From positions 1 to 64,000 of the forward strand of contig NZ_QNRR01000004.1 of the NCBI RefSeq assembly GCF_003315205.1: a DNA stretch of 64,000 bases, read 5' to 3'. The notes beneath the pieces were generated by a model that was given only the letters and a program-made list of their open reading frames with translations, was not told the DNA's origin and did no database searches. This DNA is from Roseimicrobium gellanilyticum. Its GTDB lineage: Bacteria > Verrucomicrobiota > Verrucomicrobiia > Verrucomicrobiales > Verrucomicrobiaceae. Below are positions 1 through 64,000 of this stretch, one piece after another (position 1 is the first letter of the stretch; each line of letters starts with the position of its first letter). A program made the position numbers and the translations under genes.

Positions 1-141
1 CACGTATCCATGAGCGCTCCTCCCGCAATGGTCACTTCGAGTTTAAGCTCATACCATGGTAAAATACCCCGCATTTTCCTTCATGGCATTGGGCTGAAGC
101 CGAAACTACTTTGCTGGCACCGCCGCAGCATTATTTGCCTT

Positions 142-840
142 TCACTTCCACACCGGCAGCCCCTTGTCTGACCGCTCGAAGATTGCGCGTTCATCGATGT
201 AGATGTCCTCGCCATCCTTCACGAGCGCTTCCTCCACGAAGGCCGCTTTCACGGTCTCGTTCGTGGAGTTCAGATTGTCGAACTTTTTCGCATCCACCTT
301 CCCCACGATCTGATGCGGGACGATGTCCGGCAGGTCCTTGTATGGCTTTGCTCGCGGAATGTAGCCAGCCGCAGTGAGGTCGCCGCCGACGAACAAGGCG
401 GAGTCATTGTAGTGGCCGATGATGAATCCCGATGCCTTCACATTCCCACCCACAAACGTGTCCATGCCTCCGCGCAGCCAGTTCCGCACGGTGAGATTCC
501 CTTTGATGATGAGCAGTGGCTTCATGCCAAAGTCATCGTCCAGCAAGTCTCCATCGATGGTGAGGTCTCCATTCCAAACGATGAAGAGGATGCCCCGGTC
601 CGAGTACCAAGGTTCGCTGGCGGAGTTGTGTGAAGTGAGCTCCAGCGTCTCCGTGTAGTGAGCCTTCAGTGCAATCGCCGAGTTCTTGGAGGCATTTCGC
701 TGGGCCATGCCGTCGAGCATGAATTTCCCATCCTTGGGCATGCTGGGCAGGGTGTAGTCAGCTTTGGTAAACTTGCGTACCTCGCACTCCTTGAGGAATT
801 GCTTGAATCGGGTCATGGTGGTGATGTCTGGGTTTCCCAT
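142..840 (-). CDS. Hypothetical protein with beta-solenoid-like repeats
   Basis: I do not recognise a named family. The 232-residue product has a polar N-terminal part to about residue 85, then short Gly-Asp/Asn-hydrophobic turns (GDLTI near 91, GNLTV near 114, GGNVKA near 131, GGDLTA near 152). This spacing suggests a beta-solenoid such as a bactofilin-like or hexapeptide fold; that is inference. No signal peptide is visible, so it is probably cytoplasmic. Possible starts are GTG at 855, ATG at 840 and ATG at 816. I prefer 840 because GGGGTG lies about 10 bases upstream. The 141 bases before its stop show nothing I can support. Confidence 0.7.
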   Translation of the reverse strand: MGNPDITTMTRFKQFLKECEVRKFTKADYTLPSMPKDGKFMLDGMAQRNASKNSAIALKAHYTETLELTSHNSASEPWYSDRGILFIVWNGDLTIDGDLLDDDFGMKPLLIIKGNLTVRNWLRGGMDTFVGGNVKASGFIIGHYNDSALFVGGDLTAAGYIPRAKPYKDLPDIVPHQIVGKVDAKKFDNLNSTNETVKAAFVEEALVKDGEDIYIDERAIFERSDKGLPVWK

Positions 841-1033
841 GAATGTCGCATTCACCCCGGAATGTGACGCCGCTTGCGTGGCGAAAAGCGAGCTCTGACC
901 CGCCTTTCAAATGGCCCTTCACTTCGTTGCGATTCCTTCGTGGGCGTTCAGAAGACAGCCACTTCTCGCTCTGAAAGAATATTTCATGAATTGTTGAGCT
1001 CTTTTGTCTGGCGTTGGCGCATGAGGGGTTGGA

Positions 1034-1975
1034 ATGAGCACCTCCATCCATCCCACAGTCACTGACTCGGCAGTGCACCAGTGGCAGCGTTTCATTCATG
1101 AGTCAGCCGTGCTCGCGCGGCTCTCCCATCCGAACATCGTACAGGTCTGCGATCTGGGTCAAGATGCCGGGGGGCGACCGTGTTACGCTCTGAAGATGGA
1201 GAGGGAGCGCACCCTCCAACAAGTCATCGAGGGACTGCGCCGCAAGGAGCCCGAGACTCTGCGTGAGTTCACGCTGGATAGACTGCTCACACTCCACGGC
1301 AAGGTGTGTGAGGCTCTCACATTCGCCCACAGCAGGCACATCATCCACGGCGGTCTCAAGCCGGAGAGCGTGATGATTGGTGGGTCCGGCGAGGTGCTGG
1401 TGATGGACTGGGGTGCTGCCCAGGTGCTCGACTCGCAGCACCTGGAGGAGGTTCACGTGCGCCATGTGACGCCCGGCCTCAAGCTTCCCCGGAAAGTATC
1501 CCTGCGCGAAGCGAACGTGAAGCGCAGGGAGGAGAAGGCGCGTCGAGAGGGTCCCGCTGAGGAGTTCTCGGGCATCGCCTTACCTGCATTGCAAGGGGGG
1601 ACGGGTCTGCCTGGTTACAGGTCGCCGGAACAGGTCATGGGGCTTACCCATGATCTCGATGAGCGTTCGGACGTGTACTCCCTTGGAAGTGTGCTCTATG
1701 CCATCCTTACTTTGCACCCACCCTGGGAGGGAAGGGCCGTCTCAGAGGTGAAGTCTCCCACGCCACTGCCGCACCTCGCTGAAGGTCGAGTGCCGGCCGC
1801 ACTGTCATCCATGGTGATGAAGGCTCTCGCGCTCGATAAGGAGCGGCGATACCCGAGTGTGGCGGCTTTCAGGGCGGACATTGAGGCGTTTCAGCGCGGT
1901 CATGCCATCGCGGCAGGAAAGGGTGGGCTGGCGAAGCAGATCGTCCTGCGCATCAAGCGCCTGACCTTTGGCTGA
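1034..1975 (+). pseudogene. Truncated, catalytically altered Ser/Thr protein kinase
   Basis: The 313-residue frame matches a Hanks-type kinase from the alpha-C region (RFIHESAVLARLSHPNIVQV, residues 19-38) to the end of the C-lobe. The glycine-rich loop and the VAIK lysine of the N-lobe are absent. The catalytic loop reads IHGGLKPES, so the HRD aspartate is Gly, and the DFG segment reads DWG. The GLPGYRSPEQ and DVYSLGSVLYAILT segments of the C-lobe are intact. Family members are usually followed by WD40, TPR or leucine-rich tails. Here the frame stops soon after the kinase fold and a tail-like relic continues in another frame. I call it a decaying gene; an expressed pseudokinase is the alternative. 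Confidence 0.7.
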
Positions 1976-1992
1976 CCTCATCGCCAGCAACC

Positions 1993-2208
1993 AACTGCGG
2001 CTCACTGCGAGGACTGGAACTCCAGTGTCGGACTCTCTCCGGCTTCCTCAAGGTTCCCACGCTTGAAGTGCTGACGGTCCTTGGGAGCGCTCGTAATATC
2101 GAGATGCTCCGCAACCAGCCGAACCTGCGGCGCCTTTCCTTCAAGCGCAGATCCACCTCAGCCGCGACGAGAGGGCGGGAATGTTTTGATTCAAGTTCTC
2201 ATGGATAA
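1993..2208 (+). pseudogene. Leucine-rich tail relic of the kinase gene
   Basis: Directly downstream of the kinase-like frame, a different reading frame stays open to a TAA at 2206-2208 and has no start of its own. It encodes leucine-rich text (GLELQCRTLSGF, then PTLEVLTVLGSARNIEML, then NQPNLRRLSFK). As I recall, verrucomicrobial sigma-factor-linked kinases often end in a similar leucine-rich segment followed by a conserved basic end. This fits the 3' end of the same ancestral gene, separated by deletion and frameshift. The call rests on translation alone. Confidence 0.45.
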
Positions 2209-2253
2209 AAATGGTTTGGCCACCGGCCCGGATTCTGCGATCCTGTCCCAGCC

Positions 2254-2799
2254 ATGGCTGACCTCACACTGCTCATCGATGCTGCACGTCGCGGCGAGCC
2301 TGAAGCGGCCGACGCCCTTCTCACGCAGGTGTATGCGGAGTTGCGGATGATCGCCCGCGCGAAGATGGCGCGCGAGCAACCCGGCCAAACGCTCCAGCCC
2401 ACCGCGCTCGTCCACGAGGCCTGGATGCGCCTGGGGGACCAACCCTTTGCCAATCGCGCCCACTTCTTCGGCGCCGCTGCGGAGGCCATGCGCCGCATCC
2501 TGGTGGACCGGGCGCGCAAGCGCCACGCCCAGCGCCGCGGTGCGGGCAGTGAGCATGTGGACGTGGATGATGTGGAAGTCGCCGCACCTGTGAAGGATGA
2601 GGAACTGCTCGCAGTGCACGAGGCGCTCGATCGCTTCGCGGACGTGGAACCTGAAAAGGCGGAACTCGTGAAGCTCCGCTACTTCACCGGCATGACTTTG
2701 GAAGAGGTCTCCGAAGTGCTCGACATCTCCGTGCCCACGGCGAAGCGTTGGTGGGTGTACGCACGCACGTGGTTGTTCCGGGAGATCTCGGAGGCGTAG
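2254..2799 (+). CDS. ECF-type RNA polymerase sigma factor
   Basis: The 181-residue protein is an alternative sigma factor of the planctomycete/verrucomicrobial ECF class. Region 2 covers roughly residues 5-95, with the family-typical TALVHEAWMRL and NRAHFFGAAAEAMRRILVDRAR segments. Region 4 covers about 120-178, with the helix-turn-helix LEEVSEVLDISVPTAKRWW. Such factors redirect RNA polymerase to dedicated promoters and are normally encoded beside a large membrane Ser/Thr kinase. Here the only kinase relative is the broken gene upstream, so this factor has probably lost its local partner. No anti-sigma gene is adjacent. Start ATG at 2254 matches the usual MADLTLLI-type beginning. Confidence 0.92.
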   Translation: MADLTLLIDAARRGEPEAADALLTQVYAELRMIARAKMAREQPGQTLQPTALVHEAWMRLGDQPFANRAHFFGAAAEAMRRILVDRARKRHAQRRGAGSEHVDVDDVEVAAPVKDEELLAVHEALDRFADVEPEKAELVKLRYFTGMTLEEVSEVLDISVPTAKRWWVYARTWLFREISEA

Positions 2800-2814
2800 G
2801 GGAGGCATCGCCCT

Positions 2815-3237
2815 TCAAGGCAGGCAAAGATGGTCAAATCTTCCTGCCTCCGGTCCCAGCAAGCAGTCCGTGATGTAGCCTTCAAAATCCGTGAGGAATC
2901 TCTCCGTATCGAAGTCTGGGATGGCGTACTTCCTCACGATGCGTGGCACTTCGGTGAGCAGGCCTTGGGAGATGAGTTGCCGGCGATGCTGGTGTGGCAC
3001 CCGGGTGAAGTCCTCCAAGCGTAGCATGACATCGATGCCCAGCGTCCTGTCCGCCTTGGTGAAACGCACCCGCTGCTTGTGACCCAGTTCCGGGTCCCGG
3101 CAGTTCAGGATGATGGTCAGACCGGTCAGTCCGGGACCATAGTCGCGACTCTCGAAGTGATGCTGCTCATCCAGCGTGCGCGTGGCATGGGAGAGCTTCG
3201 CTTCCCAATGGGAGTCGGAGGAGATGAAGACACGCAT
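2815..3237 (-). CDS. Hypothetical protein, immunity-like neighbourhood
   Basis: The 140-residue product begins MRVFISSDSHWEAKL and ends in a Leu/Cys-rich tail. I do not recognise the family. It has no signal peptide or membrane segment and an even mix of charged and hydrophobic residues, so it is likely a small cytosolic protein. It converges on the ECF sigma gene, with 15 bases between the two stop codons. It is the most downstream member of a minus-strand run of small orphans that continues to about 8.3 kb. A role as an immunity or regulator protein is only suggested by that company. Confidence 0.65.
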   Translation of the reverse strand: MRVFISSDSHWEAKLSHATRTLDEQHHFESRDYGPGLTGLTIILNCRDPELGHKQRVRFTKADRTLGIDVMLRLEDFTRVPHQHRRQLISQGLLTEVPRIVRKYAIPDFDTERFLTDFEGYITDCLLGPEAGRFDHLCLP

Positions 3238-3249
3238 GGTGGGTTTCCC

Positions 3250-3744
3250 TCAGTTTTCCCAGGTCGCGCAAAGCTTCATGAATTCATCGATGAACTCCAA
3301 CTGTTTTTCAGAGAGGAGTTCGAGGTGAGTTCGAAAGATGCACGCCTCCCTGACTGCTGTGAACCAGTACAGCGGAAAGCCTTCCAGATAGTGTCTCAAG
3401 TAGGCGGGATAATAGAATCGACAGCCCTCCGCATCGGAGAAGCTGAAATATTCCTGGCAGTTTTTCACATCTTCCGCCGTGACATCCATCCAGTGCTGCT
3501 CAGAGTCCTGTGCAAGGAGTTCGGTGTAGCGCTCTTCCGTGAGTATCCATTCGTCATCGAGCCCCCGCGCCACGCTCCGGGTGATGGCAGGCCTGGGCGG
3601 GTCACCGAACACCTCCGGCAACCGTGCTGCTAAAGCCAGGGCTTCACGATGTGCTTCCTGCCAGAGGTCGTAGAGCTCCTCTACAGTCTTTGGCCAGTAG
3701 CCACGGCTCAGGAGTTCCTCACGACTGGGGAATGGGGGAGGCAT
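3250..3744 (-). CDS. DUF6714-like protein, tandem paralogue B
   Basis: The 164-residue protein begins MPPPFPSREELLSRGY and closely matches the gene just upstream. They share PFPSREEL, AALAARLPEVFGDPPRP, SVARG.DDEW and a central FSDAEG.RFY.PAY motif. The FxDAEGxRFYLPAxM motif recalls DUF6714, a family of unknown function. A longer reading frame extends to 3930 but runs into the paralogue, so ATG at 3744 is the sensible start. The gene sits 12 bases from the next one downstream and looks co-transcribed. The tandem copy indicates a local duplication with about half the residues retained. Confidence 0.75.
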   Translation of the reverse strand: MPPPFPSREELLSRGYWPKTVEELYDLWQEAHREALALAARLPEVFGDPPRPAITRSVARGLDDEWILTEERYTELLAQDSEQHWMDVTAEDVKNCQEYFSFSDAEGCRFYYPAYLRHYLEGFPLYWFTAVREACIFRTHLELLSEKQLEFIDEFMKLCATWEN

Positions 3745-3784
3745 GAGGAGGGGGGAGTCTCGCGAGTCTGCGCTGGAATCACCT

Positions 3785-4330
3785 TTATAGCAGTCCCTTG
3801 AGCCGAAGAAACTGGTCAGGTGCAACCGGAAGATCTGATGTGGGTAGCCATTTCTGGCAAAGGGCGATGAACTCATCGAGAAACGCCAATTGTTCCGAGG
3901 TGAGAAGATCGACGTGTTTCCGTGAAACAAAGGCCAGGTACACCGCGTCCCAGCCGTAGTTGGGAAACTCCGTCAGGTAGTCCTGCATGAAGGCAGGTAG
4001 ATAGAATCTCCAGCCCTCCGCATCGGAGAAGGTGAAGTACTCCTGGGAACCTCGCACAGCCTCCGGGGAGACTTCGGTCCAGTGCTGTTCTGGATCCTGC
4101 GCAGAGAGTTCTGCGATGCGTTCTTCCGTTAGATTCCATTCGTCATCGTAGCCTCGCGCCACACTCAGTGTGATCTTGGGCCTTGGCGGATCACCGAACA
4201 CCTCCGGCAGTCTCGCTGCCAGTGCCTGCGCCTCACGATTCGCTTCCCGCCATTGATCATACTGGTCGAGAGTTGCAGGATCGTAGCCTCGACTGCGGAG
4301 TTCCTCGCGACTGGGAAATGGGGGAGTCAT
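3785..4330 (-). CDS. DUF6714-like protein, tandem paralogue A
   Basis: The 181-residue protein begins MTPPFPSREELRSRGY. It shares its architecture with the 164-residue paralogue downstream: an N-terminal Pro-Phe-Pro-Ser-Arg-Glu-Glu motif, the LPEVFGDPPRP segment, a DDEWNLTEERI helix, the FTFSDAEGWRFYLPAFM core and a C-terminal LDEFIALC helix. It is about 17 residues longer at the C-terminus (PTSDLPVAPDQFLRLKGLL). Function is unknown. The pair resembles DUF6714 proteins, often found as lone genes or in immunity-type arrays. No export signal is visible. Confidence 0.75.
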   Translation of the reverse strand: MTPPFPSREELRSRGYDPATLDQYDQWREANREAQALAARLPEVFGDPPRPKITLSVARGYDDEWNLTEERIAELSAQDPEQHWTEVSPEAVRGSQEYFTFSDAEGWRFYLPAFMQDYLTEFPNYGWDAVYLAFVSRKHVDLLTSEQLAFLDEFIALCQKWLPTSDLPVAPDQFLRLKGLL

Positions 4331-4350
4331 GGGGCGGGCTTGCCTGCTGG

Positions 4351-5010
4351 CTACAGTTGCTGAAGCCTCGAAACAGCCAGCTTGGCGGGGCGTGCTACCT
4401 GGCCATAGTTATCAGCAGCCAGGAGCTCGGCCAGAGGCAAATCTTCACGGGTGCCCCGGAGGTTCAACCAGCTTGCGATGGCCTCCCGGACATAGAAATC
4501 CCTCGACGTGGCAAGCTGGTGTTTCAGGTCGCCCGGGATGCTTTTTGTGACCGGCAGATAGACCGGAAGCAGGATATCGATGTCCTCGTCGCGTGACAGC
4601 AATCCCTGGATGGTGGGGATCGTATCAAAGAACAGATCCGTGTCCTCCTTCAAGTCATCGATGCTTTCGTGATCGGACAGGGCGTTGAGCGCGGTCAGAA
4701 ATGACTCGAGGGAGCGATGGGTGATGCGGCAGTCTCCATCATGCATCAGATGAAAGATGCTGCCGGAGCAGGGGCCTCTGGACACGTAGCAATGGGGATT
4801 GGAGTCCTGGCCGTCATGCAGTGCGAATAATCCAAAATGATCCCCGATGGGCAATGCCAGCACATGTGAGGTGTATTCAAGAGCCTGCGGAAGGGGCATG
4901 CAATGGATGCGTGACTCTGGCCGGGAAAGGAAATGTCCCGTTTCAAAGTGGGAGACAAGGTTCTCTGGCGCATTGCCGAGCTTGGAGTTGAGTTGTTCTC
5001 GTGTGGTCAT
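4351..5010 (-). CDS. Hypothetical protein, possibly SMI1/KNR4 (SUKH)-like
   Basis: The 219-residue product starts MTTREQLNSKLG at an ATG; a GTG six codons upstream (5028) is less likely. Residues 55-115 hold a pattern of beta-strands followed by SLESFLTALNAL (FGLFALHDGQDSNPHCYV, then SIFHLMHDGD). This recalls the core of SUKH immunity proteins, in which a displayed-value strand precedes a 'sFeeFL..l' helix. The C-terminal third is helical (REAIASWLNLRGTREDLPLAELLAADNYG). I cannot assign it firmly. Context is the small-orphan array. The 204 bases upstream hold no other gene I can support. Confidence 0.6.
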   Translation of the reverse strand: MTTREQLNSKLGNAPENLVSHFETGHFLSRPESRIHCMPLPQALEYTSHVLALPIGDHFGLFALHDGQDSNPHCYVSRGPCSGSIFHLMHDGDCRITHRSLESFLTALNALSDHESIDDLKEDTDLFFDTIPTIQGLLSRDEDIDILLPVYLPVTKSIPGDLKHQLATSRDFYVREAIASWLNLRGTREDLPLAELLAADNYGQVARPAKLAVSRLQQL

Positions 5011-5214
5011 CGCTGCCAGAATTGCCACCTCTTCTTTGGGGAAGGTGTTGGCTAAATTGAGGTGGAAGGTTGGGGCTTGATTCTGCCGTGAAGATTCCTG
5101 AATCTCAAGACGAATGGTCTCAAGGGGGCATGGAGATTCTGTTTAGATCTCATCAAGCCCCATCAATCGTGATGGTGGTGCGAGGCATGATTGATGCGGC
5201 TTGTGCCCTTGGTT

Positions 5215-5748
5215 CTAGACTTCTTCCTTGGGCATCAGAATTCTCGCCACCACGGGATCCTGCGCATCCATGAACATGCGGGCTCGACCAAAGAGGCCAA
5301 TCATGCCCGGTTCATCGAAGGAGTTGGGCTGTTGTTCTGCATTGAGCAGCACTTCACCCTGGACCAGACCTTGGAGATGGTTGTCCTGGATGTACGACCG
5401 GTGATTCTCAAATTCCGCCTTGGTGACGAGGGAGACACAGTGGGGCTGGGAGAAGCTCACGAGCCAGTTCCCATCATCCATAAGCTGGGGATTGAAATCG
5501 GGATGAAAATTGTAGACCCGTTCCAGCACGCTCATGGCCTCCACCTCGGGATTGCGGACATTCGCATGGAGGACCACACACGTGCCGTGTTTGAAGATGA
5601 CCACCACATTCTCATGATCGGTGTAGTAGCCAGCCCGGTCGGCCACGGAATTGAGATCGATAGGGATGCTCGGCTTCCACTTTGGTATGGGTGGAAAACC
5701 ACGCACTACGCGACGCTTGCGAAACAGGGAGCGCAGGAATGCAAACAT
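5215..5748 (-). CDS. Hypothetical protein with basic N-terminus
   Basis: The 177-residue protein starts MFAFLRSLFRKRRVVRGF, a short hydrophobic and strongly basic segment that could touch the membrane, followed by a soluble domain. The domain has alternating strands (NVVVIFKHGTCVVLHANV) and ends with ARMFMDAQDPVVARILMPKEEV. I do not recognise the family. A longer frame begins at 5856 but would overlap the next gene, so ATG at 5748 is chosen. Its size and position fit the surrounding immunity-like set. Confidence 0.65.
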   Translation of the reverse strand: MFAFLRSLFRKRRVVRGFPPIPKWKPSIPIDLNSVADRAGYYTDHENVVVIFKHGTCVVLHANVRNPEVEAMSVLERVYNFHPDFNPQLMDDGNWLVSFSQPHCVSLVTKAEFENHRSYIQDNHLQGLVQGEVLLNAEQQPNSFDEPGMIGLFGRARMFMDAQDPVVARILMPKEEV

Positions 5749-5815
5749 GAACAAGGGAGGCTGGCGTGCACCGATAATCGAAATTTCATCGGGAGCCAAG
5801 GTGATGATTTGTCTC

Positions 5816-6331
5816 CTAGGAGCCAGCCTTCGCTTGGTTGGCCGGTTGGAATTCATCCTTCACAGCAGGCCGACCTATGAACCACGCACAGAATCCAAAG
5901 ACTGTTGCCAACGCGGTCATCATGACACCACCTGCGACCGACATGAAGATGCGCGCTGCCGTAGCTACTTGCTCCGAGCCCGGAGCAGCTGCGAGGGACG
6001 ATGTGGTGCAAACCCAGAATATGCCGAAACCCACAAACCAAAGGCCAGTCAGAACCGAGAAGAACTGGATGCCGATTCGGGCCCATGGCTTCCGGCGTAC
6101 AAAATTATACGCCGTGAACGCGGTGAATAGCGCCAGGACCACCTGCACCACCGCAGCCTGACGGTAATAATTCCAGATGCCGTCAAGGGGGGCAGTGTTC
6201 TTTGGCGGGTTGGCCCTGAGCACATCCATCAGGCTGCTCATCATCAGGCCACCCAAGCCGGATATGAATGCCAGTACGCCAAGGCCGAACCACATCCAGC
6301 CGATCAATGTCACAGTCTGCTTTGCCCTCAT
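5816..6331 (-). CDS. Four-helix integral membrane protein
   Basis: The 171-residue protein starts MRAKQTVTLIGWMWFGLG and has four hydrophobic segments: about residues 7-30, 55-75 (VVQVVLALFTAFTAYNFV), 84-108 (FFSVLTGLWFVGFGIFWV) and 125-152 (IFMSVAGGVMMTALATVFGFCAWFI). A charged loop (RRKPWARIG) joins the second and third. Families with this layout, small DUF-type membrane proteins, have no known activity. I chose the ATG at 6331 over the frame beginning at 6367 because the hydrophobic segment follows at once. Confidence 0.75.
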   Translation of the reverse strand: MRAKQTVTLIGWMWFGLGVLAFISGLGGLMMSSLMDVLRANPPKNTAPLDGIWNYYRQAAVVQVVLALFTAFTAYNFVRRKPWARIGIQFFSVLTGLWFVGFGIFWVCTTSSLAAAPGSEQVATAARIFMSVAGGVMMTALATVFGFCAWFIGRPAVKDEFQPANQAKAGS

Positions 6332-6373
6332 TGAATCGCAACTTCGACGGATGCTCGGGAAGCGCAATTGACT

Positions 6374-6865
6374 TCACAGCTCCTTGGAAAGGTAAAGCGC
6401 GCCACCCGCTTCCGGAACGTGCACGGCCTGGGAAAAGCCAGCTGCTCCATAGACGCGCCGGGCATGATGGTTGTTCTCCTGCACCTCCAGCGTGACCCGA
6501 CAGCAACCCAGTTTGTGAGCGTGCTGCTCAATGGCTCCGAGGAGTTGCCTGCCAATGCCCAGGCCGCGTTGCTCGGGAAAGACAAAGTAGTCCGAGATAT
6601 TCACCAGCGGACGCGCTGCGAAGGTGGAGAAGCCGCGGAAGCAAATGGCCAGTCCCACGGGCGCCTCACCACGGTAAGCGAGAAAGACCAACGTCGTGGG
6701 ATGCTCACGCAGCCCGGGTATCACCGCTGCCCTCGCGGCATCGGAGAGTGGCTTCCCATCGCCCATGGGATCCATCGCGTAGGCATTGAGCAGATACAGC
6801 GTCGCTTCTTGGTGGTCGGGGAGAGACAGGTCGGCGTGGAGGATGGTGATCTTGTTCTCGCTCAT
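6374..6865 (-). CDS. GNAT-family N-acetyltransferase
   Basis: The 163-residue protein is a GCN5-related acetyltransferase, which moves an acetyl group from acetyl-CoA to an amine. Visible motifs are the strand-turn PVGLAICFRGFSTFAARPLVNI, motif A with the pyrophosphate-binding loop FPEQRGLGIGRQLL (about residues 95-108), and the C-terminal VYGAAGFSQA of motif B. This resembles the 'YAxxGF' GNATs that modify small molecules or free amines. The substrate is unknown. The start MSENKITIL at 6865 gives normal length; the frame reads on to 7060 but into repeat DNA. Confidence 0.9.
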   Translation of the reverse strand: MSENKITILHADLSLPDHQEATLYLLNAYAMDPMGDGKPLSDAARAAVIPGLREHPTTLVFLAYRGEAPVGLAICFRGFSTFAARPLVNISDYFVFPEQRGLGIGRQLLGAIEQHAHKLGCCRVTLEVQENNHHARRVYGAAGFSQAVHVPEAGGALYLSKEL

Positions 6866-6950
6866 GGCGATGGATCCGGTGAGATTGATGATAGTCGAAG
6901 CTCGCGATGGAGGAGAGGGTATCGCTCCAGGAGTCGAGGTGCTGCATTTT

Positions 6951-7106
6951 TCGGTAGGGTGCTGCTGCGCCGGCACCCTGATCAGGTGGGGCTTTGGATG
7001 GTGCGGAGCTGGGCGGGTAAGGTCGTGCGCAGGGAAGATGGCGAAGATGTTCCACACCACCTCCGCCCACGGAAATTTGGGTGCCGACGCAGCAGCACCC
7101 TGCCGA
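6951..7106. repeat. Long inverted repeat (28-bp arms), copy 1
   Basis: Arms at 6951-6978 and 7079-7106 are reverse complements at 26 of 28 positions by my alignment, with a 100-base spacer. The core of the right arm is GACGCAGCAGCACCCTGCCG. A related right half, including the adjoining CTCCGCCCACG, recurs at 39529-39574. The repeat fills most of the gap between the acetyltransferase and the GyrI-like gene (6866-7153), which holds no gene I can support. Confidence 0.75.
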
Positions 7107-7153
7107 AATTTTCAGGGAGGCAGGCCCTGAGCGAGGTTCTCGTGTCGATAACC

Positions 7154-7609
7154 TCACGCCAGCAAATAAAACACATCCGTCCGTATCTGCGACGCGTCGG
7201 CGCTCCACGTTTCCTCCCAGTGTCCATACACTTCCCAGGACACCGCAGAGCATTGGTGTCCGTGCTGCGCACACCAGGCGCGAATGGCAGCGTGCGCAGC
7301 GCCAAGGCCTGCATAGGGGCCGTAGTGCGTCGTCGTGACGGCGCGGCCCGAGGGAAGCAGGGAGCAATGCACGCGTTCATTGCCTGCAAATTTCTCCGAG
7401 ACCTCGGCGCCGACTTCGACATGCTCCTGTCCGTCCAGGTACACCGCCACATGACGTCCAGGTTTGGGAAGCTTGGCGGCACGGATGAAGCTCCATACTT
7501 CACCACAGGCTGCGGGGACGAAGCGTGAGAGGTCTTGTGCCTGCACACGGTCACGTACCACTGCCACCCATGTAGGTTCGGCTTGAGCGAGTGTGATCTT
7601 GTAGGACAT
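7154..7609 (-). CDS. GyrI-like / AraC effector-binding domain protein
   Basis: The 151-residue protein starts MSYKITLAQAEPTWVAVV, the first strand of the GyrI-like small-molecule binding fold. It then shows PGRHVAVYLDGQEHVEVGAEV, VHCSLLPSGRAVTTTHYGPYAGLGAAHAAIRAWC and the closing strand pair. This fold binds drugs or ligands as the C-terminal domain of AraC/BmrR regulators, or stands alone as in SbmC/GyrI. Here it stands alone with no DNA-binding domain. A ligand-sequestering or sensor role is inferred. Length is normal for standalone members. Confidence 0.85.
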   Translation of the reverse strand: MSYKITLAQAEPTWVAVVRDRVQAQDLSRFVPAACGEVWSFIRAAKLPKPGRHVAVYLDGQEHVEVGAEVSEKFAGNERVHCSLLPSGRAVTTTHYGPYAGLGAAHAAIRAWCAQHGHQCSAVSWEVYGHWEETWSADASQIRTDVFYLLA

Positions 7610-7634
7610 GGCGGAGATGGAGTTGAATTCCTAT

Positions 7635-8015
7635 CTACCGTATCTCGTACTCTTCAGGGAGCGAGCCCTTCCACGCTCCGCAGTTGATGTATGCATCCTC
7701 CAGATAGGCAAACCAAGAGTCGTCGCGTCCGATGTGGGTATCGCTTGCAAGCACAATACCCCATGGAGCGTGGCTTCCATGACCGTATTTGGAGTAGGCG
7801 AGGGTCAATCCCTCCTGGTGATGACTGAGGTCCGCGACGATCCAGCAGGTGACCTCAATTACTGGTTTCGAATAGGGCCATCTGAGCGACCGCACATAGG
7901 GTTCGGTCAAATACGGTTCGAGAACTTCCCGTAGTGGAATCCATGTCGCGACCTCCAGTCCGGACTCCACCAGTTGTTTGATCTCTTCAGGAGTTTGTGG
8001 GGACATTGGTGTCAT
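7635..8015 (-). CDS. Hypothetical protein, translationally coupled
   Basis: The 126-residue product begins MTPMSPQTPEEIKQLVESG. It has a central aromatic-rich block (LRWPYSKPVIEVTCWIVADL and GHGSHAPWGIVLA) and an acidic end (SWFAYLEDAYINCGAWKG, then LPEEYEI). I do not recognise the family. Its ATG overlaps the TGA of the 97-residue gene upstream in an ATGA arrangement, so the two are very likely translated together. No signal peptide or membrane helix is visible. Confidence 0.65.
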   Translation of the reverse strand: MTPMSPQTPEEIKQLVESGLEVATWIPLREVLEPYLTEPYVRSLRWPYSKPVIEVTCWIVADLSHHQEGLTLAYSKYGHGSHAPWGIVLASDTHIGRDDSWFAYLEDAYINCGAWKGSLPEEYEIR

Positions 8016-8305
8016 GAGTTTTGCAGGTGACTGAGTCGGCTGACTATTGCGCTCTCCAGATGATGCTTGGTCCCTTCCAAAACGTTCAGGAGCGATTCCA
8101 GGTGACCTTTCTCCATCCGGTCGATATTAACAACCGGCTCCGCAAAGCCCGGAGGCGTGTAGTAGCCGTGCTCAAGGAAGTAGGTCCAGTGGCGTTCGTT
8201 TTCGAGCAGCACTAGAGGCAGGCCACAGGAGAGCAGCGCATTACGATGACGCATCATCCAGATCTTCCACGCTCTAGAGGAGTCGCTGTTTTGCCGGAAA
8301 GACAT
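8012..8305 (-). CDS. Small hypothetical protein, paralogue of the 9186-9485 gene
   Basis: The 97-residue protein begins MSFRQNSDSSRAWKIWM. It shares with the gene at 9186-9485 the blocks W..WM.RHR..LL.CG.P, NERHWTYFLEHGYYTP and EPVV.ID.MEK. The family is unknown to me. The frame reads on upstream to 8776 antisense through the lyase gene, but ATG at 8305 matches the start of the paralogue exactly. The stop overlaps the next start (ATGA). It and its paralogue flank the polysaccharide-lyase-like gene, which suggests duplication of the small gene or insertion of the lyase between two copies. Confidence 0.75.
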   Translation of the reverse strand: MSFRQNSDSSRAWKIWMMRHRNALLSCGLPLVLLENERHWTYFLEHGYYTPPGFAEPVVNIDRMEKGHLESLLNVLEGTKHHLESAIVSRLSHLQNS

Positions 8306-8324
8306 AAACCGCCAGGGTTTGGGC

Positions 8325-9128
8325 CTATTTGGAGCCAACGCTCGTCGGGGCTGGCTTTGCACTTCCTCGCTTCGGTCCATTCGGCGGCGCCACCGCTTCA
8401 TAGCTTCCATCCGCTCCGGCGACACGATACTCATCGAAGTATACCACGTTCTGCGGGACCTCGCCCACGCTGTGGTACTGGCCAAACTTGGCGTATGGTC
8501 CGAGGGCCTCGGGATATTGCGTGATGATGTCGCGCTCGCGCACCACTTCTGTGCCGTCCTTCCAGATGGTCCAGAAACCCTTCTTCTCAGCCGACCAGCG
8601 CACATGCACCACCCAGTCCGTCCAGCGGCCTTTTTCAAAGGGCATTCGTGCCAGCGTGCGCTTCTTCTCGGTGGGTGAGGGATTGCCGGTGATGAGCCAG
8701 TTCTCGGCCTGCGCGCGGATGGCCAGCACGGGGCTCGGGCCACCTTGTTGCGTGTGCCACTGGAAGAGGACCGCATTCGACTTGGTGGGAGCGACGAAGT
8801 CCTCCGGAATGTAAATGCTCAGCCCGTACCAGTACTCCTTCTCCATCTCGATCTTCGTGATCCGCTTGCCATCGGAGAACTCGGCGCGTTGCCCGCCATT
8901 GGTCTCCGGGTCGCTGGCGCGGAGCAGGGTGCGCGCAGCGAATTTTCCCGCGCGGACAGGAGAGGTCACAATGGTCAGCGAGTCTTCCTTTACCTTCTGG
9001 GTGCCCAGCTGGGAGAGGTCACCGGTTTCGAAGTCCGCGAGCCTTAGCAGGCTTGTTTGCGCCTGGGCGGGCAACGATGTTGTCAGGAAGAGGGCGAGGA
9101 GAAAGCAATTGGCGAGGATGCGTTTCAT
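8325..9128 (-). CDS. Exported polysaccharide lyase-like protein
   Basis: The 267-residue product has a signal peptide (MKRILANCFLLALFLTTSLPAQA) and then a jelly-roll domain resembling the heparin/alginate lyase-like family PF14099. Visible features are FETGDLSQLGTQKV, a GKFAARTLLR strand, EYWYGLSIYIPEDF, LFQWHTQQGGPSPVLAIRA, a TDWVVHVRWSAEKKGFWTIW block and a final FDEYRVAG. These enzymes cleave uronic-acid polysaccharides by beta-elimination in the periplasm or outside the cell; the substrate here is not determined. The low-complexity end (PKRGSAKPAPTS) follows the fold. A start at 9185 would put 19 polar residues before the signal peptide, so 9128 is preferred. Confidence 0.82.
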   Translation of the reverse strand: MKRILANCFLLALFLTTSLPAQAQTSLLRLADFETGDLSQLGTQKVKEDSLTIVTSPVRAGKFAARTLLRASDPETNGGQRAEFSDGKRITKIEMEKEYWYGLSIYIPEDFVAPTKSNAVLFQWHTQQGGPSPVLAIRAQAENWLITGNPSPTEKKRTLARMPFEKGRWTDWVVHVRWSAEKKGFWTIWKDGTEVVRERDIITQYPEALGPYAKFGQYHSVGEVPQNVVYFDEYRVAGADGSYEAVAPPNGPKRGSAKPAPTSVGSK

Positions 9129-9185
9129 TCGGGGCGAGCAGGCTTGGGGCTTTGTGGATGAGTCTGACTTCGTGTCTGTCGACAA

Positions 9186-9485
9186 TTACCCTTTCTTCGT
9201 CAGCAGATGTCCGATGTCCGGCAGGATGCAGCAAGCTTCGTAGGTCTCGCATTGACTCAAAAGGGCGTGCAGCCGTTTGAGCTGGCTCTTTTCCATCAGG
9301 TCAATGCTGACGACTGGCTCAGAAAGCCCGGCGGGTGTGAAGTAGCCGTGATCGAGGAAATAGGTCCAGTGGCGTTCGTGTTCCAGTACGTCGTGAGGCA
9401 CTCCACATTCCAGCAAGGTGTCGCGATGTCGGACCATCCAGCTTTTCCAAGCGTGTGCGGCATCGCTGTTGCGGCGGAAGGACAT
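9186..9485 (-). CDS. Small hypothetical protein, paralogue of the 8012-8305 gene
   Basis: The 99-residue protein begins MSFRRNSDAAHAWKSWM and matches the 97-residue gene at 8012-8305 along its whole length (RHRDTLLECGVP, ERHWTYFLDHGYFTPAG, EPVVSIDLMEKSQ). The C-terminal quarter diverges (CETYEACCILPDIGHLLTKKG). Function is unknown. It lies 57 bases upstream of the lyase-like gene on the same strand. Confidence 0.75.
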   Translation of the reverse strand: MSFRRNSDAAHAWKSWMVRHRDTLLECGVPHDVLEHERHWTYFLDHGYFTPAGLSEPVVSIDLMEKSQLKRLHALLSQCETYEACCILPDIGHLLTKKG

Positions 9486-9557
9486 GGTGGAGTTGTGTGG
9501 ATGAATTAGATGGCGGGAAGGGAGGTGGTCAAGGGCTCCGGATTACCCACAAATTAA

Positions 9558-10946
<1,389 letters not shown>

Positions 10947-10957
10947 GGAATGCTTCC

Positions 10958-10980
10958 CGTGCCCGGCCTGGTCGGGCACG
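10958..10980 (+). terminator. Hairpin after leuB
   Basis: An 8-bp perfect stem (CGTGCCCG pairing with CGGGCACG) with a 7-base loop lies 11 bases after the leuB stop. There is no run of T after it, only GTTCTCTA, so it may be a weak terminator or an RNA-stabilising stem before the next gene, which starts 8 bases later. Confidence 0.4.
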
Positions 10981-10987
10981 GTTCTCT

Positions 10988-11338
10988 ATGGCGCACAGGC
11001 CCAACTTATTGCCCGGCATCGCGGCGTCGGTGGCAGTCACTGCCATCCTCGCCGCGGTCGCTGCCTGTGTGGTGTGCTGGCTCTATCCCGCGCCATTTCT
11101 TAATGCCTTCTGGTCGTGCCTGGGTGGCGCACTGGTGGCGGCGCTGTTGCTGTCCATTTTCACTGTGCTGGAGATGATTGTCGCCGGAGGCATTTTGCTG
11201 ACTCTGGCGGGTATCTGCATTCCCATCGCGGCGCGTCTTTCCGAGCCTGCGCTTCCCGCTTATGCCATTGCTTCCGTGGCATCCGGCATGCTATCGAGTC
11301 GTGCCTTTCGCCGGGCCGAGTTCGGCCACTGGTGGTAG
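10988..11338 (+). CDS. Small integral membrane protein
   Basis: The 116-residue protein is almost entirely hydrophobic, with about three membrane segments (residues 8-33, 38-80 probably as two, and 84-100) and a basic, aromatic end (SSRAFRRAEFGHWW). I do not recognise the family. It begins 41 bases after leuB on the same strand and ends 73 bases before the TPR gene, so read-through transcription from either side is possible. Codon use and composition match its neighbours. Confidence 0.6.
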   Translation: MAHRPNLLPGIAASVAVTAILAAVAACVVCWLYPAPFLNAFWSCLGGALVAALLLSIFTVLEMIVAGGILLTLAGICIPIAARLSEPALPAYAIASVASGMLSSRAFRRAEFGHWW

Positions 11339-11411
11339 CCACTCTTTTCGCTTTAGAAACCCGAAATTCCCCTTCTTGACGCCCTACAAACCCTCCACTA
11401 CTCTCCGCGCG

Positions 11412-12851
11412 ATGAATTCCAAGCCCGTCCTTCGTGCCACGATTGCAGCAGCGTCTGTGGCCCTCCTTGCTGCGCCGGATGCACGCGCGCTTGACCTCGG
11501 CAAGGCCAACCCTCTCAAGTGGTTCGACAAAAAAGACGAGGTGGTGCCGAGCGCCCCTGAGCGTCAGGTGCAGGAAGGCGCCGCGGAAGCCATGCTTCGC
11601 GATGCGAAGACCGCTGCCTCCACCGGCAACAACGGCCGTGCCATCAGCCTCTACAAGGATGTGGTGAGCCGCTATCGCTTCACGAACGCTGCGGCCAATG
11701 CCCAGTTTGAGTTGGCCGCGCTCCAGCGCCGCAGTGGCAAGCTGCAGGACTCATACGACTCCTTCCAGAAGTTCATCACCGACTACCGCCAGAGCGCTCG
11801 TTTCGATGAGGCCGTGCAACAGCAGTTTGAAATCGCTGAAGAAGCGAAGGCCGGCAAGAAGCAGCCTTCTCTCCTGATGATCCCGATGAAGCTCGACAAG
11901 AGCGATCTCGTGAAGCTCTATCAGGGCGTCATCCGCAACTCTCCCTACGGCAAGTATGCTCCCTACGCGCAGTTCGCCATTGGCGAAGTGTACCAGGATG
12001 ATGGCGACAAGCCCATGGCCAACCAGGCCTACCAGATGGTGGTGGATAACTATCCCAACACCAAGCTCGCTTCTGAGGCGCAGTTCCGCATCGGCGCCAT
12101 CAGCGCCGCCGCCGCCCGCAAGTCACAGGATGCCTCGAATCTTGGCGTCGCTCTAGATGCCATGGAGACCTACAAGGCGATCAACCCTACTGGTGAGCGC
12201 GTGCAGGAGGCCGACAGCCTGATCACCGAAGGTCGCGCTGCGCAATCTGCCAATGCTCTTTCCATCGCCAAGTTCTATGAGAAGGCGGGCAAGCCGAAGG
12301 CCGCCGCCATCTACTACAGCGAGGCGATGCAGACCGGCGGTGGTGAGACCGTCTCCGAAGCCCAGCGCCGTCTGGCTGCGCTCGCAGCCTCCAATCCTGA
12401 CGACGTGAAGCAGAGTGGTGTGAGCACTGGCGAAGGCTATGTGGTCCCCGCTGCGGTGAACACGAAGAACCGCGACGAGTACGCAGGCCCGCCCGCTCCT
12501 GTGGTGGCGAAGCTGAACTCCAAGCCCTCCATGCGTGTGGAGCCGGATAACTTCAAGCCCATCCCCCTCACCGAACCCGACCTGCCCACTCGTGAAGGTC
12601 AGGCTCCCACCGCTCCCGGCACCCTGCTGCCTCCTGCGGAAGGAGACAAGCCTCTGCTGCTGCCTGTGCCTCCGAGCCCCGGCGCTCCCATGCCTGCGCC
12701 GCAGTCCCTTCCTGTGCCTCCTGCTCCCGCTCCAGTGCCCCCGGCCCCGGCTCCGGCTCCGGCTCCGGCTCCGGAAGCTGAGAAGCCTGCTGAGGCTCCG
12801 AAGCCTGCAGAACAGGCCAAGCCCGCCGCTCCTGAGGCTCCCAAGCCCTGA
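11412..12851 (+). CDS. Exported TPR protein with Pro/Ala-rich tail (BamD/YbgF-like)
   Basis: The 479-residue product has a signal peptide (MNSKPVLRATIAAASVALLAAPDARA). A chain of TPR-type helices follows from about residue 50 to 320 (for example NAQFELAALQRRSGKLQDSYDSF, written here only as AQFELAALQRRSGKLQDSY, and YAQFAIGEVYQDDGDKPMA). The last 130 residues are a Pro/Ala-rich disordered tail ending PAAPEAPKP. Such TPR proteins act in outer-membrane assembly (BamD) or envelope integrity (CpoB/YbgF). No lipobox Cys is visible, which argues against a true BamD. It is followed at 103 bases by lptE, supporting an envelope-biogenesis role. Confidence 0.8.
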   Translation: MNSKPVLRATIAAASVALLAAPDARALDLGKANPLKWFDKKDEVVPSAPERQVQEGAAEAMLRDAKTAASTGNNGRAISLYKDVVSRYRFTNAAANAQFELAALQRRSGKLQDSYDSFQKFITDYRQSARFDEAVQQQFEIAEEAKAGKKQPSLLMIPMKLDKSDLVKLYQGVIRNSPYGKYAPYAQFAIGEVYQDDGDKPMANQAYQMVVDNYPNTKLASEAQFRIGAISAAAARKSQDASNLGVALDAMETYKAINPTGERVQEADSLITEGRAAQSANALSIAKFYEKAGKPKAAAIYYSEAMQTGGGETVSEAQRRLAALAASNPDDVKQSGVSTGEGYVVPAAVNTKNRDEYAGPPAPVVAKLNSKPSMRVEPDNFKPIPLTEPDLPTREGQAPTAPGTLLPPAEGDKPLLLPVPPSPGAPMPAPQSLPVPPAPAPVPPAPAPAPAPAPEAEKPAEAPKPAEQAKPAAPEAPKP

Positions 12852-12954
12852 TCCTGATCTTGTGTGAGCTGGCATGACCGGCTCACACAGGCGCTCAAGC
12901 AGACACATTCACGGCATCAACTCCCCGGCAACCACACGACTCCCCAAGCAACGC

Positions 12955-13464
12955 ATGAACAAGCTTGCCCTCTTCCTCGCACCGCTGGCGCTCTCCCTCC
13001 TCACGAACTGCGCGGGCTACCAGCTCGGTGCCAGCAAGCCGCACCAGATGTCCAATGTGACCAAACTGGCTGTGCCCACCTTCAAAAACGACACGCTGGA
13101 ACCCCGCCTCGAAGTGCTGGTGACCAATGCGCTCATCAAGAAGCTCCAGGCAGACGGCGCCTACCAGATCGTCCCCCGTGGCGAGGCTGATGCCGTGTTG
13201 AACGCCACCATCACCGACATCGAGCGCAGCCAGTTCCGCGCCGTGCGCAGCAATACACTCCGCTCCTCGGAACTCCTCATGCGTCTGCGCATCGACTACA
13301 CCGTGGACTCCAGCGCGGGTGAGCAGCTCCTCAAGGGCCAAGTGCAGGGCGCCTCGAACATCGTGATCGACCCCAGCCTGCAAATCACCGAGCGTCAGGC
13401 CCTCGCGGATGCCGCCGAACGCCTTTCCATTTCCATGGCGAGTGCCGTCTCGGAAGGCTGGTAA
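12955..13464 (+). CDS. lptE: LPS-assembly lipoprotein LptE-like
   Basis: The 169-residue protein begins with a lipoprotein signal peptide whose lipobox is LLTNC, and continues CAGYQLGASKP, the typical start of the mature LptE-like lipoprotein. The LAVPTFKNDTLEPRLEVLVTNAL segment (AVPTFKNDTLEPRLEVL), the ALI.KL..DG.Y.IV helix and the final LADAAERLSISMASAVSEGW fit the family. LptE plugs LptD in the outer membrane and helps place lipopolysaccharide on the cell surface. The frame is open back to 12874 but ATG at 12955 gives a clean signal peptide. A terminator follows. Confidence 0.88.
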   Translation: MNKLALFLAPLALSLLTNCAGYQLGASKPHQMSNVTKLAVPTFKNDTLEPRLEVLVTNALIKKLQADGAYQIVPRGEADAVLNATITDIERSQFRAVRSNTLRSSELLMRLRIDYTVDSSAGEQLLKGQVQGASNIVIDPSLQITERQALADAAERLSISMASAVSEGW

Positions 13465-13500
13465 GCTGGACGGAAACATTTCAGAACCACACACTCAAGA

Positions 13501-13527
13501 ACGGCGACTTCGGTCGCCGTTTTTTTG
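13501..13527 (+). terminator. Rho-independent terminator after lptE
   Basis: An 8-bp stem ACGGCGAC / GTCGCCGT with a TTCG tetraloop is followed by seven T. It sits 36 bases after the lptE stop and closes the TPR-lptE unit. Confidence 0.93.
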
Positions 13528-13565
13528 TGTCCAGAGCAGCAAGTCCTGGCTCTGACCGGATAGGA

Positions 13566-13680
13566 TGAAACGCAACGCAACAAAGCAGCAAAGGACATGA
13601 GTTGGATGAAGCTGCGCCTCTCGACAGTTCTTCAGTGCGCTGCATTTCAATCCTTTGCTGCTTTGTTGCGTTGCGTTTCA
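13566..13680. repeat. Perfect 30-bp inverted repeat
   Basis: Arms at 13566-13595 and 13651-13680 are exact reverse complements (core GCAACAAAGCAGCAAAGG) with a 55-base loop. It sits between the lptE terminator and rsmI. A looser relative of the same words appears just after bcp (about 33005-33090), where CCTTTGTTGC and GCTGCTTTGCGTTTCA recur. Confidence 0.9.
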
Positions 13681-13717
13681 CCCCGACTTGGCGGATCGCT
13701 TGTCCATCCATCTCCCC

Positions 13718-14473
13718 ATGCCGGACCCGTCCCCAGCTTCTGAAGCCACGCCCTGCCTGCAACTCATCGCCACCCCCATTGGCAACCTGGGTGACCTCAG
13801 CGCCCGTGCGGTGGAGGCTCTGAAGAATGCAGCCTGCGTGGCATGTGAGGACACCCGGCGGACAATCCATCTGCTGCAGCATCATGGATTGCAGGTGCCG
13901 CTCATTTCGCTGAACGAGCACAATGAGGCGCGGCGCATCCCGGAACTTCTGGGCCGCATTGAAAATGGGGAGACGATTGCGCTCGTGTCGGATGCGGGCT
14001 TTCCCACCGTGTCAGACCCTGGCCAGCGACTCGTGTTCGCCGCCATCGGCGCAGGGCTGCGCATCGAGGTGGTGCCGGGAGCCAGCGCTGTGCTCACTGC
14101 CCTGGCGGGTTCCGGGCTGCCGACGGTACCGTTCTATTTCGGCGGCTTCCTTCCTCACAAGAAGGGCCAGCGCGACAATGAATTGGAGGCTGCCATGAAC
14201 CGTGAATGCACCAGCATTTACTTTGAATCGCCCTACCGATTGGTGGATACTTTGGAGATGGTGGCGAAGCGGAATCCTCAACACCCTGTGGTGGTCGCGC
14301 GGGAATTGACGAAGATGTTTGAGGAATTCAGGCGCGGTTCGGCGCAGTCCGTGCTTGATCACTATGCTGTGAAAGCTCCCAAAGGTGAAATCACCCTGCT
14401 CATCGGTCCCCGTGAGCTCCCGAAATGGATGACACGCGACCGCGCTGCCGGGCACGAAGCTCATCCCGAGTGA
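13718..14473 (+). CDS. rsmI: 16S rRNA (cytidine-1402 2'-O)-methyltransferase
   Basis: The 251-residue enzyme methylates the ribose of C1402 in the 30S decoding centre using SAM. The start region LIATPIGNLGDLSARAVEAL is diagnostic. The CEDTRRT motif, the LVSDAGFPTVSDPG loop, VVPGASAVLTALAGSGLP and FGGFLPHKKGQR all match the tetrapyrrole-methylase fold of RsmI. The C-terminal part (ARELTKMFEEFRRG, then KGEITLLIGP) is also canonical. ATG at 13718 is preferred over an in-frame start at 13655 that lies inside the repeat. Length is slightly shorter than E. coli RsmI. Confidence 0.96.
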   Translation: MPDPSPASEATPCLQLIATPIGNLGDLSARAVEALKNAACVACEDTRRTIHLLQHHGLQVPLISLNEHNEARRIPELLGRIENGETIALVSDAGFPTVSDPGQRLVFAAIGAGLRIEVVPGASAVLTALAGSGLPTVPFYFGGFLPHKKGQRDNELEAAMNRECTSIYFESPYRLVDTLEMVAKRNPQHPVVVARELTKMFEEFRRGSAQSVLDHYAVKAPKGEITLLIGPRELPKWMTRDRAAGHEAHPE

Positions 14474-14561
14474 ATGCCACGGCACTCCGGCATTCCCATT
14501 CCCTTGTTCAGACTGGTATAATCTCCCAACCCAAGGAACCACACTCACCCACTGAAAAGTC

Positions 14562-17048
14562 ATGTGGCGCACCACTCCCTCAACTGACAACGAGCCCCTG
14601 GATCTCACGGCCTACAACGATGCCGAGGCCATGAAGGCCTCCATTCGCAATCACCTCCTTTTCACCCTCGCACACGATCCGCAGACCGCCACGAAGATGC
14701 ACTGGTGGTGGGCCACCTGCATGGCGGTGCGTGACCGTGCGCTGGCACAATCCTTCAAGACCATGCGCACGCATCGCTCGAAGAATGTGCGCCGCGTGCA
14801 CTACCTCTCCCTGGAATACCTCATGGGCCGTCTGCTGGAGAACAATCTCCGCAACACCGCGCTGTATGACTCCGCCAAGGAGGCTCTCACGGACCTCGGC
14901 CAGGACCTGGAGACCATCATCAATCGTGAGCCGGACATGGGGCTGGGCAATGGTGGCCTCGGCCGTCTTGCGGCATGCTTCCTTGATTCCTTCTCCACAC
15001 TGGATCTGCCGGCGGTCGGTTATGGCATCCACTATGAATTCGGCCTCTTCCGCCAGGAGTTTGTGCATGGCCGTCAGGTGGAGCAGCCGGATGCATGGAC
15101 ACGCGAAGGCAGCCCGTGGAAGATTACGCGCCCTGAGTACAAGGTGGAGGTGAGCCTCTACGGTCATGTGACCCAGCACTTCGATGACTATGGCAATGCC
15201 AAGATGGTGTGGGAGAACTGCCGCAAGATCGTCGGCATGCCGTGGGACATCCCCATCATTGGCTACCGCTCCGCCACGGTGAACTTCCTGCGCCTGTGGG
15301 AGAGCCGGGCGACGGATGATTTTAATCTCAAGGTCTTCAACGAAGGCTCCTACATCGAGGCCATTCATGACAAGGCCGCGAGCGAGACCGTCTCGAAGGT
15401 GCTGTATCCCAACGACGCCACGGAGAGCGGCAAGGAGCTGCGCCTGGTGCAGCAGTACTTCTTTGTGGCCTGCTCGCTGTCAGACATCATGCGCCGGTAC
15501 AAGCGGGACAACCAGGGCTGGGAAGCGTTCCCGGACAAGGTGGCCATCCAGCTCAATGACACGCACCCGGCTGTGGCCATTCCCGAGCTCATGCGCCTGC
15601 TCGTGGATATCGAGGAGCTCCCGTGGGAGCAGGCGTGGAGCATCACGCAGCGCACCTTCAGCTACACGAATCACACCCTCCTGCCGGAGGCGCTGGAGAC
15701 GTGGAGCGTGGGCCTCTTTGACAAGGTGCTGCCGCGTCACCTGCAGATCATCTACACCATCAACGAGAAGTTTCTCCGGGAGGAGGTGTCACGTCGTTGG
15801 CCGGGAGACATCAGCAAGATGCAGGCGCTCTCGATCATTGATGAGAATGGTGGCAAGCGGGTGCGTATGGCCCACCTCTCCGTACTGGGCAGCCATGCTA
15901 CAAATGGCGTGGCCGCGCTGCACACGCGTCTGCTTCGCGCGAAGCTCTTCCCCGAGTTCAATGAGCTCTACCCGGGCCGCTTCCTCAACATGACGAACGG
16001 CATCACGCCGCGTCGCTGGCTCATGGTGTGCAATCCGGAACTCACCAGCCTCATCACCGAGTCCATCGGCGATGCATGGACGAAGGATGCCTCGAAGCTG
16101 CGTGCCTTGGAACCCTTCGCGGAGGATCCTGCCTTCCAGCAGCGCTTCCGTGCCATCAAGCGCAAGCACAAGGAGCACCTCACCACGATCGTCAAGAAGC
16201 TCACTGGCTATGACATCAGCGCGGATGCCATCTTCGACGTGCAGATCAAGCGCCTGCATGAGTACAAGCGCCAGCACCTGAATCTGCTGCACATCCTCAC
16301 CCTGTACCGCAGGCTCCTGCAGGATCCGGGGTATGATATGCAGCCGCGTGTGTTCCTCTTCGCTGCGAAGGCCGCGCCGGGATACTACCTTGCGAAGAAC
16401 ATCATCCACTGCATCAACGCGGTGGCGGAGAAGGTGAACAATGACCCGCGCATCCTTGGCAAGCTCAAGGTTGCCTTCCTGCCGAACTACGGCGTGACCC
16501 TCGCAGAGCGCATCATCCCTGCGGCGGATGTCTCGGAGCAGATCTCCACCGCAGGCAAGGAAGCCTCTGGCACCGGCAACATGAAGCTCGCCCTCAATGG
16601 TGCGCTCACTGTCGGCACGCTGGATGGCGCCAACGTGGAAATCAAAGACGAGGTGGGCGATGACAACATCTTCATCTTCGGCCTCACCGTCGAGGAGGTG
16701 GAGGAACTCCACGCCCGTGGCTACAATCCGTGGGACTACTACTGGAACGACGCCGAACTGCGCAACGTCATCGACTGGATCGCCAGCGACTTCTTCACCG
16801 GCAATGCCGAGGACTTCAAGCCGCTGCGCAACAGCCTGCTCGAAGGAGGCGACCCCTTCCTGGTCCTGGCCGACTACCGCGCCTATGTGCAGGCTCAGGA
16901 GAAGGTGGATGCCGCTTACCGCGACACCACGAACTGGACCAAGATGAGCATCCTCAACACCGCCAGAAACGGCTTCTTCTCCAGCGACCGCACCATTAGT
17001 GAGTACGCCGAGAAGATCTGGAAGCTGCCGGGAATCCGGGTGGAGTAG
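14562..17048 (+). CDS. glgP: Glycogen/starch/alpha-glucan phosphorylase
   Basis: The 828-residue enzyme releases glucose-1-phosphate from alpha-1,4-glucans with pyridoxal phosphate. Signatures include [35 protein letters not shown], the [16 protein letters not shown] block and RIHEYKRQ-like [15 protein letters not shown]. The PLP segment is [19 protein letters not shown], with the PLP lysine at about residue 675. Full length agrees with the family. It stands alone here, with the heptamer repeat and a terminator after the stop. Its regulation is not visible from the sequence. Confidence 0.98.
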
Positions 17049-17059
17049 GGGAGAGTGGG

Positions 17060-17098
17060 CAGTGTTCAGTAAGCAGTAGATCGTAAGTAGTCAGTAGA
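17060..17098. repeat. TCAGTA-type heptamer remnants
   Basis: Just after the glgP stop come GCAGTGTTCAGTAAGCAGTA and then GTAAGTAGTCAGTAG, the same words that build the heptamer repeats at 40503, 53831 and 56986. This is a short, degenerate member of that family. Confidence 0.55.
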
Positions 17099-17122
17099 AG
17101 ACTGCTCCAAAGAGATTTGAAA

Positions 17123-17154
17123 GCGCCGGTTGTGAGACCGGCGCCTTCTTTTTT
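17123..17154 (+). terminator. Rho-independent terminator after glgP
   Basis: An 8-bp stem GCGCCGGT / ACCGGCGC with a 6-base loop is followed by CTTCTTTTTT, a convincing intrinsic terminator 75 bases after the glgP stop. Confidence 0.9.
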
Positions 17155-17182
17155 GGCTCCCTTCAGTGTGTTCGCGCGCATT

Positions 17183-17386
17183 GGCCCTGGGAGCGCTGGC
17201 CTCCGGCCGGCGTATTTGGTCTGCCGTGAGCTATTTACGAATGCACTTATTCCTCCCAGCATCCCCTCGCAGGGAGCGGGACTCGCCGAAGTCCCGTGAT
17301 GTATGTTATTCTCGCACGTGACGCGAAGTTGCCGCATTACCTTGTTCCCGCAACCACGCCGGCCAGAGGCCAGCGCTCCCAGGGCC
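17183..17386. repeat. Inverted pair of GGAG-hairpin (REP-like) units, type B with inner type C
   Basis: Arms at 17183-17213 and 17356-17386 are reverse complements at 30 of 31 positions. Each contains GGGAGC followed by a GCTGGCC / GGCCGGC hairpin. Between them, at 17274-17296, is GGAG followed by a CGGGACT / AGTCCCG hairpin. That inner hairpin is a base-pair-compensated variant of the CGGCACT / AGTGCCG hairpin of the type A elements at 20.7, 22.5 and 25.7 kb. The element fills most of the 470-base gap 17049-17518 between glgP and the copper locus; no gene is seen there. Confidence 0.8.
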
Positions 17387-17518
17387 GCTGAACTCCGCTT
17401 TCGTGCATTCAGCCTTGAACAAACCCTCCGCGCTTGCGTCCAACTCGTTGGCCCGTATTGTAACAATATCCGGCCTCGTGCGTATCCATTCGTAGAGACC
17501 ACATCGTCAGCGCGGTTC

Positions 17519-17911
17519 ATGCGTCATTTCCGTTCCATCGTCCTCATCATCGCTGTCCTCCTTCAGGCGCTGCCTGGAGCGGTGGGATTGCGTGCCATGG
17601 GCATGGCGGCAGAGGCGACACCGAAATGCGAAATGGATTGCTGTGCATGGGTCCAGCAGGTGGAACAGGAAGAAAATACCTGTGCCTGTGCTCCTGCCAC
17701 AGAACAGCAGCAGCCCACGGCACCTCCCACCATTCCCTCCCAGTCCGCGCGTGATGTGATTCCCGTCGTGTATTGGAAGGCTCAGGAAGACATCCTCCAG
17801 CCTGCGGCTCCCATCAGTGAGCCCCAGTCCAGCTTTGTCACGACTGATGCGTCAGAAAAGGCCACGCCGCACGTCCGGCTGTCGGTCCTTTTCTGCGCCA
17901 TTTTGATCTGA
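17519..17911 (+). CDS. Small exported Cys-rich protein of the copper locus
   Basis: The 130-residue product has a signal peptide (MRHFRSIVLIIAVLLQALPG). A Cys cluster follows (CEMDCCAW, then CACA, about residues 38-60), then a Pro/Gln-rich linker, and a hydrophobic end (VRLSVLFCAILI). I do not recognise a family. The cysteines and the next gene, a multicopper oxidase 144 bases downstream on the same strand, suggest copper binding or delivery in the periplasm; that is inference. The frame is open back to 17303, but ATG at 17519 begins the signal peptide. Confidence 0.7.
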   Translation: MRHFRSIVLIIAVLLQALPGAVGLRAMGMAAEATPKCEMDCCAWVQQVEQEENTCACAPATEQQQPTAPPTIPSQSARDVIPVVYWKAQEDILQPAAPISEPQSSFVTTDASEKATPHVRLSVLFCAILI

Positions 17912-18055
17912 TCCTGCGTCGTTGACAGACGCATTGCGCCCAGGCGTTGCCATCTTCACGGCAGCATCGTGCTTGGATCTCGCCCCCGCCCACCGTGGGC
18001 CGTCATGGGGACACACTCTTCCAGATCAGATTCGACAAGACCTACCCAGTCAGTC

Positions 18056-20278
18056 ATGCACCTTTCCCTCACCTCTCTTTTCCGTGCCATCGCCACGTTG
18101 GCACTACTGCACCCGCTCGCTGCCCTGGCCTGCGACGAGTGCAAGCTCAAGGCTCCTCCCGGCGCGAAGGTCGTGGAGTATGACCTCTACATTGATGAAC
18201 AGACCGTCCGCCCCGCCGGCAAGCGTGTGCGCGGGCTCACCATCAATGGCGGCATCCCCGGACCCACGCTGCGCTTTCGTGAGGGCGAGTGGGCGCGCAT
18301 TCGTGTGCACAATCGCCTGAAGAACGAAGAGACCTCCACGCACTGGCATGGCTTGCTCCTTCCGAATGTGCAGGACGGCGTGCCCTACATTACGACACCG
18401 CCCATCCTGCCGGGGAAGACGCACACGTTTGAGTTCCAGCTCAAGCATTCCGGCACGTACTGGTACCACTCGCACACGCACCTGCAGGAGCAGATTGGCG
18501 TGTATGGGTCTATCGTGGTGCATCCGCGTGGTGGTGAACCGGTGAAAGCCGACCGCGAGGAGGTGCTGGTGCTTTCCGACTGGACGAACATCAACCCGCA
18601 CGAAGTGCAGCGCATGCTCATGCGTGGCAGCGACTACTTTGGGCTGAAGCGTGGCAACGCGCAGTCCATCCTCGGTGCCATTCAGTCCGGACACTTCAAG
18701 GAGTACCTCTCCAACCAGTGGTCCAAGATGCCGCCCATGGATCTGTCCGATGTGGGATACGATGCCTTCCTCATCAACGGCCAGCGCAGCGTGCAGCTTG
18801 GCGGGAAACCGGGTGAGCGTGTGCGCCTGCGCATCATCAATGCCTCTGCAGCGTCTTACTTCTTCCTGACTTCCTCCGCAGGTCCGATGACCATCGTGGC
18901 GGCAGATGGCCCCGCAGTGGAGCCAGTGAAGGTGGACCGCTTCCTCATGGCCATCGCGGAGACGTATGATGTCATCGTCACCGTGCCACCCAGTGGCCAG
19001 TACGAGCTGCGTGCTACGGCACAGGACAACAGCGGCCATGCGTCCGCTTTCTTTGGCAACGGTGAGCTCAAGCCTGCCGCTGATCCGCCGAAGGCCAATG
19101 TGTACTCCATGGATGAGATGCTGAATCTCGCGCTGGAGGAGCAGGAGGATGACCCTCGCGCTGCGCTGAATCTTCCGCGTCCCGGCTCGCCGTATCGTGT
19201 ACTGAAGTCCCCCGGGAGCACCACACTGCCGAAGAACCTGCCGCGCCGCAAGATTTCGCTCAAGCTCACGGGAGACATGAACCGCTACATCTGGGGCTTC
19301 GATGGCAAGACCATCGCCCAGGACCCCTACATCCATATCAAGAAGGGCGAAATCATCGAGTTGGAGTTGGTAAATGACACCATGATGCACCATCCCATTC
19401 ACCTGCATGGCCACTTCTTCCGCCTGCTCATGGGGCAGGGGAGGCGCTCACCGCTGAAGCACACCGTGGACGTGCCCCCTATGAGCACGCGCACCGTCGA
19501 GTTTGAGGCGAACGAGACGCACGACTGGATGTTCCACTGCCACATCCTCTATCACATGATGTCCGGCATGGCCCGCGTGTTCCGCTATGCACCGGAGGAC
19601 GGCGCGATGCCTCAGTATGCGAACAGCCCTGCTGCGAATACGAACGTCGCGTCTGCTGACAATCCGGGCGAGGCTGCGCAGAGCAGCATCGCTTCCGGTG
19701 ACCATGGTTATGGTTTTGGTCGTGCCATCGGTGGCGCTCACAGGCATGGCAGCATGGCCATGGGCAGCTTGGGCGAGCACAGCCATGACATGGCCTACAT
19801 CTGGGGAGCGGCTTCCATCCAGTCCCACATGACGGAGGGACTCATCACCTGGATGAACCCCAAGGACGACATCCTGCTCGGCTGGGAAGTTGGTTGGGCC
19901 AATGTGGATGACACCGAGTACGAAGTGGAGGCGCTCTACCAGCGCTACTTCAACGCGGACTTCCAGGCCTTCATCGGCGCACGCCTCACCAATGAGGACG
20001 ATGCGGAGAACCGTGCGGTCATCGGTTTCAACTACCGCCTGCCGCTGCTGGCTTGGGCCACCATCAGTGTCGACAGCGAAGGCGATGCGTGTTTCGCACT
20101 GGCGAAGGAGTTCCAAATCACCCCGCGCCTCGCTGCCTTCGGCCAGGTCGAGTACGACACCAACACCGAGTGGAAGTGGTCTGCCGGAGCGACCTACACG
20201 CTCACGCGCACCGCCTCCCTCATCACCCAGTACCACTCCGAGTACGGCCTCGGTGCTGGTCTCGAAGTTAGATTTTGA
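18056..20278 (+). CDS. copA: CopA-type multicopper oxidase fused to a CopB-like outer-membrane domain
   Basis: The 740-residue protein starts with a signal peptide (MHLSLTSLFRAIATLALLHP). Three cupredoxin domains follow, with all copper ligands visible: THWHG (near 95), WYHSHTH (near 142), HPIHLHGHFF (near 446) and HCHILYHMMSGM (near 494). From about residue 530 a His/Met/Gly-rich linker (GGAHRHGSMAMGSLGEHSH) leads to a 190-residue beta-rich domain with alternating strands and a terminal aromatic residue (GAGLEVRF). This resembles CopB of copper-resistance operons, normally a separate gene. The enzyme would oxidise Cu(I) at or near the outer membrane. Fusion is seen in the sequence; membrane insertion is inferred. 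Confidence 0.9.
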   Translation: MHLSLTSLFRAIATLALLHPLAALACDECKLKAPPGAKVVEYDLYIDEQTVRPAGKRVRGLTINGGIPGPTLRFREGEWARIRVHNRLKNEETSTHWHGLLLPNVQDGVPYITTPPILPGKTHTFEFQLKHSGTYWYHSHTHLQEQIGVYGSIVVHPRGGEPVKADREEVLVLSDWTNINPHEVQRMLMRGSDYFGLKRGNAQSILGAIQSGHFKEYLSNQWSKMPPMDLSDVGYDAFLINGQRSVQLGGKPGERVRLRIINASAASYFFLTSSAGPMTIVAADGPAVEPVKVDRFLMAIAETYDVIVTVPPSGQYELRATAQDNSGHASAFFGNGELKPAADPPKANVYSMDEMLNLALEEQEDDPRAALNLPRPGSPYRVLKSPGSTTLPKNLPRRKISLKLTGDMNRYIWGFDGKTIAQDPYIHIKKGEIIELELVNDTMMHHPIHLHGHFFRLLMGQGRRSPLKHTVDVPPMSTRTVEFEANETHDWMFHCHILYHMMSGMARVFRYAPEDGAMPQYANSPAANTNVASADNPGEAAQSSIASGDHGYGFGRAIGGAHRHGSMAMGSLGEHSHDMAYIWGAASIQSHMTEGLITWMNPKDDILLGWEVGWANVDDTEYEVEALYQRYFNADFQAFIGARLTNEDDAENRAVIGFNYRLPLLAWATISVDSEGDACFALAKEFQITPRLAAFGQVEYDTNTEWKWSAGATYTLTRTASLITQYHSEYGLGAGLEVRF

Positions 20279-20347
20279 TGACCCTTTTTGCAGTCATCGA
20301 TACCGAAAAACGAAACAGACAAATACCCCCCCGACATCATCACCATT

Positions 20348-20608
20348 ATGAAAACAAAACTCACCACCTACCTTTCCACCCTTCTCCTTGGTGCCGCACT
20401 TGTTGCCACCAGCATCCCCGCCACGGCATCAGCCGCAGATGTGAAGCCTTATACGCTGAAGACCTGCGTTGTGAGTGGAAATGAACTCGGTAGCATGGGC
20501 AAAGTGGTCACCAAGACCTACGAGGGGCAGGAAGTAAAATTCTGCTGCAAGCCGTGCATCAAGAAGTTCGACGCGAATCCCGCGAAGTACCTCTCGAAGC
20601 TGAAGTAA
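20348..20608 (+). CDS. Exported YHS-like heavy-metal protein
   Basis: The 86-residue product has a signal peptide (MKTKLTTYLSTLLLGAALVA, ending near SAADVKP). A small domain reads TCVVSGNELGSMGKVVTKTY, then EGQEVKFCCKPCIKKFDANPAKYL. The spacing Cys, then FCCKPC and the final F.A.P.KYL is that of YHS/TRASH metal-binding domains. It lies 69 bases after the multicopper oxidase and is followed by a terminator, so it belongs to the copper operon and may pass or buffer copper in the periplasm. ATG at 20348 is chosen for the signal peptide. Confidence 0.85.
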   Translation: MKTKLTTYLSTLLLGAALVATSIPATASAADVKPYTLKTCVVSGNELGSMGKVVTKTYEGQEVKFCCKPCIKKFDANPAKYLSKLK

Positions 20609-20640
20609 ACGGGTAGCAGCGATAGCTGTGAACCTTTCGG

Positions 20641-20677
20641 CTCCCCGTTCCTGTGAAACGCAGGGACGGGGAGTTTT
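20641..20677 (+). terminator. Rho-independent terminator of the copper locus
   Basis: A 13-bp stem with one mismatch (CTCCCCGTTCCTG pairing with CAGGGACGGGGAG) and loop TGAAACG is followed by TTTTC, 32 bases after the YHS-like gene. Confidence 0.85.
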
Positions 20678-20708
20678 CGTTGGTGAGGTGAAAAGGTCGA
20701 CAGTCCAA

Positions 20709-20847
20709 GGAGCGGCACTAGCCTAGTGCCGTCATGCAGGGTGGCACGCCATGTGGCGTTTGAATGGCCGCCTTGCGTGTTTGTGAGGGCAAGAAAAAGG
20801 CTCCGCACCCACATTGCCGACCACCGGCACTAGGCTAGTGCCGCTCC
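20709..20847. repeat. Type A REP-like element, copy 1
   Basis: A 139-base element is bounded by perfect 23-bp inverted arms (20709-20731 and 20825-20847). Each arm is GGAG followed by a hairpin with core GGCACTAGCCTAGTGCC. Inside, before the right arm, is a segment (GGCTCCGCACCCA, then GCCGACCAC) shared with copies 2 and 3. It lies between the copper terminator and the sulfatase gene. Confidence 0.92.
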
Positions 20848-20913
20848 CTGCGAGAGCTCCATCCGCTCGAACACATTCCCGCAAGATTCCGGTCTCGCCT
20901 TCGTTCACCCGCG

Positions 20914-22425
20914 ATGTTCCAGCGTCTCGTCTCCACCGCAGCATCCACCATCACCCGCGCCACGGCGATTCTCGCCAGCGCTGCTGCTCTCGCGACCTCA
21001 GCCACCACCACTGCTGCAACCCCTGCCACCACGCCCAACATCATCTTCATCATGGCAGATGATTTGGGCTACACGGATGTCCATTGCTTCGGCAGCCAGT
21101 ACTACGAGACGCCGAACATCGACCGTCTCGCAGAGCAGGGGATGAAGCTCACGAGCTACCACCAGGCGCAGAACTGCCAGCCCACGCGCGCGGCGCTCAT
21201 GACCGGCCAGTACGGTCCGCGTACCGGGGTGTACACGGTGGGTGGGATCGACCGCTTCAACTGGCGTTCGCGTCCCCTGCGTCCGGTGGACAATCTCGAT
21301 TCCCTCCCCCTGGAGAAGAAGACCGTGGCGGAGTCGCTCAAGTCCGCGGGCTATGCCACGGGGATGTTCGGCAAGTGGCACCTCGGCAACGATGGCGCAC
21401 ATCATCCCGGCAAGCGTGGGTTCGATGAAGCCATGGTGAGCATGGGGAAGCATTTCAACTTCAACACCAATCCCAAGGTGGAAGTGCCTGAGGGAGCCTA
21501 TCTTGCCGACTTCCTCACGGCCAAGGCCGTCGACTTCATCACCCGGCACAAGGACAAGCCCTTTTTTCTCTACCTGCCACACTTCGGAGTGCATTCACCG
21601 CATGAGGCGAAGAAGGACCTCATCGAGCATTTCAAACCCAAGGCCCCCGCGGGAGGCCATGACAATCCCACGTATGCGGCCATGATCGCCAGCGTGGACG
21701 AAAGCGTGGGGCGCGTGATGGATACCCTGGAGAAGCTCCAACTCGCGGAGAACACCGTGCTCATCTTCACCAGTGACAACGGCGGCGTGGGTGGCTATGC
21801 GCGTGAAGGCATCAAGAAGGCGGGCGACATCACCGACAACGCGCCACTGCGCAGCGGCAAAGGCAGCCTGTATGAAGGTGGCACGCGCGTGCCCTTCGTC
21901 GTGCGCTGGCCGGGTGTGGTGAAGCCTGGCAGCACCAGCGATGTGCCTGCGATTCACGTGGATATCTTCCCCACACTCGTAGAGCTTGCGAAGGGCACAG
22001 CGCCCGAGGGCCAGACGCTGGATGGTGAAAGCCTCGTGCCGCTCTTCCGTGATGGCGGAGCCACGCTGAAACGCGAGGCGATTTTCCAGCACTTCCCCGG
22101 CTACCTCGGCGCGGGCGAGAACTCCTGGCGCACCACGCCGGTGGCTACCATCGTGAGCGGTGATTGGAAGCTGATGGAATTCATGGAGGACAAGAAGGTG
22201 GAGTTGTACAACCTGAAGGACGACATTGGCGAAACGAAGAACCTTGCCGCGACGGAGACTGAGAAGACCACGGCATTGCTCGGGAAGCTGCACGCCTGGC
22301 AGCAAGAAATTAAAGCGCCCATGCCCACGCCGAATACAGAGCAGGGACAACCCACGCCTGAGAAGAAAGGCGGCAGGAAGAAGGGAAAGAAGGCGAAGGC
22401 GGCTGCAGAGGGGGGTGATGAGTGA
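20914..22425 (+). CDS. Exported sulfatase (type I, Cys-type)
   Basis: The 503-residue enzyme hydrolyses sulfate esters. An Ala/Thr-rich N-terminal segment acts as signal peptide (to about residue 35). It is followed by the metal-binding start NIIFIMADDLGYTDV and the sulfatase signature NCQPTRAALMTGQYGPRTG, whose Cys (in CxPxR) must be converted to formylglycine. GKWHLGNDG and FTSDNGGVGGYA supply further active-site residues. The end is Lys/Gly-rich (KKGGRKKGKKAKA). No maturase gene is in the window. It is flanked by type A repeats on both sides. The substrate is probably a sulfated glycan or similar polymer, by family. Confidence 0.95.
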   Translation: MFQRLVSTAASTITRATAILASAAALATSATTTAATPATTPNIIFIMADDLGYTDVHCFGSQYYETPNIDRLAEQGMKLTSYHQAQNCQPTRAALMTGQYGPRTGVYTVGGIDRFNWRSRPLRPVDNLDSLPLEKKTVAESLKSAGYATGMFGKWHLGNDGAHHPGKRGFDEAMVSMGKHFNFNTNPKVEVPEGAYLADFLTAKAVDFITRHKDKPFFLYLPHFGVHSPHEAKKDLIEHFKPKAPAGGHDNPTYAAMIASVDESVGRVMDTLEKLQLAENTVLIFTSDNGGVGGYAREGIKKAGDITDNAPLRSGKGSLYEGGTRVPFVVRWPGVVKPGSTSDVPAIHVDIFPTLVELAKGTAPEGQTLDGESLVPLFRDGGATLKREAIFQHFPGYLGAGENSWRTTPVATIVSGDWKLMEFMEDKKVELYNLKDDIGETKNLAATETEKTTALLGKLHAWQQEIKAPMPTPNTEQGQPTPEKKGGRKKGKKAKAAAEGGDE

Positions 22426-22470
22426 GCAACGTGGTGATTCGTTTTTTCATTTGAAAAGCCGACAGTCCAA

Positions 22471-22618
22471 GGAGCGGCGCTAGCCTAGTGCCGTCCTGCA
22501 GGCTGGCACGCGATGTGGTGTGGAAGTAGTCGCATCGCGTGTCTGGCTGCAATGCAACTTCTCCAAGAGGCTCCGCACCCAGATGGCCGACCACCGGCAC
22601 TAAGGCCAGTGCCGCTCC
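22471..22618. repeat. Type A REP-like element, copy 2
   Basis: Arms at 22471-22493 and 22595-22618 each carry GGAG plus the CGGC[A/G]CT / AGTGCCG hairpin; the left one has a G-T wobble. The inner GGCTCCGCACCCA and GCCGACCAC words match the other copies. It starts 45 bases after the sulfatase stop. A type B unit follows exactly 52 bases after the right arm. Confidence 0.92.
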
Positions 22619-22670
22619 TTGAACAGGAGACGTCTCTAAGTGGAAAGGCAAGGTTGTTGCTGCAGATACA

Positions 22671-22699
22671 GCCGGCCGGAGGCCAGCGCTCCCAGGGCC
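22671..22699 (-). repeat. Type B REP-like unit
   Basis: This segment matches the arm of the 17183-17386 element (core GAGGCCAGCGCTCCCAGGG). On the minus strand it reads GGGAGC followed by a GCTGGCC / GGCCGGC hairpin. The 52 bases separating it from the type A element resemble those at 25842-25893, so A and B form a composite. Confidence 0.85.
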
Positions 22700-22770
22700 T
22701 GCATACCCAGTGGCGTTCCAAGGAAGATTGATGGAATTGCTGCCTTTTGCGTTTCTTTGCGGCTACTCAC

Positions 22771-25395
22771 TCACAGCGCTGTCTTCGTCTTCGTCGCAGA
22801 CTTCAACCCACCAAACGCCATGTCCCAGATACCGGTGACGTGTTCCCAGCGACGCACGATGGCATCGATGATGAACAGGCAGAGCAGGGCGATGACGAGG
22901 GTGGGCCACAGTTCAAAGTAACGGCGGGCTTTGGCGCTGCCGAGGTCGAGCTTGGTATCTTGATTCAAATATGTGCCGCCCGTCATTTGTGTGACTTCGC
23001 GCAGCAGAGGTTCATTCACCGTGCCGAGGCTTTGCTCACCGCTGGGGTTGTGCACAAGACCGGCGGTCACCATCTGGGCACCGCTTTGGGCACGCACGAG
23101 ATACACACCCGCCTGCTCCGGTTTGAAGTCGCCGGCATAGAGACCCGGTCCGCTTTGGCGTAAGGTGAGCGCTTGCACGGGTTTCAGCGGAGCACCCAGT
23201 GACTCGGCGGAGACGAAGAAGACTTCGGCAGTGACACGCGCTTCATTGCCACGGGTGCCAGCATCGGTCAGCACATCCACGCTGACCTTCGCTTCATCGC
23301 CCACCATCTCGCAGCGCAGATCCATGTTCTGACCTTGAGGCGGACGCGCGGTTTCGCGGAGCACTTGGGACCAGAATTGGCCAAAGCCATTCCACCGGCT
23401 GATCCACAGGGAGGCCCAGCGGCTCTTCGCATCGCTGGTGAAAGCGGTGGCTTTGCCGAGGCCAAAGCGCCAGTGGGCGAGCAGAGGGTCACCGAGGTCC
23501 GTGACCAGCGGGACTTGAGCGGTGCTCTTGCGCAGAGTCTTTACATAACCCAGCAGCGGTGGCGGCTCGAACTTGTCCCAACCGGCGAGAATGGGATGGC
23601 GCTCAGACATGGCGGGTGTGAAAGCATCCTCGCGGATCATGCGGCCGGTGTGGATGAGAGTGTCCTGCGTGAAGATGCGCGTGATGTTCGAGGCATCCAG
23701 CGTGGTGTAGCTCTGACCGCCACCGAGACTCGCGATGGCCTGCAGCAATCCCACATGCGCGCCATCGCCTATCGCCACGGTGGAAATGGTCATGCCCTCA
23801 GCGCGGCATTGCGAGGCGAGCGATTCATAGCCCGTCCCACTGGTCTGGCCGTCGGTAAGCAGGATCATGTGTTTGATCTTGGCCTTCACACGCTGGAGGG
23901 CGTTGCGTGCTTCAGACATGGCGGGGTAGGCATTCGTGCCGCCGCCACTGGTGAGTCCGGCAATCTGTCCTGCCACAGCGGCCGCAGAGCTCAGGCGTGT
24001 CATCGGCACCACCACGTGCAGCTCGGAGTCGAAGGCATATACGCCGATGCTGTCATTGCGCGTGAGCACTTCCGCGGTGGCAATGGCGGCGCTCTTGGCC
24101 ATCTCCAGCTTCTCGCCGGACATCGAACCGGAACGGTCAATCACCAGGGCGAGGGCGCTGCTTTGTTTTTCCTCTTCATCCGGCGCTTTCAGCCGCACGG
24201 GCAGTACTTCTTCAATCGGCGTGCGGAAATAGCCGCCGACACCGAAGGAGTTCGGCCCGCCCAGCATGATGAAGCCGCCGCCCAGCTTGTCCACGTAGTC
24301 GCGGATGGCGACCATGGTGTTCTCCCCGAGTTTGTGCGCGGGTACATCTGAAAGTATCACACCATCATAGCCGCTGAGTTCCTGCGGACTTGCGGGGATG
24401 GTGCCGGGCGCGCGCAGCTCGAGCTGGATGCCCTCCTTCTCCATGGCCTGCATGAGGTACTGCGCTTCATTCGCATCGCCCTCTACGAAGAGCAGGCGCA
24501 GGCGGCCGCGCACGTCCACCAGGGTCAGTGCCTCGTTGTTCGCAGGAATGGCGTCGCCGGCGAAGCCCTCCAGCACGGCGCGGTATTTGTAGATGTTTCG
24601 CGTGGCGGGGTGGCGGGTGAAGAGCTCCTGCAGCGCCTGACCGGCTTTGACGCTCACATTGCGACGCTCCACCTCCACACCGTTCTCGAAGAGCTTGAGC
24701 GAGCCGCTGCCATCCATGGTGCTCTCGATGTCCACGGTGAGCTTCAGGGCTGCGCCCTCATGCAGGCGGGATTGACTGGGCACCAGTTGGCGTACACGCA
24801 CATCGGGCTTGCGTGGACCTGCCACCGGTACGGCATGCACCTGGACTTCGGCCAGTGCGGCACCGCGTGCGGCTTCCACCAGATTGCCGCGCGTCTCATG
24901 GCCATCGCCGATGAGCACCACATGCCGCGATGTGCCCGCAGGGAAGAGTGCTCGCGCATACTCCACGGCGGCGGCGTAGCGGCTCTGTGCGCCGTGATTC
25001 TTTTGCATTTCGGCCAGAGACTCTGCCGCCGGGTCCTTGAGTTCGGGTTCGTTGAGCAGTCGGGTTTCGTCGCCGAAGGCCACGTTGAAAACTTCTGTGT
25101 CACCGGGTAGCGAGGCTCGGAGGGAGTCGGCTTTCTGCAGCGCGGTCTTCACACCTTCAGGACCGAGGCTCTGGGAGACATCCACCGCCACGACCACGGC
25201 GCGACGATTGCTGGTGATGACCTTTGCCGGACCCGCCAGCGCCGCGAGCGCGAGGATGACACCCAGCGCCCGCACGATGAGCAGCATCCGCTTCCGCGAG
25301 GCTGGCATGGGATGCGCCGATTTCCGCTCCGCCCACACGAGAAACGCCAGCGCCGGGATGATGAGCAGGAGGAGGTAAGGGTACTGCCAGTCCAT
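22771..25395 (-). CDS. Large VWA / glutamine-amidotransferase-like membrane protein
   Basis: The 874-residue protein has two N-terminal membrane segments (residues 4-21 and 37-57), the BatA-like layout. A first VWA-type strand follows (VVVAVDVSQSLGPEG). A central class-I-amidotransferase-like domain reads LRLLFVEGDANEAQYL and GYDGVILSDVPAHKLG. A full VWA domain near 420 has the MIDAS motif DRSGSMSGEK. A beta-rich domain and a last membrane helix (LWPTLVIALLCLFIIDAIV) precede a basic tail. Such proteins are common in planctomycetes and Verrucomicrobia; the role is unknown but probably envelope-related metal-dependent binding. It converges on the sulfatase with repeats between. Confidence 0.9.
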   Translation of the reverse strand: MDWQYPYLLLLIIPALAFLVWAERKSAHPMPASRKRMLLIVRALGVILALAALAGPAKVITSNRRAVVVAVDVSQSLGPEGVKTALQKADSLRASLPGDTEVFNVAFGDETRLLNEPELKDPAAESLAEMQKNHGAQSRYAAAVEYARALFPAGTSRHVVLIGDGHETRGNLVEAARGAALAEVQVHAVPVAGPRKPDVRVRQLVPSQSRLHEGAALKLTVDIESTMDGSGSLKLFENGVEVERRNVSVKAGQALQELFTRHPATRNIYKYRAVLEGFAGDAIPANNEALTLVDVRGRLRLLFVEGDANEAQYLMQAMEKEGIQLELRAPGTIPASPQELSGYDGVILSDVPAHKLGENTMVAIRDYVDKLGGGFIMLGGPNSFGVGGYFRTPIEEVLPVRLKAPDEEEKQSSALALVIDRSGSMSGEKLEMAKSAAIATAEVLTRNDSIGVYAFDSELHVVVPMTRLSSAAAVAGQIAGLTSGGGTNAYPAMSEARNALQRVKAKIKHMILLTDGQTSGTGYESLASQCRAEGMTISTVAIGDGAHVGLLQAIASLGGGQSYTTLDASNITRIFTQDTLIHTGRMIREDAFTPAMSERHPILAGWDKFEPPPLLGYVKTLRKSTAQVPLVTDLGDPLLAHWRFGLGKATAFTSDAKSRWASLWISRWNGFGQFWSQVLRETARPPQGQNMDLRCEMVGDEAKVSVDVLTDAGTRGNEARVTAEVFFVSAESLGAPLKPVQALTLRQSGPGLYAGDFKPEQAGVYLVRAQSGAQMVTAGLVHNPSGEQSLGTVNEPLLREVTQMTGGTYLNQDTKLDLGSAKARRYFELWPTLVIALLCLFIIDAIVRRWEHVTGIWDMAFGGLKSATKTKTAL

Positions 25396-25697
25396 GAAGC
25401 GAAGCTGCGGCGGGGAAGCGGAGAGAAAGCGTGGTCTAGAGTTCTAACACAACACCATTTCTACGAATGCACTGCAACAGTTTCTCCGGGCAAGTTCGGG
25501 GGAATCGAGCGGGTGGTGGGTGGAAGGGACGTTTCGGTTAACCGCAAAGGGGCAGAGGAGCGGAGGACGCAGAGGATAGGAGGGTTTGGTGGTGGGGTGG
25601 GTTGAGGTTGGGTAAGCGTAGCAATGCTTCGAGGCATGAGGAGGCAGAGATGCGGAGAATGCCATCGCGATTCCATGCGAATTGGCCGACTGTTCAA

Positions 25698-25841
25698 GGA
25701 GCGGCACTAGCCTTAGTGCCGTCTTGCGGTGTGAGTACCCGGGCGAAGGGCGAGGAATCCGACGTATCCATCCTTCAGTCCCGGCTCTCAAGGCTCCGCA
25801 CCCAGATCGCCGACCACCGGCACTAAGGCTAGTGCCGCTCC
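25698..25841. repeat. Type A REP-like element, copy 3
   Basis: Arms at 25698-25721 and 25818-25841 each carry GGAG plus a CGGCACT / AGTGCCG hairpin and are reverse complements over 24 bases. The inner GGCTCCGCACCCAGAT and GCCGACCAC words are shared with copies 1 and 2. It is followed after 52 bases by a type B unit. Confidence 0.92.
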
Positions 25842-25893
25842 TTGAACGGCAGGACGCTTATGCGTGGCGGAGCAGGGTGATGCCGCAAAAGCA

Positions 25894-25921
25894 GCCGGCC
25901 AGAGGCCAGCGCTCCCAGGGC
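25894..25921 (-). repeat. Type B REP-like unit
   Basis: This unit matches 22671-22699 with one change (GGCCAGAGGCCAGC). It lies the same 52 bases from its type A neighbour. Confidence 0.85.
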
Positions 25922-26063
25922 TGCTGTAATGCAATGAAGTGGGGCACCGGATTTGACGATGACTTCGCATCTCTGCCCCTTTGCGGTTAACCGGAATCGG
26001 CCCCACAGCCCAAACTCGCGAAGGGATTCCTCCTGCGTCGGGCTGCGCTAACGCGAGCTACGT

Positions 26064-26639
26064 TCAAGCGCACTTCGGGCAGATGCCGAAGAACTCGAGT
26101 TCGTGGTAGAGTTTCCGGAAGCCGGAGTCGCGGGCGATTTGGGCCTCGAGTTGTTCCACCGGACAGGCGATGTCGAGCTGCTCGATCGCGCCGCATTCGG
26201 TGCAGATGAGGTAGTCGTGATGCTCGTCTGGGAGGTTCACGGTGTAGTAGGCGGAGCGGTCATGCAGGCCGAGGCGGCGCAGGATCCCCTGCTTCTCCAG
26301 GCGCACGAGGAGGCGGAAGACGGTGGCGCGGTCGCAGCGGTTCTTCAGCAGCTTGGACTCGGCGAGTTCGCCCAGCGTCATGGGACGCGGGGACTCGACG
26401 AGCACCTTCAGGAGGTCCTCCAGCGCGGCGGTACGGCGCAGGCCGAGCGCGCGGCAGCGGCCTACCGTTTCCTGCACCAGTTTCGCGGATTGCTGCGCGG
26501 TCATGGGCTCGCGGACGCCGGTGCCCGCGTGTGAATGACCGTGATCATGATCGTGGCTGTGGTCATGGTCGTGACCTTGGCTGCCAGCGTGGGAGTGCTC
26601 CATGCCTTGGGATACGTCAGTGCCGTGAGGGGGGATCAT
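26064..26639 (-). CDS. Fur-family metal regulator with His-rich N-terminus
   Basis: The 191-residue regulator has a Fur winged helix (residues 55-125; DRATVFRLLVRLEKQGILRRL is the recognition region, shown as ATVFRLLVRLEKQGILRRL). The dimerisation domain has HHDYLICTECGAIEQLD and two CxxC pairs (CTEC and CPKC) that bind structural zinc. Residues 15-40 are His/Asp/Gly repeats (HDHDHSHDHDHGHSH), unusual for Fur and likely metal-binding. By class it could be Zur, Fur or PerR; the zinc-like leader makes Zur-type control plausible. Its ATG overlaps the TGA of the ThuA-like gene (ATGA), so the two are translated together. An internal Met near residue 46 would remove the His tract. Confidence 0.9.
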   Translation of the reverse strand: MIPPHGTDVSQGMEHSHAGSQGHDHDHSHDHDHGHSHAGTGVREPMTAQQSAKLVQETVGRCRALGLRRTAALEDLLKVLVESPRPMTLGELAESKLLKNRCDRATVFRLLVRLEKQGILRRLGLHDRSAYYTVNLPDEHHDYLICTECGAIEQLDIACPVEQLEAQIARDSGFRKLYHELEFFGICPKCA

Positions 26640-27670
26640 GGCTGCTTCGCGGGAGCGGTCGCGGGCTTGGCAGGGGCAGCGGGTTTCACGCCGGGGCCGC
26701 GGTTGCCCACGGGCTCGGCGGTAGGGGTGTTGAAGTCCTCAGGCGAGGGCAGCTTCACCTGTACCATGGGAGTCTTCTCATCGAGGTTTTCGTTGAGCTG
26801 GGCTTCGGTGATGGGCAGGGACTTTACGCCGCCCTCGGGCACTTCCAGTCCGGCAGTCCAGACGATGGCATTGAGCACTACTTTGCGGAAGTCATCGATG
26901 GCCCAGTTCCGGTGCCAGTGGCCGCCGGTGAAGCCCACGCCGCGTCCGCCGTCCGGGCGTTGCATGCCCCACATGAGGGACTGGGGTTTGCCGAGTTCAG
27001 GGTCGGCGCCGTCGTTCCAGTGGATGTAGCGCTTGATGATGGCGCGGGTTGGGGTGGCCTTCAGCAGGGTGCTGTGCACGGGGGGCTCGGGGAAGCGCAT
27101 CCGGAAGTACCACTCGTCATTCACCTTCACCGGGTTCACGCCGCGGCCCACCGGGTGGTCCTTCGCCGCTTCGGTATCGGCATCCCAGTGGGGGTTCACC
27201 GAGTAGCCGCCTGCATAGTATCCACCAATCCAGCGGGTGAATTCCTTGCCCGCTTGGTCAGGGACGACTTCCACGCCGTAGTGCATGCACATGATGCCCA
27301 CGCCCGCCTTGGCCAGTGCATCGACCTTGTCGAGGTGTCCCACGAAGGGATGCTTCCCACCGCCGTCTGCGTAGCAGATCACGGCCTTGGCGCCGTCGAA
27401 GACGGTTTCATCCTTGGGCCAGCCTTCGGTGACCAGCACCACATTCACGGGCAGACCGCTCTGTTCATTGAGAGCACGGGTGAGCAGGGTGCCGCCCGCG
27501 CGGAACTCATGCTGGCCGCTCGGGTGACTTTTCACGCCAGCAATGAGGACAATCTTGGTCTTGGCGGGCGCCTGGGCAAACGAAGGGGAGGGGCAGAGGG
27601 GCGTCACGAGGGCCACCGCTGCGGTAAGCAACGGGAACAGGCTGACGCGGAAAAAGGAAGCGCGGGTCAT
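26636..27670 (-). CDS. Exported ThuA-like domain protein
   Basis: The 344-residue product has a signal peptide (MTRASFFRVSLFPLLTAAVA, cleaved near SFAQ). A ThuA-like (type 1 glutamine-amidotransferase-fold) domain follows: IVLIAGVKSHPSGQHEFRAG, AVICYADGGGKHPFV, GVGIMCMHYGVEVV and HPVGRGVNPVKVNDEWYF. The Pro/Ala-rich tail is unstructured. ThuA proteins are tied to sugar (trehalose) use, and in PVC bacteria they are usually exported and linked to oxidoreductases. Here it is upstream of and overlaps a Fur-family gene, which is an unusual pairing. The frame opens at 27745 but ATG at 27670 starts the signal peptide. Confidence 0.88.
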   Translation of the reverse strand: MTRASFFRVSLFPLLTAAVALVTPLCPSPSFAQAPAKTKIVLIAGVKSHPSGQHEFRAGGTLLTRALNEQSGLPVNVVLVTEGWPKDETVFDGAKAVICYADGGGKHPFVGHLDKVDALAKAGVGIMCMHYGVEVVPDQAGKEFTRWIGGYYAGGYSVNPHWDADTEAAKDHPVGRGVNPVKVNDEWYFRMRFPEPPVHSTLLKATPTRAIIKRYIHWNDGADPELGKPQSLMWGMQRPDGGRGVGFTGGHWHRNWAIDDFRKVVLNAIVWTAGLEVPEGGVKSLPITEAQLNENLDEKTPMVQVKLPSPEDFNTPTAEPVGNRGPGVKPAAPAKPATAPAKQP

Positions 27671-27862
27671 GGGAAACGATGATGCCGAAGGGCGGAAGCT
27701 TTGCAAAGCCAAACGGGGCTGACGGGAGAGAATCGAATGCGGCATCTAAATGGGTGAATGTCTGCGGTTCATTTCAGGTGGGGTGCCTTGGTCCTTGGGA
27801 GGCAGAGGAACCCAATTATCCGGTTCATTGCATTCAGCTTACTTATTGTTAGATTTACGGAG

Positions 27863-29467
27863 ATGTTTAGGGCTGTGGCGACTTCCAATTCTTCCAACGT
27901 GCATGCCACGGCATCCGTTGGGGGGGACGCGACGGCCAAACACCCGCTGCGGGCGCTGCGGAGCATTTTTGAGGTGGACCTCCGTTCGCTCGCCGCGTTC
28001 CGCATCGCGCTGGCTGCGGTGGTCGTTTCGGACTCGGTAGTGGCCCTCACGAATGCTGAGGCCTTCTATTCCGATACGGGTGTCCTGCCGCGTACGGCTC
28101 TGGCGGAGCAGTGGGGTGGTCAGATGATGTGGTCCCTCCATGCCTTGAGCGGCTCGTTGACCTGGCAGGTCGTGCTGATTGTGATGCAGCTCATGGCGGC
28201 GGTTTCCCTCCTTGCAGGGCATCGCACCCGGGTGGCGACTCTCGTGTGTTGGGCATTGGTGGCGTCCCTCGATGCGAGGAATCCGATGATCAACAACGGG
28301 GCGGACAGCATGATCCGGTTGTTGCTTTTCTGGAGCGTCTTCCTGCCACTCGGAGCGCGGTGGTCCCTGGATGCGCGACGCGACGCCAAGCAGGGTGGGA
28401 GCGGAGCGCCGCATCCGGGTAGTACCCTCGTTTCTCTGCCAGCAGCGTGTTTATTGCTTCAGGTGGCCTTCGTGTACTGGTTCTCCGTGGCCTTCAAGAA
28501 CCACGGGGTGTGGTGGAGTGAGGGCACCGCTCTCAGACAGGTGCTGGAGCTGGATTCCTTGGCGAGGCCTGCGGCCGTGTGGCTCCGGGAGTATCCGGCC
28601 GCATGCCGAGCGCTCACCCATTTCACGGTGATATTGGAAATACTCGGGCCTGTGGTGGCCTTCCTTCCCGTGTGGAGGGCGGGGTGCCGGTTCATTGCCG
28701 TGCTGGCCATGGTGGGGCTCCACGCCGGTATCGCTATCTGCCTCGATATCGGCGCCTTCCCTTGGGTAATGATGGCTGCTTGGCTGGCATTTCTACCTTC
28801 GGAGTTCTGGAGAAGATTCATTCGTGATAAACATGTGAATATTCCTAAAAATGAGAATATAAGATGTGATTATCACGTTGGAAAACGAGATATCGTGTTC
28901 GGCTTTGTTTTGAACGGATTTTGCGTGTTTTCTCTTTCCATGGTCTTCCTGTGGAATCTCCGGGGAACCAACTTTGCTTTCTGGGAAAAGGTCTTCCCGC
29001 GCTGGGCGAATCCGGCTGCCATGGTCTTCCGGCTGGACCAGTATTGGACTATGTTCGCGCCCACACCGCTGATGGAGGATGGGTGGTTCGTGCTGCGGGC
29101 TGGGCTATCCGATGGCTCCGAGGTGGACCTCTTGCGTGATGGTGCTCCCGTTTCCTGGGACAAACCTGCGCTCGCCAGCGCCGCCTACAAGGATGCTCGC
29201 TGGCAAAAGTATCAGACGAACCTGTGGATGACCATCCACCAGGTGCACCGCATGCCGTATGGGGACTACGTGGCCCGACGGTGGAATGACTCCCATGGCG
29301 GCCTCAGCCAGGTGGTGGCGTGGCAGCTCTGGTTCGTGCGGGAGATGACCCAGCCAGATGGTACCCGGGGCAAGCCCGAGCCCATCCTTATGGCCCAGCG
29401 GGAAGGGCATCGGCAGACGCCACCTCCGGCTACTTCGGCGTCACCGGAGCAGCCCTTTAGAGAATGA
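27863..29467 (+). CDS. HTTM-domain membrane protein
   Basis: The 534-residue protein has an HTTM domain, related to vitamin-K-dependent gamma-carboxylase, with many membrane segments between about residues 40 and 400. Typical parts are LRSLAAFRIALAAVVVSDSV, the RTRVATLVCWALVASLDARN loop (conserved Arg-Asn before the membrane) and LLLFWSVFLPLGARWSLD. The soluble C-terminal part includes QYWTMFAPTPLMEDGWFVLRA (shown as YWTMFAPTPLMEDGWFV). The role is unknown. Start is uncertain: ATG at 27758 is also in frame. The stretch 28801-28920 (a loop between helices) is AT-rich, 42 G/C of 120 by my count, unlike the rest of the gene. Confidence 0.82.
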   Translation: MFRAVATSNSSNVHATASVGGDATAKHPLRALRSIFEVDLRSLAAFRIALAAVVVSDSVVALTNAEAFYSDTGVLPRTALAEQWGGQMMWSLHALSGSLTWQVVLIVMQLMAAVSLLAGHRTRVATLVCWALVASLDARNPMINNGADSMIRLLLFWSVFLPLGARWSLDARRDAKQGGSGAPHPGSTLVSLPAACLLLQVAFVYWFSVAFKNHGVWWSEGTALRQVLELDSLARPAAVWLREYPAACRALTHFTVILEILGPVVAFLPVWRAGCRFIAVLAMVGLHAGIAICLDIGAFPWVMMAAWLAFLPSEFWRRFIRDKHVNIPKNENIRCDYHVGKRDIVFGFVLNGFCVFSLSMVFLWNLRGTNFAFWEKVFPRWANPAAMVFRLDQYWTMFAPTPLMEDGWFVLRAGLSDGSEVDLLRDGAPVSWDKPALASAAYKDARWQKYQTNLWMTIHQVHRMPYGDYVARRWNDSHGGLSQVVAWQLWFVREMTQPDGTRGKPEPILMAQREGHRQTPPPATSASPEQPFRE

Positions 29468-29484
29468 AGAGCACGGGCTGGGAC

Positions 29485-31071
29485 TCAGCCCCCTTTGCGG
29501 CTCCCGACGCTGCGCTTTCTAGTGACGCGATTCTTGGGCCGCTTCTCCCACACGTTGCCGGAAGTGCCCTTGGTCGGGCGGGTATGTTTGGGGCGATTGT
29601 CGGTGACGTCTTCTGTATCGGCTTTGGCTGCCTTCGGCTTGCCGCCGGGCTTGGGCTTGTCTCCCCGCGTCTTGCCACGCACCTCCCAGGTAAAGGGGAG
29701 TCCGGGAGCGGGCCAGCCGGTGCGGATCACATCTTCCAGGTGGCGCAGGTAGCTTTCCTGGAGCTTGTCCGCGCGATTGGCAAAGAGAACGATCTGCGGC
29801 ACGGGGATGCGCGGCGGCTTGTCTTCCTTTTTGATCGTCGCGTACAGCAGCTTGAAGGACTTGCCGCTGCGGCCGGTGGTACCGGGAGCATTCTCGATCG
29901 CGCGCTGGAGCAGGCGGTTCAGCACGCCAGTGCCGGGCGGATTGGCGGCGCCTTCCTCCACCTGCACCACGGCCTTGAAGACCTTGTCCAGGTGCTGGCC
30001 TTCCTTCGCGGAGAGGGCCACGAAGGGGGCGTGGCGCATGAAGAAGAACTCGCGGCCCGCCTGCTCCATGAGCTCCTCCACGCGATCCTTCTGCCCCATG
30101 CCGGGGTGGAAGAGGTCAAACTTGTTCAGCAGCAGGATGCAGGGCTTCTGCTGCTCCACGATGATGCTGGCGATCTTGCGGTCCTGCATGGTGATGTTGC
30201 TGCAGTCCACCATGAGGAGGCAGATGTCCGCGCGCTTGATGCTCTTGGTGGCCTGCATCGAACTGAAGGTCTCCACCTCGTCGTGGATCTTCGCCTTGCG
30301 ACGCATGCCCGCAGTGTCGATGAGCTGGTACTTCCGGCCGCGGTGCTCGATGGGGATATCGATGGCATCCCGCGTGGTGCCGGCCACGTCACTCACGATG
30401 GTGCGCTGCTTCCCGGCGAGGGCATTTACCAGGGAGGACTTGCCCGCATTCGGGCGGCCTACGATGGCGAGCTTGAGCGGCTGCTTCTTGATGAAGGTCT
30501 CGCGATCCGCTTCCCGCGAGCGAACCGCAGGCTTGAGCTGCAGTCGCTTTCCGAGGAGGCCCACCAGCTGGTCAATGCGCACGCCATGGGCGGCGCTCAC
30601 CTCGATGCTGTCCTCGAATCCGAGCTTGGCGAAGTCCACGCCATGCATGCGGCGCTTTTCGCTGTCCATCTTGTTGATGGCAAGGACGAGCGGCTTGGTG
30701 GTCTTGCGTAGGATTCTCGCCAGTTCCAGATCCACGGGAGTGAGACCGGCGACGCCGTCCACCACGAAGAGAATCAGATCCGCCACGTCCATGGCGAGGT
30801 GCGCCTCCGCCTGCACCTGCTGGTAGAAGTCGTCCTCAATCTTCTCGCCGATACCGCCCGTGTCCATGATGTCGAAAGGCGCGATGGCCTTCGTGCAGGT
30901 GGCGATGAGACGGTCACGGGTCACGCCGGGGCGGTCATGCACGATGGCGATGGTGCGGCCTGCGAGACGGTTGAAGAGGGCGGACTTGCCCACATTGGGA
31001 CGACCCACAATCGCCACCATCGGGGTGGCAGTCGGAAGGGGAGGGGGATTGTCGATGTCGTAGTCGTCCAT
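29485..31071 (-). CDS. der: GTPase Der (EngA), ribosome assembly
   Basis: The 528-residue protein has two tandem GTPase domains: GRPNVGKS (residues 23-30) with DRPGVTRD and DTGGI, and GRPNAGKS (about 210) with DTAGM and NKFDLF. A KH-like domain follows (LLYATIKKEDKPPRIPVPQI, then FANRADKLQESYLRHLED). Der is needed for maturation of the 50S subunit. The last 60 residues form a basic tail (KPKPGGKPKAAKADTEDVTD...KRSVGSRKGG), longer than in E. coli. It lies 89 bases downstream of pgsA on the same strand. Confidence 0.97.
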   Translation of the reverse strand: MDDYDIDNPPPLPTATPMVAIVGRPNVGKSALFNRLAGRTIAIVHDRPGVTRDRLIATCTKAIAPFDIMDTGGIGEKIEDDFYQQVQAEAHLAMDVADLILFVVDGVAGLTPVDLELARILRKTTKPLVLAINKMDSEKRRMHGVDFAKLGFEDSIEVSAAHGVRIDQLVGLLGKRLQLKPAVRSREADRETFIKKQPLKLAIVGRPNAGKSSLVNALAGKQRTIVSDVAGTTRDAIDIPIEHRGRKYQLIDTAGMRRKAKIHDEVETFSSMQATKSIKRADICLLMVDCSNITMQDRKIASIIVEQQKPCILLLNKFDLFHPGMGQKDRVEELMEQAGREFFFMRHAPFVALSAKEGQHLDKVFKAVVQVEEGAANPPGTGVLNRLLQRAIENAPGTTGRSGKSFKLLYATIKKEDKPPRIPVPQIVLFANRADKLQESYLRHLEDVIRTGWPAPGLPFTWEVRGKTRGDKPKPGGKPKAAKADTEDVTDNRPKHTRPTKGTSGNVWEKRPKNRVTRKRSVGSRKGG

Positions 31072-31160
31072 GAGATGCGGGGCGGGGTGGGGCGGGAGGA
31101 GGGAAGTGTAGTATACGCCACGAGGGGCCTCGCGGGCTTAGAAACTCAGGTCTATCTGGC

Positions 31161-31748
31161 TCAGGGGCGGGGGTCGGGATTGCCGTGGCCAGCCGCCTTC
31201 ACCTGACTGATGGCATCCCCGACGTAGATGATGAAGGAAATGACGGAGAAGAGGGTCGCCGCCGCCGCCACCCAGGGGATGACAGGGTGGAGTTGAAGCA
31301 TGCCCGCGCTCACGGTGACAATCTGCAGAAAGATGGCCACTTTCCCCGTCCAGTGGGGCTGGATGCGCACTTTGCCGGCGAGGTGATTGACGATGAAGGC
31401 TCCGATGATCGCCACCACCTCACGGCCGAAGAAAATGACCACGAAGTAGAGGGGAAGCTTCACCGGCCAGTCGCTGAAAGACAGGATCAGCACGGCGGCC
31501 ATCATCAGCAGCTTGTCCGCCAGGGGATCCAGGATGACACCGAGGCGGGAGGTCTGGTTGTAGTGCCGGGCGATCCAGCCATCCACCGCATCACTGAGTG
31601 CTGCTACCGCGAAAACCACGAGCGAGGCCAGCCACAGACGATCGTCCGGACGCCCTTCACGCACGCTGTGGGCGTAGTAGAGGGCGAAGCAGGCAAAGAC
31701 CGGAATCAGGAAAATTCTGCCCAGGGTGATTTTATTGGCCAGGGTCAC
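31161..31748 (-). CDS. pgsA: CDP-diacylglycerol-glycerol-3-phosphate 3-phosphatidyltransferase
   Basis: The 195-residue membrane enzyme makes phosphatidylglycerophosphate. The CDP-alcohol phosphotransferase signature is complete: DAVDGWIAR, eight residues, G, three, D, three, D (GVILDPLADKLL). N-terminal LANKITLGRIFLIPVFACF and several membrane helices agree with PgsA. No ATG is available near this start; GTG at 31748 gives VTLANKIT and normal length. It is probably co-transcribed with der. The 249 bases upstream hold no gene I can support. Confidence 0.92.
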   Translation of the reverse strand: MTLANKITLGRIFLIPVFACFALYYAHSVREGRPDDRLWLASLVVFAVAALSDAVDGWIARHYNQTSRLGVILDPLADKLLMMAAVLILSFSDWPVKLPLYFVVIFFGREVVAIIGAFIVNHLAGKVRIQPHWTGKVAIFLQIVTVSAGMLQLHPVIPWVAAAATLFSVISFIIYVGDAISQVKAAGHGNPDPRP

Positions 31749-31997
31749 GGAAACGTTGGGATCAGGGGGTGTTGTCCATACTCCAAGAGACGGTGGATGC
31801 AAATGGTTGCTGCCCCCCGGCTTCTGTGTCCATGCCCTGGTATCGCGTCTGTCGCGCCCCCCCAGCGGTGAGCGATAGAGGGACCCTGCTGGCAAAGCTG
31901 GCTCTCGTGCCCTATCTTCATGTACAGGGAGCTCCAATACACAGTTCAAGAGGCGATGACATACCTTCACATGGAAAACTGATTCCAGGCACTTCTG

Positions 31998-32384
31998 ATG
32001 CAGTCCCTCATAGAGACCAACGCGGCAACGCTTCGAAAGCTTCATGAGCGGATGCACGAGACTTTTCGGCACCGCTCCGAGGGGAAGGAGGCGCTTGCCG
32101 CATGGGAACGGGCATGCCGGGAGTTTCATGACGGGTACGATGCACTCGCGTTTCCCGGGGGGCTTCGGTCTGGGCTGCGCAGGATCGAGGCAGGGGATAT
32201 GGCGGCCATAGAGACAGCCATTCTATATTTGGAGATACGTCCGTTTTACTTCCGGGCCCAATACAACCGGAACGACTTCATCAGGCTCATCAAGAGACAA
32301 TCTCTCCCAGCGCGACTTCAGCAGAGATTTGAAGCAACGCGGGAAAGGTTGCGTGCGTGGAAACAAGCGGGGCGTCCTTCCTGA
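31998..32384 (+). CDS. Hypothetical helical protein
   Basis: The 128-residue protein begins MQSLIETNAATLRKLHERM and is strongly helical and basic. Visible parts are CREFHDGYDALAFPGGL in the middle, FRAQYNRNDFIRLIKR, and a C-terminal QQRFEATRERLRAWKQAGR. I do not recognise a family with certainty, although the pattern of an Arg/Trp/Tyr-rich fold is found in small conserved proteins. No export signal. It precedes bcp by 114 bases on the same strand. Confidence 0.7.
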   Translation: MQSLIETNAATLRKLHERMHETFRHRSEGKEALAAWERACREFHDGYDALAFPGGLRSGLRRIEAGDMAAIETAILYLEIRPFYFRAQYNRNDFIRLIKRQSLPARLQQRFEATRERLRAWKQAGRPS

Positions 32385-32498
32385 TTGGCTCATGCGCTGT
32401 CCCCTGCAGTCGGCAGCATCTGGTATTCGGTCGGATTGTGGGCAGTCTATCGTGCCTCCATGGTTGCGCGCTTGGGATGCTGGCTGCATGCATTTGCC

Positions 32499-33002
32499 AT
32501 GCCTTCAGAAACTCAAAAGCCCACACCCGGTACTCCTGCTCCTGACTTCACCGCCCCTGTAGTCGGCGGCGCGTATGCAGATGGTGCAGAGCTGTCCCTC
32601 TCCTCCCTCCGGGGCTCGCCGGTGGTGCTGTATTTTTATCCCAAGGATGATACACCCGGATGCACCACACAGGCCTGTGGCATCCGGGATGCGTGGGGCG
32701 TACTCTCGCGAAACGCGAAGCTTTTCGGCATCAGCGGCGACACGGTGAAGAAGCATGCGAAGTTCCAGAAGAAATATGAGCTGCCCTTCCCGCTCATCAG
32801 CGATGAGGATCACAGCGTCGCTACTGCATATGGTGTGTGGGTGGAGAAGGTGCTCTACGGGCGCAAGTACATGGGCATCGAGCGCAGCACGTTTGTGATC
32901 GACAAGGAAGGGGGCATCACGGCGGTGCTGGAGAAGGTGAAGCCGGAGAAGCACGTGGAACTGGTGCTGGAGGCACTGGGGAAAGGGGAAATCACACAGT
33001 AA
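32499..33002 (+). CDS. bcp: Thioredoxin-dependent thiol peroxidase (BCP-type peroxiredoxin)
   Basis: The 167-residue enzyme reduces peroxides with thioredoxin. The start PAPDFTAPVVGG, the catalytic block YFYPKDDTPGCTTQACGIRD (peroxidatic Cys, then resolving Cys five residues later, CTTQAC), FGISGDTVKKHAKF and FPLISDEDHSVATAYGVW all fit BCP/PrxQ. The frame extends back to 32385 but ATG at 32499 gives the normal length. Confidence 0.95.
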   Translation: MPSETQKPTPGTPAPDFTAPVVGGAYADGAELSLSSLRGSPVVLYFYPKDDTPGCTTQACGIRDAWGVLSRNAKLFGISGDTVKKHAKFQKKYELPFPLISDEDHSVATAYGVWVEKVLYGRKYMGIERSTFVIDKEGGITAVLEKVKPEKHVELVLEALGKGEITQ

Positions 33003-33129
33003 CGAAGCAGCAGAGCGATAAGACGGGCTCTTCGCCCCGATGCTGGAACCCTTTGTTGCCTGGCTGCTTTGCGTTTCACCTGTGTGGAATCCCAACACCC
33101 GCTGCTGTGGGGTGTCTAAGGGTGGCATC

Positions 33130-33888
33130 ATGAGTGCGTTTCCAGAGCGGCGCGGGCACCTGTGGTTTTCCCTGATGCTGCCTTTGCTTTTTGCGTGCAT
33201 TCTGCCAGTCGCCTGTTCGCAAGGAGACCATAGACGCGCGGACCGGGACTGGGATACGATGCGCGAAGAAATGGTCAAAAATCAGATCGAAGGACTGGGT
33301 CGTGATATCAGTGACAAGCGTGTGCTGGCCGCCATGCGCTCCGTGCCGCGGCACGAGTTCGTGCCGGAGGCGCAGCGTGGTGAGGCGTATGCTGATACCG
33401 CCCTTCCCATCGGTCATGGGCAGACCATTTCGCAGCCCTACATTGTGGCCTTCATGACGGAGAAGCTGCTGGCGAAGCCCGAGGACCGTGTGCTGGAGAT
33501 TGGCACCGGGTCGGGCTATCAGGCTGCCATTCTCGCGAAGATTGTGAAGGAGGTCTATACCATCGAGATCGTGGAGGCCCTGGGCAAGCAGGCGGCGTCA
33601 GATCTCAAGAGACTGGGTTTCACCAATGTGAAGACCCGCATCGGCGATGGGTACGTCGGCTGGCCGGAGGCCGCGCCCTTTGATTCGATCATCGTGACCT
33701 GCGCCCCAGACAAGATTCCGAAACCGCTCGTGGACCAGCTCAAGGAAGGTGGGCGCATGATCATCCCCGTGGGGCCTGAGCGCGGGCGGCAGAATCTCTA
33801 CCTCATGCAGAAGACAGACGGTAAGGTGACGCCCGTGGCCGTACTGCCGGTCCGTTTTGTACCTATGACGGGCGAGGCGGGGAGGTGA
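33130..33888 (+). CDS. pcm: Protein-L-isoaspartate O-methyltransferase with lipoprotein-like signal
   Basis: The 252-residue protein repairs isoaspartate in damaged proteins using SAM. Visible PIMT motifs are GQTISQPYIVAFMTEKLL, the SAM site VLEIGTGSGYQAAILA, and YTIEIVEALG, followed by LKEGGRMIIPVG. Ahead of the fold there is a hydrophobic signal (FSLMLPLLFACILPVAC) ending in LPVAC, a lipobox-like Cys. If real, the enzyme would be exported or membrane-anchored, which is odd because SAM is cytoplasmic. ATG at 33130 is the first start that contains the signal. Confidence 0.9.
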   Translation: MSAFPERRGHLWFSLMLPLLFACILPVACSQGDHRRADRDWDTMREEMVKNQIEGLGRDISDKRVLAAMRSVPRHEFVPEAQRGEAYADTALPIGHGQTISQPYIVAFMTEKLLAKPEDRVLEIGTGSGYQAAILAKIVKEVYTIEIVEALGKQAASDLKRLGFTNVKTRIGDGYVGWPEAAPFDSIIVTCAPDKIPKPLVDQLKEGGRMIIPVGPERGRQNLYLMQKTDGKVTPVAVLPVRFVPMTGEAGR

Positions 33889-33930
33889 CCCATGGTGCAT
33901 TCCCCATGTGTGGAAATGCACCTTCCCGCT

Positions 33931-34554
33931 CTACCTTGGATTCGTCCGCTGCGCAGGGGAGGGTAACGAGGGTGGCAACCCCGGAATGAAATTGGCATCT
34001 GGAGAGCCAGACGAGGGATTCCACGGGGAGCCGCTGGGAGGCGGGAGCGGTGAGGAGAAGTTCCCGGGCTGGGGCAGGGTGCCGGGAGGCGGCTCGGCGG
34101 TCAGAATGGGTTCCAGTTTGCCGGGCTTCGCGGGTTCCGTGCCAGGCGGTGTGTCCGGAGCCGTACCGGCGGGAGCTGAGCCTGCCGGCAGCACCACCAT
34201 ATCGCCAGCATGCGGCATGCCGTCCACGATGTCTGCGGCCAGAAAGTTCAATTTGCGCTCCGGTCCCGCGACCAGCCGGGAGAGCAGGCCATTGGCGCTG
34301 CGTGTCTCAAGCGGCGTCCCTGCGGCGATGGCGAATCCCTGCTCCATGCGCACCAGCACGAATTGCTGTTCCGGATTCACCGATTCGATGACCCCCACAA
34401 AGGTGTCCCGCGAGGCGTCCTTCTTTTCCTCCTTGTTCCGGTCGCCCTTCTTGGAGCTGCCGATGCCCGCCAGCCCACGCTTGGCCAGGCCACAGCCGCT
34501 GGAAAAAACAGCCAGGCTGGTGAGCAGGAGGGCGACACAAAGACGGGGCATCAT
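33931..34554 (-). CDS. Putative lipoprotein with Pro-rich tail
   Basis: The 207-residue product starts with a lipoprotein signal peptide (RLCVALLLTSLAVFSSGC). A small domain (residues 45-110, DTFVGVIESVNPEQQFVLVR, then EGFAIAAGTPL) may be an OB-like or SH3-like fold. A long Pro/Gly/Ser-rich tail follows (GTAPDTPPGTEPAKPGKLEP). The family is unknown. ATGs at 34554 and 34551 are adjacent; I use the first. It converges on pcm, with 42 bases between the two stop codons. Confidence 0.75.
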   Translation of the reverse strand: MMPRLCVALLLTSLAVFSSGCGLAKRGLAGIGSSKKGDRNKEEKKDASRDTFVGVIESVNPEQQFVLVRMEQGFAIAAGTPLETRSANGLLSRLVAGPERKLNFLAADIVDGMPHAGDMVVLPAGSAPAGTAPDTPPGTEPAKPGKLEPILTAEPPPGTLPQPGNFSSPLPPPSGSPWNPSSGSPDANFIPGLPPSLPSPAQRTNPR

Positions 34555-34987
34555 GAGGGAATGGGAGAGGCGGGCGCAATTCAGCGTGCACTCTCTTTTA
34601 AAAAAAGACCAGTGCCATTGCAAGGGCAATGCATGAATGTCGTCCATCCGCCATGCGGCTCTTTAAAACGTGTCTTTGCTGTTTGTTGCGGCTTAACACC
34701 CGTGTGGGAGCCATGGACTATTCCGCCCTACGACATGCTCTGAATGAACTTGTGAGCCGGTGTCCGGGGGCGCGCATGATTCGCTGTGCTGGTCTGTCTG
34801 GCACGACTTTCCCTGCGCAAAGAGGGAAATCGCCCCCCAACGGCGCGCGGCGTGGCTTTTTCCGCCATTACGGCGTTTTGACAAAAAAGGCTTGCCGTAC
34901 TTGGAGGTGCTTCGCAAACTCGCCTGCGTTTCGTTTCGAGACACAGCAACTCAAGCAAGCAATTCGAACCACAAACCGACCATCCAA
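34555..34987. other. Intergenic region before the DUF5069 gene
   Basis: 433 bases with no gene I can support. A TTGACA hexamer at 34878-34883 could be a -35 box for the downstream gene, but the hexamer 17 bases later (TTGGAG) is a poor -10, so the promoter is unproven. A small palindrome CATTGC / GCAATG lies near 34616. Confidence 0.3.
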
Positions 34988-35428
34988 ATGAGCTCCATTG
35001 TCCCCATGATTTCGTCCGGCGTTGCCGGTCCTCTCGGAGTCCTGCATCTTCCCCGTCTCTGGCAGAAGGCTTCGCTGGAAGCCGTCGGCAAGCTTCATCC
35101 TGACTATCCCGGCTGCGGCAAGGGCTATGACCAAATGGTGCTCGACGGCCTTGGCATCGACCGCGAGGAGTTCCTGGCCTACATCAAGTCCAGCAAGCCT
35201 TCCTATGTGCAGCTCGAAAGCTGGGTGCTCTCCAAGAAGGGCGGCAGCCTCGACCAGGCCGCGGTGAAGAAGCTCAACGACGCCATCAAGGGCTACATCC
35301 ATGATGACGGCACCCGCGCCAGCATCTGCTCCTCCGCCGGTCGTCCTGATGACGGTAGCATCAAGGATGCAGTGAACCTGAACAACCTGGACGACTGGGC
35401 CACCTTCTACAGCGCTGAGCTGAAGTAA
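34988..35428 (+). CDS. DUF5069 family protein
   Basis: The 146-residue protein starts MSSIVPMISSGVAGPLGVLH. It shows the family pattern LHLPRLWQKASLEAVGKLHPDYP, GKGYDQMVLDGLGIDREEFL and a C-terminal LDDWATFYSAELK. DUF5069 proteins are common in Verrucomicrobia and planctomycetes and have no known activity; the fold is probably alpha-helical. It is a single-gene unit ending in a terminator. ATG at 34988 gives family length; an open frame back to 34760 has no similar residues. Confidence 0.85.
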   Translation: MSSIVPMISSGVAGPLGVLHLPRLWQKASLEAVGKLHPDYPGCGKGYDQMVLDGLGIDREEFLAYIKSSKPSYVQLESWVLSKKGGSLDQAAVKKLNDAIKGYIHDDGTRASICSSAGRPDDGSIKDAVNLNNLDDWATFYSAELK

Positions 35429-35458
35429 GCATCCCGCCGTCATTTACCGCGATATTGA

Positions 35459-35491
35459 AAAACCCGGAGCCTTGCGGCTTCGGGTTTTTTG
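35459..35491 (+). terminator. Rho-independent terminator after the DUF5069 gene
   Basis: The stem AAAACCCGGAGCC / GGCTTCGGGTTTT has a TTGC loop and one G-T pair and ends in six T, 30 bases after the stop. Confidence 0.93.
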
Positions 35492-35583
35492 CAAAGCAGC
35501 TTCGACTTCAGTCGAATCAGTGTCGTTGCAGGTCAGTACGGCTGAAGCCGTAGTTACATTATTGACACCGTTGCGAGCTTCCC

Positions 35584-36051
35584 TCACGCCGCGGCCTGCA
35601 CTGTGAGGATGCACTTGTAGATGTCTTCACGCAGGCGCCGCACCTGGGTGCACACCTCCGGCACATCCGCACTGGGATGCTCCAAGTGAACGCCCACGGG
35701 AATGAGGCTCAAAGTGAAGAGATGATCATGCAGGTAGCGCTTGGCCTCTTCTTCCTTTGCCAGGCTGAAGAGGCCCGCGTAGAAGCGTGGTTTCGGGTCC
35801 TCCAAGGGGCCGAGTGTGCGGAAGAGTTCTCGCACGATGCGAAGACTGTCGATGAGCCGTTCGCGATCCGTGGCCGCGAGGTGGTCCAGATAGGCGCTCG
35901 CGCGATGTTGCAGGCCGGAGTGCACCAGCCAGCGGTCATTCACCTTGCGCACCCAGGACTCCAGCAGTCGGTCGTCCTCCGGGCAGCCATGATTCTTCCG
36001 GCCGCACGAGTCTCGCGCGGCGGGAGGCATGGGGATGATTTCGGGATTCAT
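35584..36051 (-). CDS. Hypothetical protein
   Basis: The 155-residue protein starts MNPEIIPMPPAARDSCG. It contains a Trp/Arg-rich helix (LLESWVRKVNDRWLVHSGL), RASAYLDHLAATDRERL and a C-terminal Cys-containing tail (LREDIYKCILTVQAAA). No known family is recognised. A start at 36111 would overlap the rnk end by eight bases; ATG at 36051 is preferred. It follows rnk on the same strand by 52 bases and may be in the same operon. Confidence 0.6.
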   Translation of the reverse strand: MNPEIIPMPPAARDSCGRKNHGCPEDDRLLESWVRKVNDRWLVHSGLQHRASAYLDHLAATDRERLIDSLRIVRELFRTLGPLEDPKPRFYAGLFSLAKEEEAKRYLHDHLFTLSLIPVGVHLEHPSADVPEVCTQVRRLREDIYKCILTVQAAA

Positions 36052-36103
36052 TTCAAGGCAGGAAGTGAACGTGTATTGTGCGGGAGGATTCGAAATGGAG
36101 GCG

Positions 36104-36517
36104 TCAGACAACCACCTCTTCCTTCTGGATCGAAAGAATGCGCAGCTGCCGGGAGCCGCCCGGAGCGTCGAAGGTCACGGTGGCGCCGAGTGGACGGCCG
36201 AGCAGGGCAATGCTGATGGGGGCCAGCACTGAGTAGAGCCCGGCATCCAGGTCTGCCTCGTGCGGAAGCACAATCCGGCAGACCATCGCATTGGACGCTG
36301 GAGCGGAGAAATCATTCACCGTAACTGCATCATAAAGACCTACCGAGGGGGGATTCACAAGACTTTTTAGCGAGGCTCCTTCTCCCGCCTGACCCACCAA
36401 ACGCATGAGTTCCTGGTGCCTCCCTTCATCGAGATGCGGGATGAACTCACGTTGAGTATGGAGGGCGAGGATGAGATGCAAATCTTTGTGCGATAGGGTA
36501 ATGGAATGAGTATTCAT
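36104..36517 (-). CDS. rnk: Rnk-like GreA/GreB-fold regulator
   Basis: The 137-residue protein resembles Rnk, the regulator of nucleoside diphosphate kinase, which has a short coiled coil and a GreA/GreB C-terminal domain. Visible parts are an N-terminal helical stretch (HLILALHTQREFIPHLDEGR), YDAVTVNDFSAPASNAMVCR, the LPHEADLDAGLYSVLAPISIALLG core (given here as ADLDAGLYSVLAPISIALLG) and the final QLRILSIQKEE. Rnk binds RNA polymerase near the secondary channel without the cleavage acids. ATG at 36517 gives the usual length of about 137 residues. Confidence 0.88.
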   Translation of the reverse strand: MNTHSITLSHKDLHLILALHTQREFIPHLDEGRHQELMRLVGQAGEGASLKSLVNPPSVGLYDAVTVNDFSAPASNAMVCRIVLPHEADLDAGLYSVLAPISIALLGRPLGATVTFDAPGGSRQLRILSIQKEEVVV

Positions 36518-36842
36518 GAGGATAGTTCGGTATGGGCGTGGACTTCCGGACCACGCGCCGGGTCTCACGAGTCAATGCTCGAAGCCAAGGACGGCAGATG
36601 GCCGGATGGAGGGGCGCTGGATGATGAAGCGCGGGCGCGGGGAGGCCGGGAAAGACAGCTCAACGAATGGCCGCCCCGCCTAATGCCGGAAGGCCGTCAG
36701 GCGGTGACCATGCCGGGTCGCAGGCACAAGCATCCGCAGCCCAGCCTCAAGGGAGGGCGTCTTTGCGGTGAGTGTCCTGCTGGTATTCATGACCAGGAAC
36801 AAGATAGGCTATGAAAGGGGAAAGGCAAATGACGGGCGGAAG

Positions 36843-37001
36843 GAATGGCCGCAAAAGAACGCAAAGAGCGCAAAAAGGTTTCGTCAGGGGTGGGCGGAGA
36901 TTTCAGTGACAGCCGACCCAGGTCTTGAAGTGTCCTCATGGTGAGAACTCACCCAGTAGACTCAGACCCTTTGCGTTCTTTGCGTTCTTTTGCGGCCATT
37001 C
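36843..37001. repeat. Inverted repeat of CGCAAAGAA words
   Basis: Arms at 36843-36878 and 36967-37001 pair over about 32 bases with one mismatch (core GGCCGCAAAAGAACGCAAAG). The spacer is about 90 bases. It lies in the 635-base gap 36518-37152 before mnmA. An open frame at 36506-36814 in that gap has no supporting evidence. Similar CGCAAAG words appear at 41827-41850 and near 22750. Confidence 0.85.
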
Positions 37002-37152
37002 TTTTTCGCACCAATCTCCCCACTGGCCCACACTCGTATCACATTTGCGTTGAACCCATGCCCACGCTCGTGTTCTGAGTACGGCTCGCGATTTCGCATC
37101 CCCATCATTCCAGTATTCCAACCTTCCACGACTCCATCCCCGTTCCCGCCCC

Positions 37153-38247
37153 ATGTCACGCATCCTTGCCGCCATGTCCGGAGGTGTCGACAGCAGTGTC
37201 GCCACCGCACTCCTCGTACGCGAGGGGCACGAGGTGCATGGCGCGTACATGAAGAATTGGATCAATGAGGAGAACATCATTGGCCACTGCCCCTGGGAGG
37301 AGGACATTGAGGATGCGCGTGCGGTGGCGGACCAGCTTGGCATTGAGTTCCGTGTGGTGAATCTCATGCAGGAGTACCGTGAGCGTGTGGTGAAATACCT
37401 GCTGGAAGGCTACCAGCAGGGCATCACGCCGAATCCGGATGTGATGTGCAATCGCGAGATGAAGTTCGGCGTGCTCTGGGACTGGGCGCGTGAGCACGGT
37501 TTTGATGCCATCGCGACCGGACACTATGCGCGGAATGATGTGCTGGAGGACGGCGCCGCGGTGGTGCGCCGCGGCGTGGATCCGAACAAGGACCAGACCT
37601 ACTTCCTGGCCATGATGCGGCCGGAGCAGGTGGAGATTGCCAGGTTTCCCATCGGCTCCTTGCTGAAGCCTCAGGTTCGTGAAGAGGCAACAAAGCTCGG
37701 CCTGAAGACCGCGGACAAGAAGGACAGCCAGGGGATCTGCTTTATCGGCGAGGTGAAGATGGAGGATTTCCTGCGTACGTTTGTGGAGGACAAGCCTGGC
37801 AATATTGTGAATCTGGAAGGCAAGGTGCTCGGCGAGCACCGTGGGCTGCATCTCTACACCCTCGGCCAGCGCAAGGGCCTTCGCGTGGCGAGCAATCTCT
37901 ACAAGCAGGCGTATGTCGTGGTGGCGAAGCGTCCTGCCACGAATGAACTCGTGATCGCCATCGAACGCGAAGACACGCCTCTGCTGTGGGCACGGCGTTG
38001 CACGCTGAATGGCATCTCCACCACGGGCGCTGATCTCACGCGCGAGTGGGACCTGCTCGCCATGCCACGCTATCGCAACCCGTCAGCGGAGGCGCATTTC
38101 CGCCCGTACGAACGTGAGGACGGTTGGGCGGCGGAGCTCACCTTCACCGCGCCGCAGCGTGCACTCACTCCCGGACAGATCTGTGCGCTGTATGATGGGG
38201 ACCGCCTGCTCGGTGGTGCTTTTTTCGAGACCATTCATTATGATTGA
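37153..38247 (+). CDS. mnmA: tRNA-specific 2-thiouridylase
   Basis: The 364-residue enzyme makes 2-thiouridine at wobble position 34 of Lys, Glu and Gln tRNAs. The PP-loop is AAMSGGVDSSVAT. The catalytic cysteines lie in NPDVMCNREMKFG (about residue 100) and DSQGICFIGE (about 195), with FIGEVKMEDFL after. The C-terminal beta-barrel holds LYTLGQRKGLRVASN and the family end LTPGQICALYDGDRLLGGAFF. Length is standard. The stop overlaps the next open frame by one base (TGATG). Confidence 0.97.
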   Translation: MSRILAAMSGGVDSSVATALLVREGHEVHGAYMKNWINEENIIGHCPWEEDIEDARAVADQLGIEFRVVNLMQEYRERVVKYLLEGYQQGITPNPDVMCNREMKFGVLWDWAREHGFDAIATGHYARNDVLEDGAAVVRRGVDPNKDQTYFLAMMRPEQVEIARFPIGSLLKPQVREEATKLGLKTADKKDSQGICFIGEVKMEDFLRTFVEDKPGNIVNLEGKVLGEHRGLHLYTLGQRKGLRVASNLYKQAYVVVAKRPATNELVIAIEREDTPLLWARRCTLNGISTTGADLTREWDLLAMPRYRNPSAEAHFRPYEREDGWAAELTFTAPQRALTPGQICALYDGDRLLGGAFFETIHYD

Positions 38248-38282
38248 TGTCACGCGTGTCGCTGGAATATGGTGGCGCACGC

Positions 38283-38924
38283 ATGGCAAAATCAATCCAC
38301 TACGATTCTGCCGACTGGCATTACGACAAGAAATTCGTAGAGACTGGACTTCCGGACCAGTACAGCGCACATCACATCCTCTACTTTCAGCGGTGGCTGC
38401 ATGAGCGTGATGCGCTCACCGACGACTTCTGGGTGGAGGTGGTGGAAGACGGCCCCCGGGTGTTTCCGCAGGACTTTCGCGCTTGGGGGGATATCGAGTT
38501 TCTGGACTACATGGTGAAGCCGGAGTGGCGTCCGTTTGTGGATGCCTACTACAGCGGCGCATATCAGCGCGACTATGCTGCCACACTACAGGGGGATCTC
38601 CCCAGCATGTATCACATTCCCTTCACGGACGAGGGTGGAGCCAAATTGAAGACAGTGCTGGATGAACGCCATGCCCAGTGGAGGGAGAATCCGGACCGCT
38701 GGGTGAAACCGCAGACGGTAACACAGAAGCATCCCAAAACTTCGGGTGCGCTCGTCACCGTGGGATTCATCCTCCTGCTCGTGCTCTTGGTGGTGGTCGT
38801 CGGGAAGCTGTTCGACGTGGTGGAGCGTGCCATTCAGGGCACCGTGTTCCAAGTGCCCGTCACCATCCTGCTCCTTGCCATGATGGGATGGGGCGTGTGG
38901 AAGGCTTTCCGGAAGAAGCCCTGA
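38283..38924 (+). CDS. Hypothetical protein with C-terminal membrane helices
   Basis: The 213-residue product begins MAKSIHYDSADWHYDKKF. Its N-terminal domain (residues 1-110) has the pattern YDSADWHYDKKFVETGLPDQ and HHILYFQRWLHERDALTD, which recalls DUF7832-type 'WHY...THigmfl.Wl' proteins; this match is from memory. Residues 155-205 form two hydrophobic helices (VTVGFILLLVLLVVVVGKLF and VTILLLAMMGWGVWKAF). An in-frame ATG at 38247 overlaps the mnmA stop and would couple the genes; ATG at 38283 gives a tidier domain start. Confidence 0.7.
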   Translation: MAKSIHYDSADWHYDKKFVETGLPDQYSAHHILYFQRWLHERDALTDDFWVEVVEDGPRVFPQDFRAWGDIEFLDYMVKPEWRPFVDAYYSGAYQRDYAATLQGDLPSMYHIPFTDEGGAKLKTVLDERHAQWRENPDRWVKPQTVTQKHPKTSGALVTVGFILLLVLLVVVVGKLFDVVERAIQGTVFQVPVTILLLAMMGWGVWKAFRKKP

Positions 38925-38947
38925 CTTCTCACTCCAGCACGAGCTCC

Positions 38948-39439
38948 ATGGATACCGGCATGTTTCTCACACGCGCCACCGCGATGGTGGCCTTCGTGTT
39001 GTACGTGCTGGCCTTTGTACCGCGCTTCAAGCGTCCGTGGAGTCGCGTACGGTGGTCCGCTGGTGCTGTCGTGTTCCTCGCGCATGTGATCTGCGCATTC
39101 CATTTTGTGCATCACTGGAGCCATGCGGATGCCTATGCGTCCACGGCAAAGCAAACCTATGAGCTCGCCGGCCTCGACTGGGGCGGGGGAGTGTATTTCA
39201 ACTATGTCTTTACCGCACTTTGGGTGGTGGATGCGGTGTGGTGGTGGGTGTCACCCGTGAGTCACGAGAAGCGCCATCGCTTGATTCTTTATGCACTACA
39301 TGGCTTCATGGCCTTCATGTGGTTCAACGGGACCGTGGTGTTTGGTCGAGAGGCTACGAGATGGGTGGGCGTGGCTGGGTTTGCGGTGGTGGGTATGAGC
39401 CTTCTCGCGAGTCGAATCAGCAAGCGGTCGATTTCGTGA
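38948..39439 (+). CDS. Multi-pass membrane protein
   Basis: The 163-residue protein begins MDTGMFLTRATAMVAFVLYV and has about five hydrophobic segments. The second contains VVFLAHVICAFHFVHHWSH, whose clustered His could bind metal or haem. Other segments include VYFNYVFTALWVVDAVWWWV and LYALHGFMAFMWF. I do not recognise the family. It follows the previous gene by 23 bases on the same strand, so mnmA and these two genes could form one unit. Confidence 0.75.
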   Translation: MDTGMFLTRATAMVAFVLYVLAFVPRFKRPWSRVRWSAGAVVFLAHVICAFHFVHHWSHADAYASTAKQTYELAGLDWGGGVYFNYVFTALWVVDAVWWWVSPVSHEKRHRLILYALHGFMAFMWFNGTVVFGREATRWVGVAGFAVVGMSLLASRISKRSIS

Positions 39440-39448
39440 AATGAAACT

Positions 39449-39574
39449 CGGTAGGGTGCTTTGGGATGCGGAACCAGATGGTGGGGATAGGGCGTCGCAG
39501 GCCGATTTCACCTGGCAGCTCCGCACGGCTCCGCCCACGAAAATTAGGAGGCCGACGCAGCAGCCCCCTACCGG
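39449..39574. repeat. Diverged copy 2 of the 6951-7106 inverted repeat
   Basis: The right half, CTCCGCCCACG to CCTACCGG (39529-39574), aligns with 7068-7105 including GCCGACGCAGCAGC. The left half is reduced to CGGTAGGG-GCT (39449-39460), still complementary to the right end. It lies in the gap 39440-39790, where I see no gene. Confidence 0.6.
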
Positions 39575-39790
39575 TCAATAGGCAGGCGGCGTCATCGACC
39601 AGAGGCGCACGCTTCTCCATTCTCCACCCGTTCCGCGAACCTTGATGGCAATCCCGAGGATGCCGCCCTACCAAACCATTTCATGTCATGCGAGACCTCG
39701 AAGCCCGCAACGCGATCGCAATCCATGGCGAGCCAACCACGGCTCAACAATCGCTCAGCCATTGCCCAACCATCGCAAACTCCCTCCCCG

Positions 39791-40492
39791 CTATCCCTGA
39801 TACAGCACGCGTCCGCACTGTTCGCAGTTGGTGATTTCTTTCTGCTCACGCACACCCTGGATGGTGGCGAGCACCACTTTCATATGGCAGCCCTGGCAGG
39901 TGTCTTTTTCAAGAGGTACCACGACCGAGTTGCCCTTGCTCTTCAGCAGGCGGTTGTACATGGAGAGGGCGTCAGGCTCGACATTACCGGAGAGATCCGT
40001 GCGTTCCTTGTTCAGTTCCGCAAGGCGCTCTTGAATGGCCTTGGCACGCTCCGTGAGTTCAGCAATCTCGGCATCGACACTCTTCTTGGTGACTCCGAGC
40101 GCCTGCTGGGCGGCCGTGAGGCCTGGCTTCACTTTCTCGAGCTGATCCATGAGCTCCAGTTCCTGGTCTTCCAGGTTGGAAATCTCCTTTTCATAGCGCT
40201 CGATTTCGTGGCCCATGGCGCGGAACTCCTCGTTCTTGCGCGTGGCGAACTGCTGTTCCTTCAGGCGCCCGATGGTGTTGCGCCGGGTGTTGGCGTCGAG
40301 TTCGAGATTCTTGATCTTCAGTTCCACCTCACGTACGCGTCCTTGAGCCGTGGCCACTGCCGCCTCATCGTCTGCAAGGCGCCCCTTCGCCCGCTCCTGC
40401 AGGGTGGGGATGTTCTTGAGATCCTTGGAAAGCGAGATGATGCGCTGATCGCGGTCCTGAAGGTCGAGGAGATTTTGGATGACGGGGAGCAT
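39791..40492 (-). CDS. C4-type zinc-ribbon coiled-coil protein (DUF164-like)
   Basis: The 233-residue protein has a long coiled coil (residues 1-175; LLDLQDRDQRIISLSKDLKN, then EIERYEKEISNLEDQELELM). It ends in a zinc ribbon with CQGCHMKV and CEQCGRVLY, and a sequence GRVLYQ typical of the C4-type zinc ribbon family PF02591 (CdsZ-like). Members are thought to bind nucleic acid or act as chaperone or adaptor; function is not established. It is separated from nagZ by a heptamer-repeat hairpin. Confidence 0.88.
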   Translation of the reverse strand: MLPVIQNLLDLQDRDQRIISLSKDLKNIPTLQERAKGRLADDEAAVATAQGRVREVELKIKNLELDANTRRNTIGRLKEQQFATRKNEEFRAMGHEIERYEKEISNLEDQELELMDQLEKVKPGLTAAQQALGVTKKSVDAEIAELTERAKAIQERLAELNKERTDLSGNVEPDALSMYNRLLKSKGNSVVVPLEKDTCQGCHMKVVLATIQGVREQKEITNCEQCGRVLYQG

Positions 40493-40502
40493 GGGAATGA
40501 AA

Positions 40503-40640
40503 GTAAACAGTGTTCAGTAGTCAGTATTCAGTGTGCGGCAGTCGGGAGTATGTAGTGAGTAGTAAATGGTAAGTAGGGGGCAAGTTGCAGATACTGGTTA
40601 CTGAATGCTGTTTACTGACTACTCACTAGTTGCTACTTGC
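40503..40640. repeat. Heptamer-family hairpin
   Basis: The left arm AGTAAACAGTGTTCAGTA (40503-40520) pairs with the right arm at 40599-40617 with few mismatches. Between and around them are further CAGTATTCAG, GTAGTAAATGGTAAGTAG and ACTGACTACTCACTAG words. It fills the gap between the zinc-ribbon gene and nagZ. Confidence 0.7.
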
Positions 40641-40641
40641 T

Positions 40642-41754
40642 TCAATAGAGCTCCACCGGCGACCGCTTGCCATCCTCAACACTCAGGATGGCAGCACGTT
40701 CCTCACCGAGGGTGTCCACGCGGAGCTGCCAGATTTCGTCGTTGACTTCGGCGAAGCGCTCCAGGGAGAAGGGCGAGGGGGTGGAGAGTTTCTTCTTGGT
40801 CTTTTCCAGGCGTATCAGAGCATCGTACACCACAGGGTCCGGTAGGGCTTCGAGATGCTTCCTGGCTTCCTCCACCATTTCCAGGCGGTGGCAGATCATC
40901 ACCATGTCATTGCCGGCTTTCACGGCTTCCTGGATGGCCTGCTCGAAGGTGACTTCATTCAGGATGGCACCCATGTCCAGATCATCCGTCATGGCGAGAC
41001 CGTCGAAGCCAAGCTGATCACGCAGGAGTTTCTGCACAATGTTGTGGGAGAGTGAGGCGGGCCAGCGCTCATTCTGCGGGTCATAGGCGCGGTAGTTCGC
41101 GTGGCAGACCATCACGCTGTCCAGCTCCGGCATGAGGGCGCGGTAGGGGAGGAGTTCCTCCTTGTCCAGTTGCTCGCGGGTCTTGTCGATGATGGGCAGG
41201 AACTCATGCGGATCGCACTCGGCGGGGCCGTAGCCGGGGAAGTGCTTGGCGCAGCTCAGCACGCCCTCCTTGCGCATGGCACGGTTGAAGGTACCGGCGA
41301 AGTCCACGACCTGCTGGGGGTCGGTGCCGTAGCAGCGGCCCTTCAGTGAATTGTCCGCCGTGTCATCGTAGCTGATGTCCAGCACGGGGCAGAGATCGAG
41401 ATTGATGCCGAAGAGGCGCAGCAGCTTCCCGGTGAGTTTGCCGTGCTGCTTGATGAGGTCAAAGCTGCCCTTCTCGCGGAGTTGCTGGGCGTTGGGAGGC
41501 TCGTGGCCGATGTAGCGCAGGCGGGAGACTCGGCCCCCCTCCTGGTCGATGGTGATGATGGGCTCGATCTCGCTCAGGTCGCGCAGGTCGTCGCAGAGCT
41601 TGCGGAGGGTCGCGGCGTCCTTGAGGTTCCTGCTGAAGAGGATGTAGCCGCCGGGCTGGAGCTTTTTCAGACGCGCTGCCGTGGCGCTGTCGAGTTCAGG
41701 AGCGGGAATGCCGGTGAGGAGAAGCTGGCCGAGACGGGAGGCGTGAGAGGACAT
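40642..41754 (-). CDS. nagZ: Beta-N-acetylhexosaminidase, GH3 (NagZ-like)
   Basis: The 370-residue enzyme removes N-acetylglucosamine in peptidoglycan recycling. GH3 signatures are the PGGYILFSRNLKD start, IDQEGGRVSRL, the loop CAKHFPGYGPAECDPHEFLP (His of the NagZ catalytic dyad region) and the nucleophile block LAMTDDLDMGAI. No signal peptide is visible, in line with a cytoplasmic NagZ. The C-terminal extension (residues 330-370) is helical and acidic. Confidence 0.92.
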   Translation of the reverse strand: MSSHASRLGQLLLTGIPAPELDSATAARLKKLQPGGYILFSRNLKDAATLRKLCDDLRDLSEIEPIITIDQEGGRVSRLRYIGHEPPNAQQLREKGSFDLIKQHGKLTGKLLRLFGINLDLCPVLDISYDDTADNSLKGRCYGTDPQQVVDFAGTFNRAMRKEGVLSCAKHFPGYGPAECDPHEFLPIIDKTREQLDKEELLPYRALMPELDSVMVCHANYRAYDPQNERWPASLSHNIVQKLLRDQLGFDGLAMTDDLDMGAILNEVTFEQAIQEAVKAGNDMVMICHRLEMVEEARKHLEALPDPVVYDALIRLEKTKKKLSTPSPFSLERFAEVNDEIWQLRVDTLGEERAAILSVEDGKRSPVELY

Positions 41755-41942
41755 TTTGGAATTTCCTCCAGCCTAGCGGGAAGGTCGGAAGGTGCAAGCA
41801 CCGCATGGGCCTGCGGATCTTTCGCCGCAAAGAAACGCAAAATGCGCAAAGGGCCGGAGAACCACGCCGCGCTGGCCACTGGAGGTTGGGCTTCAGGTCT
41901 GACAGTGGGTGTTGGGCATCCTGCCTGACGGCGAAGGCACAC

Positions 41943-42683
41943 TCACGAAGCCGGCCACACGCCCAGCTTCTCCAGCGTGCGTGTGACATTGCCAGACCAG
42001 TCCTTGTTCGCCGCCGGGCTGGCTGGGCTGGGGTGCAGGATGCGGGCGATTTTCATCTTGGGGAAAGCGGGCTTCAGCAGCAGGGCGCGCCCCTCCGCAA
42101 AGCCTCCCACGCCGATGAGCCATTCCGGTTGCAAGGCCTCCACCAACTGGTGCAGATGCTCATCACACGCGCGAAAGACAGGCTCCATCTCTGCGGGGCG
42201 GATCTTGTCCGGAGTGAGGTTGGCGCCGGTCTCGCTCATGAACACCAGCGGGCAGTAGTTTGCTACGAAATGATCGGCGAAGAAGTTCTCCGCTGGGCCG
42301 AACCGCTGGGCGAAGAGACCCCACAGCCTGCGACCGCTCACCTCGCTCTGCGGGCAATCGAAGCCCACGACCGGGCGCTTGGGATGTTCCTTGGGCGGCT
42401 TGCCGACGGCGGTCTTGATACCCAGCCAATCCCGCACGGCTGCAATCTCTCCGAAGGGCACGCCCGTCTGCGTCATGCCGAAGGGGCCCGGATTCATGCC
42501 GAGGAACACCACCTTCTTCCGCGTGCTGCCGTAGCGCGTAAGGTACAGCTCATGGGGTTCGGCGGCGTACTCCAGTGGATTGTAGACGAACTCGACAGGT
42601 GGGGAGAAACGCAGAGGCTTGAGCGTATCGCGCAAGGAGTGGGCAGCGGAAATGAGTGCCAGGTGGGGAGATGCGGCGGGCAT
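41943..42683 (-). CDS. SMUG1-type uracil-DNA glycosylase
   Basis: The 246-residue enzyme resembles SMUG1, which removes uracil and oxidised pyrimidines from DNA. The catalytic motif I is FLGMNPGPFGMTQTGVPFGE. Further family segments are VVGFDCPQSEVSG, FVANYCPLVFMSETGANLTP, IGVGGFAEGRA and the motif II HPSPASPAANKDW. SMUG1 is well known in animals and occurs patchily in bacteria, including this phylum. The frame is open to 43484 antisense through another gene; ATG at 42683 gives the proper N-terminus. Confidence 0.95.
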   Translation of the reverse strand: MPAASPHLALISAAHSLRDTLKPLRFSPPVEFVYNPLEYAAEPHELYLTRYGSTRKKVVFLGMNPGPFGMTQTGVPFGEIAAVRDWLGIKTAVGKPPKEHPKRPVVGFDCPQSEVSGRRLWGLFAQRFGPAENFFADHFVANYCPLVFMSETGANLTPDKIRPAEMEPVFRACDEHLHQLVEALQPEWLIGVGGFAEGRALLLKPAFPKMKIARILHPSPASPAANKDWSGNVTRTLEKLGVWPAS

Positions 42684-42872
42684 GGGGAATGAACAGGAGG
42701 CATGCACCAGCCTCGCGGAGGGGGCCAGACAATTTTTCAAGACCGGTAGAACGAATGTGGCTGAATGCCATGCGACCTTGAATGCGTTTCCAAAGTGCAT
42801 CGAGGTGAGGGAACGGCAGGGTCGATTGCCCCGTGCCATTCGATTCCACTTGATGATCCGCCCCCTTCCATC

Positions 42873-43502
42873 ATGAAGACATTCCTTCCCCTTCTCGTGG
42901 TGTTGTTCCTGATGACTGGAGCCTCTGCCGAAAAGCAGGCCCAGCGACTGGGAGAATTCCGGGCCACCTTTGGAGACGAACTCTATGAAGCCCTTTTCCA
43001 CTTGCCTGAAACGAGGGATGCCATGCGGAAGCACATTCCCCGTTTGGATCAATGGATTGGCTTTGAGGTGAATTTCTGGAAAGAGATTCCAGAGGAGACC
43101 AAATTGAAGATTCTCGATGACGTGGGGACCCAGATAGAATCGTTCAAGGAGGGCGGTGGAATCGACCGTGTATGGCAGAAGATTCGTGACTGGATTGCCA
43201 TCGATCAGCAACTCGGGTTGCTCGCCACGTTTAGCGATGCAGACGAGGAGTTCATGGACATCCTGTACCAGGACCCCTTGCTGCGCCCCTCCTTCAAGTG
43301 GTTGCTGGAGCGGAGGCCCAAGGACTTCGATCCGAAATACATTGGAGGCAGCTTCACGAGTGGAGAGATGGCGGGCTTCTACCCCATGCTGGTGGAGCGC
43401 CTGCTGAACGCATCCAAGAAGGAGCGCTTTGAGTGCTTCGGAAGAATCTTCACCTACATAGCAAAGGAATCGCCAGGTGAACAAAGCAAGGCGGGCGAGT
43501 AG
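42873..43502 (+). CDS. Exported hypothetical protein
   Basis: The 209-residue product has a signal peptide (MKTFLPLLVVLFLMTGASAE). A mostly helical domain follows with Trp/Phe-rich parts (LDQWIGFEVNFWKEIPEETK and VWQKIRDWIAIDQQLGLLAT) and an end FGRIFTYIAKESPGEQSKAG. I do not recognise the family. It is divergent from the SMUG1-like gene with 189 bases between. The 213 bases after it hold nothing I can support. Confidence 0.75.
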   Translation: MKTFLPLLVVLFLMTGASAEKQAQRLGEFRATFGDELYEALFHLPETRDAMRKHIPRLDQWIGFEVNFWKEIPEETKLKILDDVGTQIESFKEGGGIDRVWQKIRDWIAIDQQLGLLATFSDADEEFMDILYQDPLLRPSFKWLLERRPKDFDPKYIGGSFTSGEMAGFYPMLVERLLNASKKERFECFGRIFTYIAKESPGEQSKAGE

Positions 43503-43715
43503 ATAGCGCCTTCTGCCAAGGCCTTGTGATCGAGTCCGGAGAATGGCGCGTTGGGCAAATGTGGGGCATTGGTTTCACGTTGAACCCTGATTCAAACATG
43601 AGCCGACGCTGGCGTTCTGCATTGTCGGATTTCGTCGTGGTCGTTATGCTGCCGGGCGAGGACTCGCTTTCTCGCGATATTCCTCATGCATCCCCTTGGC
43701 CCCCCTCCAACACGC

Positions 43716-44183
43716 ATGAGCATTCTTCAGTTCTTCAAGAAGCGTTTTTCCCCGCAGCGGATAGTCGATCCAGATTTCGGCAGTCTGCTGTACATGCACA
43801 TCCCCAATGCGCCCGAGCGATCGTACTGGGAGTGTGATTGGAACTTCCCCCGCACAGGGACGAATATCTCCATCAGCCTGCCCGGAGATGAGAATGGACC
43901 GTGGCCGGAGTCACGGGAGTTCTACTTTGAGGCGGTGGAGCGCTTTGACCAGATTCTCGCAGCCGTGCGGCCCAAGCTCGATGAGGTCTTCATCGATTGG
44001 CTGCAGCAGGAACTGCCGGACTACATCTTTTCCGCGGTCAGGCTGGCTGGCTTTGATTTGCAGGAGCCCCGTGGACAGCCGGTGAAGTGGGAGATTTCCT
44101 TCGAGACCACCGGCAAGAAGTGGCTGTGCATCAGCATTCCCTTCGAGGGGGAGACGGCTGGAGATGCGACGGTGGATACGTAA
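43716..44183 (+). CDS. Hypothetical protein
   Basis: The 155-residue protein begins [20 protein letters not shown]. The [19 protein letters not shown] and [19 protein letters not shown] strands suggest a beta-rich fold around a helix ([20 protein letters not shown]). This kind of small protein occurs in orphan immunity-like sets; function is unknown. ATG at 43716 is preferred to the frame at 43686. Confidence 0.7.
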
Positions 44184-44242
44184 GCCATGTCCTGGCAGGC
44201 TCCCAGAGAGAATCGCGCTGGCACGGTGACAGGAAACCGAAG

Positions 44243-44446
44243 GTGGCGCCTCGAGCGTTCGTCATCAATGGGGTCGAGTACGACCGTGCCCTCTATGGTG
44301 AAGGGGAGGATGACCTCGATTTTCCCACCTGCGAAGACTGTGGTGTGATTCGTGGGAAGAGGCACCAGCTTGGGTGTGATCTCGAACCTTGCCCACGGTG
44401 CGGCGGGCAGGCAATCACGTGTGGCTGCTTCTACGATGACGATTGA
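44243..44446 (+). CDS. Small zinc-ribbon-like protein
   Basis: The 67-residue product has Cys pairs CEDC, then [20 protein letters not shown] and GCFYDDD, arranged as a double zinc ribbon. [19 protein letters not shown] before the first pair fits a conserved bacterial family of unknown function. The start is uncertain: no ATG lies near, and GTG at 44243 is used. The open frame runs back to 44087 but would overlap the previous gene. Confidence 0.65.
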
Positions 44447-44522
44447 TCCGGCGATTGCAGTTGTCGTTTTGTGCCACGCTTCTGCGCTTGCGTGAGGGAG
44501 GCGCAACCTCCACACTCGCCGG

Positions 44523-44915
44523 ATGAGCGCACCAGATACCACCGCTGAATACCTCGTCATCTCTCGCGGACAATGGGACAAAGACCTCTCGCCCGAGCGC
44601 ATTCAAACGGCCATCGATGATTTCTATGCGTGGATTGAGGGCTTGATCGGTGAGGGAAAGATGAAGGGCGGGCAGCGCCTGTCGGATCAGGGCGCGACGG
44701 TTTCCAAGAGCGGCATTCTCACGGATGGCCCCTTCGGTGAGTCGAAAGAAGTGATTGGAGGTTACTGGTTTTTTCTGGCGAAGAGTTTGGAAGAAGCCGC
44801 TGCGCTCGCCGCAAAGAATCCCTGTCTGCAATGTGGACTGTTCTTTGAAGTGCGGCCTGTGGAGAATGCGAAAGCCAATGCGTTCGTGAAGATGACGGAG
44901 ACACCGCAGGGGTAG
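44523..44915 (+). CDS. YCII / DGPF domain protein
   Basis: The 130-residue protein starts with the strand EYLVISRGQWDKDLS and contains LTDGPFGESKEVIGGYWFFL, the DGPF signature of YCII-related domains, plus a helix LEEAAALAAKNPCLQ. These ferredoxin-like proteins occur alone or fused to sigma factors and may be enzymes or ligand binders. No membrane or export signal. It converges on the next gene with 32 bases between. Confidence 0.88.
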   Translation: MSAPDTTAEYLVISRGQWDKDLSPERIQTAIDDFYAWIEGLIGEGKMKGGQRLSDQGATVSKSGILTDGPFGESKEVIGGYWFFLAKSLEEAAALAAKNPCLQCGLFFEVRPVENAKANAFVKMTETPQG

Positions 44916-44947
44916 GCACCGCCTTCCAAACTGAGGTGATGGTGCAG

Positions 44948-45529
44948 CTACGAGCGCGGTACCGCTTTGGGGAGTTGCACGGGTATCCGGCATTCCCTCT
45001 CGATATAGAATACCTCAAAGGGATCGCGAAGTTTCTGGGGCATGAAACGCAGAGACAAGGGCTTGCGTAGCAAGATTCCCAACTGCCGGACAATGCGGGG
45101 CTGCCATGCATACTGAAAGCAGAGGCCATCGCACCAATTGGGAACTGGCTGCTCAGGGCGCAGACGTAGTGGAATTGGCTCTGTGCCTTTGATGCTTTCG
45201 CCTGCTTTCATCAGGTAGGTAGAGCCAATATATCCTGGGCCAAGGCGCGCAAAGGGAACACCGTTCCAGTCTCCCCGGCGCGCAAATCGATGGAATCCTG
45301 GTAAACACAAGTCTCCACCTCCTCTGTCGAGCTCGATGGGAAACCACGACTCATTCCTGATCTCGTAGTGCATCAAGTGCTTCCCATCCTTTTCGATGGT
45401 GATGCTCTCAATCCGAAACGTCAGCGGATCCCGGGAGAAGGCTTCGGCAACATGGTAAATCAACATGCCGGTGACCACCGTGTAGAAGACTATGCGAGCG
45501 ATGGTTATGGCTCGCCGGGTGGTATTCAT
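44948..45529 (-). CDS. Membrane-anchored hypothetical protein, paralogue of 45559-46188
   Basis: The 193-residue protein has one N-terminal membrane helix (TIARIVFYTVVTGMLIYHVA). An extracytoplasmic domain begins DPLTFRIESITIEKDGKHL and contains NESWFPIELDRGGGDLCLPG. The upstream gene shares the layout and words (DPLTFQIAS and NTSIFPIEF). Function unknown. The two are separated by 29 bases and look like a tandem duplication that has diverged. Confidence 0.78.
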   Translation of the reverse strand: MNTTRRAITIARIVFYTVVTGMLIYHVAEAFSRDPLTFRIESITIEKDGKHLMHYEIRNESWFPIELDRGGGDLCLPGFHRFARRGDWNGVPFARLGPGYIGSTYLMKAGESIKGTEPIPLRLRPEQPVPNWCDGLCFQYAWQPRIVRQLGILLRKPLSLRFMPQKLRDPFEVFYIERECRIPVQLPKAVPRS

Positions 45530-45558
45530 GGCTCACCGTGCCGCGCCCGCTTGCTGCC

Positions 45559-46188
45559 TTAGGGCACGCTTGCTTTGTTGGCGTCTTTGTTGGCGTCCCC
45601 ACTTTCGCTGGCGGTTGCTGCAGCTCCCGGCATGGTCACGTCCACGTTTTTCACGCGGCCTTTGCGCGGCTCGGTATGCCAGAAGAGGCTGGCGAGCCAT
45701 GAGTCGGGAACGAATCCGGCATTTTCATCCAGCCAGCGGAGCATGGTGCGGACCTCATTCTGACCACGGACGTTCCAATCATAGCTGAAGGTGTGAATGT
45801 CTTCCGCATTGAGCGGCTGCGGGCCGTAGAGCTTTCCCTGGTAGGTTTGTCCGGGCGTCAGGCGGATGACGACGGATTCGACCTCCGACGCGGGCAGGAA
45901 GGCGGTGTTCGCGTCCTTTGCCGGGAGGAGTATGGAGGTGGTGGGCAGGAACTCGATGGGGAAGATGCTGGTGTTTTTCACCTCGCACTTCAGCGTGGTG
46001 GCGCCGCTGCCGCTCGGAATGATGCGCGCATTTGGGCCTGTGAGATCCCCGGCAGCCGTGGGCTCCTGGCTGGCAATCTGGAAGGTGAGTGGGTCCTCCA
46101 CGTTGAGGGCAATGACGAGGACTCCCACGGCGGCGATGAAGGCCAGTAGCAGGAGAGTGAGCAGCACCTTGACAAAGCGGCGGAGCAT
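45559..46188 (-). CDS. Membrane-anchored hypothetical protein, paralogue of 44948-45529
   Basis: The 209-residue protein starts MLRRFVKVLLTLLLLAFIAA with one membrane anchor, then a soluble domain (DPLTFQIAS, TTLKCEVKNTSIFPIEFLPT, TPGQTYQGKLYGPQPLNAED). The end is low-complexity (GDANKDANKASVP). It shares its opening and central block with the next gene downstream. The frame opens at 46449 but ATG at 46188 begins the anchor. Confidence 0.78.
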   Translation of the reverse strand: MLRRFVKVLLTLLLLAFIAAVGVLVIALNVEDPLTFQIASQEPTAAGDLTGPNARIIPSGSGATTLKCEVKNTSIFPIEFLPTTSILLPAKDANTAFLPASEVESVVIRLTPGQTYQGKLYGPQPLNAEDIHTFSYDWNVRGQNEVRTMLRWLDENAGFVPDSWLASLFWHTEPRKGRVKNVDVTMPGAAATASESGDANKDANKASVP

Positions 46189-46473
46189 GGCGCCGATGAT
46201 ACACGGACATCCGGAAGAGAAAAGTGGAAAGCGCGACACATGCCGCCGGGAACCGCTGCAACAGATGCTCCCTCTCCTCGCTCCGACCAGTCGGGCTGGA
46301 CTTGTGACGGTATCCTGCCGGTCTGGAAGCGCATGGAGGCAACAAGGGAGGGGACGCAGGGATGTCCAACAGATACAGAGTGTTATGGTGTAGGAGAACG
46401 TACCGGTGGAGCGACCGGCATGCCCTGCGCAAAATCGGTTGCGTACCATGATGGATCTGGGATATGGTGTGAT

Positions 46474-46659
46474 ATGGCTACGAAGAAAACAGCGAAGAAG
46501 AAGGCCGGATCACGCCACGGCATGCGCGCTCCCGGCAAGACGCAGACGAGCATCACCCTTTCCGAGGATCTGCTCGACCAGGCCCGCGCCGTTGCCGAGC
46601 AGGATGGACGCAGCTTGAGCAACTGGCTCGAGCAGCTCATCCGCAAGCGCCTGTCCTAG
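46474..46659 (+). CDS. Small ribbon-helix-helix-like protein
   Basis: The 61-residue basic protein has a Lys/Ala-rich leader (MATKKTAKKKAGSRHG). The segment TQTSITLSEDLLDQARAVAEQDGRSLSNWLEQLIRKRL (shown in part as TSITLSEDLLDQARAVAEQD) follows, matching the strand-helix-helix pattern of Arc/CopG-type DNA-binding domains. It could be an antitoxin or regulator, but no toxin gene is beside it. It is read divergently from the membrane-anchored pair and ends before a hairpin and aroE. Confidence 0.8.
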   Translation: MATKKTAKKKAGSRHGMRAPGKTQTSITLSEDLLDQARAVAEQDGRSLSNWLEQLIRKRLS

Positions 46660-46693
46660 GCTCTGCCTCCTGTCCTTCTGGTTCCGTCGTTTC

Positions 46694-46740
46694 CCGGGCA
46701 GCACCTGGTGCAGGTGCTGCTGCTCGGGAATGCATTTTTT
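46694..46740. terminator. Hairpin between the RHH gene and aroE
   Basis: A 10-bp stem GCAGCACCTG / CAGGTGCTGC has a three-base loop and an outer CCCG / CGGG that pairs across a bulge. Six T follow (46735-46740). It suits termination of the plus-strand RHH gene and could also slow aroE transcription arriving from the other side. Confidence 0.75.
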
Positions 46741-46779
46741 GGTGTGCGGCAAAGGGCCGCCACCCTTGCCCTTGGGCTA

Positions 46780-47625
46780 TCAGGCAGTGAATACCTGCTC
46801 CAGCACCCGGCGCATGACGTCTTTGTCTGGCTCGACCCCCGTCCAAAAGGCGAAGTTTGTCGCAGCCTGATTCACCAGCATGCCGAGTCCATCGAGGATG
46901 CGGCAGCCACGTGCCTCCGCCTCGCCGAGGAACAGGGTGCGTGGGGGATTGGGAATCACGTCCGCCACCACGGCATGCGCAGGAAATGAGTCCGCCTGCA
47001 CAGGCACGCGGGCCTGCCAGTCCGGGGCCAGGCCAATGGAGGTGGCATTCACCACCACATCCGCATCTGCCGGGAGGGGGAGGTTGCCTTCCCACGGGAT
47101 GAAGGACGCTTTCGCATCGGTCTTCCCGTTGACCAGGTCCGCGAGTTCCTGGCCGCGCTCCCGGGCACGATTGGCAATCGTCACTCGCGTGGCTCCGGCG
47201 AGGGCGAGCTCCACGGCAATGGCTCGTGCAGCGCCGCCCGCCCCCAGAATCACCACATGCTTGCGGGTGGGATCCACCACCGGGGTCAGGCTGTGCAAGA
47301 AGCCCTTGCCGTCCGTGTTCTCGCCTATCCATCTGCCGTTACGCTTCACCGCGCAGTTCACAGCACCGATGATACGTGCGCTTTCTGCCAGGCCATCCAG
47401 ATGCTCGATGATGGCGACCTTGTGGGGCAGGGAGCAGTTGAAGCCTACATATCCCTGGGCCTTCGCGCCGCGCACTGCGTCCGCGAGCAGTTCCGGCGGC
47501 ACATCCATATTGATGTAACGGTAGTGCAGACCGTGGTGCGCATACGCCGCCTCCATGATGGCCACGGTGGGATTGTCCGCGGCAGGTTGGGAGAGGGAAC
47601 CGGTGAGCGTAGGCAGGAAGTTCAT
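46780..47625 (-). CDS. aroE: Shikimate dehydrogenase
   Basis: The 281-residue enzyme reduces 3-dehydroshikimate with NADPH in aromatic amino acid synthesis. Visible signatures are the start GSLSQPAADNPTVAIMEAAY, FNCSLPHKVAIIEHLDGL (catalytic Lys in PHK), IGAVNCAV, GENTDGKGFLHSL (catalytic Asp), the NADP loop ILGAGGAARAIAVELALAG and NATSIGL. The C-terminal end GLGMLVNQAATNFAFWTGVE is typical. Length is normal. It stands alone here. Confidence 0.96.
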   Translation of the reverse strand: MNFLPTLTGSLSQPAADNPTVAIMEAAYAHHGLHYRYINMDVPPELLADAVRGAKAQGYVGFNCSLPHKVAIIEHLDGLAESARIIGAVNCAVKRNGRWIGENTDGKGFLHSLTPVVDPTRKHVVILGAGGAARAIAVELALAGATRVTIANRARERGQELADLVNGKTDAKASFIPWEGNLPLPADADVVVNATSIGLAPDWQARVPVQADSFPAHAVVADVIPNPPRTLFLGEAEARGCRILDGLGMLVNQAATNFAFWTGVEPDKDVMRRVLEQVFTA

Positions 47626-47758
47626 GGAAGCCTCACGGGTAGGCAGGCACGGCGAAAAGCAAGGGGGAGTTTTTTGGAAGTGGCTTGGGGTTGGGCTGCG
47701 CCATCACGCACCATTTTTCCCTTTGGCAGGGGACGAGGACACGCAGGTTTCATCCCGG

Positions 47759-47851
47759 AATGCAAAATGAAAAATGAGAAGTGAAAAATGCAAAATGACT
47801 GAGGCACACCTCCAATTTGCATTTTTCACTTCTCATTTTTCATTTTGCATT
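47759..47851. repeat. Perfect 36-bp AT-rich inverted repeat
   Basis: Arms at 47759-47794 and 47816-47851 are exact reverse complements (core AAAATGAGAAGTGAAAAATG) with a 21-base loop. It lies upstream of aroE and of the next gene, which are divergent. Its composition (mostly A/T) is unlike its surroundings. Confidence 0.95.
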
Positions 47852-47946
47852 GAACTGCGTCGCTGAGGCCTTGATCCAGCGATGCTCCTGCCTACGGGCT
47901 GTTGTGGAGTGTCCTATTTCCTATCCATCTGTATCATCACCCATCC

Positions 47947-48393
47947 ATGCCTTCTGTCCCCGCCACGATTGTTCCCGGTTATCAGGTCGCTTCCGGTACC
48001 AATGCAAATCCGAGATTTCCGGGTGGCACGTTGCGCATGCAGTTGCCGTTTTTCGAGACGCTGGGACTGGACCTGTCTGGGTATCACCTGGCCACGCTGA
48101 ATCTCTCCATCGCTCCCGCTCGCTACGAAGTGGTGAAGCCGCGCCTCACCTTTCGCTCAGTGAAGTGGCATCCCACGGAGCCGGCGGAGGACTTTTCGTT
48201 CTTCGATTGCAATCTGCATCTTTCCGGGTGCGAGCCGGTGCCTGCGCTCATCTATTATCCCCATCCCGAGACCAAGCCGGAACATTTCCAGCCGGATGAT
48301 CTGCTCGAAGTGCTGGCTCCCTTCATCAAGGGCATATCGTATGGCATGCGGCTCGTTCTGGAAGTGCCGGAGGAGCAGATGTGGGTGGGATAG
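47947..48393 (+). CDS. Hypothetical protein
   Basis: The 148-residue protein begins MPSVPATIVPGYQVASGTNA. It has a beta-rich pattern (LRMQLPFFETLGLDLSGYHL, SVKWHPTEPAEDFSFFDCNL, VPALIYYPHPETKPEHFQPD) and a final helix (LLEVLAPFIKGISYGMRLVL). I do not recognise the family. No signal peptide. The 209 bases after it hold no gene I can support. Confidence 0.7.
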   Translation: MPSVPATIVPGYQVASGTNANPRFPGGTLRMQLPFFETLGLDLSGYHLATLNLSIAPARYEVVKPRLTFRSVKWHPTEPAEDFSFFDCNLHLSGCEPVPALIYYPHPETKPEHFQPDDLLEVLAPFIKGISYGMRLVLEVPEEQMWVG

Positions 48394-48602
48394 CTCCGGG
48401 TACACATCAGAGCTGCTGAAGATTGAAATCCAGGCAGTTCAGGAAGGCTCAAGAAATTTTTCACCCCGCCTGAATAAGTCTCGCGGACCTCCCGTCGAAC
48501 GCGGCAACCACCCCTTTGGAGCGTGCGCTTCGAACCCCCCGGTGGCCGCTGTGACCGGCAGATGCATCCGGCCGCCATCACATCTGCAAGAGGATCACCG
48601 TC

Positions 48603-48902
48603 ATGAAAAAATTCGCCATCATTGCTGCTGTTGTCGCCGGGTTCCTTGGCGTCACCGCTGCCGCGGAAGCGGGCTATTACACGAAGCGTTGCGTGGGCTA
48701 CGACCACTGCGGACGCCCTGTCTACCGGACCGTCTATGTGGAAACCTGCGCGCCGAGATATTCCGGTGGGTACTACGGAGGTGGCTACTACGGAGGCGGT
48801 GGAGTCTCCTTCTACTACAGCAGCGGGCGGTCCTACTGCGCGCCGCGATACTACAACAACTGCCGTCCGTCCTACGGTTACCGCTACGGTCGTTGCCGTT
48901 AG
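48603..48902 (+). CDS. Small exported Gly/Tyr/Cys-rich protein
   Basis: The 99-residue product has a signal peptide (MKKFAIIAAVVAGFLGVTAA). The mature part is rich in Gly, Tyr and Cys (GYYTKRCVGYDHCGRP, GGYYGGGYYGGGG, CRPSYGYRYGRCR). Seven Cys and the Tyr-rich repeats suggest a disulfide-linked surface or appendage-type protein; that is inference. The ATG comes after an ACCGTC context with GAGGATC eight bases upstream. Two hairpins follow the stop. Confidence 0.8.
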   Translation: MKKFAIIAAVVAGFLGVTAAAEAGYYTKRCVGYDHCGRPVYRTVYVETCAPRYSGGYYGGGYYGGGGVSFYYSSGRSYCAPRYYNNCRPSYGYRYGRCR

Positions 48903-48912
48903 CCGTCAGTGC

Positions 48913-48932
48913 CCTGCCACGTGAGTGGCAGG
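48913..48932. terminator. Hairpin after the Gly/Tyr-rich gene
   Basis: An 8-bp stem CCTGCCAC / GTGGCAGG with loop GTGA lies 11 bases after the stop. No T run follows, so it may stabilise the RNA or help a Rho-dependent end. Confidence 0.55.
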
Positions 48933-48961
48933 ATGCATGACGATGGTGGTGGCAACTGCTC

Positions 48962-48988
48962 ACGGTGCATCAGAACATGATGCACCGT
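48962..48988. terminator. Second hairpin, convergent region
   Basis: A 10-bp perfect stem ACGGTGCATC / GATGCACCGT with loop AGAACAT sits between the plus-strand Gly/Tyr-rich gene and the minus-strand membrane gene. It could end transcripts from both sides; a T run is lacking. Confidence 0.5.
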
Positions 48989-49041
48989 AGTAGATAGACG
49001 CGCGAGCTTGTGGGATGCAGCCAAGGGGGCCACGTGTCCGC

Positions 49042-49626
49042 TTACACCGCGAGGCGGAAGCCCAGGACGGCGTGTGCCAGGCTCATGAGGAGCAGGGATA
49101 CGGGAAGCGGCGCAAGGCACAGCAGCAGTCCCACCAGCGCGGGCGCGCGCGGAGTGTCGCGCATAAGCGCGGGCACCCCGGCCGCAAAGGCAAAAAGCAG
49201 CCCCACCAGCGTGAGAGCAAGCACGAGAGCGCCCCAGCCGACAAGGCGCATCTCCGACTCCGGCTCCACGAGGAACACCGGCATGGTGAAGAACACACTC
49301 GCGCAGGTGACGATGGCTCCGAGAATCTGAGCCACACGGGTGAGCGGCTTTTTGCTCCAAGGTATCAGGCCTCTCAGTGCCAGACCCAGCCCGAGTACCA
49401 GCACTGCCACTCCCAGAGGCCACATCAGATGGTGATCATAGAGCTTCTCATAGAGAAAGATGCCAGTCTTTCGCGAGATGCCATCGGCCCGGAGTTGTCC
49501 ACTGGACTCGTATACCAGCGGCTTGACCAGAGGTTCCCACTTCGAGGTGGCAAGCGGTGCGGTAAAAAGCAGCAGCCCGAGGAGCGCCAGAAGGATTCCG
49601 ATGAAGTGATGCAGGCGGAGGCGCAT
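49042..49626 (-). CDS. Integral membrane protein beside the TIR-like gene
   Basis: The 194-residue protein starts with a membrane helix (HHFIGILLALLGLLLFTAPL). A 45-residue loop follows (KWEPLVKPLVYESSGQLRAD), then about four more helices (PLGVAVLVLGLGLALRGLI, ILGAIVTCASVFFTMPVFLV, LVLALTLVGLLFAFAAGVP, PVSLLLMSLAHAVLGF). Function unknown. It lies 191 bases downstream of the TIR-like gene on the same strand and could be co-transcribed. Confidence 0.78.
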   Translation of the reverse strand: MRLRLHHFIGILLALLGLLLFTAPLATSKWEPLVKPLVYESSGQLRADGISRKTGIFLYEKLYDHHLMWPLGVAVLVLGLGLALRGLIPWSKKPLTRVAQILGAIVTCASVFFTMPVFLVEPESEMRLVGWGALVLALTLVGLLFAFAAGVPALMRDTPRAPALVGLLLCLAPLPVSLLLMSLAHAVLGFRLAV

Positions 49627-49817
49627 TTGGCAGGGGCGGTGGCTGTTCTTCTCAGTGCGTGTGGGGTGATGCAGAGGTTACGAACCACCGGGCATGCGCG
49701 GTCGCGCCATGAAGCATCCTGCCTGCATGTCAGACGTGCGCAATTCTGCAAGATGCATTTCGGCATCTTGCCTGGAACGAACGAATACCGGCTCTCCGGC
49801 GCGTGGGTACCAGAAGC

Positions 49818-51857
49818 CTATTTTGGCTTCGTGAAGACAGAGCACAGGCGGTCCCATGCGCCCACGATGGAGCCGAACATGCCGCGCCCCTTGGGTGCGG
49901 GAGACCACTCTGAGGGAGTGGTGGGCATGACGACCGGAGCAACCACGGGCTCGAACATGGGAGCGTCCTTGGGAGGCTCTGCCTCCGCCTCTGGGGCGGC
50001 GCCCTTCGCGCCTCCTTTGGAGGCTTTTCCGATTTTTGAGATGGGACCCGTGGGTGTCTTTGGAGTACTGGGTACACCTCCGACGGAAAAGGGGTCGACG
50101 ACCGGTAGCTTTTCCTTGGGCTTTTCGCTTTCCTTTTCGGCCTCTGGCGCGGAATTGGGTCTGCCGAGCAGAGAGTTCAGCGGTGTGTGTACGGGCAGGG
50201 TAAGAGGGCCGCTGAGTGGGGCATTGGCCGGAGCCACCACCGGGGTGATGACGGGCTCTGCGATGGACGCCTGCGGGGTTGGCTGTGGAGCAGGGGCGAT
50301 TGAGGGAGCGACGCCGGGGGTAGGTTGAGCCTGAGGCGCTGCGGCGGGAGGGTTTGCAGCTGATGGCACCGCAAATGCGCTCAAATTGGGCGCAGCGGGG
50401 ATGGCCGGAGTGGCCGCGACAGGGGGCGCACTGGGAGCAGGGGGCACTGGCGCAGGTGCCACATAGGTGTGGGTGGCAGGAGTCTGGGGTGCTGCCACCT
50501 GAGCAGGAGCATAGGCCGGAGGCGCGGAAGCAGCGGGAGGCAGACTCGTGGGTTGCGGAGCAACCGCCGCCGCCGGAGCTGCGGTACCCAGCAGTGAGGC
50601 TGCGACTGCAGGGATGCTGGTGGAAGGCGTGATGGGTGCTGCAGGCACTGCGGCGACCGGAGCCGCTATGGGCGCTGGGGCGGGGGTGTAAGTCGGTGCG
50701 GCTGGAGCAGGTGTGGCCGCCGGGGCACTCACGGGCACCGGAGCTGGAGCTGGTAGTGGCGCAGGCTGAGGCGTCGACGCAGATGCTGCTGTGGGAGCTT
50801 GCGGATACGCGTATGAGGAAGGGGCCGCTGTGGGGGCGCTTGCAGGTGCAGGTGCAGGCGCCGGAGCAGGTGTGTACACCGGCGCCGGCTGCGGAATGGC
50901 TGCTGGCGTGGAAGGCGGCGCTGCCGGAGTGCTTACTCTCGCCACCGCTGGCGTGGTGCTTTGCGGTGTCGCGGCCACGGGCGCTGCAGGATAGCTGGCC
51001 GCAGGCGCAGGTGAAGCAGGCGCGCTGGCAGGAGCAGCCGGATACACAGGAGCCACTGCGGGTGTGGCCACGGGTGCAGGTGTAGGTGCGGGAGCTGGTG
51101 GAGCCTGCGGCGCCGGAGCAGGGGCGTATGCCGCCGGGACTGCTGCAGGAGTAGTGCTGACAGGCGGTGCTGCCGGTGTGCTCACGCGTGGCGCAGCAGG
51201 CGCGGCTGTCACGGGCGCTGCCGGAGTGGCCGCGGCCAGTGGCACGCTCATGGCGGGAGCCACGGAGGAGTGCACTGGCGCGATCACGGGCGCATTCAGC
51301 GGCGCGATGACCGCGGCCGCAGGCATGCTCACCGGGCGCTCAGGCACACGCACAGGGGTGCTGGGGCTCGCAGGTACAGGTGCAGGAGCTGGCGCGCTGC
51401 TGCGAGGCTGGCGGCGCATGCCTTGGGACATGAGTCCCAGTCCGGCGAGGAACGACTCCAACTGCTGGCTGGTCTGCCCTTGGTCCAGCTGCCACACGGG
51501 AATGACTTGCTGCTCGGCGAGCACTTTCTCAAACCAGCGCGGGGTGGCCATGCCGGACTTGTCCTCCAGGAGGCACACGAGCACCGGCTTGGAGAGTTCG
51601 ATGGCCTGGAGAAATTGATTCACCACCAGCTTCGAGTCGAGCGCCGCGCGTGAAGCGAAGAAGATCACCGCGACTGCAGAAGAAACCTTGCGCTCCCTCG
51701 CGAGTTGATTTTCCTCGGCGGAGAGCTTGGAATGCGGGAACGGGCCGGGATGGCCGCACTGCAAACCATACTCGTCCTGAAGCACGGATGTCCACGGCCA
51801 CACCTTGTCGGTGTCAGCGGCGGCATAGCACAGGTGGATGTGACGCTGGGACTTCAT
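49818..51857 (-). CDS. TIR-like domain protein with long Pro/Ala-rich region
   Basis: The 679-residue protein has an N-terminal domain (residues 1-145) that aligns with bacterial TIR domains: HIHLCYAAADTDKVWPWTSV, SAVAVIFFASRAALDSKLVV, then NQFLQAIELSKPVLVCLLED. In TIR NADases the position after S.WC.R is a catalytic Glu; here it is Gln81 (VVNQFLQA). Residues 150-585 are low-complexity Pro/Ala/Val/Thr, and the C-terminal 95 residues are a Lys/Gly/Pro segment with a short amphipathic end (FGSIVGAWDRLCSVFTKPK). This suggests a scaffold or binding protein rather than an NADase. The family match is by eye. Confidence 0.8.
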   Translation of the reverse strand: MKSQRHIHLCYAAADTDKVWPWTSVLQDEYGLQCGHPGPFPHSKLSAEENQLARERKVSSAVAVIFFASRAALDSKLVVNQFLQAIELSKPVLVCLLEDKSGMATPRWFEKVLAEQQVIPVWQLDQGQTSQQLESFLAGLGLMSQGMRRQPRSSAPAPAPVPASPSTPVRVPERPVSMPAAAVIAPLNAPVIAPVHSSVAPAMSVPLAAATPAAPVTAAPAAPRVSTPAAPPVSTTPAAVPAAYAPAPAPQAPPAPAPTPAPVATPAVAPVYPAAPASAPASPAPAASYPAAPVAATPQSTTPAVARVSTPAAPPSTPAAIPQPAPVYTPAPAPAPAPASAPTAAPSSYAYPQAPTAASASTPQPAPLPAPAPVPVSAPAATPAPAAPTYTPAPAPIAAPVAAVPAAPITPSTSIPAVAASLLGTAAPAAAVAPQPTSLPPAASAPPAYAPAQVAAPQTPATHTYVAPAPVPPAPSAPPVAATPAIPAAPNLSAFAVPSAANPPAAAPQAQPTPGVAPSIAPAPQPTPQASIAEPVITPVVAPANAPLSGPLTLPVHTPLNSLLGRPNSAPEAEKESEKPKEKLPVVDPFSVGGVPSTPKTPTGPISKIGKASKGGAKGAAPEAEAEPPKDAPMFEPVVAPVVMPTTPSEWSPAPKGRGMFGSIVGAWDRLCSVFTKPK

Positions 51858-52071
51858 CGATCAATAGGTGTGGGGAGCACCAAAGGGGAGGTTTTATGCG
51901 CCCGGGTGTCAGACCGTGCGCAACACTCTATACTCATTTGCAAAGAGTTCTACAAGCTTGAACGCTGCCTAGGCCTGCTACGGATCAGCCACACTTGATG
52001 ATTTGAGCGGATCTTCAGCTTCCGCATTGTCCTCGCTTGCAAAAGCGTGAATCTCCATTTGCGACAACGCT

Positions 52072-52404
52072 TTACCGTTCCTCGTTCTCTTCCAGTGCCG
52101 AAGCTGGCACGCCATGCCCGGCATGGACATCGACCTTTTTTATGATGCGTTTCAGCAACTGCCCCCGCTCGCCCTTGCCCTTCTCCGTGAGGACCAGCAG
52201 CTTGGCGTCAATCTGGTCTTGCACGTCGAGCGCGCACCTCGCCCAAGGCAGGGTGATGGTGTGATCGCCTTGTACCAGCAGATCGTAGCGGATGAGTCCC
52301 TTGATGTAAGCATTCCAGCTCGGGTAGCCCAAGGCCCTGGCACGGAGTTCCGCCGCCTCAGCGAGACAGGCAGGCAGCTTGGTGGAGCGGGTGTGTGAGG
52401 CCAT
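52072..52404 (-). CDS. Hypothetical helical protein
   Basis: The 110-residue protein begins MASHTRSTKLPACLAEAAEL and continues RARALGYPSWNAYIKGLIRY and QLLKRIIKKVDVHAGHG. The N-terminal strand-helix-helix pattern with YPSWNAYIKGLI recalls ribbon-helix-helix DNA-binding proteins, but the rest is unassigned. The 214 bases between it and the TIR-like gene hold nothing I can support. Confidence 0.65.
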   Translation of the reverse strand: MASHTRSTKLPACLAEAAELRARALGYPSWNAYIKGLIRYDLLVQGDHTITLPWARCALDVQDQIDAKLLVLTEKGKGERGQLLKRIIKKVDVHAGHGVPASALEENEER

Positions 52405-52559
52405 GCGGATCTGGAGGTGAAAAGGGACCTGCCTATTCTCCGAAAAAACGGCGGAATGGCAAATGTGTTCGTGTGAACATATGTTGTTTTTTTACCTTTC
52501 GCTGAAGGCGTCTGGCATTGCATAAAGTCGACCTTCTCCACACGTACGAATGCGCTCCC

Positions 52560-53834
52560 ATGAATCCATTTCCTCCTTCCTCTCTGCACTTCCTGGTTGT
52601 CGTTTTCGTGTTTGCGATGGGGTGGCTCACTCACCCGATGCAGGCGCTCACCGTGGAGTCTGATTTCGAGGGTGCCTCAGTGCGGGTGATGCATGTGGAT
52701 GCGGGAAGTCAGACGGTGCAATTCATGCCGGGTGGCGATCCGAAGCGCGGATGGCCGTGCTGGTGGTGCTTCCGCGTGGAGGGACTGGACCCACGCAAGC
52801 CACTGACCCTGCAACTCCACGCGTCCGACCTGCCCATGCCTCAGGCAAACGGAGTGCCCTCGAACAAGCCCCTCTCCGCCGACTGGGCCATGCCACTGCG
52901 CGCATCGTTTTCGCCAGATGGGAAGTCCTGGAAAAAAACTCCGCTGGGCGTGCGGGCGGAAGCCGTGATGACCTACACCTTTCCCGTGGAGGGGACCAGT
53001 GTGCTGGTGGCTTGGGGGCCGCCCTTCACGCCCTCGAGTGCGGCGGAACTGGTGCGCCGGGTGGCGGATTCCTCGGCCGCTGCGGAAGAGCGTGAACTCT
53101 GCAAGTCACGCGAGGGGCGTACCGTGCCCATGCTCCGCGTGTGCGAAGGTGACCGTGTGGAGGCGCGGCGATTTGGCATCTGGGTCCAGGCAAGGCAGCA
53201 CGCGTGGGAGAGTGGTGCGAGCTGGGTGTGTCAGGGATTCACCGAGTGGCTCATGAGTGACGAGAGCAACGCGTTGTGGCTGCGGCAGCACGCGGAGATC
53301 TACATCGTCCCCATCATGGACATCGACAACACCGCCACGGGCAATGGTGGCAAGGAGGCGCTGCCACAGGATCACAATCGCGACTGGACGGAAAAACCCA
53401 ACTGGAACGAGGTGGCTGCCGCACAGACACACATCCGTGAGTTCGTGAAGGAGGGCCGCATGGATGTCTTCCTTGATCTGCACAACCCGGGAGCGAAGGA
53501 CACGAAGGCATTCTTTTACGCGCTGCCTGACGAACTCGTGAAGGAGCCCATGCTCGGCAACCGCAAGCGTCTCTTCAGTCTCTCACGTTCGGAAGTTGGT
53601 TCGGTGATGCCGATGATGGATGGTCCGAAATATGACGGACCCAAGTACCATCCGCTGTGGCGTCAGATGAGCGGCACGTGGGTGACCATGAACGGGAATC
53701 CTCACACGGTGGCCGTGTGCCTGGAAACGCCGTGGAATATCGAGCAAAGCACCGTGGAAGGCTACAAGGCCGTGGGCGCGAAGCTCGGCGTGGCGGTGCA
53801 GCGGTATCTGGAGGAGGGGCCGAAGAAGGAGTAA
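52560..53834 (+). CDS. Exported M14-family zinc carboxypeptidase
   Basis: The 424-residue protein has a signal peptide (FLVVVFVFAMGWLTHPMQA). It carries an N-terminal beta-sandwich typical of cytosolic-carboxypeptidase-like M14 enzymes, then the zinc site ARQHAWESGASW (His and Glu), VPIMDIDNTATGNGG and HNRDW (substrate binding), the third ligand LDLHNPG, and the catalytic ETPWNIE. Such enzymes trim C-terminal residues from peptides or peptidoglycan stems. It is exported here, unlike the cytosolic relatives. Its TAA stop lies inside a heptamer-repeat arm. Confidence 0.88.
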   Translation: MNPFPPSSLHFLVVVFVFAMGWLTHPMQALTVESDFEGASVRVMHVDAGSQTVQFMPGGDPKRGWPCWWCFRVEGLDPRKPLTLQLHASDLPMPQANGVPSNKPLSADWAMPLRASFSPDGKSWKKTPLGVRAEAVMTYTFPVEGTSVLVAWGPPFTPSSAAELVRRVADSSAAAEERELCKSREGRTVPMLRVCEGDRVEARRFGIWVQARQHAWESGASWVCQGFTEWLMSDESNALWLRQHAEIYIVPIMDIDNTATGNGGKEALPQDHNRDWTEKPNWNEVAAAQTHIREFVKEGRMDVFLDLHNPGAKDTKAFFYALPDELVKEPMLGNRKRLFSLSRSEVGSVMPMMDGPKYDGPKYHPLWRQMSGTWVTMNGNPHTVAVCLETPWNIEQSTVEGYKAVGAKLGVAVQRYLEEGPKKE

Positions 53835-53976
53835 ACAGTATTCAGTAGGTCAGTGAGGAGTAAGCGGCAAGTAGCTCGCAGTTGGACTGGGGTTTCGAGT
53901 GGGTGTCCATTGCCGAGTACGTCGCTGTGGCCCGCTCCGCTACTTGCTGTTCACTGAATACTGACCTACTGCTTAC
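53831..53976. repeat. Heptamer-family hairpin shared by two convergent gene ends
   Basis: The left arm 53831-53875 (GTAAACAGTATTCAGTAGG...) and right arm 53939-53976 (…GAATACTGACCTACTGC...) pair with interruptions. The stop of the M14 gene and the last codons plus stop of the minus-strand esterase (53966-53968) lie within the arms. Confidence 0.75.
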
Positions 53977-54838
53977 TCTCTACCTTCCCCTTCAAGTGCT
54001 TGTCGAAGAACGCCACCACCATCGGGCGCAGGTCCTTCTGCTTCGGCTGTAGATGGAACGTGTGCGGGGCGCCTTCGATGATTTCGAGATGATGCTCGAT
54101 ACCCTGCTTCTTCAGCGCGGCGGCGAGGGTCTCTGACTGGCTCACTGGCACGGTAGTGTCCGCGGTGCCATGGAGGATGAGGATGGGCGGATCGTCCTTG
54201 TCGAGATGGGTGAGGACGGAGAATTGCTTGTAGAGCTCCGGAGCATCCTTGCGTGACTTGCGCAGGGCAGCGATGTCCTTCCAGTTTTCCAAGTCGGCGG
54301 GGCCGTAGAGGTCCACGGCGCAGCGTACCTTCGTGGAGTATTCGCCATAGGGGCCGGAGGGATCGAGGTCGGCACCGGTGACGGCGACCATCGTGGCGAG
54401 GTGACCGCCTGCAGACCCGCCGATGGTGCCGATGTTGTCCGCATCGAGGTGGAGACGCTCGGCATTCTTGCGCAGCCAGCGCACGGCGGTTTTGCAATCG
54501 TGGAGGTTCTGCGGCCAGGCGACATTCTTGCCGTCCTTCTCCGCAAGCACGTAGTCGATGCTCATGCAGACGTAACCATGCAGTGCGAGGGTGGTGCCGA
54601 TGTTCTTTTCCCGCGTCGCATCCTTGATGCCGCCAGCCCATCCGCCGCCGTGGATGATGACGACGGCGGGATGCTTCTTGCCATCTTCCTTGGGGAGGTA
54701 GAGGTCCGCCTTCTCCTTCCGGTCCGGGCCGAGGTAGTCGATGTTCTTTTCCACGCGGACGTCAGGTGACTCCGTCTGGACCTGGGCGAAGACAGGCGTA
54801 GCGAGAGTGAGCAGGAGGAGGGTGCGTAGCAGGTGCAT
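53966..54838 (-). CDS. Exported alpha/beta hydrolase (esterase, BD-FAE-like)
   Basis: The 290-residue enzyme has a signal peptide (MHLLRTLLLLTLATPVFA). The esterase motifs are VVIIHGGGWAGG (oxyanion hole), the nucleophile TIGGSAGGHLATMVA (Ser in GSAGG), the acid in ILHGTADTTVPV and the His in GAPHTFHL. This fits feruloyl/acetyl-xylan-type esterases of the alpha/beta-hydrolase-3 class. The last residues (KVESKQ) come from the heptamer-repeat arm. A TTG at 54841 is also in frame. Confidence 0.9.
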   Translation of the reverse strand: MHLLRTLLLLTLATPVFAQVQTESPDVRVEKNIDYLGPDRKEKADLYLPKEDGKKHPAVVIIHGGGWAGGIKDATREKNIGTTLALHGYVCMSIDYVLAEKDGKNVAWPQNLHDCKTAVRWLRKNAERLHLDADNIGTIGGSAGGHLATMVAVTGADLDPSGPYGEYSTKVRCAVDLYGPADLENWKDIAALRKSRKDAPELYKQFSVLTHLDKDDPPILILHGTADTTVPVSQSETLAAALKKQGIEHHLEIIEGAPHTFHLQPKQKDLRPMVVAFFDKHLKGKVESKQ

Positions 54839-55023
54839 CAAGGATAATATGGGAAAGTTGCTGGCTGAGAACGCGTGCGGCTGCGCTTCCTTTCGGAAGT
54901 CAGCTCAGACTCCGAAGTTCCTCTGCGTCTCTGTGCCTCTGTGTTGAATCCAATGCAGCCTGCCGCACCCAGGAGTCATGGACACATCCCTTCCATGATG
55001 CTTCACATTGGTCCAGTGTGAAT

Positions 55024-56469
55024 TCACTGCTTCGCCATCTCACCCAGCATCTCCAGCAGCGCCTTGGTAATCTTCACGGAGGCCTCGACTTCCAGGCGAT
55101 TGGTGCCCAGCCAGGTTTCATAGCCGCCCAGCTTGTGATGCTCCGGCGTCGGCAGGTAGCCGTAGTAACCATTGGCAATCGAATGCGTGAATGCCGGCTT
55201 CAGCGGGCTCTTGGCTTTGAGCTCCAAGCCGGTCTCTACAAACGTCTCGCAAGGAATGCCAGTGACTCCAACATCACCCACACGGAAGGCCTGTACCGGG
55301 ATGGGCAGGGTTTCTGGATAATTCGCGAGTTTCAGCGTGCGCTCGGCATAGATGACATCCAGCGCGCTCTTGCCCCCAATGAGACGGGGCTTGTCCACGA
55401 GTCCCTTGGCCCGATCCAGTTGTGCTGGAGTCGGACGTCGGGCGCCGAGGGTGAGCTCGCGAAAGCGGGCATCCAAAGGCACCCAATCATGATATTTGGT
55501 GATGCCCTGCAGTCCCTTGTACGCCGCTTGGGCGACTTCATCCGCCACCTGGCGCATGCGCTCATAGGGCAGTGACTTCGTTCCGGGCTTGCTGAAATCG
55601 ATGTTGTTGATGTTCCCGCTGGTGCCGTTGCTGAGCAGGCCGACGAAAGGCGGGTCCTGCTCGCCCACGCCCATGAGCTCGCCAAGACGTTTGCAGAAGA
55701 GCGGGAAGTAGTCCGCGGAGACATGCCCATTTCCCACGCCGCCGACGTAGTGCAGGGAGTAGTTCGCCAGCACCGCGAGAGGTTTGCCATCGGCGGTCTG
55801 GATGGAGAGCATGGAGATCTCCGGATCTGTGGGGCCAGCGGGCTTCACGAGGTCCTTGCTGGCGCGGGGAGGATTCATCTTCACCTGGTCATACTCGCCG
55901 AAGGGATTCACCGGCACGGTGCCCTCCTTCATGAACCAGCGGCGGTTGAAGACGTGATTTGGTTCCTGCCCGGAACCCCAGCCGATGCGCGCGGGTTGCA
56001 AACTATTGAGAGCGCGTTTTACACCATCGGCGATGCGGCGGGCGACAAAAAGCTGATACGCATCCAGCGGGGGGCGTGGCATGCCGAGGCGGTCACTGCC
56101 CAGCGCGCTTGAAGCGGAGTGCGTGTGCGTGGCGGACATCATGAGGTGGGAGCGCGGAATGCCGGTCTCCTTTTCCACCAGCGAGGCCGCCTGCTCATAC
56201 ATGTCACGATCTGCGCCGAGCAGGTCGCACACAGCGAAGGCCAGTTTCGTCTCTCCATTGTCCAGCACGAGGCACCGCACATGCAGCTCATCATGAATAT
56301 GTGTGGATGGCTCGGGATTGAAGCCGCCCACCACGAGCCCGCCAATCTCCGGTGTGATGTTGCTCAGGGCGGCCCCGGCACGGAGCTGTTTTTTCTCATT
56401 CTCCTTCTCCTGGGCGCTGAGGTTGGAGGCGATGGCGAGGCTGAGGAGGAGGGCAAGGAGTCGTTTCAT
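55024..56469 (-). CDS. Exported neutral/alkaline ceramidase-like hydrolase
   Basis: The 481-residue product has a signal peptide (MKRLLALLLSLAIASNLSAQ). A domain with RAGAALSNITPEIGG, CDLLGADRDMYEQAASLVEK, the His-rich zinc loop SATHTHSASSALGSDRLGMP, LANYSLHYVGG and VGDVGVTGIPCETFVE resembles the N-terminal domain of neutral/non-lysosomal ceramidases (PF04734). Ceramidases split ceramide into sphingosine and fatty acid. In Verrucomicrobia and planctomycetes these proteins are common and their substrate is not established. No second ceramidase domain is seen, so length is shorter than in true ceramidases. Confidence 0.88.
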   Translation of the reverse strand: MKRLLALLLSLAIASNLSAQEKENEKKQLRAGAALSNITPEIGGLVVGGFNPEPSTHIHDELHVRCLVLDNGETKLAFAVCDLLGADRDMYEQAASLVEKETGIPRSHLMMSATHTHSASSALGSDRLGMPRPPLDAYQLFVARRIADGVKRALNSLQPARIGWGSGQEPNHVFNRRWFMKEGTVPVNPFGEYDQVKMNPPRASKDLVKPAGPTDPEISMLSIQTADGKPLAVLANYSLHYVGGVGNGHVSADYFPLFCKRLGELMGVGEQDPPFVGLLSNGTSGNINNIDFSKPGTKSLPYERMRQVADEVAQAAYKGLQGITKYHDWVPLDARFRELTLGARRPTPAQLDRAKGLVDKPRLIGGKSALDVIYAERTLKLANYPETLPIPVQAFRVGDVGVTGIPCETFVETGLELKAKSPLKPAFTHSIANGYYGYLPTPEHHKLGGYETWLGTNRLEVEASVKITKALLEMLGEMAKQ

Positions 56470-56560
56470 GGGCGTCGGGGCGACCGCATCCTGCGGTATC
56501 ACACCAACGCCCTACAGGCCCCTCTCTCGCGGGCCATGGCGCGCCCGGATTCAAAAGGAG

Positions 56561-56971
56561 CTAAATTGAGTATTTTTCGATGATCCAGTCGGGGATAGAT
56601 TCCGGCTTGCCCGTGTCCAGTTTTACCATGGTAAAGACGCACCAGCCCACGCAGGCGGGGCGTCGTTTCTCTCCCTTCAACATCTCGAAACGCACTTCCA
56701 CATCCGGGCTGCGAATGTCCTCCACCCACGTGCGCACCACAAAACGTTCCGCAATGCCGAGCGCCCGCTTGTACTCGAAATGGGAGGTCTTCACATACCA
56801 GCCAAGTCCTTGTTTCAGGAATTCCTCCATGCTCAATCCATAGCACCGCTCCATCTGATCAAAACGCGCCGCTAGCAGGTAGTCCAGATACCGGCTGCTG
56901 TGCACATGACGGAAGAGGTCGATATCGTCCGGACGGACCTGGAGTTCGGTTTCGAACTTGGTGTGATGCAT
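56561..56971 (-). CDS. Acyl-CoA thioesterase (hotdog fold)
   Basis: The 136-residue enzyme has the 4HBT/YbgC pattern: VRPDDIDLFRHVHSSRYLDY with the catalytic Asp and the following His region, an ARFDQMERCYGLSM helix, YVKTSHFEYKRALGIAERFV and the closing strands. These thioesterases hydrolyse acyl-CoA. It lies 91 bases upstream of the ceramidase-like gene on the same strand. The long heptamer array begins 15 bases before its start, so its promoter region is made of repeats. Confidence 0.88.
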   Translation of the reverse strand: MHHTKFETELQVRPDDIDLFRHVHSSRYLDYLLAARFDQMERCYGLSMEEFLKQGLGWYVKTSHFEYKRALGIAERFVVRTWVEDIRSPDVEVRFEMLKGEKRRPACVGWCVFTMVKLDTGKPESIPDWIIEKYSI

Positions 56972-56985
56972 GGGGAGAGGAGGGG

Positions 56986-57176
56986 AGTAGTCAGTAGTCA
57001 GTAGTCAGTAGTCAGTAGTCAGTAATCAGTAGTCAGTAATCAGTAATCAGTAATCAGTAATCAGTAATCAGTAATCAGTAATCAGTAATCAGTAATCAGT
57101 GGTCAGTGGTCAGTGGTCAGTGGTCAGTGGTCAGTGGTCAGTGGTCAGTGGTCAGTGGTCAGTGGTCAGTGGTCAG
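56986..57176. repeat. Tandem heptamer array (about 27 units)
   Basis: The array is built of seven-base units TCAGTAG, TCAGTAA and TCAGTGG. Reading left to right, units are first mainly TCAGTAG, then almost all TCAGTAA, then all TCAGTGG, which is the pattern left by repeated local duplication. Single diverged copies (GAATACTGGTTACTG and similar) flank it to 57220. No spacers are present, so it is not CRISPR. Confidence 0.95.
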
Positions 57177-57240
57177 GGCTGAATACTGGTTACTGTACAC
57201 TGATTACTGAACACTTGCTCCACAACCTCCTGCCGCGTTT

Positions 57241-58875
57241 TCACTTCCCTTGCACTTTTTCTTGGGCCGCATCCTCCGCATTCTTCTTGAACTGCTCATC
57301 CAGCCTTTTCCATTCGTTGTCCATGTCACGCACACGCTCCGGGTCCTTGTCGGCCAGGTTGATAGACTCGTTGCGGTCTTTGGAGAGGTCGTAGAGTTCC
57401 CAAGGTTTTGCAGGATCATCGCGGACGATCTTCCAGTTCGTCATGCGCAGGCCGCTGTTTCTCTCGTGATTGAAGTACAGGGATGTGCGGGTGACAGCGT
57501 CATCTTTAGTGAAGGCGGGGACAAGGCTCTTGCCTGGAAAGGGTGGAGCGGTGGCGTCGTTCCACTGGGGCTCTGCCTTCACGCCAGCCACGTCGAGGAT
57601 GGTGGGCACGATGTCGATCACATGGCCAACGGTGTTGCTCAAATTGCCGCCACCAGCACCAGTGTGTGCAGGCCAGTGCACCAGCAGGGGTGTGGAGATG
57701 CCGCCTTCATGCACCCAGATTTTGTGACGACGAAAAGGGGTGTTGCATGCGGTCGCCCAGCCGGGGCCAAGGCAAAGATAGGAGTCGGCGGAACCCATGG
57801 GAGCGGCGGGATCGTTGCCATCGCCACGCACGAGAATCTCCGCGCTGGCTCCGTTATCCGAGAGGAAAAAGATGAGTGTGTTCTCCATCGCATTCATGCT
57901 CTTCAACTGCGCGAGTACCCGCCCAATCTCTTGATCCATGCGGTCGATCATCGCCGCGTGAATGGCCATCTTCATCGCTTGGAATTCCTTCTGCGGTGGA
58001 GTGAGGCTGTCCCAGGGCACGGCGTAGAACGACTCCGGCGCACCGAGTTTCCTCAGGGTATCTGGTCCTCCACTCGGAGCCTTGATGTCGGGCTCCGGTT
58101 TGGACAGAGGACAATGCACCAGGCCAATCGACTGTAGCTTTTCATAGCGGCGCTGGCGGATGACTTCCCAGCCTTCGAGGTACTTGTTCTTGTAGCGCTC
58201 AATGTCTGCAGCGGGTGCATGCAGGGGGAAGTGTGGCGAGATGTAGGCCAGGTAGAGGAAGAATGGATCGATGCTGTGCTGGGTGGCGTGTTCCTTCAGG
58301 TACTTGAGCGCGTAGTCGGTGATGGCGGTGGTGGCATAGTAGCCGTCTTCACGCTTCACCGGCGGCAGGTGCTTGTCGTCTTCCGTGTGATTCTTGGGAT
58401 CAAAGAAGCGATTCTGCTCCTCCAGCGCGTAGCTGTGATCAAACCCCGCGTCCTGCACCTGGCGTGGCGCGGCGGAAACGTGCCACTTGCCGCTGTGGTA
58501 GCTGCGATAGCCAGCGGGTTTCAGGTATTGAGGCAGCGTGCGTGTCCAGTTGGGGAGTTTCCGTCCACGCTGCTGGGGATCCATGCGGACCTGCTGCGGA
58601 TAGTAGCCGGTCATCAGCGCGGCACGCGTGGGCCAGCAACGCGCGGTGTTATAAAATTGGGAAAAACGAAGGCTGTTACTCGCGAGGCTGTCGAGATTCG
58701 GTGTGGCAATCTCGCTTCCGTAGCAGCCGAGGTCCGAATAGCCAAGGTCATCGGCAACGATGAGGACGATGTTGGGCTTGGCAGCCTCCGCGTTAGTTGA
58801 TGCAAAGCCCGTGAACCCCAAGGTGGCAATCGCACCAAACAGCGGCGGTAGAATGTGGAAAGGTTTATCCAGCAT
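57241..58875 (-). CDS. Exported sulfatase (type I, Cys-type)
   Basis: The 544-residue enzyme has a signal-like N-terminus (MLDKPFHILPPLFGAIATLG, cleavage near NAEA). The metal site is NIVLIVADDLGYSDLGCYGS and the signature is ARCWPTRAALMTGYYPQQVR, with Cys for formylglycine. Other parts are SGKWHVSAAP, FFLSDNGASAEILVRGD and KIWVHEGGISTPLLVHWP. It belongs to a subgroup with an acidic C-terminal tail (EQFKKNAEDAAQEKVQGK). A frame back to 59022 exists; ATG at 58875 is chosen. It is divergent from the PVC cytochrome gene. Confidence 0.95.
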   Translation of the reverse strand: MLDKPFHILPPLFGAIATLGFTGFASTNAEAAKPNIVLIVADDLGYSDLGCYGSEIATPNLDSLASNSLRFSQFYNTARCWPTRAALMTGYYPQQVRMDPQQRGRKLPNWTRTLPQYLKPAGYRSYHSGKWHVSAAPRQVQDAGFDHSYALEEQNRFFDPKNHTEDDKHLPPVKREDGYYATTAITDYALKYLKEHATQHSIDPFFLYLAYISPHFPLHAPAADIERYKNKYLEGWEVIRQRRYEKLQSIGLVHCPLSKPEPDIKAPSGGPDTLRKLGAPESFYAVPWDSLTPPQKEFQAMKMAIHAAMIDRMDQEIGRVLAQLKSMNAMENTLIFFLSDNGASAEILVRGDGNDPAAPMGSADSYLCLGPGWATACNTPFRRHKIWVHEGGISTPLLVHWPAHTGAGGGNLSNTVGHVIDIVPTILDVAGVKAEPQWNDATAPPFPGKSLVPAFTKDDAVTRTSLYFNHERNSGLRMTNWKIVRDDPAKPWELYDLSKDRNESINLADKDPERVRDMDNEWKRLDEQFKKNAEDAAQEKVQGK

Positions 58876-59059
58876 GGATGGGAGGTATGGATGAGATGTC
58901 AGTCGTTGCAACGAAGGCAACTGGAGAAAGATTGCAGGGAGAAAGAGGGTAGACGAATTGGGCTTGTAAGGAGATAGAGCGCTCGCCCCACGGATTGGTG
59001 CATGCGTTCCCGTAAAGCGCATGAACGTCAGGTTAACGATTTGGAAGTGATGCCGAAGG

Positions 59060-59232
59060 CCTTGGACTGCGTGCAGCCTGCTGCCGCTTTCCTAAAGTGC
59101 AGCCTGCTGCACGCTCCATCGCGACGAAGTCGCCAAGCTTCTCGGGACACGTTATACTACGAGTGGTTGTCACCATCGCCACGGCAGGCTGTGGACTCTT
59201 CAAAGCGGCAGCAGGCTGCGCGCAGTCCAAGG
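59060..59232. repeat. Long inverted repeat (31-bp arms)
   Basis: Arms at 59060-59090 and 59202-59232 are reverse complements at 30 of 31 positions (core GCAGCCTGCTGCCGCTTT). A small GTGCAGC / GCTGCAC palindrome lies inside at about 59097-59112. It occupies the gap 58876-59527 between divergent genes. The rest of that 652-base gap holds no gene I can support, though it must contain the promoters of both sides. Confidence 0.9.
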
Positions 59233-59527
59233 ACGCTGCGCGTCACAGCATCCGAATCAGTCGTGTATACCAGGTTCTTCTCTGGCGTCACACAGTTCTC
59301 TCAACTCTGACGTTCAAGCGCAAAGCGGTGCTTCGCATACGCACTCCAAAGCGCATTGCGCAAGTCATTGATATGTTGGGCGTGAGGGCGCCATGTGCCC
59401 TTGCTTCAGTCACGAGGTGTTCATGTCTGTATATGAATGTCGTGTCCGAAATGGCATAAAAGTCGTCCGAAGAATGAGGTCGTGTTTCCGCGTTGAATGT
59501 GGCGAAATAACTGGACTCCATTCCTGC

Positions 59528-62506
59528 ATGAAACGCCTCCTTGTTCTGCTTCACTTCTGTGCGCTTGTCTCATTTACCCAAGCGGCGGATGGGCCGATTC
59601 GTGTCTTGTACGTGGATCCCTATGCCATTGAGCAGTCGACCCCTGGCCCGCTGCATGAGGCCATGGAGGCACTGGGCAGGGAGGCGATCTGGTTCGACTA
59701 TGTGAACGACGACAAGCAATGCAAGACCGACCTGCTGAAGCACTACGACGTGGTGTGTGAACGTCGTAAGTCCGATGCCCCGTCGAAGCTCAACGCGAAC
59801 GGCATTCTTGCGACCATCAATGGCCGGGTGCTGCGTGCTATTCCTGTGGAGGACCTGAACACCGCACAGGAGATTCGTGAGAAGGTGTTCGCTGCTCTGC
59901 TTCCAGAGCGCAAGGTCGCTTGGGAAGCCTTTCTCAAGATTCGCGAGCCGGAGAAGCGCGAAGCGAATCCAAACGTGGCGAACTATGAAAAGCGTCCGGA
60001 AGCCATCACCTACCAGTTCCCCATGAGTGTGAAGGCGAGCATGCAGCGCACCCAGGTGCCGGCGGATATGGAGTTGCAGCTCTTCGCTTCCGAGCCGGAC
60101 ATTGCCAAGCCCATCGCCATGGCGTGGGATCAACGTGGGCGATGCTGGATCGCTGAGACACGCGACTATCCCCATGGCTATGCCGACAACGGCGAGGGGC
60201 ATGACACCATCAAAATCTGTGAAGACACGGATGGCGATGGCCGTGCGGACAAGTTCACCGTCTTCGCCGACAAGCTGAACCTTCCCACCAGTCTCGTCTT
60301 TGCCAACGGCGGTCTTATCATCACGCAGCCGCCGCGTCTGATTTTCCTCAAGGATACCAATGGCGATGACAAAGCGGATGTGCGCAAGGTGCTGATGGAT
60401 GCGTGGGGTGTGCGTGACACCCATGCCCAGGCCAGCAGCCTCCACTATGGCATCGATGACTGGATCTACGGTTGCGTGGGCTACTCCGGTTTCAAGGGGA
60501 CGGTGGGCGGCAAGGACATGGAGTTCGCCATGGGCACGTACCGATTCCGACCGGATGGATCCAGCATTGAATTCCTGCATCAGTTCACGAACAACGCCTG
60601 GGCGCACAGTGCGAACGAAGCTGGTGACCAGTTCGGTGGCACGGCGAATGGCGCACCTATCTTCTACGGCGGCATTCCGAATTCAGTCTTCCCGCAGGGG
60701 ATGAGGCCTGTGACCGCACGGAAGATCAACGTGGTGGACAAGTGCCACGCCATCACCACGAACTATCGCCAGGTGGATGTCTTCGGCGGTTACACCTCGG
60801 CGGCAGGCAGCGCCTTCATAGAATCAGATCGCATGCCGGAGCGTTTCCGTGGCAAGGCCATGGTGTGCGAGCCGACGATGAAAGTCATCGCACTCATGGA
60901 TGTGCAGCCGCAGGGTGCGGGTTATGTGGCGAAGGACTACATGAACCTGGTGGCCAGCACGGATGAGTGGATGTCGCCCGTGTTCGCGGAAGTCGGACCG
61001 GATGGCGCCGTGTGGTTTGCCGACTGGCAGAATTTCATCATCCAACACAACCCCACGCCGAGTCCCGAACGTGGTGGATACAAGGCGGAGACTGGCCCCG
61101 GTGGCGCGCATCTCAATGATCTGCGCGATCATGCGCGTGGCCGCATCTACCGCGTCGTGACGAAAGGAACAAATCCGAAGCCGGCTCAGCCTTCGTTGGA
61201 CGGTGCGACGCAGTGGTCGAGGTTGGCTGCACAGCAGTTCACGAAATTCAGCACGCCTGTCGTACGTGGCACACGAGGTGAGGGCAATACCCCCATTCGG
61301 CCGGAGGATATCGATGGATTGCTTACAGAGGTGACGAAGTCGGTCGAGGCTCTCAAAGCACGAGTCACGGCGAATGACGGCAAGCTCTCCGCCCTGCACG
61401 CCCTGTGGATTCTCTCCCGCGAAGACGCGCTCGACGAGGCTACCCACAAGGTTGCCCTGCTCGCGAAGGATGCGCGTCTGCGCCGCAACGCCGTGCGTGC
61501 CCTGGGTGATGACAGCAAGTCACTTGCGCTCTTCTTCGGTACAGGCGTGGTGTCCGATCCGGACCCGCACACACGGCTCGCTGCATTCGTAAAGCTGGCG
61601 ACCTTTCCCACGACACCGGAGATCAAGACGCTGGTGTCGCGCATCAGCTCGGATGCTACTTTGAAGCAGGACGAGTGGCTGGCAGACGCTCTGCGCATCC
61701 TGACGAAGAAGCACGGGGCAAATGCCTGGAAAGAAGGGCCAAACCTGCTGCCCAATCCCGGATTTGAGGAACTCGCGGAGAATGGCCTGCCGAAAGGATG
61801 GATGCGACGCGACTATGGCAGGAGACCTGGTAACGAAAAGGCTGAGTGGAAGGGGACGAGTGCTCCAGATCGCGCTCACGGTGGCCAGAAGTTTGTGCGC
61901 ATCATCACGCGCGATGATGCGGATACCAGCCTGTATGCAGACGTTCCGCTCAAACCGAATACGCGGTACCGCCTGAGCGCCTGGGTGCGAGCGCACGCGC
62001 TGAAGGGCAAGGTGAGCCTGAATGATCACATCGGCCGTGCTGAGACGGAGAAGCTCACTGCCAAGGAAAGCGACTGGGTAGAGGTGGAGACCATTTTCGA
62101 CAGCAAGGAACGCACAAAGGCGAGCATCAACCTGCTGCATGTGGCGAAGGGCGATGGCTACTTCGACGACGTGAAACTCTGCGAACTCCTGCCGGTGCAG
62201 GATGCTGAGGAGAAGGTACTGGCGGGCAGCGCGAAACGCGGGGAGGACATCTTCTGGAAACATCCCGTGGCTGCCTGCATGAATTGCCATGTGCTCGGCG
62301 GAAAGGGCAGCCCGGTCGGACCCGCGCTGGATGGTATCGCCTCGCGCAAAGACGAAGCCTATCTGTGGAAGAGCCTCATCGAGCCAAACGCTGTGCTCGC
62401 GGAAGGCTACACCGCCACTCCGGTGTCCCCCATGCCGCCGATGAATCTCATCCTGAAGCCTCAGGAGTTGGAGGACATCAAGGCCTTCATCCTTTCGCTG
62501 AAATAA
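59528..62506 (+). CDS. PVC-type membrane-bound dehydrogenase with C-terminal cytochrome c
   Basis: The 992-residue protein has a signal peptide (MKRLLVLLHFCALVSFTQAA). Residues 22-115 recall a shortened ThuA-like fold (IRVLYVDPYAIEQSTPGPLH). A beta-propeller of the membrane-bound dehydrogenase type follows at about 170-560 (PIAMAWDQRGRCWIAETRDY, DTDGDGRADKFTVF). A helical region precedes a jelly-roll carbohydrate-binding-like insert (about 738-895, NLLPNPGFEELAENGLPKGW). The end is a cytochrome domain with CMNCH (about 917-921) and GPALDGI. These PVC-specific proteins are thought to oxidise sugars or similar in the periplasm. It is 32 bases upstream of a Gfo/Idh gene, its likely partner. Confidence 0.92.
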   Translation: MKRLLVLLHFCALVSFTQAADGPIRVLYVDPYAIEQSTPGPLHEAMEALGREAIWFDYVNDDKQCKTDLLKHYDVVCERRKSDAPSKLNANGILATINGRVLRAIPVEDLNTAQEIREKVFAALLPERKVAWEAFLKIREPEKREANPNVANYEKRPEAITYQFPMSVKASMQRTQVPADMELQLFASEPDIAKPIAMAWDQRGRCWIAETRDYPHGYADNGEGHDTIKICEDTDGDGRADKFTVFADKLNLPTSLVFANGGLIITQPPRLIFLKDTNGDDKADVRKVLMDAWGVRDTHAQASSLHYGIDDWIYGCVGYSGFKGTVGGKDMEFAMGTYRFRPDGSSIEFLHQFTNNAWAHSANEAGDQFGGTANGAPIFYGGIPNSVFPQGMRPVTARKINVVDKCHAITTNYRQVDVFGGYTSAAGSAFIESDRMPERFRGKAMVCEPTMKVIALMDVQPQGAGYVAKDYMNLVASTDEWMSPVFAEVGPDGAVWFADWQNFIIQHNPTPSPERGGYKAETGPGGAHLNDLRDHARGRIYRVVTKGTNPKPAQPSLDGATQWSRLAAQQFTKFSTPVVRGTRGEGNTPIRPEDIDGLLTEVTKSVEALKARVTANDGKLSALHALWILSREDALDEATHKVALLAKDARLRRNAVRALGDDSKSLALFFGTGVVSDPDPHTRLAAFVKLATFPTTPEIKTLVSRISSDATLKQDEWLADALRILTKKHGANAWKEGPNLLPNPGFEELAENGLPKGWMRRDYGRRPGNEKAEWKGTSAPDRAHGGQKFVRIITRDDADTSLYADVPLKPNTRYRLSAWVRAHALKGKVSLNDHIGRAETEKLTAKESDWVEVETIFDSKERTKASINLLHVAKGDGYFDDVKLCELLPVQDAEEKVLAGSAKRGEDIFWKHPVAACMNCHVLGGKGSPVGPALDGIASRKDEAYLWKSLIEPNAVLAEGYTATPVSPMPPMNLILKPQELEDIKAFILSLK

Positions 62507-62538
62507 TCGGGCTGTCTCCAGCTTTCCTACGCACACGC

Positions 62539-63852
62539 ATGAACTTGCATCCTTCCCGCCGTTCGTTTCTCTCGCAGATCCTTGCAGCCGGTGTGGCGCC
62601 ATGCGTGGTGCCGGCCCATGTGCTGCGCGCGCAGACGGCGCCTTCCAACAAGATCACCCTCGGCGTGCTGGGCACGGGAGCTCAGGGCACGGTGGACATG
62701 CGTGCCTTCCTCAATCACGACGACGTGCGGGTGACCGCGCTTTGTGATGTGAACACGCGGAACCTTGAGCGTGCCAAGAACCACGTCAAAGAGCGCTACG
62801 GCAGTGCGGATGTGAAGGTCTACAAGGGCTTCCGCGAATTGCATCGCGACAGCTCCATCGATGCGATTCTCATGGCGTTGCCCGTGCACTGGCACAGCAT
62901 TCCTGCAACAGATGCGGTGCTACAGGGGAAGCACATCTACCATGAGAAGCCGATGGGCATGTCCCTCGCGGAGTCCATGCATGTGCGTGCTGCCGTGAGG
63001 AAGAAGGGCGTCGTGTTCCAGTTTGGCACGCAGCAGCGGTCGGACCTGAAGTTTCGCTGGGCATGCGAGCTCGTGCGCAATGGTCGCCTCGGAAAGATGA
63101 AGGAGATTCGCGTGGGCGTGCCTGGCGGGAAAAAGGTTGCTGCTTTCGAGGAGCAACCCTTGCCGGACTTCGTGGACTGGGAGCGCTGGGTAGGACCAGC
63201 TCCATTCACCGCCTACAGCGAGAAGAAGCTGCAGCGTGACAATCACGAGAACATCACCAACTTCTCACTGGGCATGATCTCCTGCTGGGGCATCCATCAT
63301 CTGGACATTGCCTCGTGGGGGAATGACACCGACGCCTCGGGTCCCATCCATGTAGAAGGCTCGGGCGAATACCCAGACGGTGGAGGCTGTGATGCGGTAT
63401 TGAGCTGGAAGCTTCGCTATGAATTCGCGAAGGCCGCACCCATCACCTTTGTGAATGAAGGAAGGGAAAGTATCAGTCATGGGACCACCTTCGAAGGTGA
63501 GAATGGCTGGGTGCATGTGAAGCGCGGCGTCATTGCTGCAAGTTCACCAGAGCTGCTGCGCGATCCGGCGAACAAAGCCGGTGCGATGTCCATCAAGCTG
63601 CCTGAGAGCCTTGAGCACACACGGAACTTTGTGGACGCGGTGAAGTCTGGTGGCAGCATGAAACCCATCTGCGACATCGAGACCGCGGTGCGCTCAGACA
63701 CCTTGTGCCAGCTTGCTGCAGTGGCCCTGAAAGCGAAGCGCGCCTTGAAATGGGATCCGGCTGCGGAGAATTTCGGCGAGGACTCGGAAGCGAATGCGTT
63801 GCTCGCAGCCCGGCCCTTCCGTGGTGAGTGGAAGTTGCCAGAGCTGGGGTGA
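62539..63852 (+). CDS. Tat-exported Gfo/Idh/MocA-family oxidoreductase
   Basis: The 437-residue protein has a Tat signal (PSRRSFLSQILAAGVAP). The NAD(P)-binding fold starts with ITLGVLGTGAQGTVDM, followed by DVNTRNLERAKNHV, and the EKP motif HEKPMGMSLAES. The C-terminal sheet includes DFVDWERWVGPAPFTAYSEK and GMISCWGIHHLDIASWGND. Such enzymes fold with their cofactor before export and act on sugars or cyclitols in the periplasm. Start ATG 62539 gives the signal. It is probably co-transcribed with the cytochrome gene. Confidence 0.95.
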   Translation: MNLHPSRRSFLSQILAAGVAPCVVPAHVLRAQTAPSNKITLGVLGTGAQGTVDMRAFLNHDDVRVTALCDVNTRNLERAKNHVKERYGSADVKVYKGFRELHRDSSIDAILMALPVHWHSIPATDAVLQGKHIYHEKPMGMSLAESMHVRAAVRKKGVVFQFGTQQRSDLKFRWACELVRNGRLGKMKEIRVGVPGGKKVAAFEEQPLPDFVDWERWVGPAPFTAYSEKKLQRDNHENITNFSLGMISCWGIHHLDIASWGNDTDASGPIHVEGSGEYPDGGGCDAVLSWKLRYEFAKAAPITFVNEGRESISHGTTFEGENGWVHVKRGVIAASSPELLRDPANKAGAMSIKLPESLEHTRNFVDAVKSGGSMKPICDIETAVRSDTLCQLAAVALKAKRALKWDPAAENFGEDSEANALLAARPFRGEWKLPELG

Positions 63853-63916
63853 GCGCTCTCGGGGGCGCAGTCCTGATTGAGGTTCGAGTTCGCGTGCCTT
63901 TCCACGCGAGCCACGA

Positions 63917-64000
63917 CTATCTCCAGCCTTCGTAGAAGCCGATGTTCAGTCGACCGCCACGTCTTTCCGTCTGTTGTGCCAGCATCACCATGTCCGGATC
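63917..64000 (-). CDS. 3' end of a gene cut by the window edge
   Basis: On the minus strand a frame enters the window at base 64000 and ends with TAG at 63917-63919. The 27 visible residues (…AQQTERRGGRLNIGFYEGWR) look like real protein C-terminus rather than random text. Nothing more can be said about function. It converges on the Gfo/Idh gene, whose stop is 65 bases away. Confidence 0.4.
   Translation of the reverse strand, partial: DPDMVMLAQQTERRGGRLNIGFYEGWR

Follow-up and report, generated by a model that had tools for sequence, protein, structure and literature searches.

The GGAG-tagged hairpins of the window, the whole 64-kb stretch of Roseimicrobium gellanilyticum DNA analysed here, are with a probability of about 0.92 REPs of several families that share this tag, their facing pairs being REPINs and three of the families (A, D and F) being moved in trans by cognate RAYTs. 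The paired hairpins are most likely small passenger mobile elements, moved by a DNA-cutting enzyme that the cell itself encodes. REP elements are among the commonest repeats of bacteria. Their organisation with REPINs and RAYTs is already known, and what differs here is the tag, GGAG instead of the GT[A/G]G of the definitions given in the cited passages of the literature (PMC3686654, PMC6006769).

The mechanism can be sketched from the RAYT-flanked families and from published related enzymes. Two facing REPs and the spacer between them would form the REPIN, a non-autonomous mobile unit, and units of types A, D and F would be moved in trans by a cognate RAYT (REP-associated Y1 HUH transposase) encoded between REPs of their own type. 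By analogy, the RAYT would bind the folded single strand, with bases 3 and 4 of the tag (AG, as in GTAG) guiding the CT cleavage site, and the excised unit would be reinserted at another place, probably at a replication fork. At base 2 of the tag, the RAYT clade associated with the window's elements would read G rather than T, and the residue aligned with H101 of the E. coli enzyme (R or T instead of H) may be part of this readout.

All eleven GGAG hairpins claimed by the initial annotation were confirmed, six of type A, four of type B and one of type C (Table 1). Type A forms three pairs with the tags outward, type B one pair and two singles, and type C occurs once. Facing hairpins, as claimed, are seen in the three A pairs and in the B pair at 17188/17358, whereas type B occurs singly at 22671 and at 25894. 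Two B hairpins placed at 17183 and 17356 are present but start at 17188 and 17358. A 7-bp stem had also been described; the tagged hairpins are there, but the stem of type A is 8 bp long (CGGCACTA/TAGTGCCG). Because of its one mismatch (CGGCGCT), the copy at 22471 was skipped by the exact type A pattern. The type B stem (CGCTGGCC/GGCCGGCG) contains a T-G mismatch that is retained in 28 of 40 copies, namely those that match the pattern without a mismatch. An Rfam search over positions 16900 to 26100 gave nothing convincing, its single match having an E value of 0.038 and 18.2 of 40 bits.

Table 1. GGAG-tagged hairpins in the window
Feature	Position	Strand	Remarks
Type B REP, left half of B pair	17188..17211	+	Pattern match
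Type C REP, enclosed by B pair 17188/17358	17273..17296	+	4 exact genomic copies
Type B REP, right half of B pair	17358..17381	-	Pattern match
Type A REP, left half of REPIN A1	20709..20731	+	GGAG, then 8-bp stem CGGCACTA
Type A REP, right half of REPIN A1	20825..20847	-	Tail GTGGTCGGC..GCGGAGCC similar to 3' end of RAYT-A gene
Type A REP, left half of REPIN A2	22471..22493	+	One stem mismatch
Type A REP, right half of REPIN A2	22595..22618	-	Pattern match; tail comparison
Type B REP, single	22671..22694	-	76 bp (start to start) beyond right half of REPIN A2
Type A REP, left half of REPIN A3	25698..25721	+	Pattern match
Type A REP, right half of REPIN A3	25818..25841	-	Pattern match
Type B REP, single	25894..25917	-	76 bp (start to start) beyond right half of REPIN A3

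Copies in the genome were counted by pattern searches and in 40 20-kb stretches, of which 32 formed a grid and 8 surrounded RAYT matches. Few copies genome-wide would have spoken against REPs; the searches found 31 of type A, 40 of type B (with up to three mismatches allowed), only 4 of type C, and 37 and 67 of two further GGAG-tagged types, D and F, whereas the reversed pattern of each of the five types found none. Paired stem changes were seen among the type F copies. What had been taken for one family in three variants is a set of at least five families (A, B, C, D and F) that share GGAG. The window makes up 0.8% of the genome and holds 10 of the 75 pattern matches of types A, B and C, and is therefore locally rich in hairpins. 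The expected preference for intergenic sites was also observed: 85 of the 94 copies of types A to D that were tested (A, 28/30; B, 23/30; C, 4/4; D, 30/30) lie outside the genes predicted by a home-made gene finder, against an expectation of 10.3% of bases, 89.7% of the grid bases being coding. Neighbours of families A, B and D at most 1 kb apart face each other with the tags outward in 25 of 26 cases, the exception being a tandem pair at the RAYT-A locus, and chance would provide only some 0.1 to 0.2 neighbours per family. A blind scan of the 640-kb grid returned only five perfect hairpins (stem of at least 7) after GGAG, including one C, one D and one of a further type, with one in the Markov control, and GGAG was absent from the 25 commonest 4-mers there. 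The scan thus gives no sign of GGAG as an enriched tag, which counts against the reading, REPs being too rare per kilobase for such a scan to discover them.

Comparison with the genome of a sister species revealed type A pairs at the places corresponding to REPIN A2 and REPIN A3 and a B hairpin at the place corresponding to 25894, while the pattern found no B at the place corresponding to 22671. REPIN presence differs between the sister species, and a unit of about 150 bp is dispersed over at least 18 places of the sister genome.

The window's genome contains 13 Y1_Tnp matches. Of its RAYT-like genes, three lie between GGAG hairpins, RAYT-A between those of type A, RAYT-D between those of type D and RAYT-F between those of type F. 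The proposal that the hairpins are REPs, and that a Y1 transposase gene should be found between the same hairpins, is thereby borne out for these three types, as REPINs with cognate RAYTs. Each of the three genes occurs at one locus and is not multi-copy. The open reading frame of RAYT-A stops at a TAA within its downstream hairpin, and the tail that follows this REP recurs in 18 of the 30 A copies, of which two belong to the RAYT-A locus. Separately, a B pair lies about 1.5 kb beyond RAYT-F and does not surround it.

The flanking does not extend to types B and C, whose hairpins bracket none of the eight RAYT-like genes within 2.5 kb in the window's genome. By coordinates, no B-bracketed RAYT was found among the best 7 of 11 RAYT matches of the sister genome, where facing B pairs of less than 2 kb span at most 580 bp, which is too short to contain a RAYT gene. 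Types B and C may be orphans or may be served by some other RAYT. That RAYT-F serves type B would be a guess, based on the T-G mismatch in both stems and their GGCC/GGCC ends.

These observations bear on whether the hairpins could be terminators or mRNA-stabilising 3' structures that are immobile and were duplicated by ordinary recombination, which we consider highly unlikely. Their mostly extragenic location would suit such a role, and the B hairpins at 17193 and 25910 and the C hairpin at 17276 are listed as terminator-like, but none of the six type A hairpins of the window is. Termination, moreover, needs neither a conserved tag nor pairing with the tags outward, nor RAYT genes inside the same hairpins, nor the dispersed unit of the sister genome. 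As REPs, the hairpins may still have a secondary role in transcription.

RAYT-A contains the HUH motif, the catalytic tyrosine and the Y---NP motif (H126, H128, Y186, N190 and P191). HUH is found in 85 of 85 aligned RAYTs and the tyrosine in 84, the exception (L153) lacking it because it is cut by a contig end. The dN/dS of RAYT-A against the sister species is 0.06, which indicates strong purifying selection. Searched alone against the PDB, the RAYT-A sequence gave no match at 0.001, and a profile of five RAYTs had 4er8, the E. coli TnpAREP bound to its REP, as best solved match. This structure also ranks first of the PDB for the AF2 model of RAYT-A (pLDDT 91.9), with Z 14.4 over 144 residues at 3.2 A. 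The model suggests that the fold is shared with the TnpA of IS608 and ISDra2 as well (Z about 10 to 11.5), and the window's genome also holds five compact PF01797 genes, whose open frames measure 158 to 166 aa. Both would fit types A, D and F being MITE-like ends of an IS200/IS605 element proper instead of RAYT REPs. This is very improbable, given that RAYT-A, RAYT-D and RAYT-F are best matched by the REP-associated NCBIfam model REP_Tyr_transpos (76.8, 81.5 and 59.1 bits; cut-off, 80, exceeded by RAYT-D alone), that the IS200 model is listed for A only among the three, with 27.8 bits against a cut-off of 55, and that each carries the class 2 Y---NP motif, as described in the cited part of PMC6006769. 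Added to this are the rank of 4er8 for both profile and model and the single loci of the three genes, there being no near-identical multi-copy transposase.

The elements of the window, as REPs, resemble those of the GTAG superfamily as described in the passages cited (PMC3733652, PMC3686654, PMC3116915): a tagged palindrome of about 20 to 25 nt, facing pairs, mostly extragenic location, several families per genome and repeat-specific RAYTs bracketed by the repeat. They differ in the tag, all five types (A, B, C, D and F) carrying GGAG and not GTAG or GTGG. The degenerate tags reported in the cited part of PMC3733652 (GYAG, GYRG, GTRG and GTMG) do not allow G at position 2 either. That source describes REPs in the verrucomicrobium Opitutus terrae, so the phylum, for which the initial annotation considered such elements little described, is not a blank for REPs. 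By the motifs listed in PMC6006769, RAYT-A fits TnpAREP subclass 2.7 ([ND]HVH, WQ, YI[LR][NQ]NP and size, 213 aa median), a subclass reported there, unlike the elements of the window, with long GT[AG]G REPs. GGAG elements could not be listed in that study (Quentin et al. 2018) because its REP finder, as described, required GTAG or GTGG. A whole tag class may be uncounted, since the definitions and searches given in PMC3686654 and PMC6006769 rely on GTAG/GTGG. With the E. coli TnpAREP of 4er8, RAYT-A shares the counterparts of W94, Q95 and R104, but identity is 19% over 144 aligned residues and E100 and H101 are replaced by D and by R (residue 172); the stem of type A is short and perfect, not bulged.

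The relation between the tag and the residue aligned with H101 was surveyed at 112 RAYT loci, 71 with a tag call and 41 without an automatic one. Among all 256 tetramers, GGAG was the commonest before at least two flanking hairpins (33 of 85 RAYT loci, against 20 for GTAG and 15 for GTGG). The residue is R or T at 45 of 45 GGAG loci (R 41, T 4), and H at 25 of 26 GTRG loci, with R at the other. The GTRG-type RAYTs include L046, from the window's genome. These counts are of loci and not of events, because several genes appear in two collections: identical rows in the tree are L145/L229, L146/L233, L148/L236 and L191/L254, and, judged by numbers, L156/L273, L159/G005:C121 and L211/L267 are the same gene twice. 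L225, a second copy of L048, was omitted, as were L245 and L253, which have no readable domain. Earlier automatic tag callers were dropped after shifted readings and minus-strand loci had misled them; the superseded caller gave GGAG at 31 loci (R 26, T 5), GTRG at 28 (H 25, R 3) and no call at 26.

The two tags split the RAYT tree and need only two changes on it, so that the link between base 2 and residue 101 appears to be mostly a single phylogenetic split, with exceptions. Shared ancestry alone, devoid of mechanistic meaning, is therefore a serious explanation of the covariation, though we put it somewhat below even odds. It is favoured by those two changes, by the independent pairs, which fall short of significance (three on starred branches, about two concordant and none opposed), and by L220, L222 and L247, which combine R with GT tags, as does L153 under a looser caller. 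R at 101 is also reported for some GT[AG]G subclasses in the cited part of PMC6006769. Against it, a clade with H (L203, L189 and L204, with GTAG, GTGT and GTAC) is by eye nested in the GGAG side, the RAYTs L168, L186 and L183 borne by CarB (R, R and T, with GGAA/GGAG) stand against L182 (H, GTAA), by eye on the GTRG side, and H was never paired with a GG tag by either caller. With a position known to contact the tag changing along with this natural split of the tag, how a RAYT chooses its REP becomes testable by a single swap.

REP-RAYT-REP units of this kind also lie in frame within genes of related species, the proteins of these genes carrying the transposase as an inserted domain. Such a RAYT was found at at least 22 of the 80 loci from named relatives, with host domains continuing on both sides in the same frame; the hosts are LeuRS, CarB, HsdR and PriA. 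The hairpins that bound the inserts read as short linkers. L263, first read as a 983-aa frame with a stop, is a stand-alone frame of 232 aa. There is a slim chance that the embedded RAYTs are assembly chimaeras or pseudogenes: most cases come from draft MAGs, 10 of the 85 aligned RAYT domains contain a stop, though the embedded ones are not among them, and an open frame by itself does not prove embedding, since 54 of 400 other frames of the same loci, taken as a control, had a run of at least 420 aa. Apart from the continuing host domains, what argues against this is that four LeuRS frames from four separate records share one insertion site, with which a fifth, from a family genome, agrees by domain order, that four draft genomes have no strong LeuRS match other than the one with the RAYT, and that dN/dS of host and RAYT parts is 0.06 to 0.50 where silent sites are unsaturated.

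Taken jointly, a reading that we hold tentatively, at just short of even odds, is that GGAG REPs form a distinct REP/RAYT branch in which base 2 is largely set by position 101, and that the embedded RAYTs of this and the sister branch are intein-like residents. The hairpins would then be linkers and the transposase a domain of functional essential enzymes (leucyl-tRNA synthetase, carbamoyl-phosphate synthase, restriction and helicase proteins), under purifying selection and with intact catalytic residues, and the embedded element would sometimes spread between homologous host genes after host divergence. Transposases embedded in apparently sole-copy essential enzymes raise the questions of whether the product is fused, spliced or cleaved and whether the nuclease is still active, and in-frame residence would offer mobile elements a way of becoming difficult to lose.

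In-frame palindromic repeats are described, in the cited part of PMC3733652, for the intragenic REPs of Opitutus terrae and the RPEs of Rickettsia, including uvrA and tRNA-synthetase genes of various species; these are short repeats, whereas here a whole REP-RAYT-REP unit is in frame. The embedded units also differ from inteins, in being bounded by hairpins that read as linkers and in that general Pfam scans of the embedded RAYT proteins (E up to 1e-5) matched no splicing family. Inteins and homing-type insertions place a DNA-acting enzyme in frame within conserved host proteins. The embedded RAYTs share this arrangement, and in L214, L218 and L221 the insert appears younger than its host gene.

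All eleven GGAG-tagged hairpins claimed by the initial annotation are present in the window, which spans 64 kb from the start of contig C4 in a genome of 7.93 Mb and 32 contigs. Type A has the structure GGAG-CGGCACTA-loop-TAGTGCCG, and type B, (T)GGGAG-CGCTGGCC-TCY-GGCCGGC, contains a T-G mismatch in its stem. The facing pairs described in that annotation hold for the three A pairs and one B pair, and not for the B singles at 22671 and 25894. Over the whole genome, the exact type A pattern occurs 31 times, type B 40 times (≤3 mismatches allowed) and type C 4 times, while two further families, D (GGAG-NGGGAACG-CCT-CGTTCCC) and F (GGAGGTTAGGCCTTCCGGCCTGAC, ≤3 mismatches), have 37 and 67 copies; the backwards-read control patterns of all five gave 0 matches each. 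Numerous genomic copies, as anticipated, were found for every family except C. The F copies show paired stem changes (GGCC/GGCC, GGGC/GCCC, GGCG/CGCC and GGCT/AGCC), as is expected if the hairpin matters.

Same-family neighbors less than 1 kb apart face each other with GGAG outward in 7/8 (A), 9/9 (B) and 9/9 (D) cases, where 0.1 to 0.2 neighbors per family are expected by chance; the sole exception is a tandem at the gene of RAYT-A, a REP-associated Y1 transposase. The placement test covered the copies of families A to D returned as loci (A 30/31, B 30/40, C 4/4 and D 30/37) and used a home-made codon-model gene finder. The proposed preference for intergenic sites is borne out for these copies, since 28/30 A, 23/30 B, 4/4 C and 30/30 D lie outside predicted genes, although the grid stretches are 89.7% coding. 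Counter to this enrichment, a blind scan of these stretches (640 kb) gave 5 perfect hairpins after GGAG versus 1 in a Markov control, and GGAG was absent from its 25 commonest 4-mers preceding hairpins; the elements are too sparse for such a sample to reveal them.

Positions of the hairpins and RAYT genes, and loci of RAYTs embedded in host proteins
Feature	Position or locus	Remark
Type A pair (REPIN A1)	20709/20825	Tags outward
Type A pair (REPIN A2)	22471/22595	Tags outward
Type A pair (REPIN A3)	25698/25818	Tags outward
Type B pair	17188/17358	
Type B single	22671	76 bp (start to start) beyond right half of an A pair
Type B single	25894	76 bp (start to start) beyond right half of an A pair
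Type C, one copy	17273	Enclosed by B pair
RAYT-A	C5, 320.35-321.04 kb	A hairpins at 320159(+), 320246(-), 321033(-)
RAYT-D	C1, about 88.2-88.8 kb	Enclosed by a facing pair of D hairpins
RAYT-F	C8, about 354.3-354.9 kb	Enclosed by a facing pair of F hairpins
RAYT gene L044	C16, 76 kb	GTGG before hairpins
RAYT gene L046	C2, 896 kb	GTGG before hairpins
LeuRS hosts	L154, L159, L171, L185	
CarB hosts	L168, L182, L183, L186	
HsdR hosts	L156, L170, L173, L222	L222 of EcoEI type
MmeI-type hosts	L162, L193, L209	
Type IIG hosts	L161, L214	
SNF2 host	L166	
Exonuclease VII host	L177	
PriA host	L215	
Two flanking domains	L211, L216	Alcohol dehydrogenase and GFO/IDH/MocA

The genome has 13 PF01797 matches, five of which, with 158- to 166-aa frames, look like IS200 TnpA as judged only by length and score. 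A Y1_Tnp gene flanked by the same hairpins, suggested by the initial annotation, exists for families A, D and F. The RAYT-A open reading frame (ORF) is terminated by a TAA within the downstream A hairpin. The GTGG-type hairpins at L044 and L046 show that both tag classes coexist in one genome. REP-associated tyrosine transposase was the best NCBIfam match of all seven RAYT-like proteins scanned, two of them over the 80-bit cutoff (RAYT-D, 81.5; L042, 92.4) and RAYT-A just below it (76.8). The AlphaFold model of RAYT-A (57-row alignment, pLDDT 91.9) matches best the structure of Escherichia coli TnpAREP with REP (4er8; Z 14.4, 144 residues, 3.2 Å), with the IS608 and ISDra2 transposases ranking below. 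Since the post-hairpin tail of RAYT-A's downstream REP is present in 18/30 A copies, including two at RAYT-A's own locus, the A REPINs (two facing REPs plus spacer) look like derivatives of the ends of the RAYT-A unit. The closest database records to the genome's RAYT genes, among the best 80 of 523, are mostly from Verrucomicrobiota and suggest this phylum for the window as well.

Between this genome and that of the sister species, RAYT-A has a dN of 0.024 and a dS of 0.437. The whole A REPIN (about 150 bp including spacer) occurs at at least 18 places in the sister genome with 71 to 82% identity. A2, A3 and the B at 25894 are each matched at the corresponding site in that genome; no pattern match was found at the place corresponding to the B at 22671. 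A1 (window 20609-20878) lies at the meeting point of two blocks that are 2.35 Mb apart in the sister genome, where neither block end has an A pattern within 1.5 kb. The comparison established no exact empty site. Type B is confined (≤2 mismatches; 4/59 family genomes, with 66 copies in the sister genome), whereas RAYT-A relatives are widespread (56/59).

Other repeats were observed in the window. A second dispersed repeat (25512-25660 and 25963-26003), with many sister-genome copies, flanks the A3 cluster on either side with a GGTTAACCGCAAAGGGGCAGAG-like stretch in inverted arrangement, and for a short repeat at 26011-26064 four sister-genome copies are listed (93 to 96% identical). A 7-base unit (CAGTAGT, CAGTAAT and CAGTGGT variants) forms arrays or traces at 56958-57215, 40488-40637 and 17051-17097, and a 45-base repeat has two copies, 87% identical, at 7061-7105 and 39529-39573.

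The published REP tag is GT[A/G]G in PMC3686654 and PMC6006769, with degenerate forms GYAG, GYRG, GTRG and GTMG in PMC3733652. The hairpins miss this definition and are thus filed as a GGAG variant. Taken broadly they are REPs and REPINs, families A, D and F having cognate RAYTs, and in that sense the earlier REP-family reading stands. GGAG at word start is absent from the text, figures aside, of PMC3733652, PMC2817692, PMC3686654, PMC6006769, PMC8266576 and PMC3116915, and no report of such a tag was found in the literature searched, most subscription papers (e.g., Bertels et al. 2017) lying outside its scope. Among 85 loci (the best 80 of 523 relatives of a five-RAYT alignment plus the five own genes), GGAG was the commonest of all 256 tetramers before at least two flanking hairpins (33 loci), with GTAG at 20 and GTGG at 15; AGGA, GAGC, AGCG and AAGG, which rank between these, are mostly shifted readings of them. 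With 29 family loci added (112/114 readable), the automatic caller gave GGAG at 45, GTRG at 26 and no call at 41. A 111-RAYT tree, made after dropping the columns around the contact motif, requires 2 changes to account for the two tags, versus about 21 with shuffled labels. GGAG elements extend beyond Verrucomicrobiota, e.g., to Lamprocystis purpurea (L160) and a Planctomycetia bin (L209). At L207, long clusters of repeated hairpins carry a GGGG-like tag, and the RAYT has T at the contact position.

In PMC6006769, W94, Q95, E100, H101 and R104 of E. coli TnpAREP are discussed regarding the GTAG tag; the role of W94 is called unclear, and in two GT[AG]G subclasses R is noted to replace H101 at times. 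The residue aligned with H101 is R at 41, T at 4 and H at 0 GGAG loci, and H at 25 and R at 1 GTRG loci, the latter being L173, whose tag call is doubtful. Because this association is mainly one phylogenetic split, reversals were sought. Read by eye, three loci within the GGAG side (L203, L189 and L204) combine H with GT tags, and the CarB-borne RAYTs inside the GTRG side have GGAA with R (L168, L186), GGAG/GGAA with T (L183) and GTAA with H (L182). Counterexamples with R and a GT tag are L220, L222 and L247, to which a looser automatic caller added L153; this caller gave R 42, T 9 and H 0 for GG tags and H 23 and R 4 for GT tags. Its three independent pairs on supported branches (about two agreeing, none opposed) are not significant. 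With both callers, H pairs with T at tag base 2, and R or T mostly with G. In the guide model of PMC8266576, tag bases 3 and 4 (AG) choose the CT site; as GGAG retains these, base 2 would be free to drift with the protein. The proposed link between base 2 and a single residue is testable.

The most surprising find, made in relatives and not in the window, was RAYTs in frame inside host proteins. Of the best 80 of 523 relatives, 28 show 100 or more open codons on each side of the RAYT domain, and a further 6 show 200 or more on one side; 420-codon runs occur in 54/400 other frames of the same loci. An open frame by itself is weak evidence, so the ORFs were scanned for host domains, and in at least 22 of these 80, recognized host parts flank the RAYT on either side within a single frame. 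The RAYTs of L166, L168 and L222 were identified by tblastn, the Pfam Y1_Tnp model not reaching 1e-5. The domains flanking those of L211 and L216 are presumably one two-domain enzyme. Further hosts in other genomes of the family are glycosyltransferases, a Clp ATPase, a LeuRS and NUDIX proteins; the NUDIX proteins, one of which (L266) comes from a one-contig genome, show a host part on one side only. Short REPs in frame within genes are already known (PMC3733652); for RAYT genes inside host genes, no report was found in the literature searched, with most subscription papers outside its scope.

The four LeuRS hosts share one insertion site. L171 aligns with Thermus LeuRS over 9-364 and 377-876, around an insert of ~216 residues, and L182 with E. 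coli CarB over 1-480 and 501-900, around ~285 residues. In its DNA sequence, the L171 insert extends from a GGAG-hairpin to a hairpin-CTCC, the hairpins being translated as GERGRPAR and GGTPAL, and embedded RAYTs read at this level mostly have REP-like hairpins as their bounds. Each of the four LeuRS draft genomes has one strong editing-domain match (E ~1e-63), which is the RAYT-carrying ORF; the remaining seven are weak (E 1e-8 to 4e-5). A single carB ORF is present in 2/4 CarB-host genomes, and extra pieces in the other two.

In the 10 pairs of 14 that are not saturated, dN/dS of the RAYT domains, whether stand-alone or embedded, ranges from 0.06 to 0.47 and is mostly ≤0.25. The catalytic motifs are kept (HUH in 85/85 and Tyr in 84/85 rows; best 80 of 523 relatives plus five own). 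In the type IIG-like hosts L214, L218 and L221, the dS of the insert (0.21 to 0.47) is well under that of the host (0.94 to 1.86), so that its movement or conversion seems to postdate the divergence of the hosts; transfer, gene conversion or homing-like spread at a single site would account for this. The L156/L167 pair is reversed (insert dS 2.69 versus host 0.79), and other pairs are without clear difference. Embedding, present in 34 rows, takes 15 changes on the tree and thus, as far as a quick tree can tell, was gained or lost many times. Downstream of its RAYT unit, the CarB frame of L182 carries another in-frame cluster of palindromes (NSAFQADPSGKLPAC).
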